Source: Nocardioides jiangsuensis | Lineage (GTDB): Bacteria > Actinomycetota > Actinomycetes > Propionibacteriales > Nocardioidaceae | Reading direction: 5' to 3' | DNA length: 64,000 nt | Assembly: GCF_019679455.1 (NCBI RefSeq) | Contig: NZ_JAIEZQ010000002.1 | Coordinates: 744,001 to 808,000, forward strand | Shown here: positions 1-64,000 of the stretch, in pieces | Layout: the number at the start of each line of letters is the position of its first letter | How positions within the stretch are numbered: the first letter of the stretch is position 1 | Notes under the pieces: model-generated | Told to the model about the DNA's origin: nothing | The model's input: the letters and a program-made list of their open reading frames with translations, nothing else | Databases searched by the model: none | Made by a program: the position numbers and the translations under genes

Positions 1-88
1 GCTGAACCCCGAACATGTCGGCGTAGAACTTGGTGGCCGCCTCGATGTCGGCGACGTTGAGCGCGAGCTGGATGCGGCTGGTGGTCAT
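1..88 (-). CDS. Partial VOC-fold dioxygenase, CadI/ArsI-like
   Basis: Only the first 29 codons are present; the rest lies beyond the left edge. The ATG at 88-86 follows a GAGGAG ribosome site at 95-100. The N-terminus reads MTTSRIQLALNVADIEAA and continues KFYADMFG, the first beta-alpha unit of the glyoxalase/VOC fold and very close to how CadI/ArsI heavy-metal-response proteins begin. A role in arsenic or cadmium resistance is inferred from that resemblance. The gene diverges from a SigZ-like sigma factor across about 155 bp. Another VOC protein cannot be excluded from so short a piece. Confidence 0.6.
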   Translation of the reverse strand, partial: MTTSRIQLALNVADIEAATKFYADMFGVQ

Positions 89-243
89 CGGGAACTCCTC
101 ACGGTCCTGCTTCCGCCGGTTGCGGAGGCCACCCCTGTAGACGAAGCCACCCGACGAGGGACGCACGCCCCCGTGTCTGGCCCGCGATGCGTCCATCTCC
201 CGGCTGCTTCGTCTTCTACGATGGACAGGCGCGGAGGATGGCG

Positions 244-876
244 ATGACGAACGCATCGGGCGAGAGCACCACCGAGCGCCGCAACCAGGAGTGGGGCGAG
301 ACCCTGGACCGGTTGCGGGGCTTCATCGCCGCACGGGTCGGGGACCCGGAGCTCGCCGCTGACATCACCCAGGACATCGTGGTGCGCGGCATCTCCTCGG
401 GGGCGCTGGACCGGGTGGACAACGTCATGGCCTGGCTCTACCGAGCGGCCCGCAACGCGGTCATCGACCACTACCGGACCCGACGCCGCCACGACGGCGA
501 CATCGACCTGGACCGCTGGCCCGCACCGGACACCTCCGGGAACCTGCCCAACGATGCCACCCGTGAGCTCGCTCGGTGTCTACAGCCGATGCTGGGTCGG
601 CTTCACCCGACCGCTCGCGATGCCCTGACCCGCGTGGACCTGGACGGGCAGACGCACCGGGAGGCAGCGGAGCAGCTCGGCATCTCCGTGTCCGGGATGA
701 AGTCACGTGTGCAGCGCGCTCGACGTGAGCTCAAGGAACAGTTGACGGCCTGTTGCCAGATCCAGACCGACTCGAGCGGCGCACTGGCCGACTACGCACC
801 GAACGCCGGCTCCTGCGGTTGTGCCGACGACTCGGCGGAGAGCGCCGCCGTCCGGGGCGAGCGCGCTGGCATGTGA
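244..876 (+). CDS. SigZ-like ECF sigma factor with Cys-rich C-terminus
   Basis: Encodes 210 aa with sigma region 2 (ELAADITQDIVVRG, then MAWLYRAARNAVIDHYR) and region 4 (TALTRVDL-like helix, then QTHREAAEQLGISVSGMKSRVQRAR). It should direct RNA polymerase to a small regulon. The tail carries CCQIQTD and, about 20 residues later, CGCA, a Cys signature seen in SigZ-type sigma factors that could sense metal or thiol state (inference). The ATG at 244 is chosen because GGAGG at 233-237 lies 6 nt before it; in-frame ATGs at 187 and 238 are worse placed. No anti-sigma gene adjoins. It diverges from the CadI-like gene, so metal-linked control is plausible. Confidence 0.85.
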   Translation: MTNASGESTTERRNQEWGETLDRLRGFIAARVGDPELAADITQDIVVRGISSGALDRVDNVMAWLYRAARNAVIDHYRTRRRHDGDIDLDRWPAPDTSGNLPNDATRELARCLQPMLGRLHPTARDALTRVDLDGQTHREAAEQLGISVSGMKSRVQRARRELKEQLTACCQIQTDSSGALADYAPNAGSCGCADDSAESAAVRGERAGM

Positions 877-912
877 ACGCCGCGTCCTGGCGCCGCCGTA
901 CGGGGGTGGTGG

Positions 913-1164
913 TCAGCCGCTGCGGCGGGCGAGGAACGCCTGGGTGCTGGCCATCGTGGCCAGCTCGGGGTAGTCGTCCTCCTCGATCCGCACCCCGCTC
1001 TGCTGGGTGAGCAGCTCGACGAAGCTCAGGAAGTCCAGCGAGTCGAGGTCGAAGGTCTGCCGCAGGTCGGCGTCGGGGGAGACCCCGTCGACGTCCGCGT
1101 CGGGCACGATCCGCAGGATCGCGGTGCCGACCATCGTGCGCGCCTGCGCCGGCGTGGTGGTCAT
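913..1164 (-). CDS. Acyl carrier protein
   Basis: An 83-aa acidic four-helix carrier protein. The phosphopantetheine attachment motif is LDSLDFLSF with Ser42, and the length is normal for a free-standing ACP. It is the last gene of the dehydrogenase operon; its ATG overlaps the E2 stop as ATGA (1161-1164), so translation is probably coupled. No fatty acid synthase or polyketide gene is nearby, so its acyl load presumably relates to the adjacent synthetase and 2-oxoacid dehydrogenase. This could supply acyl-ACP directly from a 2-oxoacid or a free acid, which is inference. The ACP identity is firm, the partner is not. Confidence 0.88.
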   Translation of the reverse strand: MTTTPAQARTMVGTAILRIVPDADVDGVSPDADLRQTFDLDSLDFLSFVELLTQQSGVRIEEDDYPELATMASTQAFLARRSG

Positions 1165-2597
1165 AGCTCCTCCGGGTGTTGCAGCAGTCGGTCGATCGTG
1201 GCCAGGAAGCGCGCGCCGGTGGACCCGTCGGTGGCGCGGTGGTCCCCGGAGAGGGTGAGGCGTACGACGGGGCGCACCCCGAGCATCCCGTCGACGGCCC
1301 AGGGACGCTCCACGACCCGGCCCACCCCGACCAGCGCCACCTGCGGCGGGTAGATCACGCCGATCACCTCCTCGACCCCCTGGTCGCCGAGGTCGGTCAC
1401 GGTCAGCGTCGGCTCGGCCATCTCGGCGCGGCGCAGCCGGCCCGCCCGGGCCCGGGCCACGAGGTCGCGCAGCCGCTGCATGGTCGTGGGCAGGTCGAGG
1501 TCGGCGGCGCCGTGGATCGCCGGGGCGACGAGCGGCCCGCCACGGACCGACACCGCGACCCCGAGGTGGACGTCCTCGCCGGGCACGAAGCGGCCGTCGA
1601 CCCAGAAGCCGTTGAGCTCGGGCACCGCGCGCGCGGCGAGCGCGGTCGCCCGCAGGAGCGCAGCGGCCGGGACGAGCCGCTCGGCGACCGGGCGCTCCCG
1701 GTTGGTCCTGCGCAGCCAGTCCGTCAGCGGACCCAGGTCGACCGTGGTCGCGACGTAGTAGTGCGGGATCTCGCGCTTCGCCCGGCCCATCAGCGCCGCG
1801 ATCGCGTCGCGTGACCCGGCCGCGCGTGCCGGGGCCGGCGGTGTCGGTGCGGCGGGCGCGGGTTCGGCCGGCGCTACCTCCGGCGCTTCGCGCCGCGCTG
1901 CCGGTACGGCGGCCGCCTGCACGTCGTCGGCGCGGACCGCGCCCCCGGGTCCGGTGCCGACCACCTGGTCCACGTCCACGCCGAGCTCCTCGGCCAGGCG
2001 GCGGGCGTAGGGCGAGACCCGTCGGGCGGCCGCCGGCGGCCGGTGTCGCGCGGCGGCGGCGCGGTCCACGTCGGCGCGGGTGACCCGGCCACCCGCGCCG
2101 GTGCCGTCCACCGACGTCAGGTCCACGCCGAGCTCGGCCGCGTGGTGCCGCACCGGAGGGGAGGCGGGATGGGCCCGGGGACGGGCCGGAGGTCGTGCGG
2201 CGCGCCGCCGCGGGGTGGTCACGGGCTCGGTCGCGGGCTGGACCGCCGGCGCGGGACCGGCTGCCGCGGCGACCGGGGCCGGAGCCTCTGCCTCGGCTGC
2301 GGGAGCCGCGGGTACCTCCGCGGGAGCCACCGGCGCGGGAGCCACCGGCGCGGGAGCCTCCGCGGGACCGAGCCGGGCCATCGGCGTGCCCACCGCGACC
2401 CGGGCCCCGGGCTCGACCAGCAGCGTCTGCACGACGCCGTCGTCGAAGGACTCCACCTCGATCGCGGACTTGTCGGTGTCCACCACCGCCATCGGGTCCC
2501 CGCGGTGCACGACGTCACCCTCGTGGACGAGCCACTCCACCAGCGTCCCGGCGTCCATGTCGGCGCCGAGCGACGGCATCGTGAAGTCGGCGGCCAC
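1161..2597 (-). CDS. 2-oxoacid dehydrogenase E2 (dihydrolipoamide acyltransferase)
   Basis: A 478-aa acyltransferase. Residues 5-80 are a lipoyl domain with the lipoylated lysine in DTDKSAIE (Lys43). An Ala/Pro-rich linker follows, then two E3-binding domains in tandem (about 144-178 and 193-228; cores GVDLTSVDGTGAGGRVTRAD and GVDVDQVVGTGPGGAVRADD). The catalytic domain ends with SGDHRATDG, giving the usual His453 and Asp457. It moves the acyl group from the E1-bound intermediate to CoA. The GTG start at 2597 abuts the E1-beta stop and places the lipoyl motif correctly. The doubled E3-binding domain is uncommon, and no E3 gene lies in the window. The acyl specificity cannot be read from sequence. 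Confidence 0.92.
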   Translation of the reverse strand: MAADFTMPSLGADMDAGTLVEWLVHEGDVVHRGDPMAVVDTDKSAIEVESFDDGVVQTLLVEPGARVAVGTPMARLGPAEAPAPVAPAPVAPAEVPAAPAAEAEAPAPVAAAAGPAPAVQPATEPVTTPRRRAARPPARPRAHPASPPVRHHAAELGVDLTSVDGTGAGGRVTRADVDRAAAARHRPPAAARRVSPYARRLAEELGVDVDQVVGTGPGGAVRADDVQAAAVPAARREAPEVAPAEPAPAAPTPPAPARAAGSRDAIAALMGRAKREIPHYYVATTVDLGPLTDWLRRTNRERPVAERLVPAAALLRATALAARAVPELNGFWVDGRFVPGEDVHLGVAVSVRGGPLVAPAIHGAADLDLPTTMQRLRDLVARARAGRLRRAEMAEPTLTVTDLGDQGVEEVIGVIYPPQVALVGVGRVVERPWAVDGMLGVRPVVRLTLSGDHRATDGSTGARFLATIDRLLQHPEEL

Positions 2598-3620
2598 TCA
2601 CCCCACCACCCTCCGGGCGGCGGCGACGACCTGGTCGACCTGCGGCAGCGCGGCCTGCTCGAGGTGCTGGGCGTAGGGGATCGGCACCTCCGCCGAGCAC
2701 ACCCGCTCCACCGGGCCGTCGAGGTCGTAGAAGCACTGCTCGGTGATCCGCGCGCTGACCTCCGCGGAGAGGCCACCGCTGCGCCAGCCCTCGTCGACGA
2801 CCACCGCGCGGTGCGTCTTGCGGACCGAGGCGGCGATCGTCGCGTCGTCGAGCGGGCGCAGGCTGCGCAGGTCGAGCACCTCGGCCGCCACCCCGGACCC
2901 GGCGAGCACGTCGGCCGCGGCGAGCGCCTTGTGCAGCGTCCCGCCGTAGCTGACCAGGGTCACGTCCCGGCCCTCCCGCCGTACGGCGGCCCGGGTGATG
3001 TCCACGTGCCCGGCGTCCCGGGGGAGCGTCCCGGTCATCGTGTAGAGGGTGCCGTGCTCGAACAGCAGCACCGGGTCGGGGTCCTCGAGCGCGGTCCACA
3101 GCATGCCGCGCGCGTCCTCGACGGTCGCCGGCGCGATCACCTTGATCCCGGGGATGTGCGCGTACCAGCCCTCCAGGCTGTGCGAGTGCTGCGCCGCGAG
3201 CTGCCGGCCGGCGCCAGTGGTCATCCGGATCACCAGCGGCACGTGCAGCTGGCCGCCGGACATGTGCGAGAGGGTCGCGGCGTTGTTGAGGATCTGGTCG
3301 AGCGCGAGCAGGCTGAAGTTCACGGTCATGATCTCGACGACCGGCCGCAGCCCGGCGAGCGCGGCGCCGATGCCCGCGCCGACGAAGCCGGACTCCGAGA
3401 GCGGGGTGTCTCGCACCCGCTCGGGACCGAACTCCTCGAGCAGCCCGAGGCTGACGGCGAAGCAGCCGCCGTACATCCCGACGTCCTCGCCCATCAGGAA
3501 GACCCGGTCGTCCTCGCGCAGCGCCTCCCGGAGCGCCTCGCGCAGCGCCTCCCGGTACGTCGTCTCGACGGTCCCGGTGGCAGCCGGCACCGGGGTGGCC
3601 CCCGTGCTGAGCGTGGTCAT
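2598..3620 (-). CDS. 2-oxoacid dehydrogenase E1 component, beta subunit
   Basis: A 340-aa transketolase-like subunit that forms the thiamine diphosphate-dependent E1 with the alpha subunit encoded upstream. Visible landmarks are [12 protein letters not shown] near residue 42, [21 protein letters not shown], the conserved [14 protein letters not shown] and a C-terminal transketolase domain ([20 protein letters not shown]). E1 decarboxylates a 2-oxoacid and acylates the E2 lipoyl group. The ATG at 3620 lies 1 nt after the E1-alpha stop. The N-terminus contains an internal [12 protein letters not shown] duplication. The substrate could be pyruvate, acetoin or a branched-chain oxoacid; the family layout resembles the pyruvate/acetoin dehydrogenases most. 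Confidence 0.93.
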
Positions 3621-3621
3621 C

Positions 3622-4617
3622 TCACGCCTCCGTCTCCGTGTACACGAACCGCTCGAGGTCCTCGGCCGGCTCCAGCGGCGCCGCCTCGGCCGCCGCCACC
3701 GCCCGGTCCACCTCGGCGGTGACCTCCGCGGCCATCGCGTCGCGGGCCTCGGCGCTGAGCCCGCCCTCGGCGGTCAGTTGGTGGGTCAGCAGGTCGATCG
3801 GGTCGCGCTCGCGCCAGCGGGCCACCTCGGCCTTGTCCCGGTAGCGCTCCGGGTCGTACATCGAGTGCGCCCGGAACCGGTAGGTACGAAGCTCGAGGAA
3901 GCACGGGCCGCCGCCGGCGCGGATCCGGTCCACGGCGCGGTCCGCGGCCTCCTCGACCGCGACCACGTCCATCCCGTCGACCGGCCAGGCGGCGATGCCG
4001 TACGACGCCGCACGCAGTGCCAGGTCGGTCTCGGCCTGCGCCCGGGCGATCGCGGTGCCCATCGCGTACAGGTTGTTCTCGCACGCGAACAGCACCGGCA
4101 GCCGCCACAGCGCGGCCAGGTTCACACACTCGTGGAACTCGCCCTCGGCGAACGCGCCGTCGCCGAAGAAGCAGACCGTCACGGTGGGCCGCATGCGCAT
4201 CTTGTCGGCGAGCGCGAGCCCGATCGCCAACGGCAGCCCGCCGGCCACGATCGCGTTGCCGCCGTAGAACCGGCGGCCCACGTCGAACAGGTGCATCGAC
4301 CCGCCCCGGCCGCGGCTGCAGCCGGTGGCCTTGCCGTACATCTCGGCCATCACCGAGTCCATGGACATCCCGCGGGCGATCGCGTGCCCGTGCTCGCGGT
4401 ACGTCGACACGACGGCGTCGCCCTCGTCGAGCACGGCGTTCACGCCGACCGCGACCGCCTCCTCGCCGATCGCGACGTGCAGGAAGCCCCGGATCTTCGC
4501 GGCGCTGTAGAGCTCCACGCAGCGCTCCTCGAAGAGCCGGATCCGCACCATCTCGCGCAGCAGGTCGAGCCGGTGCCGGACGTCGGCGGCCGGCTCGCGG
4601 TCCAGGGTCTGGGTCAT
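3622..4617 (-). CDS. 2-oxoacid dehydrogenase E1 component, alpha subunit
   Basis: A 331-aa ThDP-binding subunit. The ThDP/Mg motif runs from [17 protein letters not shown] to ENNLYAMGT, with the substrate-entry motif [17 protein letters not shown] before it and the phosphorylation-loop region [11 protein letters not shown] after it. It forms the E1 heterotetramer with the beta subunit. The reading frame is open far upstream, but the ATG at 4617 gives the normal family length; it overlaps the preceding stop as TGATG, so coupling is likely. A GTG at 4620 is one codon further upstream. Neighbours point to a dedicated oxoacid dehydrogenase distinct from the AceE type. Confidence 0.93.
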
Positions 4618-6419
4618 CACACACGCTCCAGGGTGGAGAGGTCCCCCTCGGGAAGCCCGAGCTCGCGGGCCTTGAGCAGCCGGCGCATCACCTTGCCGCT
4701 GCGGGTGTGGGGGAGGTTCTGGTCGAAGGCGATCTCGCGTGGGGCGACCGAGCCGAGCCGGCGCCGGCCGAACGCGACGAGCTCGAGCCGCAGGTCCTCG
4801 GTCGGCTCGAAGCCGCGGCGCAGGGTGACGAACGCCTTGACCACCTCGCCGGCGACCGGGTCGGGCTTGCCGATCACGCCGGCCTCGGCGACCGCGGGGT
4901 GCTCCATCAGCGCGCTCTCGACCTCGAACGGGCCGATCAGGTGGCCGGCGGACTTGATCACGTCGTCGGCGCGGCCCACGAACCAGTAGTAGCCGTCCTC
5001 GTCGCGCCGGGCGAGGTCGCCCGTGAGGTACCAGCCGCCGGCGAAGCACCGCCGGTAGCGCGCCTCGTCGTCGAGGTAGCCGCGGAACATCGACGGCCAG
5101 CCGGGGCGCAGCGCGAGCTCGCCGGTGCCGCCGGGGTCGGTCACCTCGCGCACCGCGCCGTCCACCACGAGCGCGCGCCCGTCGTCCCCGCGCTCGAGCA
5201 CCGTGGCCACGACCCCGGGCACGGGCACCCCCATCGACCCGGGGCGGACCGGGGAACCGGGCTCGTTGCTGATCATGATCGCGCCGGTCTCGGTCTGCCA
5301 CCAGTTGTCGAGCACCGGCCGGTCGAAGGTCTCCTGGCCCCAGACCACGGCCTCGGGGTTCAGCGGCTCGCCGACGCTGGCGACGTGCCGCAGCGCGGAC
5401 AGGTCGTACTCCCGCGCGAGCTCACCGCCGGTGCGCATCAGCATCCGCAGCGCGGTGGGCGCGGTGTACCAGACGGTGACCCGGTGCCCCTGGAGGATCC
5501 GGTACCAGCGGCGGGCGTTGAACTCGCCGGCGTCGCAGACCACGGTCACCCCGTGGGTGAGCGGGGCGACGATGCCGTACGACGTCCCGGTGACCCAGCC
5601 CGGGTCCGCGGTGCACCAGAACACGTCGCCGCCACGCAGCCCGAGCGCGTGCGCGCCGGTGGCGTGGTGGGCGACGACGGCCTCGTGCACGTGCACCGCG
5701 CCCTTGGGCTTGCCGGTGGTACCGCTGGTGAAGTGCAGCAGCGCCGGCGTCTCGGGGTCGGTGGCGGGGATCTCGTAGCTGTCGTCGGCGTCGTCGAGCA
5801 GCGCGGCCCAGGACAGCGTGCCCGGGACGGCGGTCCCCGCCGCGGCGCCGTCCGGCCCGGCCGGCGGTACGGCGTCCACGAGCAGGACGTGCCGGAGGTC
5901 GGGCAGCCCGTCGCGGACCGGGGCGACCCGGCGGCGATACAGGTCGTAGGTGGTGACCAGCACGCGCCCGTGGCCGAGGCGCAGGCGTTCGCGGACCGGC
6001 TCCGGGCCGAACGCCGCGAACAGCGGGCAGTACAGGCTGGTGTGCTTGAGGGTGCCCAGCGCCGTCACGTAGGTCTCCAGGCCGCGGCCGAGCAGCGAGA
6101 AGACCGCCTCGCCCGGCGCGACCCCGAGCCGGTCGAGGACCCGGGCGAACCGGTTGGTCAGCGAGGCCAGGTCGGCGTAGGTCACCTCGGAGACGCTCTC
6201 GTCGGGGGCCACGCAACGCAGCGCGACCACGCCGCCGTCCCCGTGCAGCACGTGCCGGTCGACGGCCTCGTGCGCGATGTTGAGCCCGCGGTCCCCGGGC
6301 AGGCCGTCGAGCAGGCGGCGTGCCGCCCGCCAGACCTCGGCGCTCGCCCGCGCGGCGTCGTCCCCCGACTCCGCCGGCGCACCGGTCCGGGCGTCCACCC
6401 CGACCGTGGGGCCGCTCAT
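4617..6419 (-). CDS. Acetate/acyl-CoA synthetase (AMP-forming)
   Basis: A 600-aa ANL-superfamily ligase. It has the P-loop [19 protein letters not shown], the [10 protein letters not shown] signature of acetyl-CoA synthetases, the [22 protein letters not shown] hinge region and the C-terminal [11 protein letters not shown] whose lysine is the usual catalytic and acetylation site. It would activate acetate or a related short acid to acyl-CoA, possibly feeding the same CoA or ACP pool as the downstream dehydrogenase. The ATG at 6419 overlaps the small upstream gene's stop as ATGA; a much longer reading frame upstream is rejected. The acid substrate is not settled by sequence. Confidence 0.9.
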
Positions 6420-6598
6420 CCGCGGTCCCGCCGTTCGCGTTCCTGCTCCTCCTTGGCGGCCTTCCGTGCGTGCCGGGCCTCCGCCGACAGGTACTGGTTG
6501 AGGCCGGCCGCGATCCGCTCCCGGGTGGACCTGCTGGTCGGGCCCGCTGCCTCGTTCTTGGCCTCGCGCTGGGCGTCGAACCGCTCTCGCTCGTTCAT
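6416..6598 (-). CDS. Small charged protein opening the acyl-CoA synthetase operon
   Basis: A 60-aa strongly charged protein with no domain that I recognise. It starts [19 protein letters not shown] and ends in an Arg/Lys/Glu-rich helix ([17 protein letters not shown]), so it is likely helical or a coiled coil. The ATG at 6598 has GAGGAG at 6605-6610. Its stop overlaps the synthetase ATG (ATGA, 6416-6419), which makes it the probable first gene of the operon and suggests translational coupling or a small accessory subunit. Function unknown. Confidence 0.7.
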
Positions 6599-6766
6599 GG
6601 CTGGCTCCTCGTGCTGTCCCCGCACTCACCTTCACCGTGCGCCCGGCGGGGGGCACGTCCTAGGGGCGAACGGCCCGAATCCGCGGCACCTCCGGCCCGC
6701 CCGGGGAGGCGCCTGGGACCCGGCCCGGAGCGGAGTGACGGACACCATGCGGCCGCCTGCGGCGGT

Positions 6767-6785
6767 ACAGGTTAGCCTTGCCTTA
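6767..6785 (+). promoter_or_regulatory. IdeR/DtxR-type iron box
   Basis: The 19 bases ACAGGTTAGCCTTGCCTTA match the DtxR/IdeR consensus TTAGGTTAGGCTAACCTAA at 13 of 19 positions, with the left half-site nearly intact. It lies 47 bp before the ferric transporter start. An iron-loaded DtxR-family repressor would shut the operon when iron is replete, which fits the genes downstream. Confidence 0.75.
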
Positions 6786-6832
6786 GTTCCAGTTCGTCGA
6801 TCGAACGTCTCGCGCGTTCGTGAGGAGTCCGA

Positions 6833-7852
6833 ATGCGCCGTACGTCCCTGGTCGCCGCCGCGCTCGCGCTGTCCGCCGCCGTCTCCGGCTGCGGCGTGCT
6901 CGGGATCGGCGAGGAGCCCGCCGACCTCCAGGTGTACTCCGCACGGCACTACGACCTCGAGGAGGCGTTCGCCGACTTCACCGACGAGACCGGCATCACC
7001 GTGGACTTCCTGTACGGCGACGACGCCGAGCTGCTCCAGCGGCTGAAGGCCGAGGGCGCCGAGACCCCCGCGGACGTCTACATGACCGTGGACGCCGGCA
7101 ACCTGTGGAAGGCCGCGCAGGACGACGAGCTCGCCCCCCTGAAGTCCGCCGAGCTCGACGGCGCGGTGCCCGCGGACCTCCGGGACCCGCAGGGCCGCTG
7201 GTACGGCCTCGCGCTGCGCGCCCGCACCGTGGCCTACAACCCGGACGCGGTGGACCCTTCGGAGTTCGACACCAAGGACACCTACGCCGACCTCGCCGAC
7301 CCGAAGTGGAAGGGCCGGCTCTGCATGCGCGACGAGACCGAGGCCTACACCCAGTCCCTGGTCGCCAGCCTGATCGACCTCTACGGGCGGGAGAAGACGC
7401 TCGGGATCGTCGAGGGCTGGGTCGCCAACGACGTCGAGATCATGAGCAACGACATCCTGCTGCTCGAGGCGCTCGACTCCGGCGCCTGCGACGTCGCGCT
7501 CGTCAACCACTACTACTACGCGCGTGAACTCACCGAGAACCCGGACCTGAACGTCAAGCTGTTCTGGGCCAGCCAGGACGGCGCGGGCACCCACGCGAAC
7601 ATCTCCGGGGCCGGCGTGGTCGAGTCCTCCGACAACCCGAAGCAGGCCCAGCAGCTGCTCGAGTGGCTCGCCACCGACGGCCAGAGCGCCTTCGTCGACG
7701 GGAACCACGAGTACCCGGTCAACCCCGACGTCGAGCCCGAGCAGCTGATCAAGGGGTTCGGGGAGTTCAAGCGGATGCCGATCGACGCCGAGGCGTACGG
7801 CGACCTCAACGCCGAGGCCACCGACCTGCTCGCGGAGGCCGGCTACCAGTGA
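6833..7852 (+). CDS. Ferric iron ABC transporter, substrate-binding lipoprotein
   Basis: A 339-aa periplasmic-binding protein of the FbpA/FutA type. The signal peptide ends in a lipobox (AVSGCG, Cys near residue 20), followed by LQVYSARHYDLEEAF and, late in the protein, VNHYYYARE, the consecutive tyrosines that bind Fe(III) in this family. It delivers ferric iron to the permease encoded next. GAGGAG at 6822-6827 precedes the ATG. The gene lies under the iron box, and its stop overlaps the permease GTG. One Cys in KGRLCMRDE is unusual in an exported protein but has no obvious role. Confidence 0.93.
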   Translation: MRRTSLVAAALALSAAVSGCGVLGIGEEPADLQVYSARHYDLEEAFADFTDETGITVDFLYGDDAELLQRLKAEGAETPADVYMTVDAGNLWKAAQDDELAPLKSAELDGAVPADLRDPQGRWYGLALRARTVAYNPDAVDPSEFDTKDTYADLADPKWKGRLCMRDETEAYTQSLVASLIDLYGREKTLGIVEGWVANDVEIMSNDILLLEALDSGACDVALVNHYYYARELTENPDLNVKLFWASQDGAGTHANISGAGVVESSDNPKQAQQLLEWLATDGQSAFVDGNHEYPVNPDVEPEQLIKGFGEFKRMPIDAEAYGDLNAEATDLLAEAGYQ

Positions 7853-9552
7853 CCGAGACCGTCGTCCGGGCGGACGGCACCCCCGAGACACCCGGCACGC
7901 GCCACCCGGCACGACCACGTCGGACCAGCGGCACGGGCCGCCCGGCGTGGTCGCTGCTCGTCCTGCTCATCGCCGCCCTCGTCGCCACCCCGGTGGTGGC
8001 GGTGGTGGTGGAGGCGGTCACCTCGACCTCGCTCGCGCTGCCGCGGGGCCTCGGCTCGATGGTGGTCACCACGGTCGCGCTGATGGTCGGGGTCGGGCTC
8101 GGGACCCTCGTCGTGGGCGGTGGTCTCGCCTGGCTGGTCACGGCCTACCGGTTCCCGCTGCGCGACATGCTGGTCTGGCTGCTCGTGCTGCCGCTGGCGA
8201 TGCCGGCGTACATCCTCGGCTTCGTCTTCCTCTCCACCTTCGACATCTCCGGCCCGGTGCAGACCGGGCTGCGCTCGGTGTTCGGCCCCGACGTGTGGAC
8301 CCCCGACGTCCGCTCGCTGCCCGGCGCGATCATCGTCATGTCGCTGACCCTCTACCCCTACGTCTACCTGCTCGCGCGCGCCGCCCTCGTGGAGCAGGCG
8401 CCCGGCACCTACGACGCCGCGCGGACCCTCGGCGCGAGCCGGGCCCGGGCGTTCTGGAAGGTGCTGCTTCCCCTGGCACGGCCGTCCCTCGCGGCCGGGC
8501 TGGCGCTGGTGATGATGGAGGTCCTCACCGACTTCGCGACCGTGCAGTACTTCGGCGTGCAGACCGTCTCGGTCGGCGTCTACCTGGTCTGGCACGGCCT
8601 CTTCAACTTCCACGCCGCGACCCAGCTCTCCGCGCTCGTGCTGCTCTTCGCGGTCGCCGTGCTCGCGGGGGAGCGGCTGATGCGCGGCCGCGCCCGCTAC
8701 CACCAGAAGGGCGGCCGCGGCCGTGGTCTCGAGCCGTACCGGCTCACGGGCTGGCGCGGCTGGGGCGCCACCCTGCTCTGCGTGCTGGCGCTCGGCGCCG
8801 GCTTCGTGGTCCCGGTGGCCCGGCTGCTGGTGTGGGCGGTCGGCGACGCCGTCGCCGACCCGGGCAGCCTGCTCGACCCCCGGTTCCTCGAGTACCTGGT
8901 GAACAGCACGGTGGTCGCGGCGATCGCCGCCCTGGTCTGCGTGCTGCTGGCGCTGACCATGGGCCACGCCCTCCGGCTCGGCGGCGGCCGGGTCGTGCGC
9001 ACCGCCTCGCAGCTGACCACGTTCGGCTACGCGGTCCCCGGCGCGGTGGTCGGCATCGGTGTGCTGATCGCCTTCGCCGCCCTCGACTCCGCGCTGCGGA
9101 AGATGGGGGTCCCCGGCGGGACCGGCCTGCTCGTCACCGGCTCGGTGCTCGGGATCCTCTACGCCTACGTCGTGCGGTTCCTCGCGCCGGCGTACCAGGC
9201 GGTCGACGCGTCGTTCGCCAAGATCTCGCCCACGATGACGCTGTCCGCGATGAGCCTCGGCGCCTCGCCGCGACGGATCCTCGCCCGGGTGCACCTGCCG
9301 CTCGTGCGGCCCGGCGTCGCGGTCGCGCTGGTGCTGGTGATGATCGACGCGGTCAAGGAGCTGCCCATCGTGCTGCTCCTGCGCCCGTTCGGATTCACTA
9401 CGGTGTCCGTGTGGGTCTACGAACTGGCTTCCGAGAACTTCTGGAGGCAGGCGGCGCTCCCGGCGCTCGTGATCGTCGCGGTCGCGACCGTGCCGGTGTT
9501 CTTCCTGTTCCGGCAGGTGCGCCTGGTCGACCCGCACCGGAAGGTCGGCTGA
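7849..9552 (+). CDS. Ferric iron ABC transporter, fused permease
   Basis: A 567-aa membrane protein with about twelve membrane segments in two halves, as in FbpB/SfuB. Each half carries an EAA-type loop for contact with the ATPase: DAARTLGASRARAFWKVLLP in the first and SAMSLGASPRRILARVHLPL in the second. The GTG at 7849 overlaps the binding-protein stop (GTGA), so the two are probably translated together. It forms the transmembrane channel for ferric iron. The frame is open further upstream, but that stretch lies inside the previous gene. Confidence 0.93.
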   Translation: MTETVVRADGTPETPGTRHPARPRRTSGTGRPAWSLLVLLIAALVATPVVAVVVEAVTSTSLALPRGLGSMVVTTVALMVGVGLGTLVVGGGLAWLVTAYRFPLRDMLVWLLVLPLAMPAYILGFVFLSTFDISGPVQTGLRSVFGPDVWTPDVRSLPGAIIVMSLTLYPYVYLLARAALVEQAPGTYDAARTLGASRARAFWKVLLPLARPSLAAGLALVMMEVLTDFATVQYFGVQTVSVGVYLVWHGLFNFHAATQLSALVLLFAVAVLAGERLMRGRARYHQKGGRGRGLEPYRLTGWRGWGATLLCVLALGAGFVVPVARLLVWAVGDAVADPGSLLDPRFLEYLVNSTVVAAIAALVCVLLALTMGHALRLGGGRVVRTASQLTTFGYAVPGAVVGIGVLIAFAALDSALRKMGVPGGTGLLVTGSVLGILYAYVVRFLAPAYQAVDASFAKISPTMTLSAMSLGASPRRILARVHLPLVRPGVAVALVLVMIDAVKELPIVLLLRPFGFTTVSVWVYELASENFWRQAALPALVIVAVATVPVFFLFRQVRLVDPHRKVG

Positions 9553-9553
9553 C

Positions 9554-10675
9554 GTGCGAGCGGACCTCATGAACCCAGCCCTCACGCCGGTCACCGGCGC
9601 GACCACCCCTGCCCTCGTGCTCGACGACGTCACCAAGACGTACGGCGGCACGGTGGCCGCCTCCTCGCTCGACCTCACCGCGGCGCCCGGTGAGCTGGTC
9701 ACGCTGATCGGCCCCTCGGGCTGCGGGAAGTCCACCACCCTGCGCCTGGTCGCCGGGCTGGAGCGTCCCGACGCGGGCACGATCCGGATCGCCGGCGACG
9801 TGGTCGCCGGAGGCCGCACGTGGCAGCCGCCCGAGCGGCGGCGGGTGGGCCTGGTCTTCCAGGACCACGCGCTGTTCCCGCACCTGACGGTGGCGCAGAA
9901 CGTCGCCTTCGGGCTGGACAAGATGCCGCGCCGAGAGCGCACCGCCCGGGTCGGCGAGGTGCTCGAGCTGGTCCGGCTGGGCCACCTCGCGTCGCGCTAC
10001 CCCCACGAGCTCTCCGGCGGGGAGCAGCAGCGGGTCGCGCTGGCCCGGGCACTCGCCCCGCGGCCGGCCGTGGTGCTGCTCGACGAGCCGTTCTCCAGCC
10101 TCGACGAGAACCTCCGCGCCCAGGTCCGCGCCGACACCGTCGCGGTGCTCCGCGAGACCGGCACCACCGCGATGCTCGTGACCCACGACCAGACCGAGGC
10201 GCTGTCGATCGGGGACCGGGTGGTCGTGATGCGCGACGGCGTGATCGAACAGGCCGACACCCCGGAGAAGGTCTTCGAGGCGCCCGCGACCCGGTTCGTG
10301 GCCTCGTTCATGGGCGACGCGGACTTCCTCCCCGCCCACGTCCGCGACGCGCTGCTCACCTGCGAGATCGGTGTCGTCTCGACCGTCCCGGGCTGGGCGA
10401 ACTGCGACGTGGACGTCGACGTCGTGCTCCGCCCGCACGAGGTCGCGCTGACCCTCGACCCGGAGTCGAAGGCGCACGTCGTCGCGGTGGAGTACCACGG
10501 GGCGTTCGTGCTGCACACCGTGCAGCTCGCCTCGGGCCGCACGCTGCGGTCGTGGCAGCCACACGGCGTGCGCCACCCCGTCGGGACCGCGGTCGCCGTG
10601 TCCGTCGTACCCGGGATCACCCCCACCCTGCTCGTCGGCGACGAGGCCGTCACGCAGCCCCCACCCCCTCGTTGA
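9554..10675 (+). CDS. Ferric iron ABC transporter, ATP-binding protein
   Basis: A 373-aa ATPase of the FbpC/PotA type. It shows Walker A GPSGCGKST, signature LSGGEQQRVALARAL, Walker B VVLLDEPFSSLD and the H-loop VTHDQTEA, followed by a C-terminal regulatory extension of about 130 residues. It energises the permease encoded just upstream. The GTG at 9554 has a GGAAGG at 9539-9544; an ATG at 9569 is an alternative. Its last codon and stop (CGT TGA) form the start of the 22-bp tandem repeat, so the repeat array begins exactly at the end of this gene. Confidence 0.93.
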   Translation: MRADLMNPALTPVTGATTPALVLDDVTKTYGGTVAASSLDLTAAPGELVTLIGPSGCGKSTTLRLVAGLERPDAGTIRIAGDVVAGGRTWQPPERRRVGLVFQDHALFPHLTVAQNVAFGLDKMPRRERTARVGEVLELVRLGHLASRYPHELSGGEQQRVALARALAPRPAVVLLDEPFSSLDENLRAQVRADTVAVLRETGTTAMLVTHDQTEALSIGDRVVVMRDGVIEQADTPEKVFEAPATRFVASFMGDADFLPAHVRDALLTCEIGVVSTVPGWANCDVDVDVVLRPHEVALTLDPESKAHVVAVEYHGAFVLHTVQLASGRTLRSWQPHGVRHPVGTAVAVSVVPGITPTLLVGDEAVTQPPPPR

Positions 10676-10778
10676 GACGTCACTCGTGCGGCGTTGAGGC
10701 GTCACTCGTGCGGCGTTGAGAGGTCACTCGTGCGGCGTTGAGACGTCACTCGTGCGGCGTCGAGACGTCACTCGTTCC
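10670..10778. repeat. Five tandem copies of a 22-bp repeat
   Basis: Units start at 10670, 10692, 10714, 10736 and 10758; the unit is CGTTGAGACGTCACTCGTGC plus GG. Units 2 and 3 differ by one base each, and unit 5 diverges at one inner base and at its end. Each unit holds a GACGTC palindrome or a one-base variant. The 22-bp period is close to two helical turns, so the copies face one side of the DNA. There are no spacers, so it is not a CRISPR. It sits between the transporter operon and the DUF445 gene. Confidence 0.9.
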
Positions 10779-10869
10779 CCCCGTACCCGCTCCGGGCCGC
10801 CCACCTGACCGGTCGCCACGGCCGGTGCGTACGTCGACCGCCACCGCCCGTCGGGCAGAATCGACCGCG

Positions 10870-12129
10870 ATGTCACTCACCATGGTCACCCCCGACGCCG
10901 GACTCGACGAGGAGCGCCGCCGCGGCCTGCGCCGCATGCGCACTCTCGCGGTCTCCCTGCTGCTCTTCGCCGCGCTCGTCTACCTGCTCACCCTCGAACA
11001 GGACGGCTTCCTCGGCTTCGTCAACGCCGGCGCCGAGGCCTCCATGGTCGGCGCGATCGCGGACTGGTTCGCGGTCACCGCGCTGTTCCGGCACCCGCTC
11101 GGCGTCCCCGTGCCGCACACGGCCCTCGTGCCCAAGCGCAAGGAGATGCTCGGCCGCAGCCTCCAGGAGTTCGTCGGGGAGAACTTCCTGCAGGAGGAGA
11201 TCCTCCGCGACCGCGTACGCATGGCCCGGATCAGCGAGCGGGTCGGCGCCTGGCTGACGAAGCCCGAGCACAGCCGCCGCGTCGTCGACGAGGCGAGCAG
11301 CGTGCTGCGGGCGGGGCTGTCCCGGATCCGCGACGAGGACATGGTGTCGCTCGTCGAGGAGGCGCTGATCCCCCGCCTGGTCGCCGAGCCGATCAGCCCG
11401 GTCGCGGGCAGCCTGCTCGAGGAGATCGTCAAGGACGGGGCGCACCACGGGCTCGTCGACCTCGCGCTCGCGGAGGCCCACCGCTGGCTGGTGCTCAACG
11501 AGGAGACGTTCACCGAGGTCGTCGGGGAGCGGGCCCCGTGGTGGTCGCCGCCGGCGATCAACGAGCGGGTGACCCACCGGCTGCACATCGAGGCGGTGCG
11601 CTGGGTCGAGGACATCCGCGACGACCCGCAGCACCACGCCCGCGCGGCGCTCGACAGCATGCTCGCCCAGCTCGCCGACGACCTGCTCCACGACCCGGAC
11701 ACCCAGGAGCGCGCGGAGCGGCTGAAGGGCCGTGTGCTCACCCATCCGCAGATGGTGGTCACCGCGACGTCGCTGTGGCGAGCCTTCCGCAGGGCGCTGA
11801 CCGAGTCGCTCCAGGACCCCGAGGGCCTGCTGCGACAGCGCGGGGTCGACGAGCTCGCCAAGTTCGGCGCCCAGCTGTCCGGCGACGCCGAGCTGCGGGC
11901 ACGGCTCGACGGCTACGCCGCCGACCTCGTGGTGTGGTCCGTCGACCGGTACGGCGACGAGCTGACCGCGGTCATCACCCACACCATCGACCGGTGGGAC
12001 GGCAAGGAGGCCGCGCAGCGGATCGAGCTGTACGTCGGCCGGGACCTGCAGTTCATCCGGATCAACGGCACCATCGTCGGCGGGCTCGTCGGCGTCCTGA
12101 TCCACACGGTGTCCGTGACGGTGCGGTGA
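10870..12129 (+). CDS. DUF445 family membrane-anchored protein
   Basis: A 419-aa protein with an N-terminal membrane segment (TLAVSLLLFAALVYLL), the DUF445 signature NAGAEASMVGAIADWFAVTALFRHPLG, a long helical middle and a C-terminal segment (FIRINGTIVGGLVGVLIHTV). Members are widespread and have no settled biochemical role; they are thought to span between membrane and cytoplasm. The ATG at 10870 matches the usual start; a longer frame upstream runs into the tandem repeats and is not credible. No clear ribosome site is present and CAGAAT lies 8 nt before the ATG, so the mRNA may be leaderless. Confidence 0.85.
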   Translation: MSLTMVTPDAGLDEERRRGLRRMRTLAVSLLLFAALVYLLTLEQDGFLGFVNAGAEASMVGAIADWFAVTALFRHPLGVPVPHTALVPKRKEMLGRSLQEFVGENFLQEEILRDRVRMARISERVGAWLTKPEHSRRVVDEASSVLRAGLSRIRDEDMVSLVEEALIPRLVAEPISPVAGSLLEEIVKDGAHHGLVDLALAEAHRWLVLNEETFTEVVGERAPWWSPPAINERVTHRLHIEAVRWVEDIRDDPQHHARAALDSMLAQLADDLLHDPDTQERAERLKGRVLTHPQMVVTATSLWRAFRRALTESLQDPEGLLRQRGVDELAKFGAQLSGDAELRARLDGYAADLVVWSVDRYGDELTAVITHTIDRWDGKEAAQRIELYVGRDLQFIRINGTIVGGLVGVLIHTVSVTVR

Positions 12130-12163
12130 CCCGGCGATCTCCCGCGTCGGGGACAATGGACCG

Positions 12164-12379
12164 GTGAGCACTCCCCGTGAAGTCGAGATCCGCGACGAGT
12201 CGATCCGGCTCGGTCAGTTCCTGAAGCTCGCCGACCTGATCGACAACGGCGCCGACGCCAAGCCGCTGCTCATGCAGGGGCTCGTGTCGGTGAACGGCGA
12301 GATGGAGACGCGGCGCGGTCGTCAGCTGGGCAAGGGCGACGTCGTCACGCTCGGCGAGGAGTCGGTGCGCGTCTCCTGA
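12164..12379 (+). CDS. S4-domain RNA-binding protein (YbcJ-like)
   Basis: A 71-aa single-domain protein. It consists of an S4 fold: IRLGQFLKLADLIDNGADAK, then LMQGLVSVNGEMETRRGRQL, then GDVVTLGEE. Such proteins bind structured RNA and resemble YbcJ/YaaA; the exact target is unknown. The GTG at 12164 has a GACAAT hexamer 6 nt upstream and no ribosome site, which suggests a leaderless transcript. Confidence 0.88.
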   Translation: MSTPREVEIRDESIRLGQFLKLADLIDNGADAKPLLMQGLVSVNGEMETRRGRQLGKGDVVTLGEESVRVS

Positions 12380-12437
12380 CGCACGAAAGCCATGAGGCGA
12401 GCCGCGGCCCGGCCCCACGGCCCTCGGACGGTCTGGT

Positions 12438-12815
12438 TCAGCGGACGTCGACGAGGTCCACCACGAAGATCAGCGTCTCGCCCGGCTTGATGACGCCTCC
12501 GGCGCCGCGGTCGCCGTACCCGAGGTGCGGCGGGATGACGAGCCTGCGGCGGCCGCCGACCTTCATGCCGGTGACGCCCTGGTCCCATCCGGAGATGACC
12601 TGGCCGACGCCGAGGCGGAACTGCAGCGGTTCGCCGCGGTTGTACGACGCGTCGAACTCCTCACCCGTGGAGTGCGCGACGCCGACGTAGTGCACGCGCA
12701 CGGTGCTGCCGGCGGTGGCCTCGGCGCCCTCGCCCTCAGCGAGCTCGGTGACCTCGAGGTCGCTCGGCGGGGGAGTGTCTGGGAAGTCGATCTCGGGCTT
12801 CTCGGGCTGTGCCAC
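12438..12815 (-). CDS. FKBP-type peptidyl-prolyl isomerase
   Basis: A 125-aa single-domain FKBP without signal peptide. It shows GSTVRVHYVGVAHSTGEEFD, FRLGVGQVISGWDQGVTGMK and RRRLVIPPHLGYGDRGAGG, then GETLIFVVDLVDV, which hold the aromatic pocket residues of the family. It should catalyse proline isomerisation in the cytoplasm. The GTG at 12815 is preceded by GAGAGG. The gene points toward the convergent S4-domain gene. Confidence 0.92.
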   Translation of the reverse strand: MAQPEKPEIDFPDTPPPSDLEVTELAEGEGAEATAGSTVRVHYVGVAHSTGEEFDASYNRGEPLQFRLGVGQVISGWDQGVTGMKVGGRRRLVIPPHLGYGDRGAGGVIKPGETLIFVVDLVDVR

Positions 12816-12980
12816 GGGGCGCACCTCTCGTCGTGTCGTGTGCTCGTTCGGTTCGCCCCGCAGTCTAGTTCGGCCCGTCCGGCCGGCCACCCACAGGACG
12901 TGCACTCGACCGGGCCCGCTCCGTGCTCCAGGCGTGCCGGCGCCGTACGACGGGCGCAACTGCACGTCCGAGCGGCGGCG

Positions 12981-13703
12981 TCAGCCCTTCCGCTTGTCCC
13001 GGACCATCACGCCCTTGTCGTGGCGCTTCATCTCGAACAGCTCGGTCGCCGCGATCAGGTCGCTGAGCTTCTGGTAGCCGTAGTTGCGTGGGTCGAACGA
13101 CGCCTGGTTGCCGATCTGGTGGCCCACCGTCGCCAGGTTCGCCCAGCCGTCGTCGCCGTTCGCCGCTTCCACGGCGCTGCGCAGCATCTGCACGAGCCGG
13201 GCGTCACCGCGCAGCTTGTTCTTGTCACTGGCCTTGAGCACCGGTTCCTGTGGCTCGGCCGACGGCCTGACCAGCCCCTCGACGTAGGTGAACTGCGAGC
13301 ACGCGTTGACGAACGGAGAGGGCGACTTCTTCTCGCCGAAGCCGAACACTTTCGCGCCCTGGGTCAGGATCCGCATCACCAGCGGCGTGAAGTCGGCGTC
13401 GCTCGAGACGATCGCGAAGGCGTCCAGGTTGCCGGCGTACAGCAGGTCCATCGCGTCGATCACCATCGCCATGTCGGACGCGTTCTTGCCGGTGCTGTAG
13501 GCGAACTGCTGGATCGGGCGGATGGCGTAGGCGTGCAGCGTCTCCTCCCACGGCCTGAGCGAGGGGCTCTTCCAGTCGCCGTAGGCCCGCCGCACGTTCG
13601 CGGCGCCGTGGCGCGCCACCTCGGCCAGGATCACGTCGATCTTCGACGCCGGCGCGTTGTCCGCGTCGATCAGCAGCGCGATCCGTCCCTCGGCGCCGTC
13701 CAT
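12981..13703 (-). CDS. NYN-domain nuclease with OST-HTH (LOTUS) domain
   Basis: A 240-aa protein. The NYN domain (PIN-like fold) shows the acidic residues of the active site in LLIDADNAP, NASDMAMVIDAMDLLY and FAIVSSDADFTPLV. The C-terminal third (about 160-235; RLVQMLRSAVEAANGDDGWA to GYQKLSDLIAATELFEM) resembles the OST-HTH/LOTUS RNA-binding module. The pairing suggests a cytoplasmic RNA nuclease. I chose the ATG at 13703 because GGAGGGG lies 8 nt upstream; an in-frame GTG at 13712 is too close to that site. Confidence 0.88.
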   Translation of the reverse strand: MDGAEGRIALLIDADNAPASKIDVILAEVARHGAANVRRAYGDWKSPSLRPWEETLHAYAIRPIQQFAYSTGKNASDMAMVIDAMDLLYAGNLDAFAIVSSDADFTPLVMRILTQGAKVFGFGEKKSPSPFVNACSQFTYVEGLVRPSAEPQEPVLKASDKNKLRGDARLVQMLRSAVEAANGDDGWANLATVGHQIGNQASFDPRNYGYQKLSDLIAATELFEMKRHDKGVMVRDKRKG

Positions 13704-13788
13704 GAGCCGCACCCCTCCCTCAAGTGGGCCGAGCGTACTCGGATCCGCGTGGGGGCCACGCCCGAACGGCGGCTTCGGCGGTGAGTGC

Positions 13789-14226
13789 TCAGGTCTGGGC
13801 GGTGTGCACGTACTTGTCGAGCTGGTCGCGCTCGAACTCGAGCTCGCTCATCCGGCTCTTCACGACGTCGCCGATGCTGATGATCCCGGTCAGCCGCCCG
13901 TCCTCCACGACGGGGAGGTGCCGGACCCGGTGCTCGGTCATCACCAGCATCAGGTCGTTCACCGCGTCGTCGCGGTCGCAGGTGCGTACCTCGGCGGTCA
14001 TGATCGTCGACACCGTGGCGTCGAGCAGGGCTTCGTGGTCGTGCAGGTTGCGGACCACGTCGCGCTCGGAGACGATCCCGTCGACGCTCGTGCCGTCGGC
14101 GCTGACGACGAGCGCGCCCACGTTGTGCTCGGTGAGCATCCGGAGCAGCTCGCGCACGGTGGCATCGGGGGTGATCGTGAGGACGTCCTTGATCGCCTTG
14201 GCGGCAAGGACCTGGTGGATGCGCAT
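13789..14226 (-). CDS. Tandem CBS-domain protein
   Basis: A 145-aa protein made of two CBS motifs (TVRELLRMLTEHNVGALVV to VDGIVSERDVVRNL, and MTAEVRTCDRDDAVNDLM to LTGIISIGDVVKSRM). Stand-alone CBS pairs sense adenosyl nucleotides or act as regulators; the partner is unknown here. The ATG at 14226 is the only start that keeps the whole first motif. It diverges from a membrane-protein gene 115 bp away. Confidence 0.9.
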   Translation of the reverse strand: MRIHQVLAAKAIKDVLTITPDATVRELLRMLTEHNVGALVVSADGTSVDGIVSERDVVRNLHDHEALLDATVSTIMTAEVRTCDRDDAVNDLMLVMTEHRVRHLPVVEDGRLTGIISIGDVVKSRMSELEFERDQLDKYVHTAQT

Positions 14227-14341
14227 CGGCTACCTCCCGCGTACCGAGTCATCGATCTGTGGTGCTAGCAGGCTAGTGCCGAACCGCCCGCCGCGGTAGG
14301 TCGTCTTTCGCCGCCGGGCTCGGCGGGGGCCGGATGGTTGG

Positions 14342-15193
14342 ATGGGGCCCATGCGTACGACGGACGTGGTGGACCGGCCCTGGCGGTCGGGGACCCTGGC
14401 CTGCGTCGCGATGATGGGCTGGCTGTCCGTCGTGCTGTGGCTCGACCGTGCCTCCGCGAGCGGCGGGCTCGCCCAGCAGCGGCTGCTCGGCGTGGCCACC
14501 TGGCTGGTCCTGCTGGTCGCGCTGCGTCGCGTCTCGCCCATGGTGCGGGCGCAGACCGCCGTCGTGGTGGTCTTCGCGACCGTCGTGGAGTACGTCTTCA
14601 GCCCCACCCTCGAGGTCTACCTCTACCGCTTCGACAACGTCCCGATGTACGTCCCGCCGGGGCACGGCCTGGTCTACCTGTCGGCGTACGCGCTGGGCCA
14701 CGCGCGCTTCGTGGAGCGACACCTGCGGGCCTGCACCGCGGCCGTCCTGGTCGTGGGCGGCCTCTGGGCCGGCTACGGCCTGTTCCTCGCGGAGCGGCCG
14801 GACGCGCTCGGCGCGTTCTGGTACGCGTGCCTGGTCGGCTTCCTGCTGCGGGGCCCGTCCACGCCGGTGTACGTCGGGGCGTTCGTGGCGGTCAGCTACC
14901 TCGAGCTCGTGGGCACCGAGCTGCGCACCTGGGTGTGGCAGAGCCAGGACCCCACCGGCTGGGTCTCGATCGGCAACCCGCCCTCGGGCGCCGCGGGCGG
15001 CTACGGCTGGTTCGACCTGGCCGGGCTGCTGGCGGCGCCGTACCTCGTGGCCTGGTTCGGCCGCGGGGGCGGTAGCGGACCGGGTGACGGCGGACCGGGG
15101 GACGGCGGGGTCAGTCCACGTCGACGCCGGAGTCGCCCGACGGGTCCTGCTCGGCCCGAGCCTGTGCGGCCGGGGGCCGTCGACGTGCACTGA
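14342..15193 (+). CDS. Conserved membrane protein of unknown function
   Basis: A 283-aa protein with about seven hydrophobic segments. The most striking part is EYVFSPTLEVYLYRFDNVP followed by MYVPPGHGLVYLSAYALG, polar and aromatic motifs between membrane segments. I do not recognise a named family. The start may be the ATG at 14342 or at 14351. The last 28 codons form an Arg/Pro-rich tail that overlaps the 3' end of the convergent hisN gene by 83 bp; both frames stay open there, so the tail may be real, but it could also be read-through of a lost stop. Confidence 0.65.
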   Translation: MGPMRTTDVVDRPWRSGTLACVAMMGWLSVVLWLDRASASGGLAQQRLLGVATWLVLLVALRRVSPMVRAQTAVVVVFATVVEYVFSPTLEVYLYRFDNVPMYVPPGHGLVYLSAYALGHARFVERHLRACTAAVLVVGGLWAGYGLFLAERPDALGAFWYACLVGFLLRGPSTPVYVGAFVAVSYLELVGTELRTWVWQSQDPTGWVSIGNPPSGAAGGYGWFDLAGLLAAPYLVAWFGRGGGSGPGDGGPGDGGVSPRRRRSRPTGPARPEPVRPGAVDVH

Positions 15194-16037
15194 GCTCGTG
15201 CACCGAGCCGGGCCCGCGACGGACGACGTCGGGGTCCGACCCGTCGTCGGCGGCGGCCCCGAGGAACGCCAGCGCCTGGTCGTGGAGGCGGCCGTTGCTC
15301 GCCAGCGCGTTGCCGCCGTACGGCCCCGGCGTGCCGTCCAGGGAGGTGAACGACCCGCCGGCCTCACGGACGATCACGTCGAGCGCGGCCATGTCGTAGA
15401 CCTCGAGCTCGGGCTCCGCGGCGATGTCCACGGCTCCCTCCGCGACGAGCATGTAGGACCAGAAGTCGCCGTACGCCCGGGTCCGCCAGCAGCGGCGGGA
15501 GAGGCTGAGGAAGTCGTCGAGCCGGTCGCGCTCCTCCCAGCCGGAGAGCGAGGAGTACGACAGCGAGGCGTCCTCGAGCCGCGAGACGTCGGAGACCTTG
15601 CACGCGCTGGCCTTGAGCAGGGAGCGGCCGGTCCAGGCGCCGCCGTCCTTGGAGGCCCACCAGCGACGGTTCAGCTGCGGGGCCGACACGCAGCCGACCA
15701 CGACCTCGTCGTCGACGGCCAGCGCGATCAGGGTGGCCCACACCGGCACCCCACGGATGTAGTTCTTGGTCCCGTCGATGGGGTCGACGATCCAGCGGCG
15801 CTGGCCGTGGCCCGAGGAGCCCTGCTCCTCGCCGGTGATCGCGTCGCGCGGGCGGGCCCGCGACAGGGTCCGCCGGATGCCCTCCTCGACGGTCTTGTCA
15901 GCGTCGGTCACGGGGCTCAGGTCGGGCTTGTTCACCACGTGGAGGTCGAGCGCCTTGAACCGGTTCGTGGTCAGCGAGTCGGCGTCGTCGGCGAGGATGT
16001 GCGCAAGCCTCAGGTCGTCGGTGAAGTTGGTGGGCAT
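15111..16037 (-). CDS. hisN: Histidinol-phosphatase (inositol monophosphatase family)
   Basis: A 308-aa enzyme of the IMPase fold. Metal ligands appear in TDADK (residues 44-48), EE at 70-71 and DPIDGTKNY from residue 85, with YGDFWSYMLVAEGAVDI later. HisN-type proteins remove phosphate from histidinol phosphate in actinobacteria; another sugar phosphate substrate is possible. The C-terminal 35 residues are a charged tail beyond the usual domain, encoded in the stretch that overlaps the convergent membrane-protein gene. The start ATG is at 16037. Confidence 0.85.
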   Translation of the reverse strand: MPTNFTDDLRLAHILADDADSLTTNRFKALDLHVVNKPDLSPVTDADKTVEEGIRRTLSRARPRDAITGEEQGSSGHGQRRWIVDPIDGTKNYIRGVPVWATLIALAVDDEVVVGCVSAPQLNRRWWASKDGGAWTGRSLLKASACKVSDVSRLEDASLSYSSLSGWEERDRLDDFLSLSRRCWRTRAYGDFWSYMLVAEGAVDIAAEPELEVYDMAALDVIVREAGGSFTSLDGTPGPYGGNALASNGRLHDQALAFLGAAADDGSDPDVVRRGPGSVHELSARRRPPAAQARAEQDPSGDSGVDVD

Positions 16038-16124
16038 GCCCTACAGGCTATGCCCCACCACCCCGGTCCTCGTGGACGGCATCCGTGCCGCGAGCCGCGG
16101 CCCGCTCCGGCGGGTGGGCGCCGC

Positions 16125-16130
16125 TAGCCT
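16125..16130 (+). promoter_or_regulatory. -10 hexamer TAGCCT, leaderless start
   Basis: TAGCCT ends 6 nt before the ATG of the DUF2231 gene, so transcription should begin at or next to the start codon. Confidence 0.55.
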
Positions 16131-16136
16131 ACGGAG

Positions 16137-16607
16137 ATGGAAATCGCCGGCCTCCCGCTGCACCCGCTCGTGGTCCACGCGGCCGTGGTGCTGATCCCCC
16201 TGAGCGCCGGCTTCGCCGTCGTCCTGGGGGTCCTGCCGCGCTGGCGCTGGCTGTCCCGCTGGCCGGCCGCGGTCCTCGCGGTCTTCGCCACCGGGCTCGC
16301 GTTCCTGGCCAAGCAGTCCGGCGCGGCGCTGACGCAGGCCCGGCCGGAGCTCGAGCCGCTCGTCGCTGAGCACTCCGCGCGCGGCGACCTGCTGTTCTGG
16401 GTCACGATCCCGTTCGCGGTCCTCGTCGTGGTCGCGGCCTGGTCGCTCGGGGGTCCGAGCGCGCTGGCCAGCGGCCGGGGCGCGCAGGGCAGCCGGGTGC
16501 CGGCCCTGGAGAGGGTGCTGCCGGTGCTGCTCGTGCTGGGTGCGGTCGCCGTCCTCGTGCTGGTGGTGCGGGTCGGCGACTCCGGGGCTCGCGCCGTCTG
16601 GGGCTGA
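16137..16607 (+). CDS. DUF2231 family membrane protein
   Basis: A 156-aa protein with four predicted membrane segments. The N-terminus EIAGLPLHPLVVHAAVVLIP is the DUF2231 hallmark, in which paired His-Pro motifs face the membrane. Homologues are sometimes annotated as heme- or redox-linked membrane proteins, but the function is not established. The gene stands alone between convergent neighbours. Confidence 0.85.
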   Translation: MEIAGLPLHPLVVHAAVVLIPLSAGFAVVLGVLPRWRWLSRWPAAVLAVFATGLAFLAKQSGAALTQARPELEPLVAEHSARGDLLFWVTIPFAVLVVVAAWSLGGPSALASGRGAQGSRVPALERVLPVLLVLGAVAVLVLVVRVGDSGARAVWG

Positions 16608-16673
16608 GCCACAGCGCCCGCCTCGCGCACGGGGCAGGCGCCCCGCCGCCGTACGACGTCAGGCCGGACGACG

Positions 16674-17711
16674 TCAGTGCTGCGAGGGCTGGTCGTCCTC
16701 GGCCTTCTCGCGGCTCGCGAGCAGCCGGCGGAACGAGTCCACCCGCGCCTGCTCGGTGCGCCCGTCGGCCACCGCCTCGTCGAGTCCGCACTCAGGGACA
16801 CCCTCCCCGTGCGTGCAGCCGCGCGGGCAGACGTCGGTCAGTGCGGCGAGGTCGGGGAACGCCTCGATCAGGTGCCCCGGCTGGACGTGCGCGAGCCCGA
16901 ACGACCGGATCCCGGGGGTATCGATGATCCACCCGCCGCGCAGCGTGTCGGTCTCCGGCAGCCGGAGCATCAACGCCGAGGTCGAGGTGTGCCGGCCGCG
17001 GCCGGTGACCGCGTTGACGACCCCGATCGCCCGGTCCGCGCCGGGGACCAGCCCGTTGACCAGGGTGGACTTGCCGACGCCGCTGTGCCCGATCAGCACG
17101 CTGATCCTGCCCTCGAGCCGCTCCCGGATGTCGGCGAGCTCCCGGCCCTTCTCGGTCACGACGTAGGGCACCCCGAGCGGGCGGTACACCGCCAGCAGCG
17201 TCTCCGGGTCCGCGAGGTCGGGCTTGGTCAGGCACAGCAGGGGCTCGAGCCCGGCGTCGTACGCCGCGACGAGTGCCCGGTCGATCAGCCGGGGGCGGGG
17301 CTCGGGATCGGCGAGCGCGGCCACCACGACGAGCTGGTCGGCGTTGGCGACGATCACCCGCTCGACCGGGTCGTCGTCGTCGGCGGTACGGCGGAGGACG
17401 GTGCGCCGCTCCTCGACCTCCACGATCCGCGCCAGGGAGCCCTCGTCGCCGGAGACGTCCCCGACCAGGCGCACCCGGTCACCGACCACGACACCCTTGC
17501 GCCCCAGCGGGCGGGACTTCATCGCGGTCACGAGGCGGTCCTCGCCGTCGTCCTCGACCAGGCAGGTGTAGCGGCCCCGGTCGACGGTGACCACCATGGC
17601 GGTGATCGCGTCGTCGTAGGTGGGCCGGTCCTTGGTGCGCGGGCGGGTGCGCCGGCGTGGCCGGTCGAACCGCTCGTGGTCCTCGAAGTCGTAGCGACGG
17701 CGTCCGGGCAC
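16674..17711 (-). CDS. rsgA: Ribosome small-subunit-dependent GTPase A
   Basis: A 345-aa circularly permuted GTPase that checks 30S subunit maturation. It has an N-terminal OB-fold (VVGDRVRLVGD), the G4-like motif CLTKPDLAD, the P-loop GHSGVGKSTL, switch region HTSTSALML, the G3 DTPGIRSF and a C-terminal zinc site CPRGCTHGEGVPEC. Its GTG start at 17711 directly follows the aroA stop (TAG then GTG), so the two genes are co-transcribed. Confidence 0.95.
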   Translation of the reverse strand: MPGRRRYDFEDHERFDRPRRRTRPRTKDRPTYDDAITAMVVTVDRGRYTCLVEDDGEDRLVTAMKSRPLGRKGVVVGDRVRLVGDVSGDEGSLARIVEVEERRTVLRRTADDDDPVERVIVANADQLVVVAALADPEPRPRLIDRALVAAYDAGLEPLLCLTKPDLADPETLLAVYRPLGVPYVVTEKGRELADIRERLEGRISVLIGHSGVGKSTLVNGLVPGADRAIGVVNAVTGRGRHTSTSALMLRLPETDTLRGGWIIDTPGIRSFGLAHVQPGHLIEAFPDLAALTDVCPRGCTHGEGVPECGLDEAVADGRTEQARVDSFRRLLASREKAEDDQPSQH

Positions 17712-19031
17712 CTAGAACATCCTCGACCAGGCGCCGGGGAAGTCGGTGAACGTCTTCGAGGTGGTGGCGACGTCCTCCACCAGGACCCCGTCGACCGCGA
17801 GCCCGACGATCACCCCGGCGTGCGCGATCCGGTGGTCGGCGTACGTGCCGAAGACCCCGCCGTGCAGCGGGGCGGGCCGGATCGCCAGCCCGTCCTCGGT
17901 CTCGGTGACGTCGCCGCCGAGCCTGGTGAACTCGCGGGCGAGCGCGCTGAGCCGGTCGGTCTCGTGGCCGCGGATGTGCGCGATGCCGCGCAGCTGCGAG
18001 GGGGACCCGGCCAGCACGCACAGCGCCGCGACCGCGGGGGTGAGCTCGCCGACGTCGTGCAGGTCGTAGTCGATGCCGCGGATCTGGCCGCCACCGCGCA
18101 CGGTGAGCCCGGCGTCGGTCAGCTCGGCCTTTGCGCCCATCAGGGTCACGATCTCGCGCAGCGCGTCGCCGGGCTGGGTGGTCGCGCGCGGCCAGTCCCG
18201 CACCGTGACCTCGCCGCCGGTGACCAGCGCGGCGGCGAGGAACGGCGCGGCGTTGGACAGGTCGGGCTCGATGTCGACGTCGAGCGCGCGCACCGGGCCG
18301 GGCAGCACCCGCCACCGGTCCGCGTCGCTGTCGTCGACCTCGACGCCGTGCGCGCGGAGCTGCGCGACGGTCATCTCGATGTGGGGGAGCGAGGGCACCG
18401 GCTTGCCGTCGTGGCGTACGTCGACCCCCTCGTCGTAGCGCGCGCCGGCCAGGAGCAGTGCGGAGATGAACTGGCTGGAGGCGGAGGCGTCGATGGTGAC
18501 CGTGCCGCCGCGGACCCGGCCGGTGCCCTCCACGGTGAACGGCAGCGCACCGCGGCCCTCGTCGTCGATCGCGACACCGAGCCCGCGCAGTGCGTCGAGC
18601 ACCTCGCCCATCGGCCGGGTGCGGGCGTGCGGGTCGCCGTCGAAGACGACCGGGCCGTCCGCGAGCGCGGCCACCGGCGGCACGAACCGCATGACCGTCC
18701 CGGCGAGGCCGCAGTCGACCGCGGCCGGTCCGGCGAGCCTGCCCGGGGTGACCCGCCAGTCGGCGCCGGAGGTGTCCACCGCGGCACCGAGGGCGGTGAG
18801 CCCCTGGGCCATCAGCAGCGTGTCGCGCGAGCGGAGCGCCCGTCGTACCACCGACGGACCGTCGGACAGCGCCGCCAGCACCAGCGCGCGGTTGGTGAGG
18901 GACTTGGAGCCGGGCAGCGTCACGGTCGCGCGCACGGCACCGGTCGCGCGGGGGGCGGGCCAAGGGTCGGCGACCGGCGCTGAGGTGCCGTGGGTGGTGG
19001 GGTGCTCGTGGGTCGGGGTCGCGTCAGTCAT
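17712..19031 (-). CDS. aroA: 3-phosphoshikimate 1-carboxyvinyltransferase (EPSP synthase)
   Basis: A 439-aa enzyme of the shikimate pathway that joins PEP to shikimate 3-phosphate. Motifs include [34 protein letters not shown] and [14 protein letters not shown], with [17 protein letters not shown]-type and [10 protein letters not shown] regions near the end. The ATG at 19031 overlaps the stop of the YibE/F gene (ATGA at 19028-19031). The N-terminal 25 residues are a poorly conserved His/Thr/Pro extension. Downstream rsgA follows without a gap. Confidence 0.96.
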
Positions 19032-20233
19032 CGTGCTAGAGCGTATCGGCCGCCGCGGGCACCGGCGACGAGCACGGCCACCAGGGTGGTGATCGGCACC
19101 GCGGCGATGATGCCGAGGCTGCCGACGAGGCCGCGGGCGACCTCCTGGGCGACCCCTTCGCTGAGCAGCCCGTCGGTGAACGTGGTGGAGATCGCGGTGA
19201 GGAGCACCAGCAGCGGCAGCATCGCGCTGACGTAGGCGAGCACGAGCGTGTTCACCGCGGCCGTGACGTGCGCGCGGCCGATACGCATCGCGGAGGAGAA
19301 GAGGGTACGGCGGGTGGCGGTCGGGTCCGCGGCGGAGAGCTCCCACACCGCGGCAGACTGGGTGACCGTGACGTCGTCGAGGACGCCGAGCGCACCGATC
19401 ACGAGCCCGGCCAGGATCAGCCCCTCGTAGTTGAGGTCGCCCTTGATCGCGGCGAGGTAGCGGGTGGACTCGTCGGAGAACCCGGTGAAGTTCGCGGCGG
19501 TGGTGAACAGGCCGCCGACCACGCCGGTCAGGATCAGCGACAGCAGCGTGCCGACGAGCGCGGCGGAGGTCATCGCGTTGAAGCCGTGCCCGAGGTAGAG
19601 GCTGACCACCATGATCGCCGAGGCGGCGACGATCGCGACCAGCAGCGGTGGGGTGGTCCCGGTGAGGTTGGGCAGCACGAACCAGATCACCAGGAACAGC
19701 GACAGCCCGAGGCTGGCCAGCGAGGCCACGCCGCGCCCGCGGGAGAGCAGCACGACGGCGACCGCGAACAGCGCGACCAGTCCGTAGACCACCCGGCTGC
19801 GGTCGAAGTCGATGAACTGCCACTGCTGGCCCGGTGGCGCGTCGGCGGCGTGGAACAGCAGCACCCGGTCGCCCGGGCTGATCGTCGGCGCCCCTGTGCC
19901 GTACGGCATCGCCGCCTCGACGGGCTGCTCCCGGTCCTCGACGTCGACCGTGGCCGCCGTACACCCCTCGGGGGTGGCGCCGCCCTGGAGGTCCTGGCTC
20001 ACGCCAGGGGCGCAGGGGTGCACGTCCTGCACGACCCCGGCGATCCGGTCGTAGTCCTCGTACCCGGGGACCCGGTTCGGCTCGTCGGGCCACAGCAGGA
20101 AGAGCCCCGCGGCGGTGGCGAGGACGAGCGGGACCAGGACGACGGCGAGGGCGGTCCTGGCTGCTCGTGACAGGCGAAGGCTGCCGGCCAGGTCATCGTC
20201 CGCGCGGTGACTGTGGCCGTGGTGTCCGGCGAT
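19028..20233 (-). CDS. YibE/F family membrane protein, probable ATC start
   Basis: A predicted 401-aa membrane protein. Eight or so membrane segments follow an extracytoplasmic N-terminal part ([20 protein letters not shown], then [16 protein letters not shown] and [20 protein letters not shown], all typical of YibE/F). Between the DoxX stop (20251-20249) and 20032 the frame stays open and encodes a His-rich start ([14 protein letters not shown]) and the first membrane segment, yet it contains no ATG, GTG or TTG. The best start is an ATC at 20233-20231, 7 nt after AGGGA. The GTG at 20032 would remove the His cluster and that segment. Transport function is unproven. Confidence 0.8.
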
Positions 20234-20248
20234 CGTCCGGTCCCTGGG

Positions 20249-20776
20249 TCAGATGCTCTTCTTGGCGAGCTTGGCCTCGCGCTTGGCGGCCTTGCGGATG
20301 TGCTTGGCCTCGCGACGCACGTCGGTCGCGGCATGCTTCGCGCGCCAGGCCAGACCCGGCTTGCCCTCGGTGTCCATCCCGGCGATGAGCAGCCCGCCGA
20401 GCATCGAGACGTTCTTGAAGAAGTGGATGCGCTGGTTCGCCTTCGCGCCCGGGTCGCTCTCCTCCCAGAACCGGTGGCCCGCGATGGTCGTGGGCACCAG
20501 GCTCGCGGCGAGGGTCAGCGCGGCCAGACGCGGCGCGCGGCCGGTCGCGATGGCCAGGCCCGCGGCGATCTGGGTGGCCGCGTTGATCCGGACCAGGGTC
20601 TTGGCGTCCGTGGGGATCGGCGCCTGGGGGACCGCCTTCTGCACCATCGGCACCACCCGGTCGGTGATCGGCTTGGCGCGGGTGGCGGCGGCCTCGCTGT
20701 CCTTGAGGGTGGTCACCCCGCCCACGACGAACATCGAGGCGAGCATGGGGCGTGCGAGCATTCTCGAGACGGTCAT
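20249..20776 (-). CDS. DoxX family membrane protein
   Basis: A 175-aa protein with three or four membrane segments (MLASMFVVGGVTTLK, AATQIAAGLAIATGR, LAALTLAASLVPTTIAGH, MLGGLLIAGMD) and the DoxX motif HRFWEESDPG followed by NQRIHFFKNVSMLGG. A long basic C-terminal tail (KAAKREAKLAKK) lies in the cytoplasm. DoxX proteins are linked to thiol and sulfur metabolism in mycobacteria. The start could also be the ATG at 20788. YibE/F continues in the same reading frame right after this stop. Confidence 0.88.
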   Translation of the reverse strand: MTVSRMLARPMLASMFVVGGVTTLKDSEAAATRAKPITDRVVPMVQKAVPQAPIPTDAKTLVRINAATQIAAGLAIATGRAPRLAALTLAASLVPTTIAGHRFWEESDPGAKANQRIHFFKNVSMLGGLLIAGMDTEGKPGLAWRAKHAATDVRREAKHIRKAAKREAKLAKKSI

Positions 20777-20893
20777 GGGTCCATTCATACCCGATCCGGC
20801 TGCGCTCACGCGCCCCCTGTCCCACCACGGGCGACGTCCGGCCGGCCGCCGCCCGGCGCGGGCACCGTCGTACGGCGCCCGCGCCGGACCGCG

Positions 20894-22201
20894 CTAGGGG
20901 GTCAGCCGGTTCAGGTCCCGCGGGAAGAGTCGGGCCTCCCGGATGTTCTCCGCGCCGGTCAGCCGGGCCACCCAGCGCTCGAGGCCGATGGCGAACCCGC
21001 CGTGCGGCGGCATGCCGTGCCGGAACGCCTGCAGGTACCCGTCGTACGGCTCCTCCGACTGCCCGGACGCCCCGAGCGCCGCCTGGTACTCGGTGTAGCG
21101 GTGCAGCCGCTGGCCGCCCGTGGTCAGCTCGAGCCCGCGGAAGAGCAGGTCGAACGAGTTCGACCACTGCGGGTCGTCGGGCTGCGGGTGGGTGTAGAAC
21201 GGCCGCTTGCGCATCGGGTAGCCCTCGACCGCGAGCAGCTCGCTGCCGTGCTCCTCGACCGCCCAGGCGCTGAGCGCGCGCTCGTGCGCCGGAGCGAGGT
21301 CGGGCTCGTCCTCGGGTGCCCCGACCAGCCTCAGCGCCTCGGAGAAGTGGATGACGGGGATCTCCTCGGGGACCACGGGCAGGCGTACGTCGAGCAGGGA
21401 CACGGCGTCCGCGGCGAGCTCCTCGACCGCGGACACCATGCCGGCGAGGGCGCCCCGGAGCACGGCGAGCACGTCGCGGTGGTCCTCGATGAACCCGAGC
21501 TCGGCGTCGAGCGAGACGTACTCCGCGATGTGGCGCACGGTGTCGTGAGGCTCCGCGCGGAACACCGGCCCCACCTCGAAGACCCGCTCGAACACCCCGA
21601 CCAGCGTCTGCTTGTAGAGCTGCGGGGACTGGGCCAGGTAGGCCGGCTTGCCGAAGTAGTCGACGGTGAACACGTTCGCACCCGACTCGGTGCTCGTGCC
21701 GACCAGCTTCGGGGTCTGGATCTCGGTGAAGCCGTCGGTGGTCAGGGCGCGCCGGAAGCCCTGCATGCTGGCCGACGCGATCTGCCAGGCCGCCTTGCGG
21801 CGCGGGTGGCGCAGCGTGACGGGCGCGTGGTCGAGCAGCGTGGGCAGCCCGGCGGCCAGGGTGGGACGCCACAGCTCCACCGGCGGGGTGTGCGCCGGCT
21901 CGGTGAGCGGTACGACGACCGGGTCGACGAGCTCCACGCCGCCGGGGGCGGCGCCGTTCGCGACCAGCGTGGCCGTGACCGACACGACGGTCTCCTCGCC
22001 CAGAGCGGCCACCTGCGCGACGGTCTCGGGAGCCTTGACCACCACCTGGGTCAGCCCCGATCGGTCGCGCAGGATGAGGAACGTGACGGCCGCGAGACTG
22101 CGGCGGCGGTGGACCCAGCCCTGGATCGTGACGGTCTCGCCGGGCGTGACGTGGGGGAGCTGGCTGGCCAGCGTGCGTGGTGCGGACTGTGTGCGAAGCA
22201 T
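20894..22201 (-). CDS. aspS: Archaeal-type aspartyl-tRNA synthetase
   Basis: A 435-aa class IIb synthetase that charges tRNA-Asp. After an OB-fold anticodon domain (VTIQGWVHRRRSLAAVTFL) it has motif 2 VFRAEPHDTVRHIAEYVSLD and motif 3 GGFAIGLERWVARLTG, ending FPRDLNRLTP as archaeal/eukaryal AspRS do. The roughly 580-aa length and GAD insertion of bacterial AspRS are absent. The His in GWVHRRR and the Pro in ANGAAPGG resemble nondiscriminating enzymes that also charge tRNA-Asn (inference from recalled determinants). The ATG at 22201 follows GGAGGT, which is masked by the T-box hairpin. The gene may come from horizontal transfer, and a bacterial AspRS may exist elsewhere. Confidence 0.93.
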   Translation of the reverse strand: MLRTQSAPRTLASQLPHVTPGETVTIQGWVHRRRSLAAVTFLILRDRSGLTQVVVKAPETVAQVAALGEETVVSVTATLVANGAAPGGVELVDPVVVPLTEPAHTPPVELWRPTLAAGLPTLLDHAPVTLRHPRRKAAWQIASASMQGFRRALTTDGFTEIQTPKLVGTSTESGANVFTVDYFGKPAYLAQSPQLYKQTLVGVFERVFEVGPVFRAEPHDTVRHIAEYVSLDAELGFIEDHRDVLAVLRGALAGMVSAVEELAADAVSLLDVRLPVVPEEIPVIHFSEALRLVGAPEDEPDLAPAHERALSAWAVEEHGSELLAVEGYPMRKRPFYTHPQPDDPQWSNSFDLLFRGLELTTGGQRLHRYTEYQAALGASGQSEEPYDGYLQAFRHGMPPHGGFAIGLERWVARLTGAENIREARLFPRDLNRLTP

Positions 22202-22209
22202 CGGACTCT

Positions 22210-22410
22210 CACCTCCTGGATGTGCCCCAGGAGGTGTGGGCGACGGGGGATTTCGCTGTGCCACCACACCTTCGTCGCCGTCAAGCCGAGGCGACCTCAT
22301 TCGTCGAGCATGCTCGGGAGTGTCTTCGACGCCGGGATGGACTCCGCCCTCTCAGCAGTTCGGGCGGCTCTCTGTGCTCCACCGGTCGGCGGCTACTCGT
22401 CTCCGTCAAC
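22210..22410 (-). ncRNA. Translational T-box riboswitch, specifier GAC (tRNA-Asp)
   Basis: All T-box parts can be traced on the minus strand. Stem I: base GGAG (22401-22404) with CUCC (22317-22320); S-turn AGUA (22394-22397); specifier loop GAA-GAC-A with the Asp codon GAC at 22322-22324; helices GCCG/CGGC and GGUGGA/UCCAUC; AGAGAG (22368-22373); hairpin CCGCCC/GGGCGG closed by GAACUGCUGAGA. Antisequestrator: GGUGUGG (22264-22270) with CCACACC (22233-22239), 7-nt bulge UGGCACA (22257-22263), and GCGA/UCGC. UGGC can pair with GCCA of a tRNA with discriminator G, as tRNA-Asp has. The SD lies in a hairpin, CACCUCCUGG (22227-22236) with CCAGGAGGUG (22210-22219), that shares 4 nt with the antisequestrator. 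Uncharged tRNA-Asp should free the SD. Confidence 0.93.
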
Positions 22411-22421
22411 GCAGTGCGCAG

Positions 22422-22427
22422 ATCCTA
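22422..22427 (-). promoter_or_regulatory. -10 hexamer TAGGAT for the T-box/aspS transcript
   Basis: TAGGAT on the minus strand lies 18 nt before the base of T-box stem I, so RNA starting about 7 nt after it would hold the complete riboswitch and little else. TGACGG, 17 nt further upstream, is a weak -35 candidate. Confidence 0.55.
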
Positions 22428-22456
22428 TGCAACGACCGGCGCCGCCGTCACACGAA

Positions 22457-24532
22457 TTACGGCGTCGGCCGGACCGTCCAGGTCAGCGGCGCCGCGGTGC
22501 CGGTACGCGCGACCGTCAAGGTGGTCGGGCTGCTGCCGGGGAGACGAGCCAGGAAGGTCATCGAGTACGTCGACGCTCCGGCCGGCACGGTGAACGTCAG
22601 CCGGGTCGGGGCGTCGTGCATGCTCTCGGAGCAGTCGACGTCGCACAGACGGGCCTCGGGGTCCTCCAGCGACACCGTCAGCGTGTCGCCTGCCTGCACC
22701 CCCGCGACGGTCAGCGACACCTGGTAGCGGTGCCTGCCGGCGCCCTGGTCGGACGGGCTGGTCACCGTCGGGGAGCCGTCGAAGGCGAGCCCGGCCGGCG
22801 CCGGCGTGGTGTCCTGGTCGACGGGGGCACCGCCACCGAGGTCGTCGCCGTCCTTCGCACCGCCGGTCCCGTTGCCGGGCTCGTCGCCCGACACCTGGTC
22901 GGCGCCCTTGTCACCTCCGCCGGCCTGGTCGCTGTTCCCGTTGCCGCCGGCGCCGTCGGAGCCGCTGCTGTTGCCGGGGTCGTTGTCGTTGCCGCCACCG
23001 GGCTGGCCGTCGCTCTGTCCCGGGGTCGTGTCCTCGTCCGGCGTCGTGCCGTCACCGGGAGGGGTCTCCTCGCCGGGAGGAGTGACCTCGCCCGGAGGTG
23101 TCACCTCGCCGGGAGGGGTGACCCCGTCGCCGGGCGGCGGAGTCTCGTCGGACGGCGGACCGGGGTTCTCCACCGGACCGGGGCCGGGCGTGGTGCCGGG
23201 GTCCGTCGGGTCGACGGGGTTCACCGGGTCCGTGGTGCCCGGGTCCACCGGCGCAGGCTCCGTCGGGTCGACCGGGACCGGAAGATCGGTCGGGTCGACG
23301 GGCGCCGGGAGCTCGGGATCGATCGGGTCGACCGGGATGGGCAGGTCGGGATCGGTCAGGTCGACGGGCGGCACCGGGTCGGTGAGGCCGGGATCCACCG
23401 GGTCCACCGGGGCGGGAGCAGTGGGCTCCGCTTGGACCGGCAGCTCGGGACGCGTCTGGTCGGCGAAGGCGGCGGTGGTCGCCTCGCGCCGTGCGGCGGG
23501 GTCCCGCCTCCGGTCGGACCTGTCCGCGCCGTCCAGGTCGCGGGCGGGTGCCTGGACCACGCCGACCGGCTCGTCGGCGCTCACCACGACCTCGCGCTGG
23601 CCCGGCCAGGCGCCGACGACCAGCGCCGTGGTGACCACGCTCGCGACTCCGGCGGCGACCGCGCCCGTGGCGGCGACACCGACGTTGGCGGTGACCGCGT
23701 CCCGGACCCGGCCGAGCAGGGTGAGGACGCCACCGGCGCCGGCGGCGCCCGAGGAGGAGAGGTACCCGGCGGCCGCCGCGCCCAGCAGCAGCGGGGCGAT
23801 GATGCCGGCGAGGTTCGAGTTGACCTCGTCGAGCTCGACGTACATGGCGGTGCAGCGGCGGCACTCGTCGAGGTGCTGCTCGACCTTGGTCGTGTCGCGG
23901 CGCGAGAGGCCGCGGCGGACGTAGGCGCCGAGGTGCTCGTTGACCCAGCGACACTGGGCGGTCGCGGTGTCGGCGAGGTGCATGGTGAGGAAGGCCTGGC
24001 GCAGCCCCTCACGGGCCCGGTAGGCCAGCGCCGAGACGGAGTTCGCGCTCATCCCGAGCAGGGGAGCGATGTCGGCGGGCTTGTTGCCCTCGACCTCGAG
24101 GTGCCACAGCACCAGCTGCCAGCGTTCGGGCAACGAGGCGAAGGCCCGGGCCGCGGCACCGTTCTCGAAGCTCGTGACGGCGGTGTCCTGGAACGGGATG
24201 CCGTCGTCGTACTGCGCCATGTCGTCGGACGGCTGCACCCGGGAGGCCGCGCGGACCCGGTCGACGTGCAGCCGCCGGACCGCGGTCAGCAGGTAGGCGC
24301 GGAACGCGACGTCGGGACCGCCCCCGCCCTGCAGCACCTGGAGCACCTTCGCGAACGCGTCGGAGACCAGGTCGTCGATGTCGGGACCGCGCACGAGCTG
24401 GCGGCCGAGGCGTTTGGCTGCCTCGACGTGACGGGCGAAGAGCTCGCCGTAGGCAGCCACGTCGCCCCCGCGGACGCGCGAGATCAGCTCGGCGTCGCTG
24501 GGTGCTTGCACACCGCTGAGGAGTTCAGTCAT
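22457..24532 (-). CDS. Sigma factor fused to zinc finger, membrane segments and Pro-rich tail
   Basis: A 691-aa fusion. Residues 15-195 are an ECF-type sigma factor (region 2 DIDDLVSDAFAKVL; region 4 LGMSANSVSALAYRAREGLR). Next comes a zf-HC2-like finger with HLDECRRCTAMY. One or two hydrophobic segments follow (IIAPLLLGAAAAGYL, then VAAGVASVVTTALVVGAW). A linker of over 200 residues is built from PVDP/DPTDP and TPPGEV repeats, and the last 100 residues form a beta-rich domain with CDVDCSE. Fused, membrane-tethered ECF factors are known in actinobacteria; release of the sigma domain by proteolysis or outside binding is inference. If both hydrophobic segments span the membrane, the tail would be cytoplasmic. 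Stop TAA at 22457-22459. Confidence 0.85.
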   Translation of the reverse strand: MTELLSGVQAPSDAELISRVRGGDVAAYGELFARHVEAAKRLGRQLVRGPDIDDLVSDAFAKVLQVLQGGGGPDVAFRAYLLTAVRRLHVDRVRAASRVQPSDDMAQYDDGIPFQDTAVTSFENGAAARAFASLPERWQLVLWHLEVEGNKPADIAPLLGMSANSVSALAYRAREGLRQAFLTMHLADTATAQCRWVNEHLGAYVRRGLSRRDTTKVEQHLDECRRCTAMYVELDEVNSNLAGIIAPLLLGAAAAGYLSSSGAAGAGGVLTLLGRVRDAVTANVGVAATGAVAAGVASVVTTALVVGAWPGQREVVVSADEPVGVVQAPARDLDGADRSDRRRDPAARREATTAAFADQTRPELPVQAEPTAPAPVDPVDPGLTDPVPPVDLTDPDLPIPVDPIDPELPAPVDPTDLPVPVDPTEPAPVDPGTTDPVNPVDPTDPGTTPGPGPVENPGPPSDETPPPGDGVTPPGEVTPPGEVTPPGEETPPGDGTTPDEDTTPGQSDGQPGGGNDNDPGNSSGSDGAGGNGNSDQAGGGDKGADQVSGDEPGNGTGGAKDGDDLGGGAPVDQDTTPAPAGLAFDGSPTVTSPSDQGAGRHRYQVSLTVAGVQAGDTLTVSLEDPEARLCDVDCSESMHDAPTRLTFTVPAGASTYSMTFLARLPGSSPTTLTVARTGTAAPLTWTVRPTP

Positions 24533-24769
24533 ATCCGTCTACGAAGGGCTATGTCGGTCCAGGAGACCTGATGTCCCGCGATCCCGGCGATTTCACGGTA
24601 GACGGTTCTCCGCCGCTCGGCAGCAACTAGTCGTTATGTCCGAAAATCACCGCACACGTCGGGAAGAGGGTTAAAAGTTCCGACTTCCGCGTCACGTGCC
24701 GCGGGGCGGTCCGTCTCACCTCGGTAGGACGTGACCACAGTGCCAGGACGACGCGAGAGGGGGCTGCCG
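24533..24769. other. Divergent control region, AT-richer than its surroundings
   Basis: The 237 bp between the fused sigma factor and the GGDEF-like gene contain ACTAGTCGTTATGTCCG and GGGTTAAAAGTTCC, much lower in GC than flanking genes. An imperfect inverted repeat, GTCGGGAA with TTCCGAC, surrounds GAGGGTTAAAAG. Promoters for both directions should lie here; no clear sigma-70 pair could be assigned. Confidence 0.4.
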
Positions 24770-25525
24770 GTGTCCATCTTTCCGGCATTCACGCGTCGCC
24801 GTGGCCCGGCGGTGTTGGACGAGCCAGGCGGGGAGCTGCCTCCGGAGGTACGCCGGGTGCTCCCGGCTCGCTTCGAGGCGGTGGGGGAGGCCTTGGCGTC
24901 GTCTGCCGACACACTCGCGTCCTGCAGCGTGGTAGGTCGTGACGTGGCCCGCGACGGTGCCGCCCTGGGGGAGGCACTGACCGGTCTGCGCACGACCTAC
25001 CACCTGGTCGTCGGGCGCGAGCCCGACTTCGCCGCGACCGAGGCGCTCAGCGTCGCGTGGAGCGAGGCGACCCTGGAGTTCCTGCACGACCTGTCCTGCG
25101 AGGACCCCCTGACCGGCCTGGCCAGCCTCGCGCACGTCCGGACCCGGCTCGACGAGGTGTACCGCGAGGCCGAGCTGACCGGGGTCCCGGTACTGCGCAG
25201 CCACGCGCTCGTCGTGGTGGAGATGACCGTGACGAGCGCGGGGCCGCTGCCCGGCCACCGGTTCGCCCGGGCGCTGAACCTGGTCCAGGTCACCGAGACG
25301 GTGCGGATGGTGTTCGCCGGGGAGGAGACCCTCGGCCGGCTCGGCGCGGACCGTGCGGTGGTCGTCGTACGACGGACGCCCGACCTCGGCTCGTCGGTCG
25401 CCACGCTCCGCGAGCTGGTCGGCGACCTCGACCTCGGCGGGCTGCACGTGCGGCTGTGGATCGAGGGGCTGCCGACGTCCGCGGAGTCCGCGACACGGCT
25501 GCTCGACGACCTCGCCCGCGGCTGA
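24770..25525 (+). CDS. Degenerate GGDEF-like protein
   Basis: A 251-aa protein. Its middle carries the start of a GGDEF domain (CEDPLTGLASLAHVRTRLDE), but where the catalytic GG[D/E]EF should stand the chain reads LGADRAVVVVRR, so diguanylate cyclase activity is unlikely. The N-terminal 90 residues are unassigned. It may bind a nucleotide or act as a protein-interaction module. The GTG at 24770 is chosen because GAGAGG lies about 9 nt before it; an in-frame GTG at 24731 has a poor site. It diverges from the membrane-tethered sigma factor. Confidence 0.7.
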   Translation: MSIFPAFTRRRGPAVLDEPGGELPPEVRRVLPARFEAVGEALASSADTLASCSVVGRDVARDGAALGEALTGLRTTYHLVVGREPDFAATEALSVAWSEATLEFLHDLSCEDPLTGLASLAHVRTRLDEVYREAELTGVPVLRSHALVVVEMTVTSAGPLPGHRFARALNLVQVTETVRMVFAGEETLGRLGADRAVVVVRRTPDLGSSVATLRELVGDLDLGGLHVRLWIEGLPTSAESATRLLDDLARG

Positions 25526-25579
25526 CCGTCCCGCCGGCCGCGACGGCGCGAGACCCGGGCCGTGGCGCCGGGACCGGGC

Positions 25580-25585
25580 TAACCT
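25580..25585 (+). promoter_or_regulatory. -10 hexamer TAACCT, leaderless start
   Basis: TAACCT ends 7 nt before the SRAP ATG with no ribosome site between them. Confidence 0.55.
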
Positions 25586-25592
25586 GAGCGGC

Positions 25593-26351
25593 ATGTGTGG
25601 CCGTTACGCGTCGAGCCGTCGTCCCGAGGACCTCGTCGAGGAGTTCGAGATCGACCGGTCCGAGGTGAAGGAGGGCCTCGCGCCCGACTACAACGTCGCC
25701 CCCACCAAGGAGGTGTACGCCGTGGTCGAGCGGCCGCCCTCCTCGGACAAGGATCGCCCTCCGCAGCGTCAGCTCCGGGTGCTCACCTGGGGGCTGGTGC
25801 CGTCCTGGGCGAAGGACCCGTCGATCGGCAACAAGATGATCAACGCCCGGATGGAGACCGTCACCGAGAAGCCGGCCTTCCGCAAGCCGTTCGCGTCCCG
25901 GCGCTGCCTGCTCCCCGCCGACGGCTACTACGAGTGGTACGCCACCGAGCAGAGGACGAAGGCCGGCAAGCCGCTCAAGCAGCCGTTCTTCATCCACCCC
26001 CGGGACGGGTCGGTGATGGCGATGGCCGGGCTGTACGAGATCTGGCGCGACCCCACCCGCGACGACGACGACCCGCAGCGCTTCCGATGGACCTGCACGG
26101 TGCTCACCACCAGCGCCGAGGACGACCTCGGGCACATCCACGACCGGATGCCGCTGCTGGTCGAGCGCGAGCGGTACGGCGCCTGGCTGGACCCGACCCG
26201 GTCGGACCCCGAGGTGCTCACGGAGCTCCTGGTCCCGGCGGCCCCGGGTCGGCTCGAGGCCTACCCGGTCTCCACGATGGTGAACAGCGTGAAGAACAAC
26301 GGGCCCGACCTGCTCGAGCCGCTCGCCACCGAACCGCCGCACCCGGCATGA
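25593..26351 (+). CDS. SOS response-associated peptidase (SRAP/YedK, HMCES-like)
   Basis: A 252-aa SRAP protein that crosslinks to abasic sites in single-stranded DNA and so shields them. Cys2, exposed after removal of Met1, is the crosslinking residue (MCGRYASS). Other family marks are YNVAPTKEV, LTWGLVPSWAKDPSIG, NARMETVTEKPAFR, RRCLLPADGYYEWY and the late HDRMPLLV. A leaderless-type TAACCT lies 7 nt upstream. Not part of an obvious SOS cassette here. Confidence 0.95.
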   Translation: MCGRYASSRRPEDLVEEFEIDRSEVKEGLAPDYNVAPTKEVYAVVERPPSSDKDRPPQRQLRVLTWGLVPSWAKDPSIGNKMINARMETVTEKPAFRKPFASRRCLLPADGYYEWYATEQRTKAGKPLKQPFFIHPRDGSVMAMAGLYEIWRDPTRDDDDPQRFRWTCTVLTTSAEDDLGHIHDRMPLLVERERYGAWLDPTRSDPEVLTELLVPAAPGRLEAYPVSTMVNSVKNNGPDLLEPLATEPPHPA

Positions 26352-26358
26352 TCGAGCG

Positions 26359-27006
26359 GTGAGCACCACACGCACCGTCCCCACGCCGCACGGAGACGCA
26401 CGCCTGGTCACCGACCGGTCGCGCAACCCGGTGGCCACCCTCCTGCTCAACCACGGTGCGGGCGGCGGCATCGAGTCGCCTGACCTCGAGACGCTGGCCC
26501 GCGAGCTGCCCCGCGACGGGATCTCGGTGGTCCGCCTGGAGATGCCGTGGAGGGTCGCCGGCAAGCGACTCGCCCCGCGGCCGGCCGTGCTCGACGAGTG
26601 CCTGGTCGCCGCCGCGGGCAGCATGCGCACCCGCACCCCGCTGGTGCTCGGCGGGCGCAGCGCCGGCGCCCGTGCGGCCGCCCGGTGCGCCCGCACCCTC
26701 GGCGCCAGCGGCTTCCTGGCGCTCGCGTTCCCGCTGCACCCGCCCGGCCGGCCGGAGCGCTCGCGGCTCGAGGAGCTCAAGTCCGCCGGGCTGCCGACGC
26801 TGGTCGTCCAGGGCGAGCGCGACACGTTCGGGGCGCCGGAGGAGTTCCCCGCCGACGTCGACCTCACCGTCGTACCCGGGGCCGACCACGGGTTCCGCGT
26901 GCCCAAGCGAGGCGACGTCTCCCAGGAGGACGCGCTGGGGATCATCGTCGAGGCCACGTTGGAGTGGGTGGTGCGCGAGGTGGTCGGGAATCGAAACGGG
27001 GAGTGA
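26359..27006 (+). CDS. Alpha/beta hydrolase (KANL3/Tex30-like)
   Basis: A 215-aa small hydrolase. It has an oxyanion-region motif LLLNHGAGGGIESPD, the nucleophile elbow GGRSAGARAAA, a later acid region (QGERDTFGAPEEF) and a catalytic His in PGADHGFRVPK. The substrate is unknown. The GTG at 26359 lies 8 nt after the SRAP stop. The end of the gene carries the sigR promoter, whose -35 lies inside the last codons. Confidence 0.85.
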   Translation: MSTTRTVPTPHGDARLVTDRSRNPVATLLLNHGAGGGIESPDLETLARELPRDGISVVRLEMPWRVAGKRLAPRPAVLDECLVAAAGSMRTRTPLVLGGRSAGARAAARCARTLGASGFLALAFPLHPPGRPERSRLEELKSAGLPTLVVQGERDTFGAPEEFPADVDLTVVPGADHGFRVPKRGDVSQEDALGIIVEATLEWVVREVVGNRNGE

Positions 27007-27012
27007 CGTGTT
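26986..27012 (+). promoter_or_regulatory. SigR-type promoter of sigR (GGGAAT-N18-GTT)
   Basis: GGGAAT at 26986-26991 and GTT at 27010-27012 are separated by exactly 18 nt, the spacing of the SigR/SigH consensus GGAAT-N18-GTT. It precedes both possible sigR starts, so SigR likely drives its own synthesis, as in Streptomyces. Confidence 0.88.
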
Positions 27013-27057
27013 CACCACCCAGGACCGTTCGCGACGACGACTGAGAAGGAGGCCGAG

Positions 27058-27780
27058 GTGGTCGGAACACTGCCGTGTCGACCCGGCTACTCCGTCCGCA
27101 CCCCGGAGTCGGTGCTCCCGCTGCCGGTAGGCTGGGAGGCAATGACTGAGAAAACCCCCACGGACCCGGAGAGCCTCGAGGCTCCGGAGACCGACGAGCA
27201 GCGGTCCGCGCGGTTCGAGCGCGATGCGATGCCGTACCTCGACCAGCTCTACTCGGCCGCGATGCGGATGACCCGCAACCCGCAGGACGCCGAGGACCTC
27301 GTCCAGGAGACGTTCGCCAAGGCGTTCGCCGCGTTCCACCAGTTCAAGCAGGGCACGAACCTCAAGGCCTGGCTGTACCGCATCCTCACCAACACGTTCA
27401 TCAACTCCTACCGCAAGAAGCAGCGCGAGCCGCTGCAGGCGATGACGGAGGACGTCGAGGACTGGCAGCTGCACCGGGCCGAGTCACACACCTCGTCGGG
27501 TCTGAAGTCCGCGGAGACCGAGGCGCTCGAGCGGCTCCCCGACAGCGACGTGAAGAACGCCCTGCAGCAGTTGCCGGAGGACTTCCGGCTCGCCGTGTAC
27601 CTCGCCGACGTCGAGGGATTCCCGTACAAAGAGATCGCCGAGATCATGGACACACCCATCGGGACCGTGATGTCGCGGCTGCACCGGGGACGGCGCCAGC
27701 TGCGCGACATGCTCGAGGACTACGTGCGTGACCGGGGCGTGCTCCCCATGACCGGCTCGGACCAGGGAGGCGCCCGATGA
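27058..27780 (+). CDS. sigR: Oxidative-stress sigma factor SigR/SigH
   Basis: An ECF sigma factor whose core matches SigR/SigH closely: [56 protein letters not shown] and region 4 [20 protein letters not shown]. It activates thiol-stress genes when released by RsrA. Two starts are plausible. GTG 27058 has AAGGAGG 5 nt upstream and gives 240 aa. ATG 27142 has TAGGCT 8 nt upstream, as in leaderless genes here, and gives 212 aa. Streptomyces also makes a long and a short SigR. The stop overlaps rsrA (ATGA). Confidence 0.95.
27128..27133 (+). promoter_or_regulatory. -10 hexamer TAGGCT for a short SigR isoform
   Basis: TAGGCT ends 8 nt before the ATG at 27142. A transcript starting here would encode only the 212-aa form and be nearly leaderless, separate from the SigR-driven mRNA. 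Confidence 0.5.
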
Positions 27781-28061
27781 GCTGCGGCAAGCCCCACGAC
27801 AAAGACTGTTCCGAGGTTCTCGAACGCGTCTTCTTCTTCATCGACAACGAGATGGCGCAGGCCGACTGCAGCGAGATCCAGCAGCACCTCGACGAGTGCG
27901 GGCCGTGCCTGGAGAAGTACGACCTCGAGCGCACCGTGAAGTCGCTGGTCGCCCGGTCGTGCTCCGAGCACGCGCCGGAGAGCCTGCGCGACAAGGTGCT
28001 CCTGCGGATCCGCCAGGTGCAGGTGGAGATCACCACCGACACCCGGGTCCAGGAGTTCTGA
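27777..28061 (+). CDS. rsrA: Zinc-binding anti-sigma factor RsrA
   Basis: A 94-aa redox-sensing anti-sigma factor. Cys11 and HLDECGPC (His37, Cys41, Cys44) reproduce the RsrA zinc ligands at their usual numbering; Cys3, Cys31 and Cys62 are further thiols. Oxidation is known to form a disulfide between Cys11 and Cys44, expel zinc and release SigR. Its ATG overlaps the sigR stop (ATGA at 27777-27780), keeping the two proteins in balance. It lies under the SigR-type promoter, so it closes a negative feedback loop. Confidence 0.95.
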
Positions 28062-28123
28062 GACCTCACCCGGGACCGTGCCTGCGCCGGACGCCGGCCC
28101 GACGTCGCGTGCCCGTGAGACGA

Positions 28124-28158
28124 GAAAGACCCCGCGCCGTGGACGGCCGGGGTCTTTC
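28124..28158. terminator. Bidirectional hairpin terminator between rsrA and bL37
   Basis: GAAAGACCCCG (28124-28134) pairs with CGGGGTCTTTC (28148-28158), an 11-bp perfect stem with T-rich or A-rich flanks on both sides. It can end the sigR-rsrA transcript and the opposite bL37 transcript. Confidence 0.85.
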
Positions 28159-28195
28159 CATGTTCAGCGCGCGGTGCGCGCAAGAAACGCCTGGG

Positions 28196-28270
28196 TCAGG
28201 CGTTGGGGCGCTTACCGTGGTTGGCGCCCTTCTTCTTGCGGGCGCGGCGCTTGCGGCCGGTCTTTCCCAT
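28196..28270 (-). CDS. Small ribosomal protein bL37
   Basis: A 24-aa, extremely basic microprotein, starting MGKTGRKRRARKKKG and ending NHGKRPNA. The C-terminus equals that of mycobacterial bL37, a 23-24 residue protein found on the 50S subunit. The ATG at 28270 has AGGAGG at 28276-28281. The gene is easily missed by gene callers because of its size. It stands alone and converges on rsrA across a shared terminator. Confidence 0.88.
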   Translation of the reverse strand: MGKTGRKRRARKKKGANHGKRPNA

Positions 28271-28403
28271 GGTGTCCTCCTCAACGCCGACAATGAACGG
28301 CCCCCACCGGGCAGGTGAGGGCAGGGTGCCAGTATCTCAAACCACCGCCCGGTTCGGCCAATCGGCCTCCGTGCGCCGACCGGCGACCTGCTTGGATGGC
28401 GGG

Positions 28404-28793
28404 ATGCAGACCGGAGACAGCGCCACCTTGAGGTTCACCGTCACCGACGCCGACACGGCCGCCGCCGTGGGCTCCGGCGACCTCGCCGTCCTCGGCACCC
28501 CGCGGCTGCTGGCCTGGTGCGAGGCGGCCACCTGCGCCGCGCTCGCGGACTCGCTGTCCGCGGAGCAGACCAGTGTCGGCACCCGGGTCTCCCTGGAGCA
28601 CCTCGCCGCGAGCCCGGTGGGGGAGACGCTCGACGTCCAGGCCACGGTGGCGTACGTCGACGGGCGGCTGGTGCGGTTCCAGGTCGCAGCGTCGCACGCC
28701 TCCGACGGGCGGGTGGTCGGCCACGGCGAGGTGACCCGGGTGGTCGTCGACCGGGAGCGGTTCCTGGCCCGGGTCAGCCAAGCCGGAGGCTGA
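28404..28793 (+). CDS. Hotdog-fold thioesterase (FlK-like)
   Basis: A 129-aa hotdog protein resembling fluoroacetyl-CoA thioesterase FlK and similar actinobacterial enzymes. It shows GTPRLLAWCEAATCAAL, SVGTRVSLEHLAASPVGETL, then VRFQVAASHASDGRVVGHGE with a His near the active site. It would cleave an acyl-CoA of unknown nature. The ATG at 28404 fits the family start. Its last 20 bp overlap the convergent acetyltransferase gene. Confidence 0.82.
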   Translation: MQTGDSATLRFTVTDADTAAAVGSGDLAVLGTPRLLAWCEAATCAALADSLSAEQTSVGTRVSLEHLAASPVGETLDVQATVAYVDGRLVRFQVAASHASDGRVVGHGEVTRVVVDRERFLARVSQAGG

Positions 28794-29265
28794 ACGCCAG
28801 CAGCGTGAGCCCTTCGTGCGGGGACCAGTCCCGCTGCGGCTCCCGGCGGAACCCGAGCCGGTCGTAGAGCCGGTGCGCGGCGGCCATCTCCGCCATGCTC
28901 GACATCACCAGGCCGTCGTACCCGAGCTCCCGGGAACGGTCCACGCACCGCCGGACCAGCGCCTCCGCCACCCCACGTCGCCGGGCCCGGGCGGTCACGC
29001 CCAGCATCCGGAACTCGCCCTCCCCGGCGCGGGCGACCTCGGCCAGCTCCGACCCCTGCGGGCAGAACGTGACCGAGCCGAGCACGCCGGTGTCGTCGAC
29101 GGCCACCCACACCTCTGCCTCGCGGTCGCGGTAGGCGGCGTCGGCGAGCTCGTGCAGGTACTCGTCGTCGGCGTCGAGGTAGCCGTCGTCCCGGTACGCC
29201 TCGACGGTGAGGCGGCCGACCTCCTCGAGCTCGTCGGTCGCGACGCGGCGGACCCGGTGCTCCAT
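28774..29265 (-). CDS. GNAT family N-acetyltransferase
   Basis: A 163-aa acetyl-CoA-dependent transferase. Motif A reads FRMLGVTARARRRGVAEALV, with the acetyl-CoA loop RRRGVAEAL, followed by CVDRSRELGYDGLVMSS and AAHRLYDRLGFRRE. The substrate is unknown. The ATG at 29265 overlaps the stop of the ThDP enzyme gene by one base (TGATG), so the pair forms an operon. Confidence 0.9.
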   Translation of the reverse strand: MEHRVRRVATDELEEVGRLTVEAYRDDGYLDADDEYLHELADAAYRDREAEVWVAVDDTGVLGSVTFCPQGSELAEVARAGEGEFRMLGVTARARRRGVAEALVRRCVDRSRELGYDGLVMSSMAEMAAAHRLYDRLGFRREPQRDWSPHEGLTLLAFSLRLG

Positions 29266-30965
29266 CAGACGCCGAAGGTGTTCCGCGGGTAGGCGGCGTC
29301 GACGTCGGTGATCACGTTCACCAGGTACGGCGCGTCCGCGGCGAACGCACGGTCGAGGGCGGCGCCGACCTGCGTCGGGTCGGTGACCGTCTCGCCACCC
29401 CCGCCGAGCGCCTTGACCACCTCGTCGTAACGGGTCTGCGGGGCGAGGTCGGCGACCACGTCGTAGCCGTAGAGCATCTGCATCGGCTGCTTCTCCAGGC
29501 CCCAGGCGGAGTTGTTGCCGACCACCATCACCACGGGCAGGTCGTGCCGCACGAGCGTGTCGACGTCCATCAGCGACATGCCCGCCGCGCCGTCGCCGAG
29601 AAGCAGCACCACCTGCGAGGAGGGGCGGGCGATCCGGGCGCCGATCGCGGCACCGACGCCGGCGCCGAGGCAGCCGTACGGGCCCGGGTCGAGCCAGCCG
29701 CCGGGGCGCTTGGGCTCGACGTACTTCCCGGCGAAGGACACGAAGTCGCCCCCGTCGCCGATCACGACCGCGTCGTCGGCGAGCCGGGGGAGCAGCTCGC
29801 CGTAGATCCGGGCCGGGTGGATCGGGTCGGCCTCGGCCCGCAGCAGGGTGTGGTCGCGCTCGACGGCCGAGGCGACCGCGGTCTGCAGCTCGCGGACCCA
29901 CGCGCTCCAGTCGGGCTTGCGCAGCTGCTGCTCGACGGCGGTCTGCATGCTCTCGAGGACCAGGGTCAGGTCGCCGTACGCCGAGCCGGCGAGGTCGGCG
30001 TGCCGCGAGACCTGGCCCTCGGAGTCCGCGACGTGCACGACCCGTGCCGCCGTGGCGCCGTCCCTGCCACCGAAGACGCCGTACCCGAGCCGGAAGTCCA
30101 GCGGGGTGCCGACCACGACCACCAGGTCGGCGGTGCCGAAGGCGGCACTGCGGGCCTTGGTCACCAGCAGCGGGTGCCCGCCGGGTACGACGCCGCGGCC
30201 CATCCCGTTGGTGACGACGGGGAGGCCGAGCGACTCCACGAGCCGCAGGGCGGCCTCCTCGGCGCCGTCGGCCCAGACGTCGGTGCCCAGCACGAGCAGC
30301 GGGCGGCGCGCCTGCGCGAGCAGGTCGCCGATCTCCGCGACCGCCTCGGCGTCCGGCTCGACCCGGCGGCGCCCACCGACGGCCGGCCGCTCCACCGAGG
30401 CCTTGTCGAAGAACTGGTCCATCGGCACGTCGAGGAAGGTGGGCCCGCGGTGGGAGGAGCCGGCGACGGTGAAGGCCTGGTCGACCGAGGAGGCGATCCC
30501 GGCGACGTCGTGCACGGTCCGGGCCAGCTTCGTCACCGGTGCCAGCACCTGCGGGTGGTCGAGCTCCTGGAGGCTGCCCATGCCCCAGCGGTTGGCGGGG
30601 GCGCGGCCGCCGACCACGACCAGGGGGGAGCCGCTGAACTGGGCCTGGGTGACGGCGCTGACCCCGTTGGTCACGCCGGGACCGGCGGTGAGCACGGCCA
30701 GGCCGGGGACCCGGGTGAGCTTGCCGAGCGCCTCGGCGGCGAACACCGCGGTCTGCTCGTGCCGCACGTCGAGCAGCCGCATCGGCGGGTCGGCCTTCAC
30801 CGCCCCGTCGTACATCGGGAACACGTGCGCGCCGGACAGGGTGAACATCGTGTCCACGCCGTGGGCGGCGGCGACGGCGACCGCGTGGTCACCCCCGTGC
30901 CCGTCGATCAGCGGTCCGTCGGCCGGCGTGCTCGCGTCGTCAGCGCGGGAGGAGTCGTCGCTCAT
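29265..30965 (-). CDS. ThDP-dependent enzyme, acetolactate synthase (IlvG)-like
   Basis: A 566-aa enzyme with the three domains of acetolactate synthase-like proteins. The catalytic Glu of the ThDP site is in DVRHEQTAVFAAEA, then LTAGPGVTNGVSA; the C-terminal ThDP/Mg motif is LLGDGAAGMSLMDVDTLVRH to NNSAWGLE. It resembles mycobacterial IlvG-type proteins (Rv1820) more than the biosynthetic IlvB. No regulatory subunit gene adjoins, so a role outside valine synthesis (oxalyl-CoA or benzoylformate type) remains possible. Start is the ATG at 30965. Confidence 0.85.
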   Translation of the reverse strand: MSDDSSRADDASTPADGPLIDGHGGDHAVAVAAAHGVDTMFTLSGAHVFPMYDGAVKADPPMRLLDVRHEQTAVFAAEALGKLTRVPGLAVLTAGPGVTNGVSAVTQAQFSGSPLVVVGGRAPANRWGMGSLQELDHPQVLAPVTKLARTVHDVAGIASSVDQAFTVAGSSHRGPTFLDVPMDQFFDKASVERPAVGGRRRVEPDAEAVAEIGDLLAQARRPLLVLGTDVWADGAEEAALRLVESLGLPVVTNGMGRGVVPGGHPLLVTKARSAAFGTADLVVVVGTPLDFRLGYGVFGGRDGATAARVVHVADSEGQVSRHADLAGSAYGDLTLVLESMQTAVEQQLRKPDWSAWVRELQTAVASAVERDHTLLRAEADPIHPARIYGELLPRLADDAVVIGDGGDFVSFAGKYVEPKRPGGWLDPGPYGCLGAGVGAAIGARIARPSSQVVLLLGDGAAGMSLMDVDTLVRHDLPVVMVVGNNSAWGLEKQPMQMLYGYDVVADLAPQTRYDEVVKALGGGGETVTDPTQVGAALDRAFAADAPYLVNVITDVDAAYPRNTFGV

Positions 30966-31060
30966 GCGCGCAGGTTACCCGCTGGTATCCCCGATGCCCA
31001 GGATCCCCGGCGTGACCCTCGGTCGGCGCCGACCGGCGCCGACGGTGAGCCAGGCGTGGG

Positions 31061-31930
31061 TCAGGCGCGCCCGGAGCCGGCCGGTACGGCGGCGGGCCCG
31101 AGCGTCTCGGGGTTGCTCTGCTTGAGCCGCTCGATCAGCACGAGCAGCAGGTCCGGCCGGTTCGCGGGCGGGTTCGGGGCCAGCGCGACCTGGAGGTAGA
31201 GCGCGCGCAGGTAGCGCTGCACGTTGCCGCTGACCAGGTAGGGGTCCTTGTCCTCGAGGCCGTGCGCGCGGGCGTGGCCGGCCAGCCGGGCGACCCACGG
31301 CTCGAGCACGTCGAGGCCGACCAGGTCGCGGCGCAGGATCCGCATCGTGGCCATCGCCAGCCGGTCGTCCTCGCCGTTGACGAGGTGGTAGTCGGTGGGG
31401 ACCAGCAGCCGGTCGGCGATCACGTCGAGCAGCACGGTCAGCTCGAGGCGGCCCATCACCCCGGCCTCGGCCAGCCGGCCCAGCGCGTCGGCGCCGTGCG
31501 CCACCGTGTGCGCCCAGCCCTTGGTCGGCACGTAGCCGCGCAGGTCGCGCTCGCGGACGAACCAGCTCGCGAGGTGGTCGCCCCAGCCGAGCAGCGTGTC
31601 CACCGGCACCAGGTGCGCGACGTTGTCCCGCTCGATGCATTCGGCGAGCACCAGCGCGGAGAAGCTGCGCCGGAAGACGGAGTCGGTGCCGTCCTCGCCC
31701 AGGCCCACGTCGAGGCCGGTGGCCATCCCGTCGCCGAGCCCCTTCAGGAGCTCGTCGTACACGCCCTGGGAGATCCAGGTGGCCAGCGTCGGGTAGGCGA
31801 TCCCGTCGCGGTTGGCGGGGTCCGGGTCGCCGAGCATCCGGGCGAGCTCGGTGGTGAGCTCGGGCAGGGTACGTCCTTCCGGGACCTTGAGGCCGTTGGC
31901 CTTCACCTGCTCCCAGAACGTCGATGCCAT
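31061..31930 (-). CDS. DUF2785 domain protein
   Basis: A 289-aa soluble protein. The pattern of ASWFVRERDLRGYVPTKGWA followed by HTVAHGADALGRLAEAG, and then DRLLVPTDYHLVNGEDDRLA, marks the DUF2785 family, whose function is unknown. It is mostly alpha-helical. The ATG at 31930 is 69 bp from the divergent pdtaS start. Confidence 0.85.
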   Translation of the reverse strand: MASTFWEQVKANGLKVPEGRTLPELTTELARMLGDPDPANRDGIAYPTLATWISQGVYDELLKGLGDGMATGLDVGLGEDGTDSVFRRSFSALVLAECIERDNVAHLVPVDTLLGWGDHLASWFVRERDLRGYVPTKGWAHTVAHGADALGRLAEAGVMGRLELTVLLDVIADRLLVPTDYHLVNGEDDRLAMATMRILRRDLVGLDVLEPWVARLAGHARAHGLEDKDPYLVSGNVQRYLRALYLQVALAPNPPANRPDLLLVLIERLKQSNPETLGPAAVPAGSGRA

Positions 31931-31985
31931 GGGTCCAATCCTGCCACCGCCCCCGGCTGCGCGGGGACCGGGGCTACGCGGTCAC

Positions 31986-31991
31986 TAGGCT
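31986..31991 (+). promoter_or_regulatory. -10 hexamer TAGGCT, leaderless pdtaS
   Basis: TAGGCT ends 7 nt before the GTG start of pdtaS, and no ribosome site intervenes. Confidence 0.6.
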
Positions 31992-31998
31992 GTCGGGC

Positions 31999-33459
31999 GT
32001 GCCCTCGCTGAACGACCTGGTCAGAGCCCACACCGACCTCGACGACGAGGACCTGGCGTGGCTGCACCTGCTCCTGGCCGACTGGCAGATCATCGCCGAC
32101 CTGTCCTTCGCGGACCTGGTGATGTGGCTCCCGGACCGGGAGGGGCGGGGGTTCTGGGCCGGGGCGCAGATGCGGCCGACCACCGGGCCCACGGCGTACG
32201 TCGACGACCTGGTCGGCGCGTTCATCCCCACCGGCCGCCGCCCCCTGCTGGACTCCGCCTACGAGCGGCAGCGGGTGGCCCGCGAGGGCGACCCGGAGTG
32301 GCTCGACGACATTCCGGTGCGCGTGGAGGCGATCCCGGTGCGCCGCGGCTCGCGGATCCTCGCGGTGATCGGCCGGAACACCAACCTGCTCGGCGTCCGC
32401 ACGCCGAGCCGCCTGGAGCTGGCCTACCTGCAGACCGCCACCGACCTGACCCAGATGATCAGCAACGGCTTCTTCCCGTTCCCGGGACAGCGCTCGGACC
32501 ACGCGGACTCACCGCGCGTGGGGGACGGGTTCGTGCGGATCGACGCCGTCGGGCGGGTCACCTACGCCAGCCCGAACGCGCTCTCGGTCTACCGCAAGCT
32601 CGGGCTCACCGGCGACCTGGCCGGCCTCAACCTGGCCGGGACCACGCGCGGCCTGGTCCCCGTGAAGCGGCGCCCGGACGAGGAGACGCTCAGCGCCGTG
32701 CTCGGCGGGAAGCTGGCCAAGGACACCGAGGTCGGCAACGACGACGCCACGCTGATCCTGCGGTCGATCCCGCTGCGGCCCACCGGGGAGCACCTCGGGG
32801 CGCTGGTGCTGCTGCGCGACGTGACGGACCTGCGCAGCCGCGACCGGGAGCTGGTCACCAAGGACGCCACGATCCGCGAGATCCACCACCGGGTGAAGAA
32901 CAACCTGCAGACCGTCGCCGCGCTGCTGCGGCTCCAGGCGCGCCGGATCGACAGCACCGAGGGACGCCTCGCGCTGGAGGAGGCGGTACGCCGCGTCGGC
33001 TCGATCGCGATCGTGCACGAGACGCTGAGCCAGGCCTTCGACGAGAACGTGGAGTTCGACGAGGTGGCCGACCGGCTGCGGCTGATGGTGGCGGAGGTCA
33101 GCTCGCGCGGGGCGCACGTCACCACCCGGCGTACGGGCTCCTTCGGGATGGTGCCCGCCGACACCGCCACCCCGCTGGCGATGGTGCTCACCGAGGTGCT
33201 GCAGAACGCCGTGGAGCACGGGTTCGGCGACGGCGCCGGGCAGATCGTGGTGTCCGCGCAGCGGGCCGGGGGCCGGCTGCACGTGACGGTCGAGGACGAC
33301 GGGGTCGGACTCCCGGAGGGGTTCGACCTGGAGGGCTCCACGAGCCTGGGGCTCTCGATCGTGCGCACCCTGGTCGAGTCCGAGCTCGAGGGAGGCTTCG
33401 AGATGGGCCGGGCCGCGGGCGGGGGCACCCGGGTGGCCCTGGACCTTCCGGTCCCGTGA
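31999..33459 (+). CDS. pdtaS: Sensor histidine kinase PdtaS
   Basis: A 486-aa cytosolic kinase like mycobacterial PdtaS. An N-terminal GAF-like domain (residues 1-150), then a PAS domain (about 180-300), are followed by the HisKA_2 motif REIHHRVKNNLQTVAALLRL holding the phosphorylated His, and by the ATP-binding domain (LTEVLQNAVEHGFG, DDGVGLPEGFD, STSLGLSIVRTL). It should phosphorylate an ANTAR regulator (PdtaR) that acts on RNA; no PdtaR gene lies in the window. The GTG at 31999 is chosen from the leaderless promoter. The kinase has no membrane segments. Confidence 0.9.
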   Translation: MPSLNDLVRAHTDLDDEDLAWLHLLLADWQIIADLSFADLVMWLPDREGRGFWAGAQMRPTTGPTAYVDDLVGAFIPTGRRPLLDSAYERQRVAREGDPEWLDDIPVRVEAIPVRRGSRILAVIGRNTNLLGVRTPSRLELAYLQTATDLTQMISNGFFPFPGQRSDHADSPRVGDGFVRIDAVGRVTYASPNALSVYRKLGLTGDLAGLNLAGTTRGLVPVKRRPDEETLSAVLGGKLAKDTEVGNDDATLILRSIPLRPTGEHLGALVLLRDVTDLRSRDRELVTKDATIREIHHRVKNNLQTVAALLRLQARRIDSTEGRLALEEAVRRVGSIAIVHETLSQAFDENVEFDEVADRLRLMVAEVSSRGAHVTTRRTGSFGMVPADTATPLAMVLTEVLQNAVEHGFGDGAGQIVVSAQRAGGRLHVTVEDDGVGLPEGFDLEGSTSLGLSIVRTLVESELEGGFEMGRAAGGGTRVALDLPVP

Positions 33460-33509
33460 CCGTCGGCGGGAGCCGCCGGCGGCCGGTCAGCCCGGCGGGC
33501 TGAACAGAG

Positions 33510-33761
33510 TCAGGCGGTGCGCACCTTCGCGCGGGCGTTGCGGCGCTTCAGAGCGCGACGCTCGTCCTCGCTCATGCCGCCCCAGACGCCGTGGTCCTGC
33601 CCCGCCTCGAGGGCCCACGCGAGACACTGCTCGCGCACCTCGCAGCGTCGGCACACCTGCTTGGCCTCCTCGATCTGAAGGATGGCCGGACCGGTGTTGC
33701 CGATCGGGAAGAACAGCTCTGGATCCTCGTCGAGGCACGCAGAGCGGTGGCGCCAATCCAT
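33510..33761 (-). CDS. whiB1: WhiB1 iron-sulfur transcription regulator
   Basis: An 83-aa WhiB protein nearly identical in layout to mycobacterial WhiB1. Four Cys ligands of the 4Fe-4S cluster are at 9, 37, 40 and 46 (CLDED, CRRCEVREQC), followed by GVWGGMSEDERR and the DNA-binding tail KRRNAR. WhiB1 binds the housekeeping sigma factor and senses nitric oxide in mycobacteria. The ATG at 33761 has AAGGAG in its leader. A 10-bp inverted repeat lies about 66 bp upstream and may be an operator. Confidence 0.95.
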   Translation of the reverse strand: MDWRHRSACLDEDPELFFPIGNTGPAILQIEEAKQVCRRCEVREQCLAWALEAGQDHGVWGGMSEDERRALKRRNARAKVRTA

Positions 33762-34110
33762 GGCGACGTACTCCTTATCTTGTGCTGTGACCGCCCGCGG
33801 GTAAGCCGGTCGGCCTTTCGTGCAAACGTGCATGTGCCTCACGGTTGGTGAACACATGCACGACGACCCGACGTCACCCACAGGATCGGGGCCGACTTCG
33901 GGATTTGGGCGCACAGGTCGGGGTCTGGTTCACCCGGTGACCGGCGACATCCACGATGGTTGCAAGAGAAACGAGCGCAGGCAACCCTTTGACCAGGTCG
34001 CTTTGGTCACAGGGGTCGACTTCCCCCGGTGGTCTAATCAGGCTACGCCACCGGTACGACGCCGCCGGCGCCGCCCTCCGCTCCCGGCGGCCTGGGTAGG
34101 CTCTGCTGCC
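33762..34110. other. whiB1 upstream region with inverted repeats
   Basis: No gene is seen in these 349 bp. The perfect inverted repeat CGTGCATGTG (33827-33836) and CACATGCACG (33853-33862) has a 16-nt spacer and sits where whiB1 control is expected. Further on, TGACC and GGTCA flank AGGTCGCTTT near 33988-34007. The last part carries the TAGGCT promoter of the next membrane gene. Composition is lower in GC than the flanks. Confidence 0.6.
34097..34102 (+). promoter_or_regulatory. -10 hexamer TAGGCT, leaderless start
   Basis: TAGGCT ends 8 nt before the GTG at 34111, and it fixes that start against a longer open frame. Confidence 0.55.
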
Positions 34111-34539
34111 GTGACCCCCACGCCAGACGACCAGCCCCCGTCCGCCGGAGGACCCGCGCCCCGCCGTACGCAGGGCGCCCCCGCCCCGCTGCTCGTTGCC
34201 GCCTCCCTCGTCGCGGTCGAGGCGCTGCTCCTCGTCGTCCAGGGGATCGCGGAGATCGTCGCGGTCTCCGGCGAGCGTGTCGTCATGGGCGTCACCACGT
34301 CGCTGTTCTTCGTCGCCTACGGTGCCGGGCTGGCCCTCTGCGCGTGGGCGGTGACCCGCCTCCGGTCCTGGGCCCGGGCGCCGATCGTGGTGGCCCAGCT
34401 GATCCAGGTGATGGTGGCGTGGAGCTTCCGCGGCGGCGGCACCACCCTGGTGGCGGTCGGCCTCGGCCTGCTGGCGGTCGTCGTGCTCGCCGGGATCTTC
34501 CACCCCGCCTCGCTCGACGCCCTCGCCGACGAGAGCTGA
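34111..34539 (+). CDS. Four-helix membrane protein of unknown function
   Basis: A 142-aa integral membrane protein with a Pro-rich N-terminal tail and about four hydrophobic segments (LLVAASLVAVEALLLVVQGI, TTSLFFVAYGAGLALCAWAV, PIVVAQLIQVMVAW, LVAVGLGLLAVVVLAGIF). I recognise no named family. The start is the GTG at 34111 because of the TAGGCT hexamer 8 nt upstream. It converges on the SigF-like gene. Confidence 0.7.
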   Translation: MTPTPDDQPPSAGGPAPRRTQGAPAPLLVAASLVAVEALLLVVQGIAEIVAVSGERVVMGVTTSLFFVAYGAGLALCAWAVTRLRSWARAPIVVAQLIQVMVAWSFRGGGTTLVAVGLGLLAVVVLAGIFHPASLDALADES

Positions 34540-34586
34540 GCCGGACCCCGTCGTACGGCCGGGCCCCGCCGTGGTCCGGCCGGTAG

Positions 34587-35405
34587 TCAGAAGGGGACGA
34601 ACTTGCCGCCGTCGAGCGACGGATCCTCGGTGAGCCGTTCGCGCAGGTGCGCCAGCGTCTTGGTCAGCAGCCGGGACACGTGCATCTGCGAGACGCCGAT
34701 CTCGGCCGCGATCTGCGACTGGGTCATGCCGCGGAAGAACCGCAGGGTGAGGATGTGCTTCTCGCGCGGGTCGAGCTGCTCGAGCAGCGGCTTGATCGAC
34801 TCGCGGTTCTCGACGTGCTCGAGCGCCTCGTCGTCCTCGCCGATCGCGTCGAGCATGCTCAGCGCGCTGTCCTCGCTGGAGTCGGTGGCGTCGAGGGAGA
34901 GCGTCGCGTAGGCGTTGGCCGACTCCAGTCCCTCGATCACCTCCTCGTCGGTGACCCCGACCTTGCGGGCGATCTCCGAGACGGTGGGGGAGCGGCCGAG
35001 GTCCTGGGTGAGCTCCGCGGTCGCGGCGGAGATCGACGCACGCAGCTCCTGGAGCCGGCGCGGGACGCGGATCGCCCAGCCCTTGTCGCGGAAGTGCCGC
35101 TTGATCTCGCCGACGATGGTCGGTGTCGCGTAGGTGGAGAACTCCACGCCACGGTCGGTGTCGAACCGGTCCACGGCCTTGATCAGGCCGATCGTGCCGA
35201 CCTGCAGCAGGTCGTCGTACGGCTCGCCGCGGTTGAGGAACCGGCGGGTGAGGTGCTCGACGAGCGGGAGGTGGAGACGCACCAGGTCCTCACGGATCAG
35301 TTTGCGGCGTTCCGGGGAGCTCGCCGGGTCGTGCATCTCCGCGAAGAGCTCGGCGCTCCGGGCCCGGATCTCCGTGATGTCTGAGGTACCTGACTCACCG
35401 ACCAC
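34587..35405 (-). CDS. SigB/SigF-type alternative sigma factor
   Basis: A 272-aa group 3 sigma factor. Region 2 shows HLPLVEHLTRRFLNRGEPYD and VGTIGLIKAVDRFD, then GVEFSTYATPTIVGEIKRHF; region 3 includes SPTVSEIARKVGVT and region 4 GMTQSQIAAEIGVSQMHVSR. It belongs with SigB/SigF/SigG stress or sporulation-type factors. The GTG at 35405 lies 2 nt after the anti-sigma gene stop, so the pair is co-translated. No anti-anti-sigma gene is adjacent. Confidence 0.92.
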   Translation of the reverse strand: MVGESGTSDITEIRARSAELFAEMHDPASSPERRKLIREDLVRLHLPLVEHLTRRFLNRGEPYDDLLQVGTIGLIKAVDRFDTDRGVEFSTYATPTIVGEIKRHFRDKGWAIRVPRRLQELRASISAATAELTQDLGRSPTVSEIARKVGVTDEEVIEGLESANAYATLSLDATDSSEDSALSMLDAIGEDDEALEHVENRESIKPLLEQLDPREKHILTLRFFRGMTQSQIAAEIGVSQMHVSRLLTKTLAHLRERLTEDPSLDGGKFVPF

Positions 35406-35407
35406 GG

Positions 35408-35791
35408 CTATCCGCTCTCGCCACTGGTGCGGGACAGGGTGACCGTGAGGGCCTCCCCCTCGACGCGGGCATCGAGGGACGTGGTGAGCGCGGACAGCAC
35501 GGTCCACGCGAAGCCGTCGCGGCTCGGCGGCCGGGGCTCGTCGCAGTCCGCGGTGACCGCCACGCGCAGCGTCTCGGGGGAGAGGAAGAACGAGCAGCTC
35601 AGGTCGGAACCAGGAGTGGCCTGGGGGAGCACGATCGCGCACGCCTCGTCGACGGCGATGCGGAGGTCCTCGATGTCGTCGAGGGTGAAGTCGAGTCGCG
35701 CCGCCAGACCAGCGGTCGCCGTACGGAGTACGGACAAGAAGGCGCTGTCGGCCGGGATCCTCAGCTCGACGTCGGGGCGGGTCTCTGCCAC
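35408..35791 (-). CDS. RsbW-like anti-sigma factor kinase
   Basis: A 127-aa GHKL-fold protein. DIEDLRIAVDEACAIVL is the N-box that binds ATP in RsbW/SpoIIAB-type anti-sigma factors, and the rest matches their beta sheet, though the G-box is weak. It should hold the SigF-like factor inactive until an anti-anti-sigma partner releases it. The GTG at 35791 has GAGGAA upstream. It precedes the sigma gene by 2 nt. Confidence 0.85.
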   Translation of the reverse strand: MAETRPDVELRIPADSAFLSVLRTATAGLAARLDFTLDDIEDLRIAVDEACAIVLPQATPGSDLSCSFFLSPETLRVAVTADCDEPRPPSRDGFAWTVLSALTTSLDARVEGEALTVTLSRTSGESG

Positions 35792-35849
35792 GGGGGGTTC
35801 CTCTTCAGGCGGCTGTCGCTGTGACTACTAGGTCAGAGAGAGCCTAGAC

Positions 35850-35878
35850 GGGGCCGGGCGTGTGTCGCGCCCGACCCC
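35850..35878 (-). terminator. Hairpin after sodN
   Basis: GGGGCCGGGCG (35850-35860) pairs with CGCCCGACCCC (35868-35878) with one mismatch and a 7-nt loop. It lies 22 bp past the sodN stop and before the promoter region of the RsbW-like gene, so it may end sodN transcription. There is no clear U-tract. Confidence 0.5.
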
Positions 35879-35900
35879 GCCGTGTCGGTGCACAGAACAC

Positions 35901-36302
35901 CTAGGCCTTCTTGGTCTCCCAGAAGATCTCGGCGATCTCGTCGATCTTGGCGAGCAGGTCGTCGGCCGCCTTGGCGTCCATCGTGCCCTTGGTGCCGGTC
36001 GCGCCGGCCAGCTTGGTGGCCTCGTTGAACAGCTGGTGCAGCTGCGGGTACTTCTCGAAGTGCGGGGGCTTGAAGTAGTCGGTCCACAGCACCCAGAGGT
36101 GGTGCTTGACCAGCTCGGAGCGCTCCTCCTTGATGATCACCGCCCGGGTGCGGAAGTCAGGGTCGTCGTTGTCGGCGAGCTTGCCGATGATGCCCTTGAT
36201 GGACTCGGCCTCGATCCTGGCCTGGGCGGGGTCGTAGACACCGCAGGGCAGGTCGCAGTGGGCCTGGACTTCGAGGGTGGGTGCGAACAGACGCGCGAAC
36301 AT
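35901..36302 (-). CDS. sodN: Nickel superoxide dismutase
   Basis: A 133-aa Ni-SOD precursor. The first 14 residues (MFARLFAPTLEVQA) form the propeptide; cleavage before His15 exposes HCDLPCGVY, the nickel hook with His, Cys and Cys ligands. The remainder, a four-helix bundle, has KHHLWVLWTDYFKPPHFEKY. The enzyme dismutates superoxide as a hexamer. It diverges from its maturation protease SodX across 93 bp. GAAGGAAAGG precedes the ATG at 36302. No obvious Nur operator was found in the short intergenic region. Confidence 0.96.
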   Translation of the reverse strand: MFARLFAPTLEVQAHCDLPCGVYDPAQARIEAESIKGIIGKLADNDDPDFRTRAVIIKEERSELVKHHLWVLWTDYFKPPHFEKYPQLHQLFNEATKLAGATGTKGTMDAKAADDLLAKIDEIAEIFWETKKA

Positions 36303-36395
36303 CCTTGGTCCTTTCCTTCGAGTACGTGGTAGGTCGAGCACCTGCGACACTACTCCGCGGAGCGGACGCGGATCGAGCAGGGCGGAGCAGGCATC

Positions 36396-36707
36396 GTGCG
36401 GGATGGAGCGGGGTACTCCGTCGGCCTCGCCGTCGTCCGCGGACGGTCCATGCAGCCCACCCTGTACGACGGCGACCGGCTGCTCGTGGTGCACGGGGCG
36501 TCCCCGCGCCCGGGGGGACTGGCCGTCGTACGCCTCCCCGACGGCGTGGTCGCGGTGAAACGGGCCACCCGTCGCGAGCCCGGGGGCTGGTGGGTCGAGC
36601 GCGACAACCCGCGCGAGGGGGTCGACTCGTGGTCGGTCGGCGCGATCCCCGAGTCGGACGTCGTGGCCCGCGTGCTGTGCCGGGTCTGGCCGCTGCGGCG
36701 CCGCTGA
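36396..36707 (+). CDS. sodX: Ni-SOD maturation protease (SodX)
   Basis: A 103-aa S24/S26-type peptidase of the nickel SOD maturation family. Ser18 in GRSMQPTLYDGDRLLV and Lys55 in VAVKRAT form the Ser-Lys dyad. It would remove the SodN propeptide before nickel binding. The GTG at 36396 gives the family length. The gene neighbours sodN head to head, the usual arrangement. Confidence 0.92.
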   Translation: MRDGAGYSVGLAVVRGRSMQPTLYDGDRLLVVHGASPRPGGLAVVRLPDGVVAVKRATRREPGGWWVERDNPREGVDSWSVGAIPESDVVARVLCRVWPLRRR

Positions 36708-36884
36708 GCGGGCCCGCGCCGGGCCGGCGGCCGTGTCCACGAGGAGCCCGGTAGCGGCACCGCACCGACACGGCTGTGCAAGACTGTGAGCCAGGGAGAC
36801 CCCCGATTCTCAGCAGTTCCGCCGCCTCACCACGCGATGTCGTCGAACTGCTCGTCGTTTCCCCGAGACACGAAGGCTCCAGTC

Positions 36885-38081
36885 ATGGTTGCATCAGCAG
36901 CAGTGCCCGATCCCGAGAACCCCCGCACCGGAGACCCCGTCTTCGACCTCCACGTCGGAGGGAAGATGGAGGTCCGGTCGACCGTGACCGTCGCGGGTCG
37001 CGACGACCTCTCCATGGCCTACACCCCCGGGGTGGCGCGCGTGTGCCAGGCGATCGCGGACGACCCGGCGCTCGCCGACGACTACACCTGGGTGCCCAAC
37101 GTGGTGGCCGTGGTCACCGACGGCACCGCGGTGCTCGGTCTCGGCGACATCGGCCCGAGGGCGGCGATGCCGGTGATGGAGGGCAAGGCGGTGCTGTTCA
37201 AGCAGTTCGCCGGCGTGGACGCCGTCCCGATCTGCCTCGACACGACCGACACCGACGAGATCGTCGAGACGGTCGCCCGCCTCGCGCCGAGCTTCGGCGG
37301 GATCAACCTCGAGGACATCTCCGCGCCGCGCTGCTTCGAGATCGAGCAGCGGCTCAAGGAGCGGCTCGACATCCCGGTCTTCCACGACGACCAGCACGGC
37401 ACCGCCGTCGTCGTCCTCGCCGCGCTCGAGAACGCGCTGAAGCTCACCGGCCGCCGGATGGAGTCGGCCCGGGTCGTCATCTCCGGCGCCGGCGCGGCCG
37501 GGGTCGCGGTGGCCCGGATCCTGCTCGCCGCCGGCGTGCGCGACCTCGCCGTCGTGGACCGGCAGGGCGTGCTCAACTCCGCGCGGGACGACCTGACCCC
37601 GGTCAAGCTGTCGCTGGCCCAGGACACCGCCGACACCACCGGCCGCGAGGGTCGCCTCGTCGACGCCCTCGCCGGCGCGGACGTGTTCGTGGGCGTCTCC
37701 GGGGGCAGCGTCCCCGAGGAGGCGGTGGCCATGATGGCCCCGGACGCGATCATCTTCGGGCTGGCCAACCCCAACCCCGAGGTGCACCCCGACATCGCCA
37801 ACCGGCATGCCCGCGTGGTCGCCACGGGGCGCTCGGACTACCCGAACCAGATCAACAACGTCCTCGCGTTCCCGGGCATCTTCCGCGGGGCGTTCGACGT
37901 GCGGGCCTCGGCGATCACCGAGGGCATGAAGCTCGCGGCCGCGGATGCCCTGGCCGCCCTCGTGGGGGACGAACTCAGCGAGGACTACGTGATCCCGTCG
38001 CCGTTCGACCCCCGGGTCGGCCCGGCGGTCGCCGCCGCGGTCGCCGAGGCGGCGCGGCGCGACAAGGTCGCCCGCCGCTAG
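36885..38081 (+). CDS. NAD(P)-dependent malic enzyme
   Basis: A 398-aa oxidative decarboxylase of malate to pyruvate. Features include the substrate Tyr in [13 protein letters not shown], the catalytic Lys in [12 protein letters not shown], the metal site [18 protein letters not shown] and FHDDQHGTA, and the Rossmann motif [21 protein letters not shown]. The length fits the short bacterial type without a phosphotransacetylase domain. The ATG at 36885 has GAAGG upstream; in-frame GTG 36786 and ATG 36837 are weaker. A leader of about 170 bp separates it from sodX. Confidence 0.93.
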
Positions 38082-38183
38082 CCCTCCACCGCGCCGTCGC
38101 GGCCCGGCGGCCGGGTCCCGCGGGCCGGTCGTGTCCCCGCGGACGGTCGCGTCCCGCCCCTCCCCGCTTTGTCCCCGTCTGAG

Positions 38184-38189
38184 TAAGGT
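38184..38189 (+). promoter_or_regulatory. -10 hexamer TAAGGT, leaderless start
   Basis: TAAGGT ends 7 nt before the ATG at 38197, and no ribosome site is present between them. Confidence 0.55.
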
Positions 38190-38196
38190 CGACACC

Positions 38197-39165
38197 ATGT
38201 TTGCTGTCTACGCAGAAGGCTTCTCCCAGGAGGACCCGCTCTCGGGCCTCGTCGTCGGCGAGCGTCCCGACCCGGACGTCCCGGACGGCTGGACCACGGT
38301 CACCGTCAAGGCCGCCTCCCTCAACCACCACGACCTGTGGTCGCTGCGCGGCGTCGGCCTGCGCGAGGAGGCGCTGCCGATGATCCTCGGCTGCGACGCC
38401 GCCGGGTACGACGAGGACGGCAACGAGGTCGTCGTGCACGCGGTCATCAGCGACCCGTCCTGGACCGGCGACGAGACCCTCGACCCGAAGCGGTCGCTGC
38501 TCAGCGAGCGGTTCCAGGGCACGTTCGCCGACAAGGTCGTCGTACCGAGGTCGAACGTGGTGCCCAAGCCGGCGTCGCTGTCCTTCGAGGAGGCGGCCTG
38601 CCTGCCCACCGCGTGGCTGACCGCCTACCGGATGCTGTTCACCCAGGGTGGTCTCAAGCCGGGCGACACCGTCCTGGTGCAGGGCGCCGGAGGTGGCGTG
38701 GCCACCGCGCTGATCGCGCTCGCCCACGCCGGCGGGCTGCGCGTGCTCGCCACCAGCCGTGACGAGGCCAAGCGGGCCCGGGCCCTCGAGCTCGGCGCCG
38801 ACGAGGTATTCGAGAGCAACGCGCGGCTGCCGGTCAAGGTCGACGCGGTCATGGAGACCGTCGGCCGGGCGACCTGGTCGCACTCGATCAAGTCGCTGCG
38901 GCCCGGTGGGTCGCTGGTCGTCTCGGGTACGACGAGCGGCCCCAACCTCGACAACGCCGAGCTGACCCGGATCTTCTTCCTGCAGCTGCGGGTGATCGGC
39001 TCGACGATGGGGACCCGCACCGAGCTCGCCTCGCTGGTGAACCTGCTCGACGTCACGGGAGTGCGTCCGGTGATCGACCAGACCCTGCCGATGACGGAGG
39101 CCAAGGACGGCTTCGAGGCGATGGCCAAGGGCGACCTGTTCGGCAAGGTCGTCTTCACCCGATAG
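38197..39165 (+). CDS. Zinc-binding-type alcohol dehydrogenase/quinone oxidoreductase
   Basis: A 322-aa MDR-superfamily oxidoreductase. N-terminal GroES-like fold with LNHHDLWSLRGVG and ILGCDAAGY, then a Rossmann fold (VLVQGAGGGVATALIALAHA) that fits NADP(H). The structural zinc cysteines are missing, so it is more like quinone oxidoreductases. The substrate is unknown. A leaderless-type promoter lies 7 nt upstream. Its stop codon TAG forms part of the promoter of the next gene. Confidence 0.88.
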   Translation: MFAVYAEGFSQEDPLSGLVVGERPDPDVPDGWTTVTVKAASLNHHDLWSLRGVGLREEALPMILGCDAAGYDEDGNEVVVHAVISDPSWTGDETLDPKRSLLSERFQGTFADKVVVPRSNVVPKPASLSFEEAACLPTAWLTAYRMLFTQGGLKPGDTVLVQGAGGGVATALIALAHAGGLRVLATSRDEAKRARALELGADEVFESNARLPVKVDAVMETVGRATWSHSIKSLRPGGSLVVSGTTSGPNLDNAELTRIFFLQLRVIGSTMGTRTELASLVNLLDVTGVRPVIDQTLPMTEAKDGFEAMAKGDLFGKVVFTR

Positions 39166-39168
39166 GTT
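39163..39168 (+). promoter_or_regulatory. -10 hexamer TAGGTT inside the preceding stop codon
   Basis: TAGGTT begins with the stop codon of the oxidoreductase gene and ends 7 nt before the ATG at 39176, so the SDR gene can have its own leaderless mRNA although it follows so closely. Confidence 0.5.
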
Positions 39169-39175
39169 CGCCCGC

Positions 39176-39868
39176 ATGCCTACCCACCTGCTGACCGGGG
39201 CCGGCGCCGGGATCGGCGAGGCCGTCGCGTGTGTCCTGCACGACCGCGGGGACCGGCTCGTGCTGCTGGCCCGCAACGACGACCGCGCCGCGGAGCTCGC
39301 GCAACGGTTCCCCGGGGCGCGCACCCTCGTCGCGGACCTCGCCGACCCGTCCGGCCTCGCGGCCGCGCTGGCGGGCCAGGAGGTCCCCGGCTCGCTGGAC
39401 TCGGTGGTGCACGTCGCGGGCGTGGTGGAGCTCGGCCCGGTGGGCGAGCTCTCCGCGGAGACGTGGCGGCTCACCCTCGACGTGAACCTGGTGGCGCCCG
39501 CCGAGATCACCCGGCTGCTGCTCCCGGCGCTACGCGCCGCCCGCGGACACGTGGTGTTCGTGAACTCGGGGGCCGGGCTCACCGCGCACCCGCAGTGGTC
39601 GTCGTACGCCGCGAGCAAGCACGGGCTCAAGGCGCTCGCGGACTCGCTGCGCGGGGAGGAGCGGGGCCACGGCGTGCGGGTGACCTCGGTCTACCCGGGC
39701 CGGGTCGCCACCGGCATGCAGGAGAAGGTGCACGCGCAGGAGGGCAAGGACTACGACCCGGAGGCGTGGATCGTCCCGGAGTCGGTGGCCACGGCCGTGG
39801 TGACCGCGCTCGACCTGCCGCGCGACGCGGAGATGACCGACGTGACGGTGCGACCGGGCCCGCGCTGA
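39176..39868 (+). CDS. Short-chain dehydrogenase/reductase
   Basis: A 230-aa SDR with the cofactor motif TGAGAGIGEAVA, the NAG-like HVAGVVELGPVG, and the catalytic Ser in VFVNSGAGLT with YAASKHGLKA (Tyr-x3-Lys). It would reduce or oxidise an unidentified substrate with NADP(H). It lies 10 nt after the upstream oxidoreductase gene, and the pair may share a pathway. Confidence 0.9.
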   Translation: MPTHLLTGAGAGIGEAVACVLHDRGDRLVLLARNDDRAAELAQRFPGARTLVADLADPSGLAAALAGQEVPGSLDSVVHVAGVVELGPVGELSAETWRLTLDVNLVAPAEITRLLLPALRAARGHVVFVNSGAGLTAHPQWSSYAASKHGLKALADSLRGEERGHGVRVTSVYPGRVATGMQEKVHAQEGKDYDPEAWIVPESVATAVVTALDLPRDAEMTDVTVRPGPR

Positions 39869-39949
39869 CACCTGGAGGACGCCGTACGGCAGCGGTCGTC
39901 CGTGTCAGCGGGCGCTATCGACCGCGCTGCTACGGACGACCCCCCTGCG

Positions 39950-40306
39950 CTACGGGCCGGCGGGCTGGTCGCGGCAGAGGTCCACGACCAGGTTGCCCGG
40001 GCCGCGGAGGTAGGCCGCCTCGGTGCCCCAGTCGGTCCGGAGCGGGCCCAGCAGCAGCTCGGCGCCGGCCGCGGTGGCACGTTCCACCGCGGCGGGTACG
40101 TCGGCGACGTACTCGTGCAGGATCACCCCGTCGGTGGCACCCCACGGGACCATCGCGTCCTTGGACAGCATGATCCGCAGGTCGCCGGCCATGACCTCGC
40201 CGAACCCGTCCTCGTCGGCGGTCACCGTCCACCCGTAGGCGCGGTGCAGCAGCGAGACAGCGGCGGGTACGTCGTCGACCTGGAGGTCGATCGCGGTCAC
40301 GGCCAC
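39950..40306 (-). CDS. VOC family protein
   Basis: A 118-aa glyoxalase/bleomycin-resistance-fold protein. Two beta-alpha-beta units are seen, starting VTAIDLQVDDVPAAVSLLHR and LHEYVADVPAAVERATAAGA, with RGPGNLVVDLCRD at the end. Metal ligands and substrate are not certain. The GTG at 40306 is the only start that includes the first unit; it lies 4 nt after the DUF6104 stop, so it is the last gene of the kgd-DUF6104-VOC group. Confidence 0.85.
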   Translation of the reverse strand: MAVTAIDLQVDDVPAAVSLLHRAYGWTVTADEDGFGEVMAGDLRIMLSKDAMVPWGATDGVILHEYVADVPAAVERATAAGAELLLGPLRTDWGTEAAYLRGPGNLVVDLCRDQPAGP

Positions 40307-40310
40307 GCGG

Positions 40311-40490
40311 TCACTCGTCGTCCGGGTCGTCGAGCCGGGCCAGCCAGGTGGCCAGCCGCTCGACGGCCGTCTCGAACTCAGGGTGCGTGTCGGTGAACTC
40401 CTGGAGACGGTCGGCCACCCAGGCCAGGGTGACCTCCTCGTCGCCCCGCCGCTTCTCGAGCTCCTCGATCCCGCGATCGGTGAAGTACAT
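40311..40490 (-). CDS. DUF6104 family small protein
   Basis: A 59-aa acidic protein starting MYFTDRGIEELEKRRGDEEV and ending LATWLARLDDPDDE. It matches a small conserved actinobacterial family (DUF6104) that, as I recall, is often found just downstream of kgd. The function is unknown; it is probably helical. The ATG at 40490 lies 15 bp past the kgd stop. It is too short for many gene callers. Confidence 0.85.
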   Translation of the reverse strand: MYFTDRGIEELEKRRGDEEVTLAWVADRLQEFTDTHPEFETAVERLATWLARLDDPDDE

Positions 40491-40505
40491 CTGCGCGCCG
40501 ACCGA

Positions 40506-44318
<3,813 letters not shown>

Positions 44319-44458
44319 GGCCTGAATCGCCTCTTCCGCTGCGTCTCTTAGGGTGGGTGTTCGGCATCAAGGCTAGACCTTCCCGGCAAGTTGCTGCAGC
44401 CGGGATCGACAGTTGACCATGCGGTGTAGCCAGGCTCACGTCGCACCCGACCCGAGGG

Positions 44459-45133
44459 ATGTGGAAACCACCCGTGATCGCACCCACCCCCGCGCGCTTC
44501 CGGCGTGTCGTGGCCGTCCTCGCCTGCGTCGCGTGCCTGCTCGGCACGGCGGCGTGCACGGACGAACCCGGCTCCGCGCCGACCGCCCCCGCGTCGTCGG
44601 TGCCGCCCAGCGCCGCCACCGGCCCGAGCACCACGATCGAGGCCAGGCCGGTGCCGCTGGAGGTGGAGGTCGTGCGGGTCGTGGGCAGCCGGATGCGGCT
44701 GCCGCAGAAGCAGCTCGTCGAGCGTCAGGTGGCCCGGACGCTGTCGGCGTACTTCGACGCGGCGTACCTGGGCGGTGAGTACCCCCGTACCGACTTCTCG
44801 CGTGCGTTCGGCACCTTCACCCGCGGCGCGCAGGCCCGCGCCCGCGCCGACCGCGGCCTGCTCAGCAACGCCCGCAACGGCGGCGACATCGTCTCGGTGC
44901 GCCCGGTCCGCAAGCGGGCGCTGCTCGACGTGCTGCTGCCGGGCGAGAACGTCGCCGGGATCACCGCGCGGATCCGCCTGGTCCTCGACGAGGAGCACAA
45001 GGACGGCTCGGTGCACCGGCTCACCGTGACCGGCCGGCTGCTGCTCACCCGCCAGACGGGCGGCGGCTGGAAGGTCTTCGGGTACGACGTCGCCCGGTCG
45101 GCGGTCCCCACGACGAACGGAGCATCCCGATGA
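44459..45133 (+). CDS. Secreted lipoprotein of unknown function
   Basis: A 224-aa protein with a signal peptide and lipobox (LLGTAACTDEPG, Cys near residue 33), then a Ser/Pro/Ala-rich linker and a soluble domain with LPQKQLVERQVARTLSAYFD and TGRLLLTRQTGGGWKVFGYD. I recognise no named domain, though the end resembles NTF2-like folds. The start may be ATG 44459 or GTG 44474. Its stop overlaps the LCP gene (ATGA at 45130-45133), so it probably works with it at the envelope. Confidence 0.7.
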   Translation: MWKPPVIAPTPARFRRVVAVLACVACLLGTAACTDEPGSAPTAPASSVPPSAATGPSTTIEARPVPLEVEVVRVVGSRMRLPQKQLVERQVARTLSAYFDAAYLGGEYPRTDFSRAFGTFTRGAQARARADRGLLSNARNGGDIVSVRPVRKRALLDVLLPGENVAGITARIRLVLDEEHKDGSVHRLTVTGRLLLTRQTGGGWKVFGYDVARSAVPTTNGASR

Positions 45134-46083
45134 ACCGGCCCGCGGAGCTCGTCCGCCGCCTCGCCCACCCGTCCCGGGGCGCGTCACGCCGCCTGCGCAC
45201 GACGCTGCTGCTCGGCGTGGTGCTGGCGATGACGGCGGTCGTCGTACCCCCGGCCTCGGTGCGGGAGTCGCCGACGTCGCTAATGAAGGTGGAGACCGCC
45301 GACGGCGTGGACCACACGCCGGCCGTGGAGTGGGTCCTGCTCCTGGGCTCCGACGCCCGGCCGGGTCAGTCGGTGACCCGCAGCCGGGCCGACGCGATCC
45401 AGCTGGTCGGGATCAACACGCGCACCGGCGCCGCGACCGCGATCGGCATCCCGCGGGACTCGTGGGTCGACGTCCCCGGGCACGGCAACAACAAGATCAA
45501 CGCCGCCATGTACTTCGGCGGCCCGCAGCTGATGGCGCAGGCGGTGGGGAACATGGTCGGCATCCAGCCCGATTACGTGTTCACCACCAGCTTCGTCGGG
45601 TTCGCGGCGATGGTGAACGCGATCGGCGGGATCACCGTCTCGTCGAAGTACGCCTTCTCCGACCCGGTCCGGCCGAAGGGGTACGAGGTGGGCCGCAACA
45701 AGCTCAACGGCATCCAGGCGATGGTCTTCGCCCGGCTGCGCAAGCCGTTCCCGGGCGGCGACTTCGACCGTTCGGCGAACCAGCAGCGCACGCTGCGTGG
45801 CATCCTCGCGCAGGTCCGCTACCACCAGGCCGAGCCCGGCTTCATGGAGCGCGGCGTGATGTCGGTGCTGAACCACCTCGACACCCCCAACGTGCGGCCG
45901 GCGGAGCTGTACAACCTCGCGCAGGCGGCGACCCGGATCGACCCCCGCAAGCTCGAGGGCTGCGTGATCGGCGGCCGCGTCGGGTACGTCGGTGCGGCGA
46001 GCGTGGTCTTCGCCGACATCGGCCAGGCGCGCAGCATCGCGGCCCGGACCCGCGCCGACGCCACGCTCGACGGCGGCTGCTGA
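45130..46083 (+). CDS. LytR-CpsA-Psr (LCP) family protein
   Basis: A 317-aa membrane-anchored protein with one N-terminal membrane segment (TLLLGVVLAMTAVVVPP) and an extracellular LCP domain: VLLLGSDARPGQSVTRSRAD, then IPRDSWVDVPGHGNNKINAA and GIQAMVFARLRKPFPGGDFD, holding the usual Arg and Asp residues. LCP proteins attach wall glycopolymers to peptidoglycan. Translationally coupled to the lipoprotein gene upstream. Confidence 0.93.
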   Translation: MNRPAELVRRLAHPSRGASRRLRTTLLLGVVLAMTAVVVPPASVRESPTSLMKVETADGVDHTPAVEWVLLLGSDARPGQSVTRSRADAIQLVGINTRTGAATAIGIPRDSWVDVPGHGNNKINAAMYFGGPQLMAQAVGNMVGIQPDYVFTTSFVGFAAMVNAIGGITVSSKYAFSDPVRPKGYEVGRNKLNGIQAMVFARLRKPFPGGDFDRSANQQRTLRGILAQVRYHQAEPGFMERGVMSVLNHLDTPNVRPAELYNLAQAATRIDPRKLEGCVIGGRVGYVGAASVVFADIGQARSIAARTRADATLDGGC

Positions 46084-46098
46084 GGCGCCGACCGGACC

Positions 46099-47445
46099 TC
46101 ACTTCCTGCGGATCAGCGCCTTCGCGGTGCCCAGCCGGACCGAGATCTCGCCGGCGGTGCCCTCGAAGAGGGTGACCCTGGCGGCGGTGACCCGGATGCT
46201 GCGCCGGGTCCGCTCGACCAGGTTCACCTCGACGCGCGCGGTGCCGCCGGGGATCGCGAAGGACCGCGCGTCGCGGGGGATCGCCCGCTCGGTGCCGTTG
46301 ACGGTCAGCGAGCCGATGGTGGTGCCGGCGGCGTTGACCCGGACCCGGCCGTCGGCGCTCTGGCTGACGTTGGCGCGGCCGGTGACCGCGCCGAGGACCA
46401 CGGCCCCGTCACCCAGGGCGGCGCGGGTGATGGTCGCCTCGGTCCAGCCGCGGGCTGCCCCGGTGGAGCGCTGGACGCCGTACGCCGAGGCGCGGGCGCC
46501 GTCGACGACGAGCGCGTCCGCGTTGCCGGGGTCGGCGCCGGCGAGCGGGCTCCGCCGGACCTTGCCGTGGGTGCCCTCGCAGGGGAGCGGCTGGGTGGCG
46601 ATCCGGCCGCTCTGGACGATGCCGGCGAGCGCGTCGATCTCGACCGCGGTGGCGCCGCCGCCCATCGGGCCGGCGGGCAGGTCGCGGACCATCTTGCTCC
46701 AGCTGCGACCGATCTGGACCTCGGTGCCGTCGGTGAGGGTCACCCGGAGCATGTAGCCGCTGGCCACGCCGATCCCGGCCCGCTCGATGGTGTACGCCGA
46801 GCCCTGCCGGACCACGCCGAGCCCGGGGATCGCGATCCTGCCGCCGTTCTCCTGGAGGGCGGCGAGCACGCCATCGATCCCGTCCTGGGCGCCCTGCACG
46901 AGGTCGCCGAGGGGGCCCTCGACGGGGGTGTCCTCCGCGACCGTCACCGACACGTCCGAGGAGGAGAAGTCCGTGCTGGCGCCGAACCGGCGGGCACCGT
47001 CCCTGCGCCACACGTGGGTGCGGGTCGCGAGCCCGGTCAGCGCCAGCGCGGCGCCGTCGGAGCCGCGCAGCGTGACGTCCGCGATGCGGTTGACCCCGCG
47101 GACCCCGACGACCCCGCGCTTGGCCCGGCGGTAGGTGGTGTTGGTGCTGGTCACCGCGCCGATGTCGATCTGCGGGCTCTCCTGCACCGAGGCCACCTTG
47201 TTGCCGCGGGTGACCCCGGCCTCCTTGGTGCAGCCGAGCGGGGACCATGCGCTGCGGCCGGACCGCAGGCCGGCGTCGCCGCTGACGACACGGGTGCCGA
47301 AGGCGCTGCCCTCGAAACCGTAGGGCGTGACGTACCGCTGGGCCTGGGCAGGCGCGGCGGCGAGGACCAGGGCCCCGGAGAACGTGACCCCGAGGGCGGT
47401 GACGGTGGCGGCTGCCCGTGTGAGCAGCCCGATGCGTGCGTTCAA
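46099..47445 (-). CDS. Secreted protein, possible choice-of-anchor type
   Basis: A 448-aa exported protein. The signal peptide runs from MNARIGLLTRAAATVTALG to AAAPAQA, and the mature chain begins QRYVTPYGFEGSAFGTRVV. The rest is beta-rich, with repeated turns such as RAKRGVVGVRGVNRIADVTL. It looks like actinobacterial choice-of-anchor P-type surface proteins, an uncertain call; it lacks a sorting motif. The TTG at 47445 is the best start (GGGAAG 5 nt upstream); no ATG or GTG suits. A CRP-like site lies 134 bp upstream. Confidence 0.65.
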   Translation of the reverse strand: MNARIGLLTRAAATVTALGVTFSGALVLAAAPAQAQRYVTPYGFEGSAFGTRVVSGDAGLRSGRSAWSPLGCTKEAGVTRGNKVASVQESPQIDIGAVTSTNTTYRRAKRGVVGVRGVNRIADVTLRGSDGAALALTGLATRTHVWRRDGARRFGASTDFSSSDVSVTVAEDTPVEGPLGDLVQGAQDGIDGVLAALQENGGRIAIPGLGVVRQGSAYTIERAGIGVASGYMLRVTLTDGTEVQIGRSWSKMVRDLPAGPMGGGATAVEIDALAGIVQSGRIATQPLPCEGTHGKVRRSPLAGADPGNADALVVDGARASAYGVQRSTGAARGWTEATITRAALGDGAVVLGAVTGRANVSQSADGRVRVNAAGTTIGSLTVNGTERAIPRDARSFAIPGGTARVEVNLVERTRRSIRVTAARVTLFEGTAGEISVRLGTAKALIRRK

Positions 47446-47748
47446 GGTGACTTCCCGTTCACTCGTGACGTGTGGTGCCGAGCGAGCGAGCCGGCCACCC
47501 GAGACCGGCGGACCCACGTGCCCGTGCCAGGAGAACGACCGCGCCGTGCAAACGTGACGCTGCGGTCCGGAACTGGCCTGTGACGTCTGTCACGGCGGGA
47601 AGTTACCCGCGGGTTCCCGGTGCAAACCGGGCCGAGACCGACGAGTCGGGCGAGGGGAGGAGTGCCGCGAAGCGGACGATTGCGCGCCCGGGGGACAGCG
47701 GAGGGGAGAAGTTGCGCGAAACAGCGCGAACGGGGAGAGAAGGAACGG
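47446..47748. other. Intergenic region between secreted-protein gene and tRNA-Arg
   Basis: About 300 bp without a convincing gene. It contains the CRP-like palindrome at 47579-47594 and, next to the tRNA, purine-rich sequence. Open frames across it show no coding signature. Confidence 0.6.
47579..47594. promoter_or_regulatory. CRP/GlxR-like palindrome
   Basis: TGTGACGTCTGTCACG matches TGTGA-N6-TCACA at nine of ten bases, the site of CRP-family regulators (mycobacterial CRP, corynebacterial GlxR). It lies upstream of the secreted-protein gene on the minus strand. Confidence 0.55.
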
Positions 47749-47820
47749 CGCCCCCGGTAGGATTCGAACCTACGCTCCCGCCTCCGGAGGGCGGTGCTCT
47801 ATCCCCTGAGCTACGGGGGC
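47749..47820 (-). tRNA. tRNA-Arg (anticodon CCG)
   Basis: A 72-nt cloverleaf: acceptor GCCCCCG/CGGGGGC, D arm GCTC...GAGC, anticodon stem CCGCC/GGCGG with loop CTCCGGA (anticodon CCG, reads CGG), a 4-nt variable loop, T arm GTAGG-TTCGAAT-CCTAC, discriminator G. A full CCA end is not encoded. Confidence 0.97.
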
Positions 47821-47879
47821 TCTTAGGGTGCGCGAAGAGCGTACATGACGCGCAGGGCCAAGGTGATTGGGGGCTGCCG

Positions 47880-48284
47880 ATGTCGACCAGAGCGACGCTC
47901 CGCGCCCTCGTCGTGGACGACTCCGCGGTGATCCGCGAGCTGATCGCCGTGAACCTCCAGCTCGAGGGCTTCGAGGTCACCACCGCCGCCGACGGGCAGG
48001 CCGCGCTCGACCTCGCGGTGGAGCTCGCGCCCGACGTGATCACGCTCGACGTGATGATGCCCCGGATGAGCGGCTTCGACGTGGTGGCCCGGCTGCGCGA
48101 CGACCCGGCCACGGCGTGGATCCCGATCGTGATGGTCACCGGGCGCGCCCAGGCCGCCGACGTGTCCCGGGGCGAGGCTCTCGGCGTCGAGGCCTACCTG
48201 ACCAAGCCGTTCGAGCCCGCCGAGCTCGTCGAGGTGGTCACGCGGCTCGCCAGCGACGCGCGCCGCGGCAGCCGCCGGCCCTGA
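47880..48284 (+). CDS. Single-domain response regulator
   Basis: A 134-aa receiver domain with little else. Acidic pocket LVVDDSAVI, phosphorylation Asp57 in TLDVMMPRMSGFD, switch Thr in IVMVTGRAQ, Lys in AYLTKPFEPAEL. It lacks a DNA-binding or enzymatic output, so it probably relays a signal to a partner protein. It stands just before argS, and no kinase gene is adjacent. The start ATG at 47880 lies 59 bp from the tRNA. Confidence 0.9.
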   Translation: MSTRATLRALVVDDSAVIRELIAVNLQLEGFEVTTAADGQAALDLAVELAPDVITLDVMMPRMSGFDVVARLRDDPATAWIPIVMVTGRAQAADVSRGEALGVEAYLTKPFEPAELVEVVTRLASDARRGSRRP

Positions 48285-48327
48285 TCCACGGGACGGTATC
48301 GGGGTGAGTCCCCCGAGGGCTCGCGGA

Positions 48328-48333
48328 TACCCT
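48328..48333 (+). promoter_or_regulatory. -10 hexamer TACCCT, leaderless argS
   Basis: TACCCT ends 6 nt before the GTG of argS, the first gene of the argS-lysA-hom-thrC-thrB run, and no ribosome site is seen. Confidence 0.55.
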
Positions 48334-48339
48334 TGACCG

Positions 48340-50010
48340 GTGACTCCCGAACAGCTCTCCGACGCCATCGTCGCCGCCCTGACCGCTCTCACCGACGCGG
48401 GGTCGCTGACCCTGCCCGACGGCGTGCCGGCACGGGTGGTCGTGGAGCGACCGAAGGTGCGGGAGCACGGCGACTACGCCACCAACGTCGCGCTCCAACT
48501 GGCGAAGAAGGCCGGCCTCCCGCCGCGCGAGCTCGCCACGCTGCTCGCCGAGGTGCTCGGGCAGGCCGACGGCGTCGCCTCGGTGGAGATCGCCGGCCCC
48601 GGCTTCCTCAACATCCGGGTCGAGGCGGGCGCTCAGGGCGCGCTGGCCGCGCAGATCGTCGCGGCCGGGTCGTCGTACGGCTCCTCGAACCTCTTCGCGG
48701 GGGAGAAGGTGAACCTCGAGTTCGTCTCCGCCAACCCGACCGGGCCGATCCACATCGGTGGTGTGCGCTGGGCGGCCGTCGGGGACGCGCTCGGCCGGAT
48801 CTTCAGCTTCAGCGGCGCCGACGTGACCCGGGAGTACTACTTCAACGACCACGGCGCGCAGATCGACCGGTTCGCCCGATCGCTGCTCGCCAGCGCCAAG
48901 GGCGAGCCCACGCCCGAGGACGGGTACGGCGGCCAGTACATCGTCGAGATCGCCCAGGCCGTGCTCGCGAAGGAGCCCGACGCCCTCGACCTGCCCGACG
49001 ACGAGGCACAGGAGGTGTTCCGGGCCGTCGGAGTGAACCTGATGTTCGACGAGATCAAGAAGAGCCTGCACGACTTCGGGGTCGACTTCGACGTCTACTT
49101 CCACGAGAACAACCTCCACGAGTCCGGCGCGGTGAAGCGGGCCATCGAGCGGCTCACCGAGATGGGCAACACCTACGAGGAGGACGGCGCCCTGTGGCTG
49201 CGCACCGAGAAGTTCGGTGACGACAAGGACCGGGTGATCGTCAAGTCCGACGGCAAGGGCGCCTACATCTCCGGCGACCTCGCCTACTACCTCGACAAGC
49301 GCGAGCGGGGCTTCGACCGCTGCCTGATCATGCTCGGCGCCGACCACCACGGGTACGTCGGCCGGATGAACGCCATGTGCGCCGCGTTCGGCGACCAGCC
49401 CGGGGTGAACCTGGAGATCCTCATCGGTCAGATGGTCAACCTGCTCCGCGACGGCGAGCCGCTGCGGATGTCGAAGCGGGCCGGGACCGTGCTCACCCAG
49501 GACGACCTCGTCGACGCGATCGGCGTGGACGCCTCGCGCTACGCGCTGGCCCGCTACACGACCGACACCACGATCGACATCGACCTCGAGCTGTGGGCGC
49601 GCCAGACGAGCGACAACCCGGTGTTCTACGTGCAGTACGCCCACGCGCGGCTCGCGTCGATCCTGCGCAACGCCAAGGACCTCGGCATCGAGGCGCCCGG
49701 CGAGGCCGGCGGGTTCGACCCGTCGCTGCTCTCGCACGAGAAGGAGGGCGAGCTGCTCCGGGCGCTCGCGGAGTTCCCCCGGGTGGTCGCCGCCGCCGCG
49801 CAGCTGCGCGAGCCGCACCGCGTCGCCCGCTACCTCGAGGACACCGCGTCGGCGTTCCACAAGTTCTACGACCTCTGCCGGGTGCTGCCCCAGGGCGACG
49901 AGGAGCCCACCGACCTGCACCGGGCGCGGCTGCTGCTCGTCGCGGCCACCAAGACCGTCTTCGCCAACGGCCTGCGACTGCTCGGCGTCTCGGCGCCCGA
50001 GCGGATGTGA
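48340..50010 (+). CDS. argS: Arginyl-tRNA synthetase
   Basis: A 556-aa class I synthetase. The HIGH motif occurs as [15 protein letters not shown], and the KMSKS region appears as RMSKRAGTV; the N-terminal Add-1 domain and the C-terminal DALR anticodon domain ([16 protein letters not shown]) are present. It charges tRNA-Arg, one of which lies 500 bp upstream. lysA follows 6 nt after the stop. As in Mycobacterium, it opens the argS-lysA-hom-thrC-thrB block. Confidence 0.97.
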
Positions 50011-50016
50011 TCGCCG

Positions 50017-51417
50017 GTGCGTGCACACGAGGCCGGATGGGCCCACGCCGAGGGCAACCACCGGGGACCGGCGTGGCTGCGGCAGCCCGCGGACGTCAAC
50101 GCGCTCGTCCCGCTGCTGTGGTCGGCCACCGCCCGCAAGAACGTTGACGGCGCCCTCGAGGTCGGGGGCGTGGACCTGCGCGACCTCGTCGCCGAGCACG
50201 GCTCGCCGGCGTACGTCCTGGACGAGGCCGACTTCCGCGGCCGCGCCCGCGCCTTCCGCGACGCGTTCTCCGACTACGACGTGTACTACGCCGGCAAGGC
50301 GTTCCTGTGCACGACGGTCGCGCGCTGGGTCGCCGAGGAGGGGCTCTGCCTCGACGTGTGCTCGGCGGGCGAGCTGGCGGTCGCGCTGCGCGCCGGGTTC
50401 GACCCGGCCCGGATCGGCTACCACGGCAACAACAAGACGACCGCCGAGCTGCGCCGCGCGCTCGAGGCCGGGGTCGGCCGGATCGTCGTGGACTCCTTCC
50501 AGGAGATCGACCGGCTGGCCAGGCTGACCGACGAGCTCGGCGTCACCTCCGGGGTGATGGTCCGGGTCACCGCCGGCGTCGAGGCGCACACCCACGAGTA
50601 CATCGCCACCGCCCACGAGGACCAGAAGTTCGGCTTCTCGATCACCTCCGGCGACGCGTTCGAGGCGGTCCGCCGGGTGCAGGCGACGCCCGGCCTGCGG
50701 CTGCTCGGGCTGCACTCGCACATCGGCTCGCAGATCTTCGACACCTCCGGGTTCGAGGTCGCCGCCCGCCGGGTGCTCACCCTGCACGCCAGGGTCTCCG
50801 ACGAGCTCGGCGTGGAGATGCCGGAGATGGACCTCGGCGGCGGCTTCGGGATCGCCTACACGACCCAGGACGACCCCTCCGACCCCGCCCAGCTGGCCAC
50901 CGAGATCACCAAGATCGTCGAGCACGAGTGTCGCGGGTTCGGGATCGCGGTGCCCGCGCTGTCGGTCGAGCCCGGCCGGGCCATCGTCGGGCCCTCGGTG
51001 TGCACCGTGTACGAGGTCGGCACGGTCAAGGAGGTCGCGCTCGACGCCGGCGCCTCCCGCACCTACGTGTCGGTCGACGGCGGGATGAGCGACAACATCC
51101 GGACCGCGCTGTACGACGCGGACTACTCCTGCACGATCGCGTCCCGGCGCTCCGACGCCGCCCCGGTCCTCGGCCGGCTGGTGGGCAAGCACTGCGAGGC
51201 CGGCGACATCGTGGTCAAGGACGAGTTCGTCCCCGGGGACCTCGCGCCGGGCGACCTGATGGCGGTGCCCGGCACCGGCGCCTACTGCCGCTCGATGGCG
51301 AGCAACTACAACCACGCGCTGCGTCCGCCCGTGATCGCGGTCCGCGACGGGGTGGCGAACCTCGTCGTGCGCCGCGAGACCGAGGACGACCTGCTGCGCA
51401 CCGACGTGGGAGCCTGA
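50017..51417 (+). CDS. lysA: Diaminopimelate decarboxylase
   Basis: A 466-aa PLP enzyme that decarboxylates meso-diaminopimelate to lysine. The PLP lysine is in VYYAGKAFLC; other marks are HGNNKTTAELR, LHSHIGSQIFD, LGGGFGIAY, EPGRAIVGP and the Cys of the C-terminal domain in GKHCEAGDIV. The N-terminus has an extra 25 residues compared with many LysA proteins, and the GTG at 50017 lies 6 nt past argS. Confidence 0.96.
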   Translation: MRAHEAGWAHAEGNHRGPAWLRQPADVNALVPLLWSATARKNVDGALEVGGVDLRDLVAEHGSPAYVLDEADFRGRARAFRDAFSDYDVYYAGKAFLCTTVARWVAEEGLCLDVCSAGELAVALRAGFDPARIGYHGNNKTTAELRRALEAGVGRIVVDSFQEIDRLARLTDELGVTSGVMVRVTAGVEAHTHEYIATAHEDQKFGFSITSGDAFEAVRRVQATPGLRLLGLHSHIGSQIFDTSGFEVAARRVLTLHARVSDELGVEMPEMDLGGGFGIAYTTQDDPSDPAQLATEITKIVEHECRGFGIAVPALSVEPGRAIVGPSVCTVYEVGTVKEVALDAGASRTYVSVDGGMSDNIRTALYDADYSCTIASRRSDAAPVLGRLVGKHCEAGDIVVKDEFVPGDLAPGDLMAVPGTGAYCRSMASNYNHALRPPVIAVRDGVANLVVRRETEDDLLRTDVGA

Positions 51418-51499
51418 CGCCGTTCCGGAAGGCGGACGGCCATCTCACGCTGCGGACGAGTTGGCGCCGAACCAGACCGACCTGGGGAGATACCCGAAG

Positions 51500-52837
51500 A
51501 TGAATGCCATGGACGGCCAGAGAAATGAGGACACCGTGCGCCCTCCTCTGCGGCTAGCGCTGCTCGGATGCGGCTCGGTCGGCAGCCAGGTGGTCCGGCT
51601 GCTGCGCGAGCAGGCCGACGACCTGACCGCCCGGGTCGGCGCACCGATCGAGCTCGTGGGCGTCGCCGTACGGCGCCCGGAGCTGCAGCGTGACGCCGAC
51701 GTCCCGGCCCACCTGCTCACCACCGACGCGGCGGGCCTGGTCAGCCGCGGCGACATCGACCTCGTCGTGGAGGTGATCGGCGGCATCGAGCCCTCCCGGT
51801 CGCTGATCCTCACCGCGCTGGAGAACGGCGCCTCGGTCGTCACCGCCAACAAGGCGCTGCTCGCCGAGGACGGCAGCACGCTGTTCGCCGCCGCCGAGAA
51901 GGCCGGCCGCGACCTGTACTACGAGGCGGCCGTCGCCGGCGCCATCCCGATCCTGCGTCCGCTGCGCGAGTCGCTCGCCGGCGACAAGGTGCGCCGCGTG
52001 CTCGGCATCGTCAACGGCACCACGAACTTCATCCTCGACAAGATGGACACCTCCGGCGCCGGCTTCACCGAGGCGCTCGAGGAGGCCCAGGACCTCGGGT
52101 ACGCCGAGGCGGACCCGACCGCCGACGTCGAGGGGTACGACGCCGCGGCGAAGGCCGCGATCCTGGCCAGCCTCGCCTTCCACACCCGCGTCACCGCCGC
52201 CGACGTCTACCGCGAGGGCATCTCCGACGTGACCGCGAGCGACGTCGCCTCGGCGCGGGAGATGGACAGCGTGGTCAAGCTGCTCGCGATCTGCGAGCTC
52301 ACCGACGGCCCGGACGGCCCCTCGGTGTCCGCCCGCGTGCACCCGGCGATGATCCCGCGCAGCCACCCGCTGGCCAGCGTCCGCGAGGCCTACAACGCGG
52401 TCTTCGTCGAGAGCGAGGCCGCCGGCCAGCTGATGTTCTACGGCCCCGGCGCCGGCGGCGCACCGACCGCGAGCGCCGTCCTCGGCGACCTGGTGACGGT
52501 CGCCCGGAACCGGCTGATGGACGTGCGCGGCGCGGGGGAGTCGGCCTACGCCCAGTGCGAGGTGCTGCCGATGGGGAGCACCGAGACGCGCTACCACGTC
52601 GCGATCGACGTCGACGACAAGGCCGGCGTGCTCGCCCAGGTCGCGCACACGTTCGCCGACCACGGGGTCTCGATCAAGACCGTGCGCCAGGAGGGCCGCG
52701 GCGTCGACGCGCAGCTCGTGGTGGTCTCCCACCGGGCGGCCGACGCCGATCTCGCGGCGACCGTCGAGGCGCTGCGGACGATGCCGAACGTGCACGACGT
52801 CTCCTCGATCATGCGGGTGGAAGGGGACGGCGAGTGA
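51500..52837 (+). CDS. hom: Homoserine dehydrogenase
   Basis: About 445 aa; reduces aspartate semialdehyde to homoserine. NAD(P) site [17 protein letters not shown], substrate motif [14 protein letters not shown] and [20 protein letters not shown], then a C-terminal ACT domain (about 355-425) that allows threonine feedback, as known in the family. The start is uncertain: ATG 51500 with GGGGAGA, or GTG 51536 with GAGGA 5 nt upstream. Its stop overlaps thrC (GTGA). Confidence 0.95.
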
Positions 52838-53940
52838 CCACGCCGGACGCCCCCGCGGCCGGGGGACACGGCCCGGCGGCCCACCAGTGGCGCGGGGTCA
52901 TCGAGGAGTACCGCTCCTGGCTCGACCTTCCCGCGGGCACCCCGACGTACACCCTCCGCGAGGGTGGCACGCCGCTCGTCGAGAGCCGCTGGCTCTCGGA
53001 GCTGACCGGAGCCGACGTCTGGCTCAAGGTCGAGGGCGACAACCCCACCGGCTCCTTCAAGGACCGCGGCATGACGGTCGCGCTCTCGGTGGCCGTCGGC
53101 CAGGGGGCCGAGGCCGTGGTGTGCGCCTCGACCGGCAACACCTCGGCGTCGATGGCGGCCTATGCCGCGCGCGCCCGGGTCAAGCCGCTGGTGCTGATCC
53201 CGCAGGGCAAGATCGCCGCAGGCAAGCTCGCGCAGGCGATCGTGCACGGCGCCCAGGTGATCATGGTCCGCGGCAACTTCGACGACTGCCTGCGGATCTC
53301 GCGCGAGCTCTCGGAGCGCTACCCGGTCGCGCTGGTGAACTCCGTGAACCCGATGCGCCTCGAGGGGCAGAAGACCGCGTCGTTCGAGATCGTCGACTTC
53401 CTCGGCGACGCCCCCGACGTGCACGTGCTGCCGGTCGGCAACGCCGGCAACATCTCGGCGTACTGGAAGGGCTACCTGGAGTACGAGAAGGCCGGCCGCA
53501 GCACGCGCAAGCCGCGGATGCTCGGCTGGCAGGCCGCGGGCGCGGCGCCGTTCGTCGTCGGCGGCCCGGTCAGCGACCCCGAGACCGTCGCCTCGGCGAT
53601 CCGGATCGGCAACCCCGCCTCCTGGCGCCTCGCGGTCGAGGCGGGGGAGCGGTCCGGCGGCCGGTTCCGCGCCGTCACCGACGACGAGATCCTCGCCGCC
53701 CAGCGGCAGCTCGCCCACGAGGAGGGCGTGTTCGTGGAGCCCGCCTCCGCCGCCGGCGTGGCCGGGGTGCTGCAGGACGTCGCCGCCGGCGAGTCCTTCC
53801 GCGGTACGACGATGGTGGTGACCGTGACCGGTCACGGCCTCAAGGACATCGACACCGCGCTCTCCACCTTCACCGACCTCGTCGACACCGTGGTCGAGGC
53901 CGACGTCGACGCGGCGGCAGAGGCCGCCGGGCTGCGGTGA
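52834..53940 (+). CDS. thrC: Threonine synthase
   Basis: A 368-aa PLP enzyme, the last step of threonine synthesis. The PLP lysine is in [30 protein letters not shown] and [17 protein letters not shown] bind cofactor phosphate and substrate. The GTG at 52834 overlaps the hom stop. It lies between hom and thrB in one operon, the standard actinobacterial order. Confidence 0.96.
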
Positions 53941-54857
53941 CGATGCCGACCTTCGTGACCGGGCCCGTCGAGGTCTCGGTGCCCGCGACCTGTGCGAACC
54001 TCGGCCCCGGCTACGACTCGCTCGGCCTGGCCCTCGACTTCCGCGACCTGGTCACCGCGGAGGTGACCGGCGGGTCCGGCGCTCCGGTGATCGAGGTGCG
54101 CGGCGAGGGGCGGGGCGAGGTCCCGCTCGACGAGAGCCACCTCGTGCACCGGGCCATGCGACGCGCGTTCGCCGAGATGGGTTGTGAGACGCCGGCGGTG
54201 CGCCTGACCTGCGACAACGTGATCCCGCACAGCCGGGGCCTGGGGTCGTCGTCCGCGGCGATCGTGGCCGGCATCTGCGCGGCCCGGGGCCTGGTCGCGG
54301 GCGGCTCGCTGCTGATGGACGACGACGCGGTGTTCGCCCTGGCCGCGACCATCGAGGGGCACCCCGACAACGTGGCGCCGGCGTTCTACGGCGGGTTCAC
54401 CATCGCCCGCGCCGAGGGCGGCACCTTCCACGCGACGTCGGTGTCGGTGGACCCCCGGGTCCAGGTGGTGGTGTTCGTGCCGCCCGACCCGGTCGAGACC
54501 AAGGTGGCGCGTGGGCTGCTCCCGGACTCCGTCCCGCACGCGGACGCCGCGGCGAACGCGGGGCGTGCCGCGCTGCTCGTGGCCGCGCTGAGCAGGCAGC
54601 CCGAGCTGCTGCACCCCGCCACCGAGGACTTCCTGCACCAGCGCTACCGGGAGCCGGCGATGCCGGCGAGCCTGCGCCTGGTGGACGCGCTCCGGGCCGA
54701 CGGCGTGCCCGCGGTGGTCTCCGGCGCCGGACCGACCGTGCTCGCCTTCGTCGACGGCTCGACCAGGGCCGAGGTCGAGGCCCGCGTGCCCTCGGGCTGG
54801 CAGGTCAGGGCGCTCGCGGTCGACCGGGACGGGGTCCGCGTCACCGCACGCGGCTGA
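53937..54857 (+). CDS. thrB: Homoserine kinase
   Basis: A 306-aa GHMP kinase. The ATP loop is [17 protein letters not shown], with [19 protein letters not shown] at the start and GAGPTVLAF near the end. It phosphorylates homoserine for thrC. The GTG at 53937 overlaps the thrC stop (GTGA); ATG 53943 is nearly as good. It is the last gene of the threonine block, followed by the rho promoter. Confidence 0.95.
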
Positions 54858-54876
54858 CCAGCGCGCCGCGACCCCG

Positions 54877-54903
54877 GGGAATGAAGAGGCCGCCGCCCGG
54901 GTT
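54877..54903 (+). promoter_or_regulatory. SigR-type promoter before rho (GGGAAT-N18-GTT)
   Basis: GGGAAT at 54877-54882 and GTT at 54901-54903 have exactly the 18-nt spacer of SigR/SigH promoters, identical in layout to the sigR and rpmE elements in this window. The GTT is the first part of GTTGT-AACCC-ACAAC, a short dyad that could be an operator or hairpin. Confidence 0.75.
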
Positions 54904-55130
54904 GTAACCCACAACACCAGCACAGCGAGCAGAAAGTGCTACGCTGCAGATGCGCCACTGGTCGAGCCTCAGCGCTGACCCGAGTCCGGTGCACATTCTT
55001 CCTCGCACTTCTCAGTCCTGGATGCAACGGTCCCGTACGGGTCCATGGCGTCCTGGCTCGAAGCAGGAAACCACATCGACACTGGCCCCCGGTGCACACT
55101 GGGCAGGCCTGGACGTGGGAAGGACCTCAC
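54904..55130 (+). other. Long leader of rho
   Basis: A 5' leader of about 220 nt with lower GC than the flanking genes. It contains TACGCT (54940-54945), a second possible -10, and the palindrome CCCGTACGGG. rho is known to be attenuated by its own product in its leader in other bacteria; this leader has room for that, but I cannot show it. Confidence 0.4.
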
Positions 55131-57071
55131 GTGACGGAAACTACCGAAACCGCCCCCGCGAAGCGCCGCTCCGGCAGCGGACTCAGCGGGATGCTGCTGC
55201 CCGAGCTCAAGCAGATGGCGGGCGGCCTGGGTATCAAGGGCGTCGGCGGCATGCGCAAGAGCCAGCTGATCGACGCCATCAAGGCCGCCCAGTCGGGTGG
55301 CCAGGCCGGCGGTCAGCCGCAGGGCGCCCAGAACGGTGCGCCGGCCCAGCAGGCCGCCGCTCCGGCGACGGACAGCGCCCCCGCCGAGAAGCCGGCTCGC
55401 GCCGCGCGGCAGCGCGCCGAGAAGCCCCAGGCCGAGAAGCCGCAGGGCGAGAAGCCGCAGGGCGAGAAGTCGCAGGGCGAGGCCAGGACCGAGCAGCCCG
55501 CGGACCGCGGCCAGGAGCGCACCGAGGACAAGCAGTCCCCGCGCGACGGTGACCGCCAGGAGAGCCGTGGCGACCAGGACCAGGGCGGCCGCGGCGAGCG
55601 CAACCGCGACAAGAACCAGGGTGGCGGCGACCGCGGCGACAACCGTGGCGACCGCGATGACAACCGCGGCCAGGGCGACCGCAACCGCGGCGACAACCGG
55701 GGTGCCGACAACCGCGGCGACAACCGGGGTGACAACCGGGGTGCCGACAACCGGGGCGACAACCGGGGTGACGACGACGGCGGCAGCCGCCGCAACCGTC
55801 GCCGCCGGGGCCGCGACCGCGACCGTGGCAGCGACCGCGGCAGCGACCGCGGCAGCGACCGCGGGAACTACCGCGAGCGCGGCGGCCGCCGCGACGAGCC
55901 GGACACGCAGATCCGCGAGGACGACGTCCTCGTCCCCGCGGCCGGCATCCTCGACGTGCTCGACAGCTACGCGTTCGTCCGGACCAGCGGCTACCTGCCC
56001 GGTCCCAACGACGTCTACGTCTCCCTCTCGATGGTCCGCAAGTACGGCCTGCGCAAGGGTGACGCGGTCACCGGTCTGGTCAAGCAGCCCGCCGAGGGCG
56101 ACCGCCGCGAGAAGTTCAACCCGCTCGTCCGCCTGGACAGCATCAACGGCGCCGACGTCGAGTCGGCGAAGTCGCGGGTGGAGTTCTCCAAGCTGACCCC
56201 GCTGTACGCCGCCGACCGGCTCCGCCTCGAGACCGAGTCGAACGTCCTGATCACCCGGGTCATCGACATCGTGGCCCCGATCGGCAAGGGCCAGCGCGGC
56301 CTGATCGTCTCGCCGCCCAAGGCCGGCAAGACGATGGTGCTGCAGGCGATCGCGAACGCGATCACCACCAACAACCCGGAGACCCACCTGATGGTCGTCC
56401 TCGTGGACGAGCGTCCGGAGGAGGTCACCGACATGCAGCGCACGGTGAAGGGCGAGGTCATCGCCTCGACCTTCGACCGCCCCGCGACCGACCACACCAC
56501 GGTCGCCGAGCTCGCCATCGAGCGTGCGAAGCGGCTCGTCGAGCTCGGCCACGACGTGGTCGTCCTGCTCGACTCGATCACCCGGCTGGGCCGCGCCTAC
56601 AACCTGGCGGCCCCCGCCAGCGGCCGGATCCTCTCCGGTGGTGTGGACTCGTCCGCGCTGTACCCGCCGAAGCGCTTCTTCGGTGCCGCCCGGAACATCG
56701 AGGACGGCGGCTCGCTGACCATCCTCGCCACCGCGCTCATCGAGACCGGGTCCAAGATGGACGAGGTCATCTTCGAGGAGTTCAAGGGCACCGGAAACAT
56801 GGAGCTGCGCCTGCGCCGCGAGTTCGCGGACAAGCGGATCTTCCCGGCCATCGACGTGGACCAGTCCGGCACGCGTCGCGAGGAGCTCCTGATGAGCAAG
56901 GAGGAGCTCTCCATCGTCTGGAAGCTCCGCCGGGTGCTCTCGGGCCTCGACGGACAGCAGGCTCTCGAGCTGCTGCTCGAGCGGCTCAAGAAGACGCACA
57001 GCAACGTCGAGTTCCTCATGCAGGTCCAGAAGACCACGCCGATGGCGAGCAACGGCCGCGACGGCGACTGA
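55131..57071 (+). CDS. rho: Transcription termination factor Rho
   Basis: A 646-aa Rho helicase with the large actinobacterial insertion. Residues 10-55 are the Rho_N helix bundle (LLPELKQMAGGLGIKGVGG). Residues about 65-255 are a low-complexity insertion rich in Gln/Glu/Ala, then Arg/Gly/Asp/Asn. An RNA-binding cold-shock-like domain follows (LDVLDSYAFVRTSGYLPGP), then the ATPase with Walker A SPPKAGKT (about 394-402) and VVLVDERPEEVTDMQR. Rho terminates RNA synthesis. The GTG at 55131 has GGGAAGGA upstream. A SigR-type promoter precedes a 220-nt leader. Confidence 0.96.
   Translation: MTETTETAPAKRRSGSGLSGMLLPELKQMAGGLGIKGVGGMRKSQLIDAIKAAQSGGQAGGQPQGAQNGAPAQQAAAPATDSAPAEKPARAARQRAEKPQAEKPQGEKPQGEKSQGEARTEQPADRGQERTEDKQSPRDGDRQESRGDQDQGGRGERNRDKNQGGGDRGDNRGDRDDNRGQGDRNRGDNRGADNRGDNRGDNRGADNRGDNRGDDDGGSRRNRRRRGRDRDRGSDRGSDRGSDRGNYRERGGRRDEPDTQIREDDVLVPAAGILDVLDSYAFVRTSGYLPGPNDVYVSLSMVRKYGLRKGDAVTGLVKQPAEGDRREKFNPLVRLDSINGADVESAKSRVEFSKLTPLYAADRLRLETESNVLITRVIDIVAPIGKGQRGLIVSPPKAGKTMVLQAIANAITTNNPETHLMVVLVDERPEEVTDMQRTVKGEVIASTFDRPATDHTTVAELAIERAKRLVELGHDVVVLLDSITRLGRAYNLAAPASGRILSGGVDSSALYPPKRFFGAARNIEDGGSLTILATALIETGSKMDEVIFEEFKGTGNMELRLRREFADKRIFPAIDVDQSGTRREELLMSKEELSIVWKLRRVLSGLDGQQALELLLERLKKTHSNVEFLMQVQKTTPMASNGRDGD
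55621..55775 (+). repeat. RGDN-type in-frame repeat in rho
   Basis: Tandem short units such as CGCGGCGACAAC and CGGGGTGACAAC encode repeated RGDN and RGADN. It lies in the Rho insertion and probably expands and contracts by slippage. Confidence 0.85.
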
Positions 57072-57094
57072 CGCAGCAGCACAGACATCACCGA

Positions 57095-57128
57095 CACGAC
57101 GGGCGGACCTCCGGGTCCGCCCGTCGTG
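57095..57128 (+). terminator. Terminator after rho
   Basis: CACGACGGGCGGACC (57095-57109) pairs perfectly with GGTCCGCCCGTCGTG (57114-57128) around a 4-nt loop, 23 bp past the rho stop. The U-tract is short (TT). It separates rho from the five-gene operon. Confidence 0.85.
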
Positions 57129-57206
57129 TTCGTGCACGCGACGCCCCCCCGTTGCGTATCCTGGTAAACGCCCACATCGCCACATTTCGACTTCCTCGGG
57201 GGAGCC

Positions 57207-57581
57207 TTGGCCAAGATCGTCGTTGCCGATGACGACGCGGACATCCGCGACCTCGTCCGCTTCAAGCTCCAGCAGTCCGGCCACGACGTGGTCGCCGTCG
57301 GGGACGGTGCCGCCGCCGTCGAGGCGTGCCGCGCCGAGCTGCCCGACCTCGCGGTCCTCGACGTGATGATGCCGGGCATGAGCGGCTTCGACGCCTGCCG
57401 TGAGCTGCGCCAGGACCCGTCGCTGGCGGGCATCCCGGTCATCCTGCTCACCGCCCGTGCTCAGGAGACCGACATCGAGCAGGGCTTCAACGTCGGCGCC
57501 GACGACTACGTGGTCAAGCCGTTCAGCCCCCGCGAGCTCGCGTCGCGGGTCACCGCCGTGCTGCAGCGGAGTGGTGTGTGA
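57207..57581 (+). CDS. Single-domain response regulator opening the GT2 operon
   Basis: A 124-aa receiver domain with no output module. Acidic cluster VVADDDADIR (Asp8-Asp10), phosphoryl acceptor Asp52 in VLDVMMPGMSGFD, Thr82 in ILLTAR, Lys104 in VVKPFSP. It likely docks onto a partner, perhaps the HEAT-repeat protein encoded next, and may be phosphorylated by the kinase encoded three genes downstream (inference). The TTG at 57207 has a GGGGGAG site. Its stop overlaps the HEAT gene (GTGA). Confidence 0.9.
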   Translation: MAKIVVADDDADIRDLVRFKLQQSGHDVVAVGDGAAAVEACRAELPDLAVLDVMMPGMSGFDACRELRQDPSLAGIPVILLTARAQETDIEQGFNVGADDYVVKPFSPRELASRVTAVLQRSGV

Positions 57582-58630
57582 GCGAGGGGCTCCGCCTCCT
57601 CCTGCTCGTGCTCGGCGGTCTCACCGTCGTCCTCGTGGTGGTCCTGGTCGTCGTCCGGGTCCTCACCGAGCTCGTCGAGAGGGTGACCGCACGACGGCAG
57701 GACGAGGTGCGCCGGCTGCTGCTCACCGCGCTGCTCGGCGAGGCGGACGAGTCCGCGGACGCCCTCACGACCCTGCGTTCCCGTGAGGGGCGGAGCTGGC
57801 GCCGGGTCGAGGAGCAGGTGTTCACCATGCTCCCGAAGATCAAGGGCGACTCCCGCGAGCTGCTGGTGACCCTGCTGCTCAGCCGCGGTGCCGCCTACCA
57901 CGCGCACGCCAACGCGACCGCCCGCTCGATGGTCCGCCGCAGCCGCGGCGCCCACCAGCTCGGCGCGCTCGGCCAGTCCGACGGGGTCCGCGTCCTGCTC
58001 GGCCTGCTCGAGGACCGCCGCTTCCTGGTCCGTCGTACGACGGTGCGCGGGCTGGGCCAGGTGGGCGACCCGATCTCGGTGGTGCCCCTGCTCGACGCGG
58101 TGACCACCGACCCCGCGCTGACCCGGGATGTGATCGCCGCCCTGCAGCGGATCGGCCCTCCGGCCGCCCCGTACCTGCGCCGCGAGCTGCGCGGGGTCCG
58201 CGACGCCCTGCCGCAGGGCCGTCGCGCCGCGCTGGTCGCGACCGCGCTGGGCCTGCTCGGCGACGTCCGCGCCGCCGACCAGCTCGTCGAGGCGCTCGGG
58301 GCCGGACAGCACCCCGGCCTCCCGGCCGCCGCGGCCGAGGCTCTCGGTCAGATCGGGGTGCCCGCGGCGGTGCCCGCGCTGGTGGCCGCCCTGCGCGACG
58401 AGTCCGAGGAGCTGCGGGTCTCCGCCGCGCGGGCGCTCGGCCAGATCAGCGACGCCGCCGCCGTCGACGGACTCGTCGCCGCGCTCGGCAGTGACCGCCG
58501 GGAGGCCGACCGGGCCGCGGCCGCCGCGCTGCTGCGGCTGGGCGCGTCCGGCCTACACGCGCTCGAGGCGCACCCGTCGCAGTACGCCGCCGAGGCCCTG
58601 GCGGTGCACCGGATCCGGGCGGCGGCGTGA
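57578..58630 (+). CDS. Membrane-anchored HEAT-repeat protein
   Basis: A 350-aa protein. A single membrane segment (LLLLVLGGLTVVLVVVLVVV) precedes a cytoplasmic solenoid of about five HEAT repeats, for example VRVLLGLLEDRRFLVRRTTV, AVPALVAALRDESEELRVSA and AVDGLVAALGSDRREADRAA. HEAT solenoids act as scaffolds. Lying between a lone receiver and a glycosyltransferase and coupled to both (GTGA at 57578-57581, TGATG at 58628-58632), it may carry the phospho-signal to the synthase. This role is inference. Confidence 0.88.
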   Translation: MSEGLRLLLLVLGGLTVVLVVVLVVVRVLTELVERVTARRQDEVRRLLLTALLGEADESADALTTLRSREGRSWRRVEEQVFTMLPKIKGDSRELLVTLLLSRGAAYHAHANATARSMVRRSRGAHQLGALGQSDGVRVLLGLLEDRRFLVRRTTVRGLGQVGDPISVVPLLDAVTTDPALTRDVIAALQRIGPPAAPYLRRELRGVRDALPQGRRAALVATALGLLGDVRAADQLVEALGAGQHPGLPAAAAEALGQIGVPAAVPALVAALRDESEELRVSAARALGQISDAAAVDGLVAALGSDRREADRAAAAALLRLGASGLHALEAHPSQYAAEALAVHRIRAAA

Positions 58631-60090
58631 TGGACCTGTTCTCGGTGCTCACCGGAGCGGTGACGGTCCTCGGCTGGTTCTTCATCGCCTACTCGGTGCT
58701 GATCAACACCAGCTTCCTGGGGCTCACCGCGCTGGCCGTGCTCGACTTCCACAGCTACCTGCGCCGGTCCGACTTCGCGGCGTACGACGAGACGTTCGCG
58801 GAGCCGCTGGCCCCGGGCATCTCGATCCTGATGCCGGCCTACAACGAGGCCGCCGGCATCGTGGAGGCGGTCCGGGCGATGACCGCGATGCGCTACCCGG
58901 ACTTCGAGGTCGTGGTCGTCGACGACGGGTCGCGCGACGACACGGTCCGGCTCATGGTCGAGGCGTTCGACATGGTGGAGGCGCCGATCGTGGTGCCCTC
59001 CCGCATCCCCACCCGCGGCCGGGTGCTGCGCACGTACCTGAGCCGGCGGGGGAGCCACAACGTCCTGTTGGTGTGCAAGGAGAACGGCGGCAAGGCCGAC
59101 GCGCTCAACGTCGGCATCAACGCCGCGCGCAAGGCGCTCGTGTGCATGGTCGACGCGGACTCCATCCTGGACCCCGACGCGCTGCTGCACGTCTCCCGGC
59201 CGTTCGCCGACGACCCCGAGAAGGTGCTCGCGTCGGGGGGCGTGGTCCGGATCGCCAACGGCAGCGAGATCCGGCGCGGCCGCGTGGTCGACGTACGCAT
59301 GCCGCGCCGGTGGCTGCCGCGGATCCAGGTCGTGGAGTACCTCCGGGCGTTCATGATCGGCCGCAGCGGCTGGTCGCGCCTCGGAGGCCTGCTGATCATC
59401 TCCGGCGCCTTCGGCCTGTTCCGCAAGGACGTGCTGTTCGAGCTCGGCGGGCTGGCCACGGACTGCATCGGTGAGGACGCCGAGCTCGTGGTGCGGCTGC
59501 ACCGCTGGATCGGCGACAACGACGTCGACGGGCGGGTGGTCTTCGTCTCCGAGCCCGTGGCCTGGACCGAGGTGCCGGAGACGACCGCGGTGCTCCGCAA
59601 GCAGCGCCGCCGCTGGCACCGCGGGCTGACCGAGATCCTGGTCCGGCACAAGGGCATGATCTTCCGCCCGCGCTACGGGATCATCGGCATGGTCACCATG
59701 CCGTGGTTCGTGGCCTTCGAGCTGGCCGCCCCCTTCGTGGAGGCGTTCGGCTTCCTCTACCTGACCTTCGTGCTCGTCCTGTTCGGGGTGGAGGAGGCCG
59801 GCCTCTACACCTCCGGCCTCGTCAACCGCGACATCCTGTGGCTGCTGCTCACCGTCTCGGTGCTCTACGCGATCGTGCTCACCCTCACCGCGGTCCTCGT
59901 CGAGCAGCTCTCGTTCCGCCGGTACCGCGGCCTCAAGGACCTCCTGATCGCGATGTGGGCCGCGGTGGAGGAGAACGTCGGCTACCGGCAGCTCAACGCC
60001 CTGTGGCGGGTCGGCGGGACCGTCGAGGCGTGGCGCCGGCGGCCCCACGACTGGGGCAACATGCAGCGGCGCGGGTTCGACCGGCGATGA
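58630..60090 (+). CDS. Processive family 2 glycosyltransferase (BcsA/PgaC-like)
   Basis: A 486-aa membrane glycosyltransferase. Two N-terminal hydrophobic segments, then the GT2 catalytic domain: VVVVDDGS (Asp98-99), MVDADS (Asp175, Asp177), the catalytic base region GEDAE (Glu282-Asp283) and the processive signature QRRRW (325-329), followed by about four C-terminal membrane segments. Such enzymes make and extrude a beta-linked polysaccharide; the sugar cannot be told. It lacks a PilZ domain, so c-di-GMP control is not evident. Start ATG 58630 (GTG 58627 possible); the stop overlaps the kinase gene (ATGA). Confidence 0.93.
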   Translation: MDLFSVLTGAVTVLGWFFIAYSVLINTSFLGLTALAVLDFHSYLRRSDFAAYDETFAEPLAPGISILMPAYNEAAGIVEAVRAMTAMRYPDFEVVVVDDGSRDDTVRLMVEAFDMVEAPIVVPSRIPTRGRVLRTYLSRRGSHNVLLVCKENGGKADALNVGINAARKALVCMVDADSILDPDALLHVSRPFADDPEKVLASGGVVRIANGSEIRRGRVVDVRMPRRWLPRIQVVEYLRAFMIGRSGWSRLGGLLIISGAFGLFRKDVLFELGGLATDCIGEDAELVVRLHRWIGDNDVDGRVVFVSEPVAWTEVPETTAVLRKQRRRWHRGLTEILVRHKGMIFRPRYGIIGMVTMPWFVAFELAAPFVEAFGFLYLTFVLVLFGVEEAGLYTSGLVNRDILWLLLTVSVLYAIVLTLTAVLVEQLSFRRYRGLKDLLIAMWAAVEENVGYRQLNALWRVGGTVEAWRRRPHDWGNMQRRGFDRR

Positions 60091-61643
60091 CGAGGCGGGA
60101 CAGCGTCCGCGGTCACGTGGTGCTGCTGCTCCTGTGCATGGTGTTCCTGGTGGCAGCGATCGCGGTCGCGGGCACGCTCGGGGCGACGAGGCTCGCGCGC
60201 GACGTCGGCGTCCTCACCGAGGACCTGCGCTCGGCGGCGTACAGCAACCTCGCCCTGCGCCAGCGGCTGTCCGAGGCGCAGGCCGACGCGCGGGGATGGG
60301 CGCTCAGCGACGGGAGCGGGTACGCCGATGCCTACCGGCTCGCGCTGAGCGCGGCGGAGGTGGAGATCGACCGGCTCGAGCGGCTGGTCGCGGACGACCC
60401 GGCGATGCGCCCGAAGGTGCGCGCGGAGGTGCGTGCCGCACGCGGCTGGATGGGCTTCTCCCAGCGGGTGGTGACCGGGGAGGCCGGTCCGTACCGCCCG
60501 GCCTACCTCACCCGCGGGCAGCGCCTCTTCGACGCGTTCCTCGACCGGCACCAGGAGGTCAGCGAGGGCCTCGACGGCGAGGTCGACGCCCTGGTCGCGC
60601 AGGCCCGTGACCGGGTCCGCGCGACCGTCGGGTTCGTCGTGCTCACCTCGGTGCTCGGGCTGCTGGCCACCGCCCTGCTCGGGCTGCGGCTGGTGCGACG
60701 GGTCAGCGAGCCGCTGCACGCCATGCAGGCGAGCGTCGAGCGGCTCTCCGCGGGGGACCTGGCGGCCCGGGTCACCACCACCGGGCCGCGGGAGGTCCGC
60801 CGGGTCGCGGCCGCCCTGAACGCGCTCGCCGTGGAGAACCAGGAGTCGCGCGGCCGCGAGGCCCAGGTCGTCGACCGGCTGCGGGCGCTGGACCGGGCCA
60901 AGGACGACTTCGTCTCCACCGTCTCCCATGAGCTGCGGACCCCGCTGACCAGCATCGCCGGGTACGTCGAGCTCTTCGCGGACGGCTTCGAGGAGGGCTG
61001 CAGCGCCCAGCAGCAGGGGATGCTCACGGTGGTGCGCCGCAACGTCGACCGGCTGCGCACCCTGATCGAGGACCTGCTCACGCTCTCCTCGGTGGAGGCC
61101 GAGGCGTTCCGCACCTCCTTCGACGTGCTCGATCTCAGCCACCTGGCCACCGACGTCGCGCACGACGTCGCCGACATGGCCGCCCGGGCCGGCGTGCGCG
61201 TCCACACCTCCGGCCCGGGATACCCCGTGCTCGTGAACGGCGACGCCGGGCAGCTGTCCCGGGCGCTGCTCAACCTGGTCTCGAACGCCGTGAAGTTCTC
61301 CGTGGACGGCGGCGAGGTGCTGATCCGGCTCACCGACACCGACGGGAACGCCGTGGTCTCCGTCGTCGACAACGGCCTGGGCATCCCGTCCCCCGAGCTC
61401 GCCACCCTGGGCACCCGCTTCTTCCGCGCCTCCAACGCCCTCGAGGCGGAGATCCCCGGGACCGGTCTCGGCCTGCGCATCGTGCAGACCATCGCGGACA
61501 ACCACGGCGGGCGGCTCGTCGTCGAGTCCGTCGAGGGGCAGGGCACCACCGCTCGCCTGGTCGTGCCCCGGGCGCTGGACGGTGTGGCCCGGGTCCCGGC
61601 GGGGGGAATAAAACGCCCGGAGACCGCGATTACCCCGGAGTGA
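60087..61643 (+). CDS. CHASE3-like/HAMP sensor histidine kinase
   Basis: A 518-aa membrane kinase. Membrane segment 1 (VVLLLLCMVFLVAAIAVAGT), an extracytoplasmic helical domain that resembles CHASE3 (residues 30-175; LRQRLSEAQADARGWALSDG), membrane segment 2, HAMP (LRLVRRVSEPLHAMQASVER), HisKA with FVSTVSHELRTPLTSIAGY, and HATPase_c (LLNLVSNAVKFS, VVDNGLGIP, GTGLGLRIVQTIADNHGG). It probably phosphorylates the lone receiver that opens the operon. Overlaps the GT2 gene by 4 nt and the MFS gene by 4 nt. The signal sensed is unknown. Confidence 0.93.
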   Translation: MTRRDSVRGHVVLLLLCMVFLVAAIAVAGTLGATRLARDVGVLTEDLRSAAYSNLALRQRLSEAQADARGWALSDGSGYADAYRLALSAAEVEIDRLERLVADDPAMRPKVRAEVRAARGWMGFSQRVVTGEAGPYRPAYLTRGQRLFDAFLDRHQEVSEGLDGEVDALVAQARDRVRATVGFVVLTSVLGLLATALLGLRLVRRVSEPLHAMQASVERLSAGDLAARVTTTGPREVRRVAAALNALAVENQESRGREAQVVDRLRALDRAKDDFVSTVSHELRTPLTSIAGYVELFADGFEEGCSAQQQGMLTVVRRNVDRLRTLIEDLLTLSSVEAEAFRTSFDVLDLSHLATDVAHDVADMAARAGVRVHTSGPGYPVLVNGDAGQLSRALLNLVSNAVKFSVDGGEVLIRLTDTDGNAVVSVVDNGLGIPSPELATLGTRFFRASNALEAEIPGTGLGLRIVQTIADNHGGRLVVESVEGQGTTARLVVPRALDGVARVPAGGIKRPETAITPE

Positions 61644-62965
61644 CCAACGCACCCACCGACCAGAGCCTCCTGCCCGGCGGCCCCGCCGTCGCGGGGACGG
61701 ACGCCGCGGGGGCCCCGGCCGTCCCGGCGGAGCCCGGTCCCTCCCGCTCCACCGCCGTCCCCGCGCCCACCGGGGGCCGCTACGTGCAGCTGGTGCTGGT
61801 GCTCGGCGCGCTCATCGCGCTGGGGCCGCTGACCATCGACATGTACCTGCCGGCGTTCCCGTCGATCTCCGCCGAGCTCGGCGCGTCCGACGCGGCCACC
61901 CAGCTCACGCTCACCGGCATGCTCGGCGGGCTCGCGGTCGGCCAGCTGCTGATCGGGCCGCTCTCCGACGCCTTCGGCCGCCGGCGTCCGCTCGTGGCCG
62001 GCCTCGTCACCCACCTGGTCGCCTCCCTGCTCTGCGCGGTGGCGCCGAGCATCTACGTGCTGGCCGGGGTGCGGGTCCTCCAGGGTTTCGCCGGCGCCGC
62101 GATCTCCGTGGTGGCGATGGCGATCGTGCGCGACCTGTTCTCCGGCTACGCGGTCGCGAAGCTGATGTCGCGGCTCATGCTCGTGATCGGGCTGGCCCCG
62201 ATCCTGGCGCCGTCCCTCGGCGGCCTGGTCCTGGAGCTGACCTCGTGGCGGGGCATCTTCGGGGTGCTCGCGGGGGCGGCGCTCCTGCTCACCGTGGTCG
62301 CCGTGCTCGGCCTGCGGGAGACCCTGCCACCCGAACGCCGGCGCCCCGCGAACCCGCGCGCCACGCTGGCGACGTACCGCGGACTGGTGGGGGACCGCTC
62401 CTTCCTGGCGCTGGTGTTCATCGCCGGGCTGATGATGTCCTCGATCTTCGCCTACGTGTCCGGGTCCTCCTTCGTCCTCCAGGACGGCTACGGACTCGAC
62501 GAGCGCACCTTCGGGCTGGTCTTCGGGGTCAACGCCGCCGGGCTCACGGTCGCCTCGCAGGTGAACCCGCTGCTGATCCGCCGCTTCGGCGTGGTCAACG
62601 TGCTGTCCGGCGCGATCCTGGTGGCGGTCACCGCGGCGCTCGCGCTGGTCGTCGCCGGGGCCACCGGCTTCGGCGGGCTCATCGGCGTGCTGGTGCCGCT
62701 CGGGGTGGTGATCGCGGCCGGTGGGCTCTCCCTGCCGAACACTCCCGCGCTCGCCCTCACCCGGCACGGCGAGGCGGCCGGCACCGCCGCGGCCATGCTC
62801 GGCGCGGTGCAGTTCGGGGTCGGGGCGGCGATCGCGCCGCTGGTCGGCCTCTTCGGGAGCGCCAGCGCGGTGCCGATGGGCGGGGTGATGGTCGCCGTGA
62901 CCGTGCTCGCCGCCCTGCTGATGTACGGCGTCGTCCGGCGGGACCCCTCGGTCGCCCTGGACTGA
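61640..62965 (+). CDS. MFS exporter, Bcr/CflA type
   Basis: A 441-aa transporter with 12 membrane segments after a 45-residue Pro/Ala-rich N-terminal tail. Bcr/CflA features include LGPLTIDMYLPAFPSI, QLLIGPLSDAFGRRRPL and IRDLFSG-like loops (VRDLFSGYAVAKLMSRLMLV). Members export drugs or small metabolites. Its place at the end of a signalling/GT2 operon, coupled by GTGA at 61640-61643, is odd for a drug exporter and may point to a sugar-related or signal substrate. The rpmE promoter starts right after the stop. Confidence 0.92.
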   Translation: MTNAPTDQSLLPGGPAVAGTDAAGAPAVPAEPGPSRSTAVPAPTGGRYVQLVLVLGALIALGPLTIDMYLPAFPSISAELGASDAATQLTLTGMLGGLAVGQLLIGPLSDAFGRRRPLVAGLVTHLVASLLCAVAPSIYVLAGVRVLQGFAGAAISVVAMAIVRDLFSGYAVAKLMSRLMLVIGLAPILAPSLGGLVLELTSWRGIFGVLAGAALLLTVVAVLGLRETLPPERRRPANPRATLATYRGLVGDRSFLALVFIAGLMMSSIFAYVSGSSFVLQDGYGLDERTFGLVFGVNAAGLTVASQVNPLLIRRFGVVNVLSGAILVAVTAALALVVAGATGFGGLIGVLVPLGVVIAAGGLSLPNTPALALTRHGEAAGTAAAMLGAVQFGVGAAIAPLVGLFGSASAVPMGGVMVAVTVLAALLMYGVVRRDPSVALD

Positions 62966-62992
62966 GGGAATTAACACCCCACGCCCGATGTT
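62966..62992 (+). promoter_or_regulatory. SigR-type promoter before rpmE (GGGAAT-N18-GTT)
   Basis: GGGAAT at 62966-62971 and GTT at 62990-62992 are exactly 18 nt apart. It begins 1 bp after the MFS stop. rpmE is a known SigR target in Streptomyces, which supports the call. Confidence 0.88.
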
Positions 62993-63079
62993 TGGCAGAC
63001 TAGATGGCTGGTTCCGGTTCCCGTGCCCTCAGACGTGTGGGTGTGACCCGGCGACCGAAAACCCTCGAGAGGAAACCCC

Positions 63080-63301
63080 ATGAAGAAGGACATCCACCCG
63101 GAGTACGTCGAGACCGCGGTGACCTGCACCTGCGGCAACACGTTCACCACCCGTAGCACCGCCACCAGTGGCAAGGTCCACGCGGACGTGTGCTCCCAGT
63201 GCCACCCGTTCTACACCGGCAAGCAGAAGATCCTCGACACCGGCGGCCGCGTCGCCCGCTTCGAGGCCCGCTACGCCAAGAAGGACGCCGCGAAGAAGTA
63301 G
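63080..63301 (+). CDS. rpmE: 50S ribosomal protein L31 (zinc-binding type)
   Basis: A 73-aa ribosomal protein starting [19 protein letters not shown]. The CTCG and CSQCHP motifs give the zinc-binding Cys pairs of the C+ type. GAGAGGAAA precedes the ATG. A leader of about 80 nt separates it from the SigR-type promoter and could hold the actinobacterial L31 leader motif. C+ L31 can serve as a zinc store, as known in the family. Confidence 0.97.
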
Positions 63302-63310
63302 CTTCGCCTC

Positions 63311-63345
63311 AGCGCCGGTTCACGCACACTGCGTGGACCGGCGCT
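63311..63345 (+). terminator. Rho-independent terminator after rpmE
   Basis: AGCGCCGGTTCACGC (63311-63325) pairs with GCGTGGACCGGCGCT (63331-63345) over 15 bp with one G-U pair, a 5-nt loop, and TTTCTT after it. It partly uncouples rpmE from prfA. Confidence 0.92.
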
Positions 63346-63385
63346 TTTCTTGTCCGCACACCCCCTTCCCGAAAGGTGACACCCG

Positions 63386-64000
63386 ATGTTCGAAGCCGTG
63401 GACGGCCTCGTCGCCGAGCACGCCGAGCTCGAGCAGCGGCTCGCCGACCCGAGCATCCACGCGGACCAGGGGCTGGCGAAGAAGCTGAACCAGCGGTACG
63501 CCGAGCTGAGCGCGATCGTGCGCACCTACCGGGAGTGGCAGCAGCTCGGCGGCGACATCGGCGCCGCCAAGGAGCTCGCGGCCGAGGACCCCGCGTTCGC
63601 CGAGGAGGCGGAGGCGCTGGCCGCGCGGCGGGAGACCACCGAGGAGCGGCTGCGGCACCTGCTCGTGCCCCGCGACGCCTCCGACTCCAAGGACGCGATC
63701 CTCGAGATCAAGTCGGGGGAGGGCGGGGAGGAGTCCGCGCTGTTCGCCGGCGACCTGCTGAGGATGTACACCCGCTACGCCGAGCGGCACGGCTGGAAGA
63801 CCGAGCAGCTCGACGCGACCGAGTCCGACCTGGGCGGCTACAAGTCGGTGACCGTCGCGGTGAAGGCCAAGGGGACGCCCGCCCCCGGCGAGGCGCCGTA
63901 CGCCCTGCTGAAGTTCGAAGGTGGCGTGCACCGGGTGCAGCGGGTGCCGGTGACCGAGAGCCAGGGCCGGGTGCACACCTCCGCGGCCGGTGTGCTGGTG
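63386..64000 (+). CDS. prfA: Peptide chain release factor 1, partial
   Basis: The first 205 codons; the gene runs off the right edge before the GGQ motif. The N-terminal helical domain ([20 protein letters not shown]), then [20 protein letters not shown] and [20 protein letters not shown] match RF1, which reads UAA and UAG. The ATG at 63386 follows GAAAGG at 63371-63376. Its place after rho and rpmE fits the actinobacterial order. Confidence 0.95.

Follow-up and report, generated by a model that had tools for sequence, protein, structure and literature searches.

A T-box leader with an aspartate specifier precedes a second, archaeal-type aspartyl-tRNA synthetase gene in Nocardioides jiangsuensis and its relatives

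Translational T-boxes upstream of ileS were described in Actinobacteria in 2005 (Seliverstov, PMC1262725), and their structures have been reviewed (PMC7583486). In Clostridium acetobutylicum, one of three aspS genes carries a T-box (PMC2494555). T-boxes specific for Asp are also known, and GAC is the specifier in 94% of the Asp T-boxes in TBDB, a catalogue of mostly transcriptional T-boxes for which Actinobacteria were searched using the class II (translational) model (PMC7778990). In Bacillus cereus, a T-box has been shown to work on lysK, which encodes an archaeal-type class I LysRS1 (PMC2916919). More generally, second synthetases have been described as helping cells to cope with stress or to resist antibiotics (PMC9437257).

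Here we analyze the leader of aspS2, an aspartyl-tRNA synthetase (AspRS) gene in a 64,000-nt stretch of the N. jiangsuensis genome (hereafter the window; Table 1). Judged by its sequence, this leader is a genuine and widely conserved member of the T-box family, whose main oddity is its amino acid and its target. We consider it probable that it is an Asp-specific T-box controlling the translation of aspS2; the product of this gene, a second, archaeal-type and probably non-discriminating AspRS, is likely an inducible reserve. Like the actinobacterial ileS T-boxes, the leader combines a UGGN antisequestrator with a hairpin over the Shine-Dalgarno sequence (SD) and has no terminator; it differs from them in its specifier (Ile in those leaders), in its target and in its stem I, which is mostly short upstream of ileS. 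Its nearest precedents are the C. acetobutylicum aspS and B. cereus lysK T-boxes. The former likewise places one of several AspRS genes under a T-box, but is clostridial and reportedly reads two codons, which is not seen in the window leader. The latter likewise regulates an archaeal-type second synthetase beside a bacterial one, but does so for Lys, in a Firmicute, by antitermination and with a response to uncharged tRNA-Asn as well. A long stem I without stem II, as found here, also occurs in the B. subtilis glyQS T-box, which is specific for Gly and transcriptional.

Table 1. Features of the aspS2 leader and gene, in window coordinates
Feature	Position	Strand	Basis or remark
Leader carrying the T-box	22424-22201	(-)	before aspS2
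-10 box TAGGAT of leader promoter	22419..22424	(-)	TANNNT conserved in place in relatives
Stem I	22311..22413	(-)	RF00230 alignment; compensatory changes in each helix
K-turn stem of stem I	22413-22411/22313-22311	(-)	
Lower stem of stem I	22404-22401/22320-22317	(-)	
AGUA of stem I	22397-22394	(-)	
Mid helix of stem I	22393-22387/22334-22328	(-)	
Upper helix of stem I	22381-22378/22341-22338	(-)	
AGAGAG of stem I	22373-22368	(-)	
Apical helix of stem I	22367-22362/22349-22344	(-)	loop GCUGAGA 22356-22350
Specifier codon GAC (Asp)	22322..22324	(-)	within GAA-GAC-A 22327-22321
16-nt linker at position of stem II and IIA/B	22296..22311	(-)	leader alignment
Stem III	22274..22295	(-)	22295-22290 with 22279-22274; pair counts
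Antisequestrator	22233..22270	(-)	pair counts; UGGC can pair with G73-CCA of tRNA-Asp
Antisequestrator A1	22270-22264/22239-22233	(-)	
T-box bulge UGGCACA	22263-22257	(-)	UGGC 22263-22260
Antisequestrator A2	22256-22253/22243-22240	(-)	
Sequestrator	22210..22236	(-)	SD/anti-SD complementarity; 22236-22233 shared with A1
Anti-SD CACCUCCUGG	22236-22227	(-)	partner: SD CCAGGAGGUG 22219-22210
aspS2 start ATG	22201	(-)	SD 8 nt before
aspS2, archaeal-type AspRS, 435 aa, predicted non-discriminating	20894..22201	(-)	NF003483, structure match, residues

All of the T-box motifs listed in an earlier note on this DNA were found on the minus strand where it had placed them, and the covariance-model search that it proposed returned a match to RF00230 at 22418-22233 (-), scoring 43.7 bits and far exceeding chance (E 1.5e-8 over 401 bases, 3.5e-8 when the whole 4-Mb genome was searched). 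This score lies below the RF00230 gathering score of 93; because not one T-box across 58 related genomes attains 93, those of ileS included, the cut-off appears unsuited to the phylum. The leader has a K-turn stem I with a specifier codon that fits the regulated gene (GAC, AspRS), as well as a stem III and a UGGN bulge whose last base matches the discriminator base. At the level of sequence, the elbow-binding motif of upper stem I is also present, with AGAGAG and GCUGNGA conserved. The description of the leader as a full canonical T-box thus holds for stem I, specifier, stem III and antisequestrator, but not for stem II and IIA/B, which an alignment of 28 leaders shows to be absent and replaced by the linker. 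Since stem II has been described as an optional domain (PMC7583486), membership of the T-box family stands despite this absence. The proposed promoter element TAGGAT is also borne out: in 39 of 42 related leaders a TANNNT box sits at the corresponding fixed place ahead of stem I, compared with 1 of 123 control stretches. A consensus scan of the leader found neither a sigma-70 -35 element nor a full promoter. As the whole leader does not fold more stably than shuffled sequences (minimum free energy z -0.30), the case depends on comparison.

Inferred from these elements, tRNA binding, switching and physiological role would be as follows. Stem I would read tRNA-Asp via GAC, with the AGAGAG/apical-loop motif probably gripping the tRNA elbow. 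When the tRNA is uncharged, UGGC would pair with its G73-CCA end and lock the antisequestrator, which would in turn pull CACC from the SD hairpin; when it is charged, a hairpin of ~10 bp would close over the SD. Production of AspRS2 would therefore rise when charging of tRNA-Asp fails, either through inhibition of AspRS1 or through shortage of Asp, and the enzyme might also serve tRNA-Asn through GatCAB.

A scan of the window leader found no intrinsic terminator, and the T-box is hence probably translational. In the OFF state, the SD is sequestered by its complement through ~10 base pairs. Across homologues, the longest SD/anti-SD run has a mean of 8.2 within leaders, 7.2 between leaders and 4.1 with shuffled SDs, and the helix is paired in 83% of cells (40-52% in slid controls). 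Two leaders with unusual SDs, GGAGAU (L104) and GGAGUG (L106), carry matching complements, though conservation of the SD leaves this helix with weak covariation overall. With tRNA, tertiary contacts and ribosome omitted from the fold energies, the modelled ON and OFF states of the window leader are near-isoenergetic (-31.2 and -30.9 kcal/mol, respectively), as expected for a bistable translational T-box.

The same models qualify how far the switch would open. The antisequestrator removes only CACC (22236-22233), or 4 of the ~10 sequestrator pairs, and once A1 forms, the full sequestrator of -19.7 kcal/mol gives way to a remnant hairpin (22232-22214, -8.7 to -10.3 kcal/mol) that can still cover the AGGA of the SD with 6-7 bp. 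In the modelled ON state the SD has an unpaired probability of 0.06 in the window and of 0.02 to 0.96 in homologues. By contrast, the ileS leader of the same genome frees its SD more fully under the same kind of model, going from 0.14 to 0.68. Because only four nucleotides are taken and the SD stays largely paired, the mutual exclusion of the two folds claimed earlier is only partial, real in their overlap but limited to it, and the further expectation that uncharged tRNA-Asp should expose the SD goes beyond what the model shows. As a remnant hairpin may persist in the ON state, we infer that, rather than the whole SD being bared, freed GGUG(A) would give the 16S 3′ end a foothold from which to open the hairpin. 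The sequestered SD and the missing terminator speak for the translational assignment; the mostly paired SD of the modelled ON state counts against it.

Incomplete release could alternatively mean that a genuine T-box works chiefly on the fate of the transcript, through Rho-dependent termination or RNA decay of the untranslated message, in which case uncharged tRNA would raise the mRNA level and not access to the SD. Leaders of Chloroflexi relatives nearer the base of the AspRS2 tree lend this some weight, as they contain terminator-like hairpins trailed by T runs, which on visual inspection look transcriptional. Given that the window leader has no such terminator and that most actinobacterial leaders keep strong SD complementarity, we regard this alternative as unlikely and favor translational control of aspS2.

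The enzyme encoded by aspS2 scores 535 bits against NCBIfam NF003483 (cut-off 353), confirming its designation as an archaeal-type AspRS, and 355.4 against TIGR00458, just below the cut-off of 368.4. Its nearest solved structure is the non-discriminating T. thermophilus AspRS2 (1n9w). At the two discriminating sites it has H31 and P86, which we take to be marks of a non-discriminating AspRS, and the aspS2 product is predicted to be of this kind. A bacterial AspRS gene adjoins hisS in the window genome, and each of the 24 genomes tested, of which 22 carry aspS2 and 2 lack it, has exactly one bacterial aspS. No asnS scored over cut-off in any of 10 genomes searched, and gatA is present in the window genome; AspRS2 is thus a second AspRS, with Asn-tRNA presumably made via transamidation. 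Candidate AsnRS matches in the window genome turned out to be the two AspRS genes (aspS2 and the bacterial one) and a third frame, read here as LysRS. With a bacterial AspRS in the genome and no AsnRS found, aspS2 would be a reserve enzyme, likely an inducible backup that is switched on when the main AspRS fails.

GAC occupies the specifier position in 28 of 28 aligned leaders and directly follows GAA in all 44 long-form leaders, while TGAC[AG] is held by 34 of 38 leaders of shorter or other forms. The tRNA-Asp of the window genome has anticodon GUC and discriminator G73, so UGGC can pair fully with its G73-CCA end; both the Asp specificity and the fit to a discriminator G proposed from the window alone are thereby supported. 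The ileS T-box of the same genome (L002, G000:C1:523809-524038), itself apparently translational, provides an internal contrast with its AUC specifier and UGGU. If AspRS2 charged tRNA-Asn for GatCAB, the T-box might answer tRNA-Asn too, or instead, as H31 and P86 and the lack of asnS could suggest; a two-codon T-box in Clostridium is said to offer a parallel. However, the invariant specifier leaves no AAC frame, the frames beside it reading AGA and ACA, and we think a response to tRNA-Asn very improbable compared with one to tRNA-Asp.

To compare leaders, relatives of aspS2 were fetched from named genomes and 28 long-form leaders were aligned end to end with plain MAFFT; pairs were counted in this alignment, unfitted to structure, with the window leader as the reference structure. 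The proposed pairs hold in 92.0% of cells (79.7% after shuffling), and both-sided changes occur at 24 of 41 pairs, a number reached in none of 500 shuffles. In total, 149 cells are double-changed, compared with 51 in shuffles, none of the 500 shuffles matching the observed pairing or double-change values, and sliding the partners by 1-3 columns lowers pairing to 36-43%. The covariation predicted for homologous aspS leaders is thus present. The compensatory changes sit in every helix of stem I and in stem III, the latter paired in 97.5% of cells with both-sided changes at 5 of 6 pairs. Antisequestrator helices A1 and A2 are paired in 100% of cells, yet almost invariant. Likewise, little or no variation is seen in AGUA, AGAGAG, GCUGNGA, GAAGACA or the core AAGGUGYGGUGGYACNGCGA. 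That the leader is instead an N-terminal extension of aspS2 and the element a relic or chance resemblance, as an in-frame ATG at 22300 and an orphan T-box without aspS2 in genome G248 might suggest, is practically refuted by the compensatory changes, which rule out coding sequence, by leader length changes that are not multiples of three, by the SD placed before the ATG at 22201 and by relatives that have the fold in common but no common reading frame. The anatomy, conservation and covariation of the leader, its specifier and discriminator match and its gene context are established.

Among Nocardioidaceae, aspS2 occurs in 94 of 342 genomes, and the T-box core lies 37-351 nt upstream of it in 88 of the 94 genes. 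Three of the 91 cores of aspS2 type in the family are not beside a detected aspS2: one is at a contig end, one is a coincidence inside an open reading frame (G344) and was rejected as a T-box, and one is the orphan of G248 (L139, G248:C1:1055727), a relic leader whose aspS2 is gone, which indicates that decay does occur. At four aspS2 genes of the family (L141-L144, in G210, G025, G027 and G032), one of them apparently leaderless, no T-box was found. One genome that already has an Asp T-box carries a second at a contig end (L100, G029:C11:273), followed by an aspS2-like start with 52% identity over 50 aa. In the window's genus, aspS2 is missing from two of four species, and there the empty site is flanked by doxX and a sigma-factor gene. 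In the window, a single open frame of 691 aa (22457-24532, (-)) directly upstream of the leader combines an ECF sigma factor region with a zf-HC2 anti-sigma-like zinc finger. Elsewhere in the window, an L31-Actinobacteria ribosomal protein leader (RF03158, 39.7 bits) lies at 63008-63056 (+).

With this distribution, which extends to other phyla, the earlier suggestion that an Asp T-box on an archaeal-type AspRS is new proves overstated. There are precedents for Asp T-boxes, for translational T-boxes and for a T-box on one of several AspRS genes; their combination is unpublished as far as we found. Text searches, with partial coverage of the literature, brought up neither an actinobacterial Asp T-box nor aspS2 as the subject of a paper. 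Actinobacterial aspS2 goes unmentioned in the text of the TBDB paper, though as TBDB covered this phylum, some aspS2 leaders may be listed there uncommented (PMC7778990). What appears new to us is an Asp/aspS2 T-box class across Actinobacteria and Chloroflexi, a repeated loss of upper stem I and a form in Intrasporangiaceae apparently without elbow motif and stem II.

Leader architecture varies considerably around the window form of a long stem I without stem II. Several Micromonosporaceae, Pseudonocardiaceae and Chloroflexi relatives have much longer stretches at the linker position. In a quick tree of 59 AspRS2 proteins, supported by SH-aLRT only and with several open forks, leaders with long and short stem I are intermixed, and the starred branches force at least 4-5 changes of stem I form, the short label having been assigned automatically to a class that mixes several forms. 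The clade of the window (97*) takes in Terrabacter, Intrasporangium and Humibacillus. Their leaders have neither an upper stem I nor a stem II, but retain a K-turn, GAC within CCUGACGAU, a linker of 15 nt, stem III and the antisequestrator of the window form. Six leaders from these genera and Terracoccus (L019, L022, L023, L025, L027, L079) have this ultrashort stem I in ~100 nt, with stem I and linker almost invariant between genera; they are possibly among the smallest T-box forms. Other Nocardioides leaders upstream of aspS2 (L020, L033-L037, L042-L049, L081, L086) carry a short stem I of another kind (GAGGCCTGACAACCCTC); in most of them a highly conserved stretch, CCGCGCGTCCGGCGTACCGACGAGAGG, comes next and may form a distinct stem II.

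Tentatively, then, the orthologous Asp T-box/aspS2 unit may be a natural aptamer series running from long to ultrashort, with aspS2 as an actinobacterial emergency AspRS, although we would not yet call this probable. Its forms would be a long stem I without stem II in the window; a long stem I beside an extended stem II region in some Micromonosporaceae and Pseudonocardiaceae; a short stem I and a stem II of another kind in Nocardioides and Rhodococcus; and an ultrashort stem I without stem II in the sister group Terrabacter/Intrasporangium. If functional, the last would be a T-box without both known contacts to the tRNA body, using codon, stem III and acceptor contacts alone.

Together, these findings would add to the translational ileS T-boxes of Actinobacteria an Asp class upstream of a second synthetase gene, with one regulated gene served by aptamers of widely differing size. 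Such natural variants of a single specificity make it testable which tRNA contacts translational regulation needs. Furthermore, the regulation of aspS2 predicts the role of the gene as a reserve AspRS; if this is true, aspS2 may be a resistance factor against antibiotics that target AspRS.
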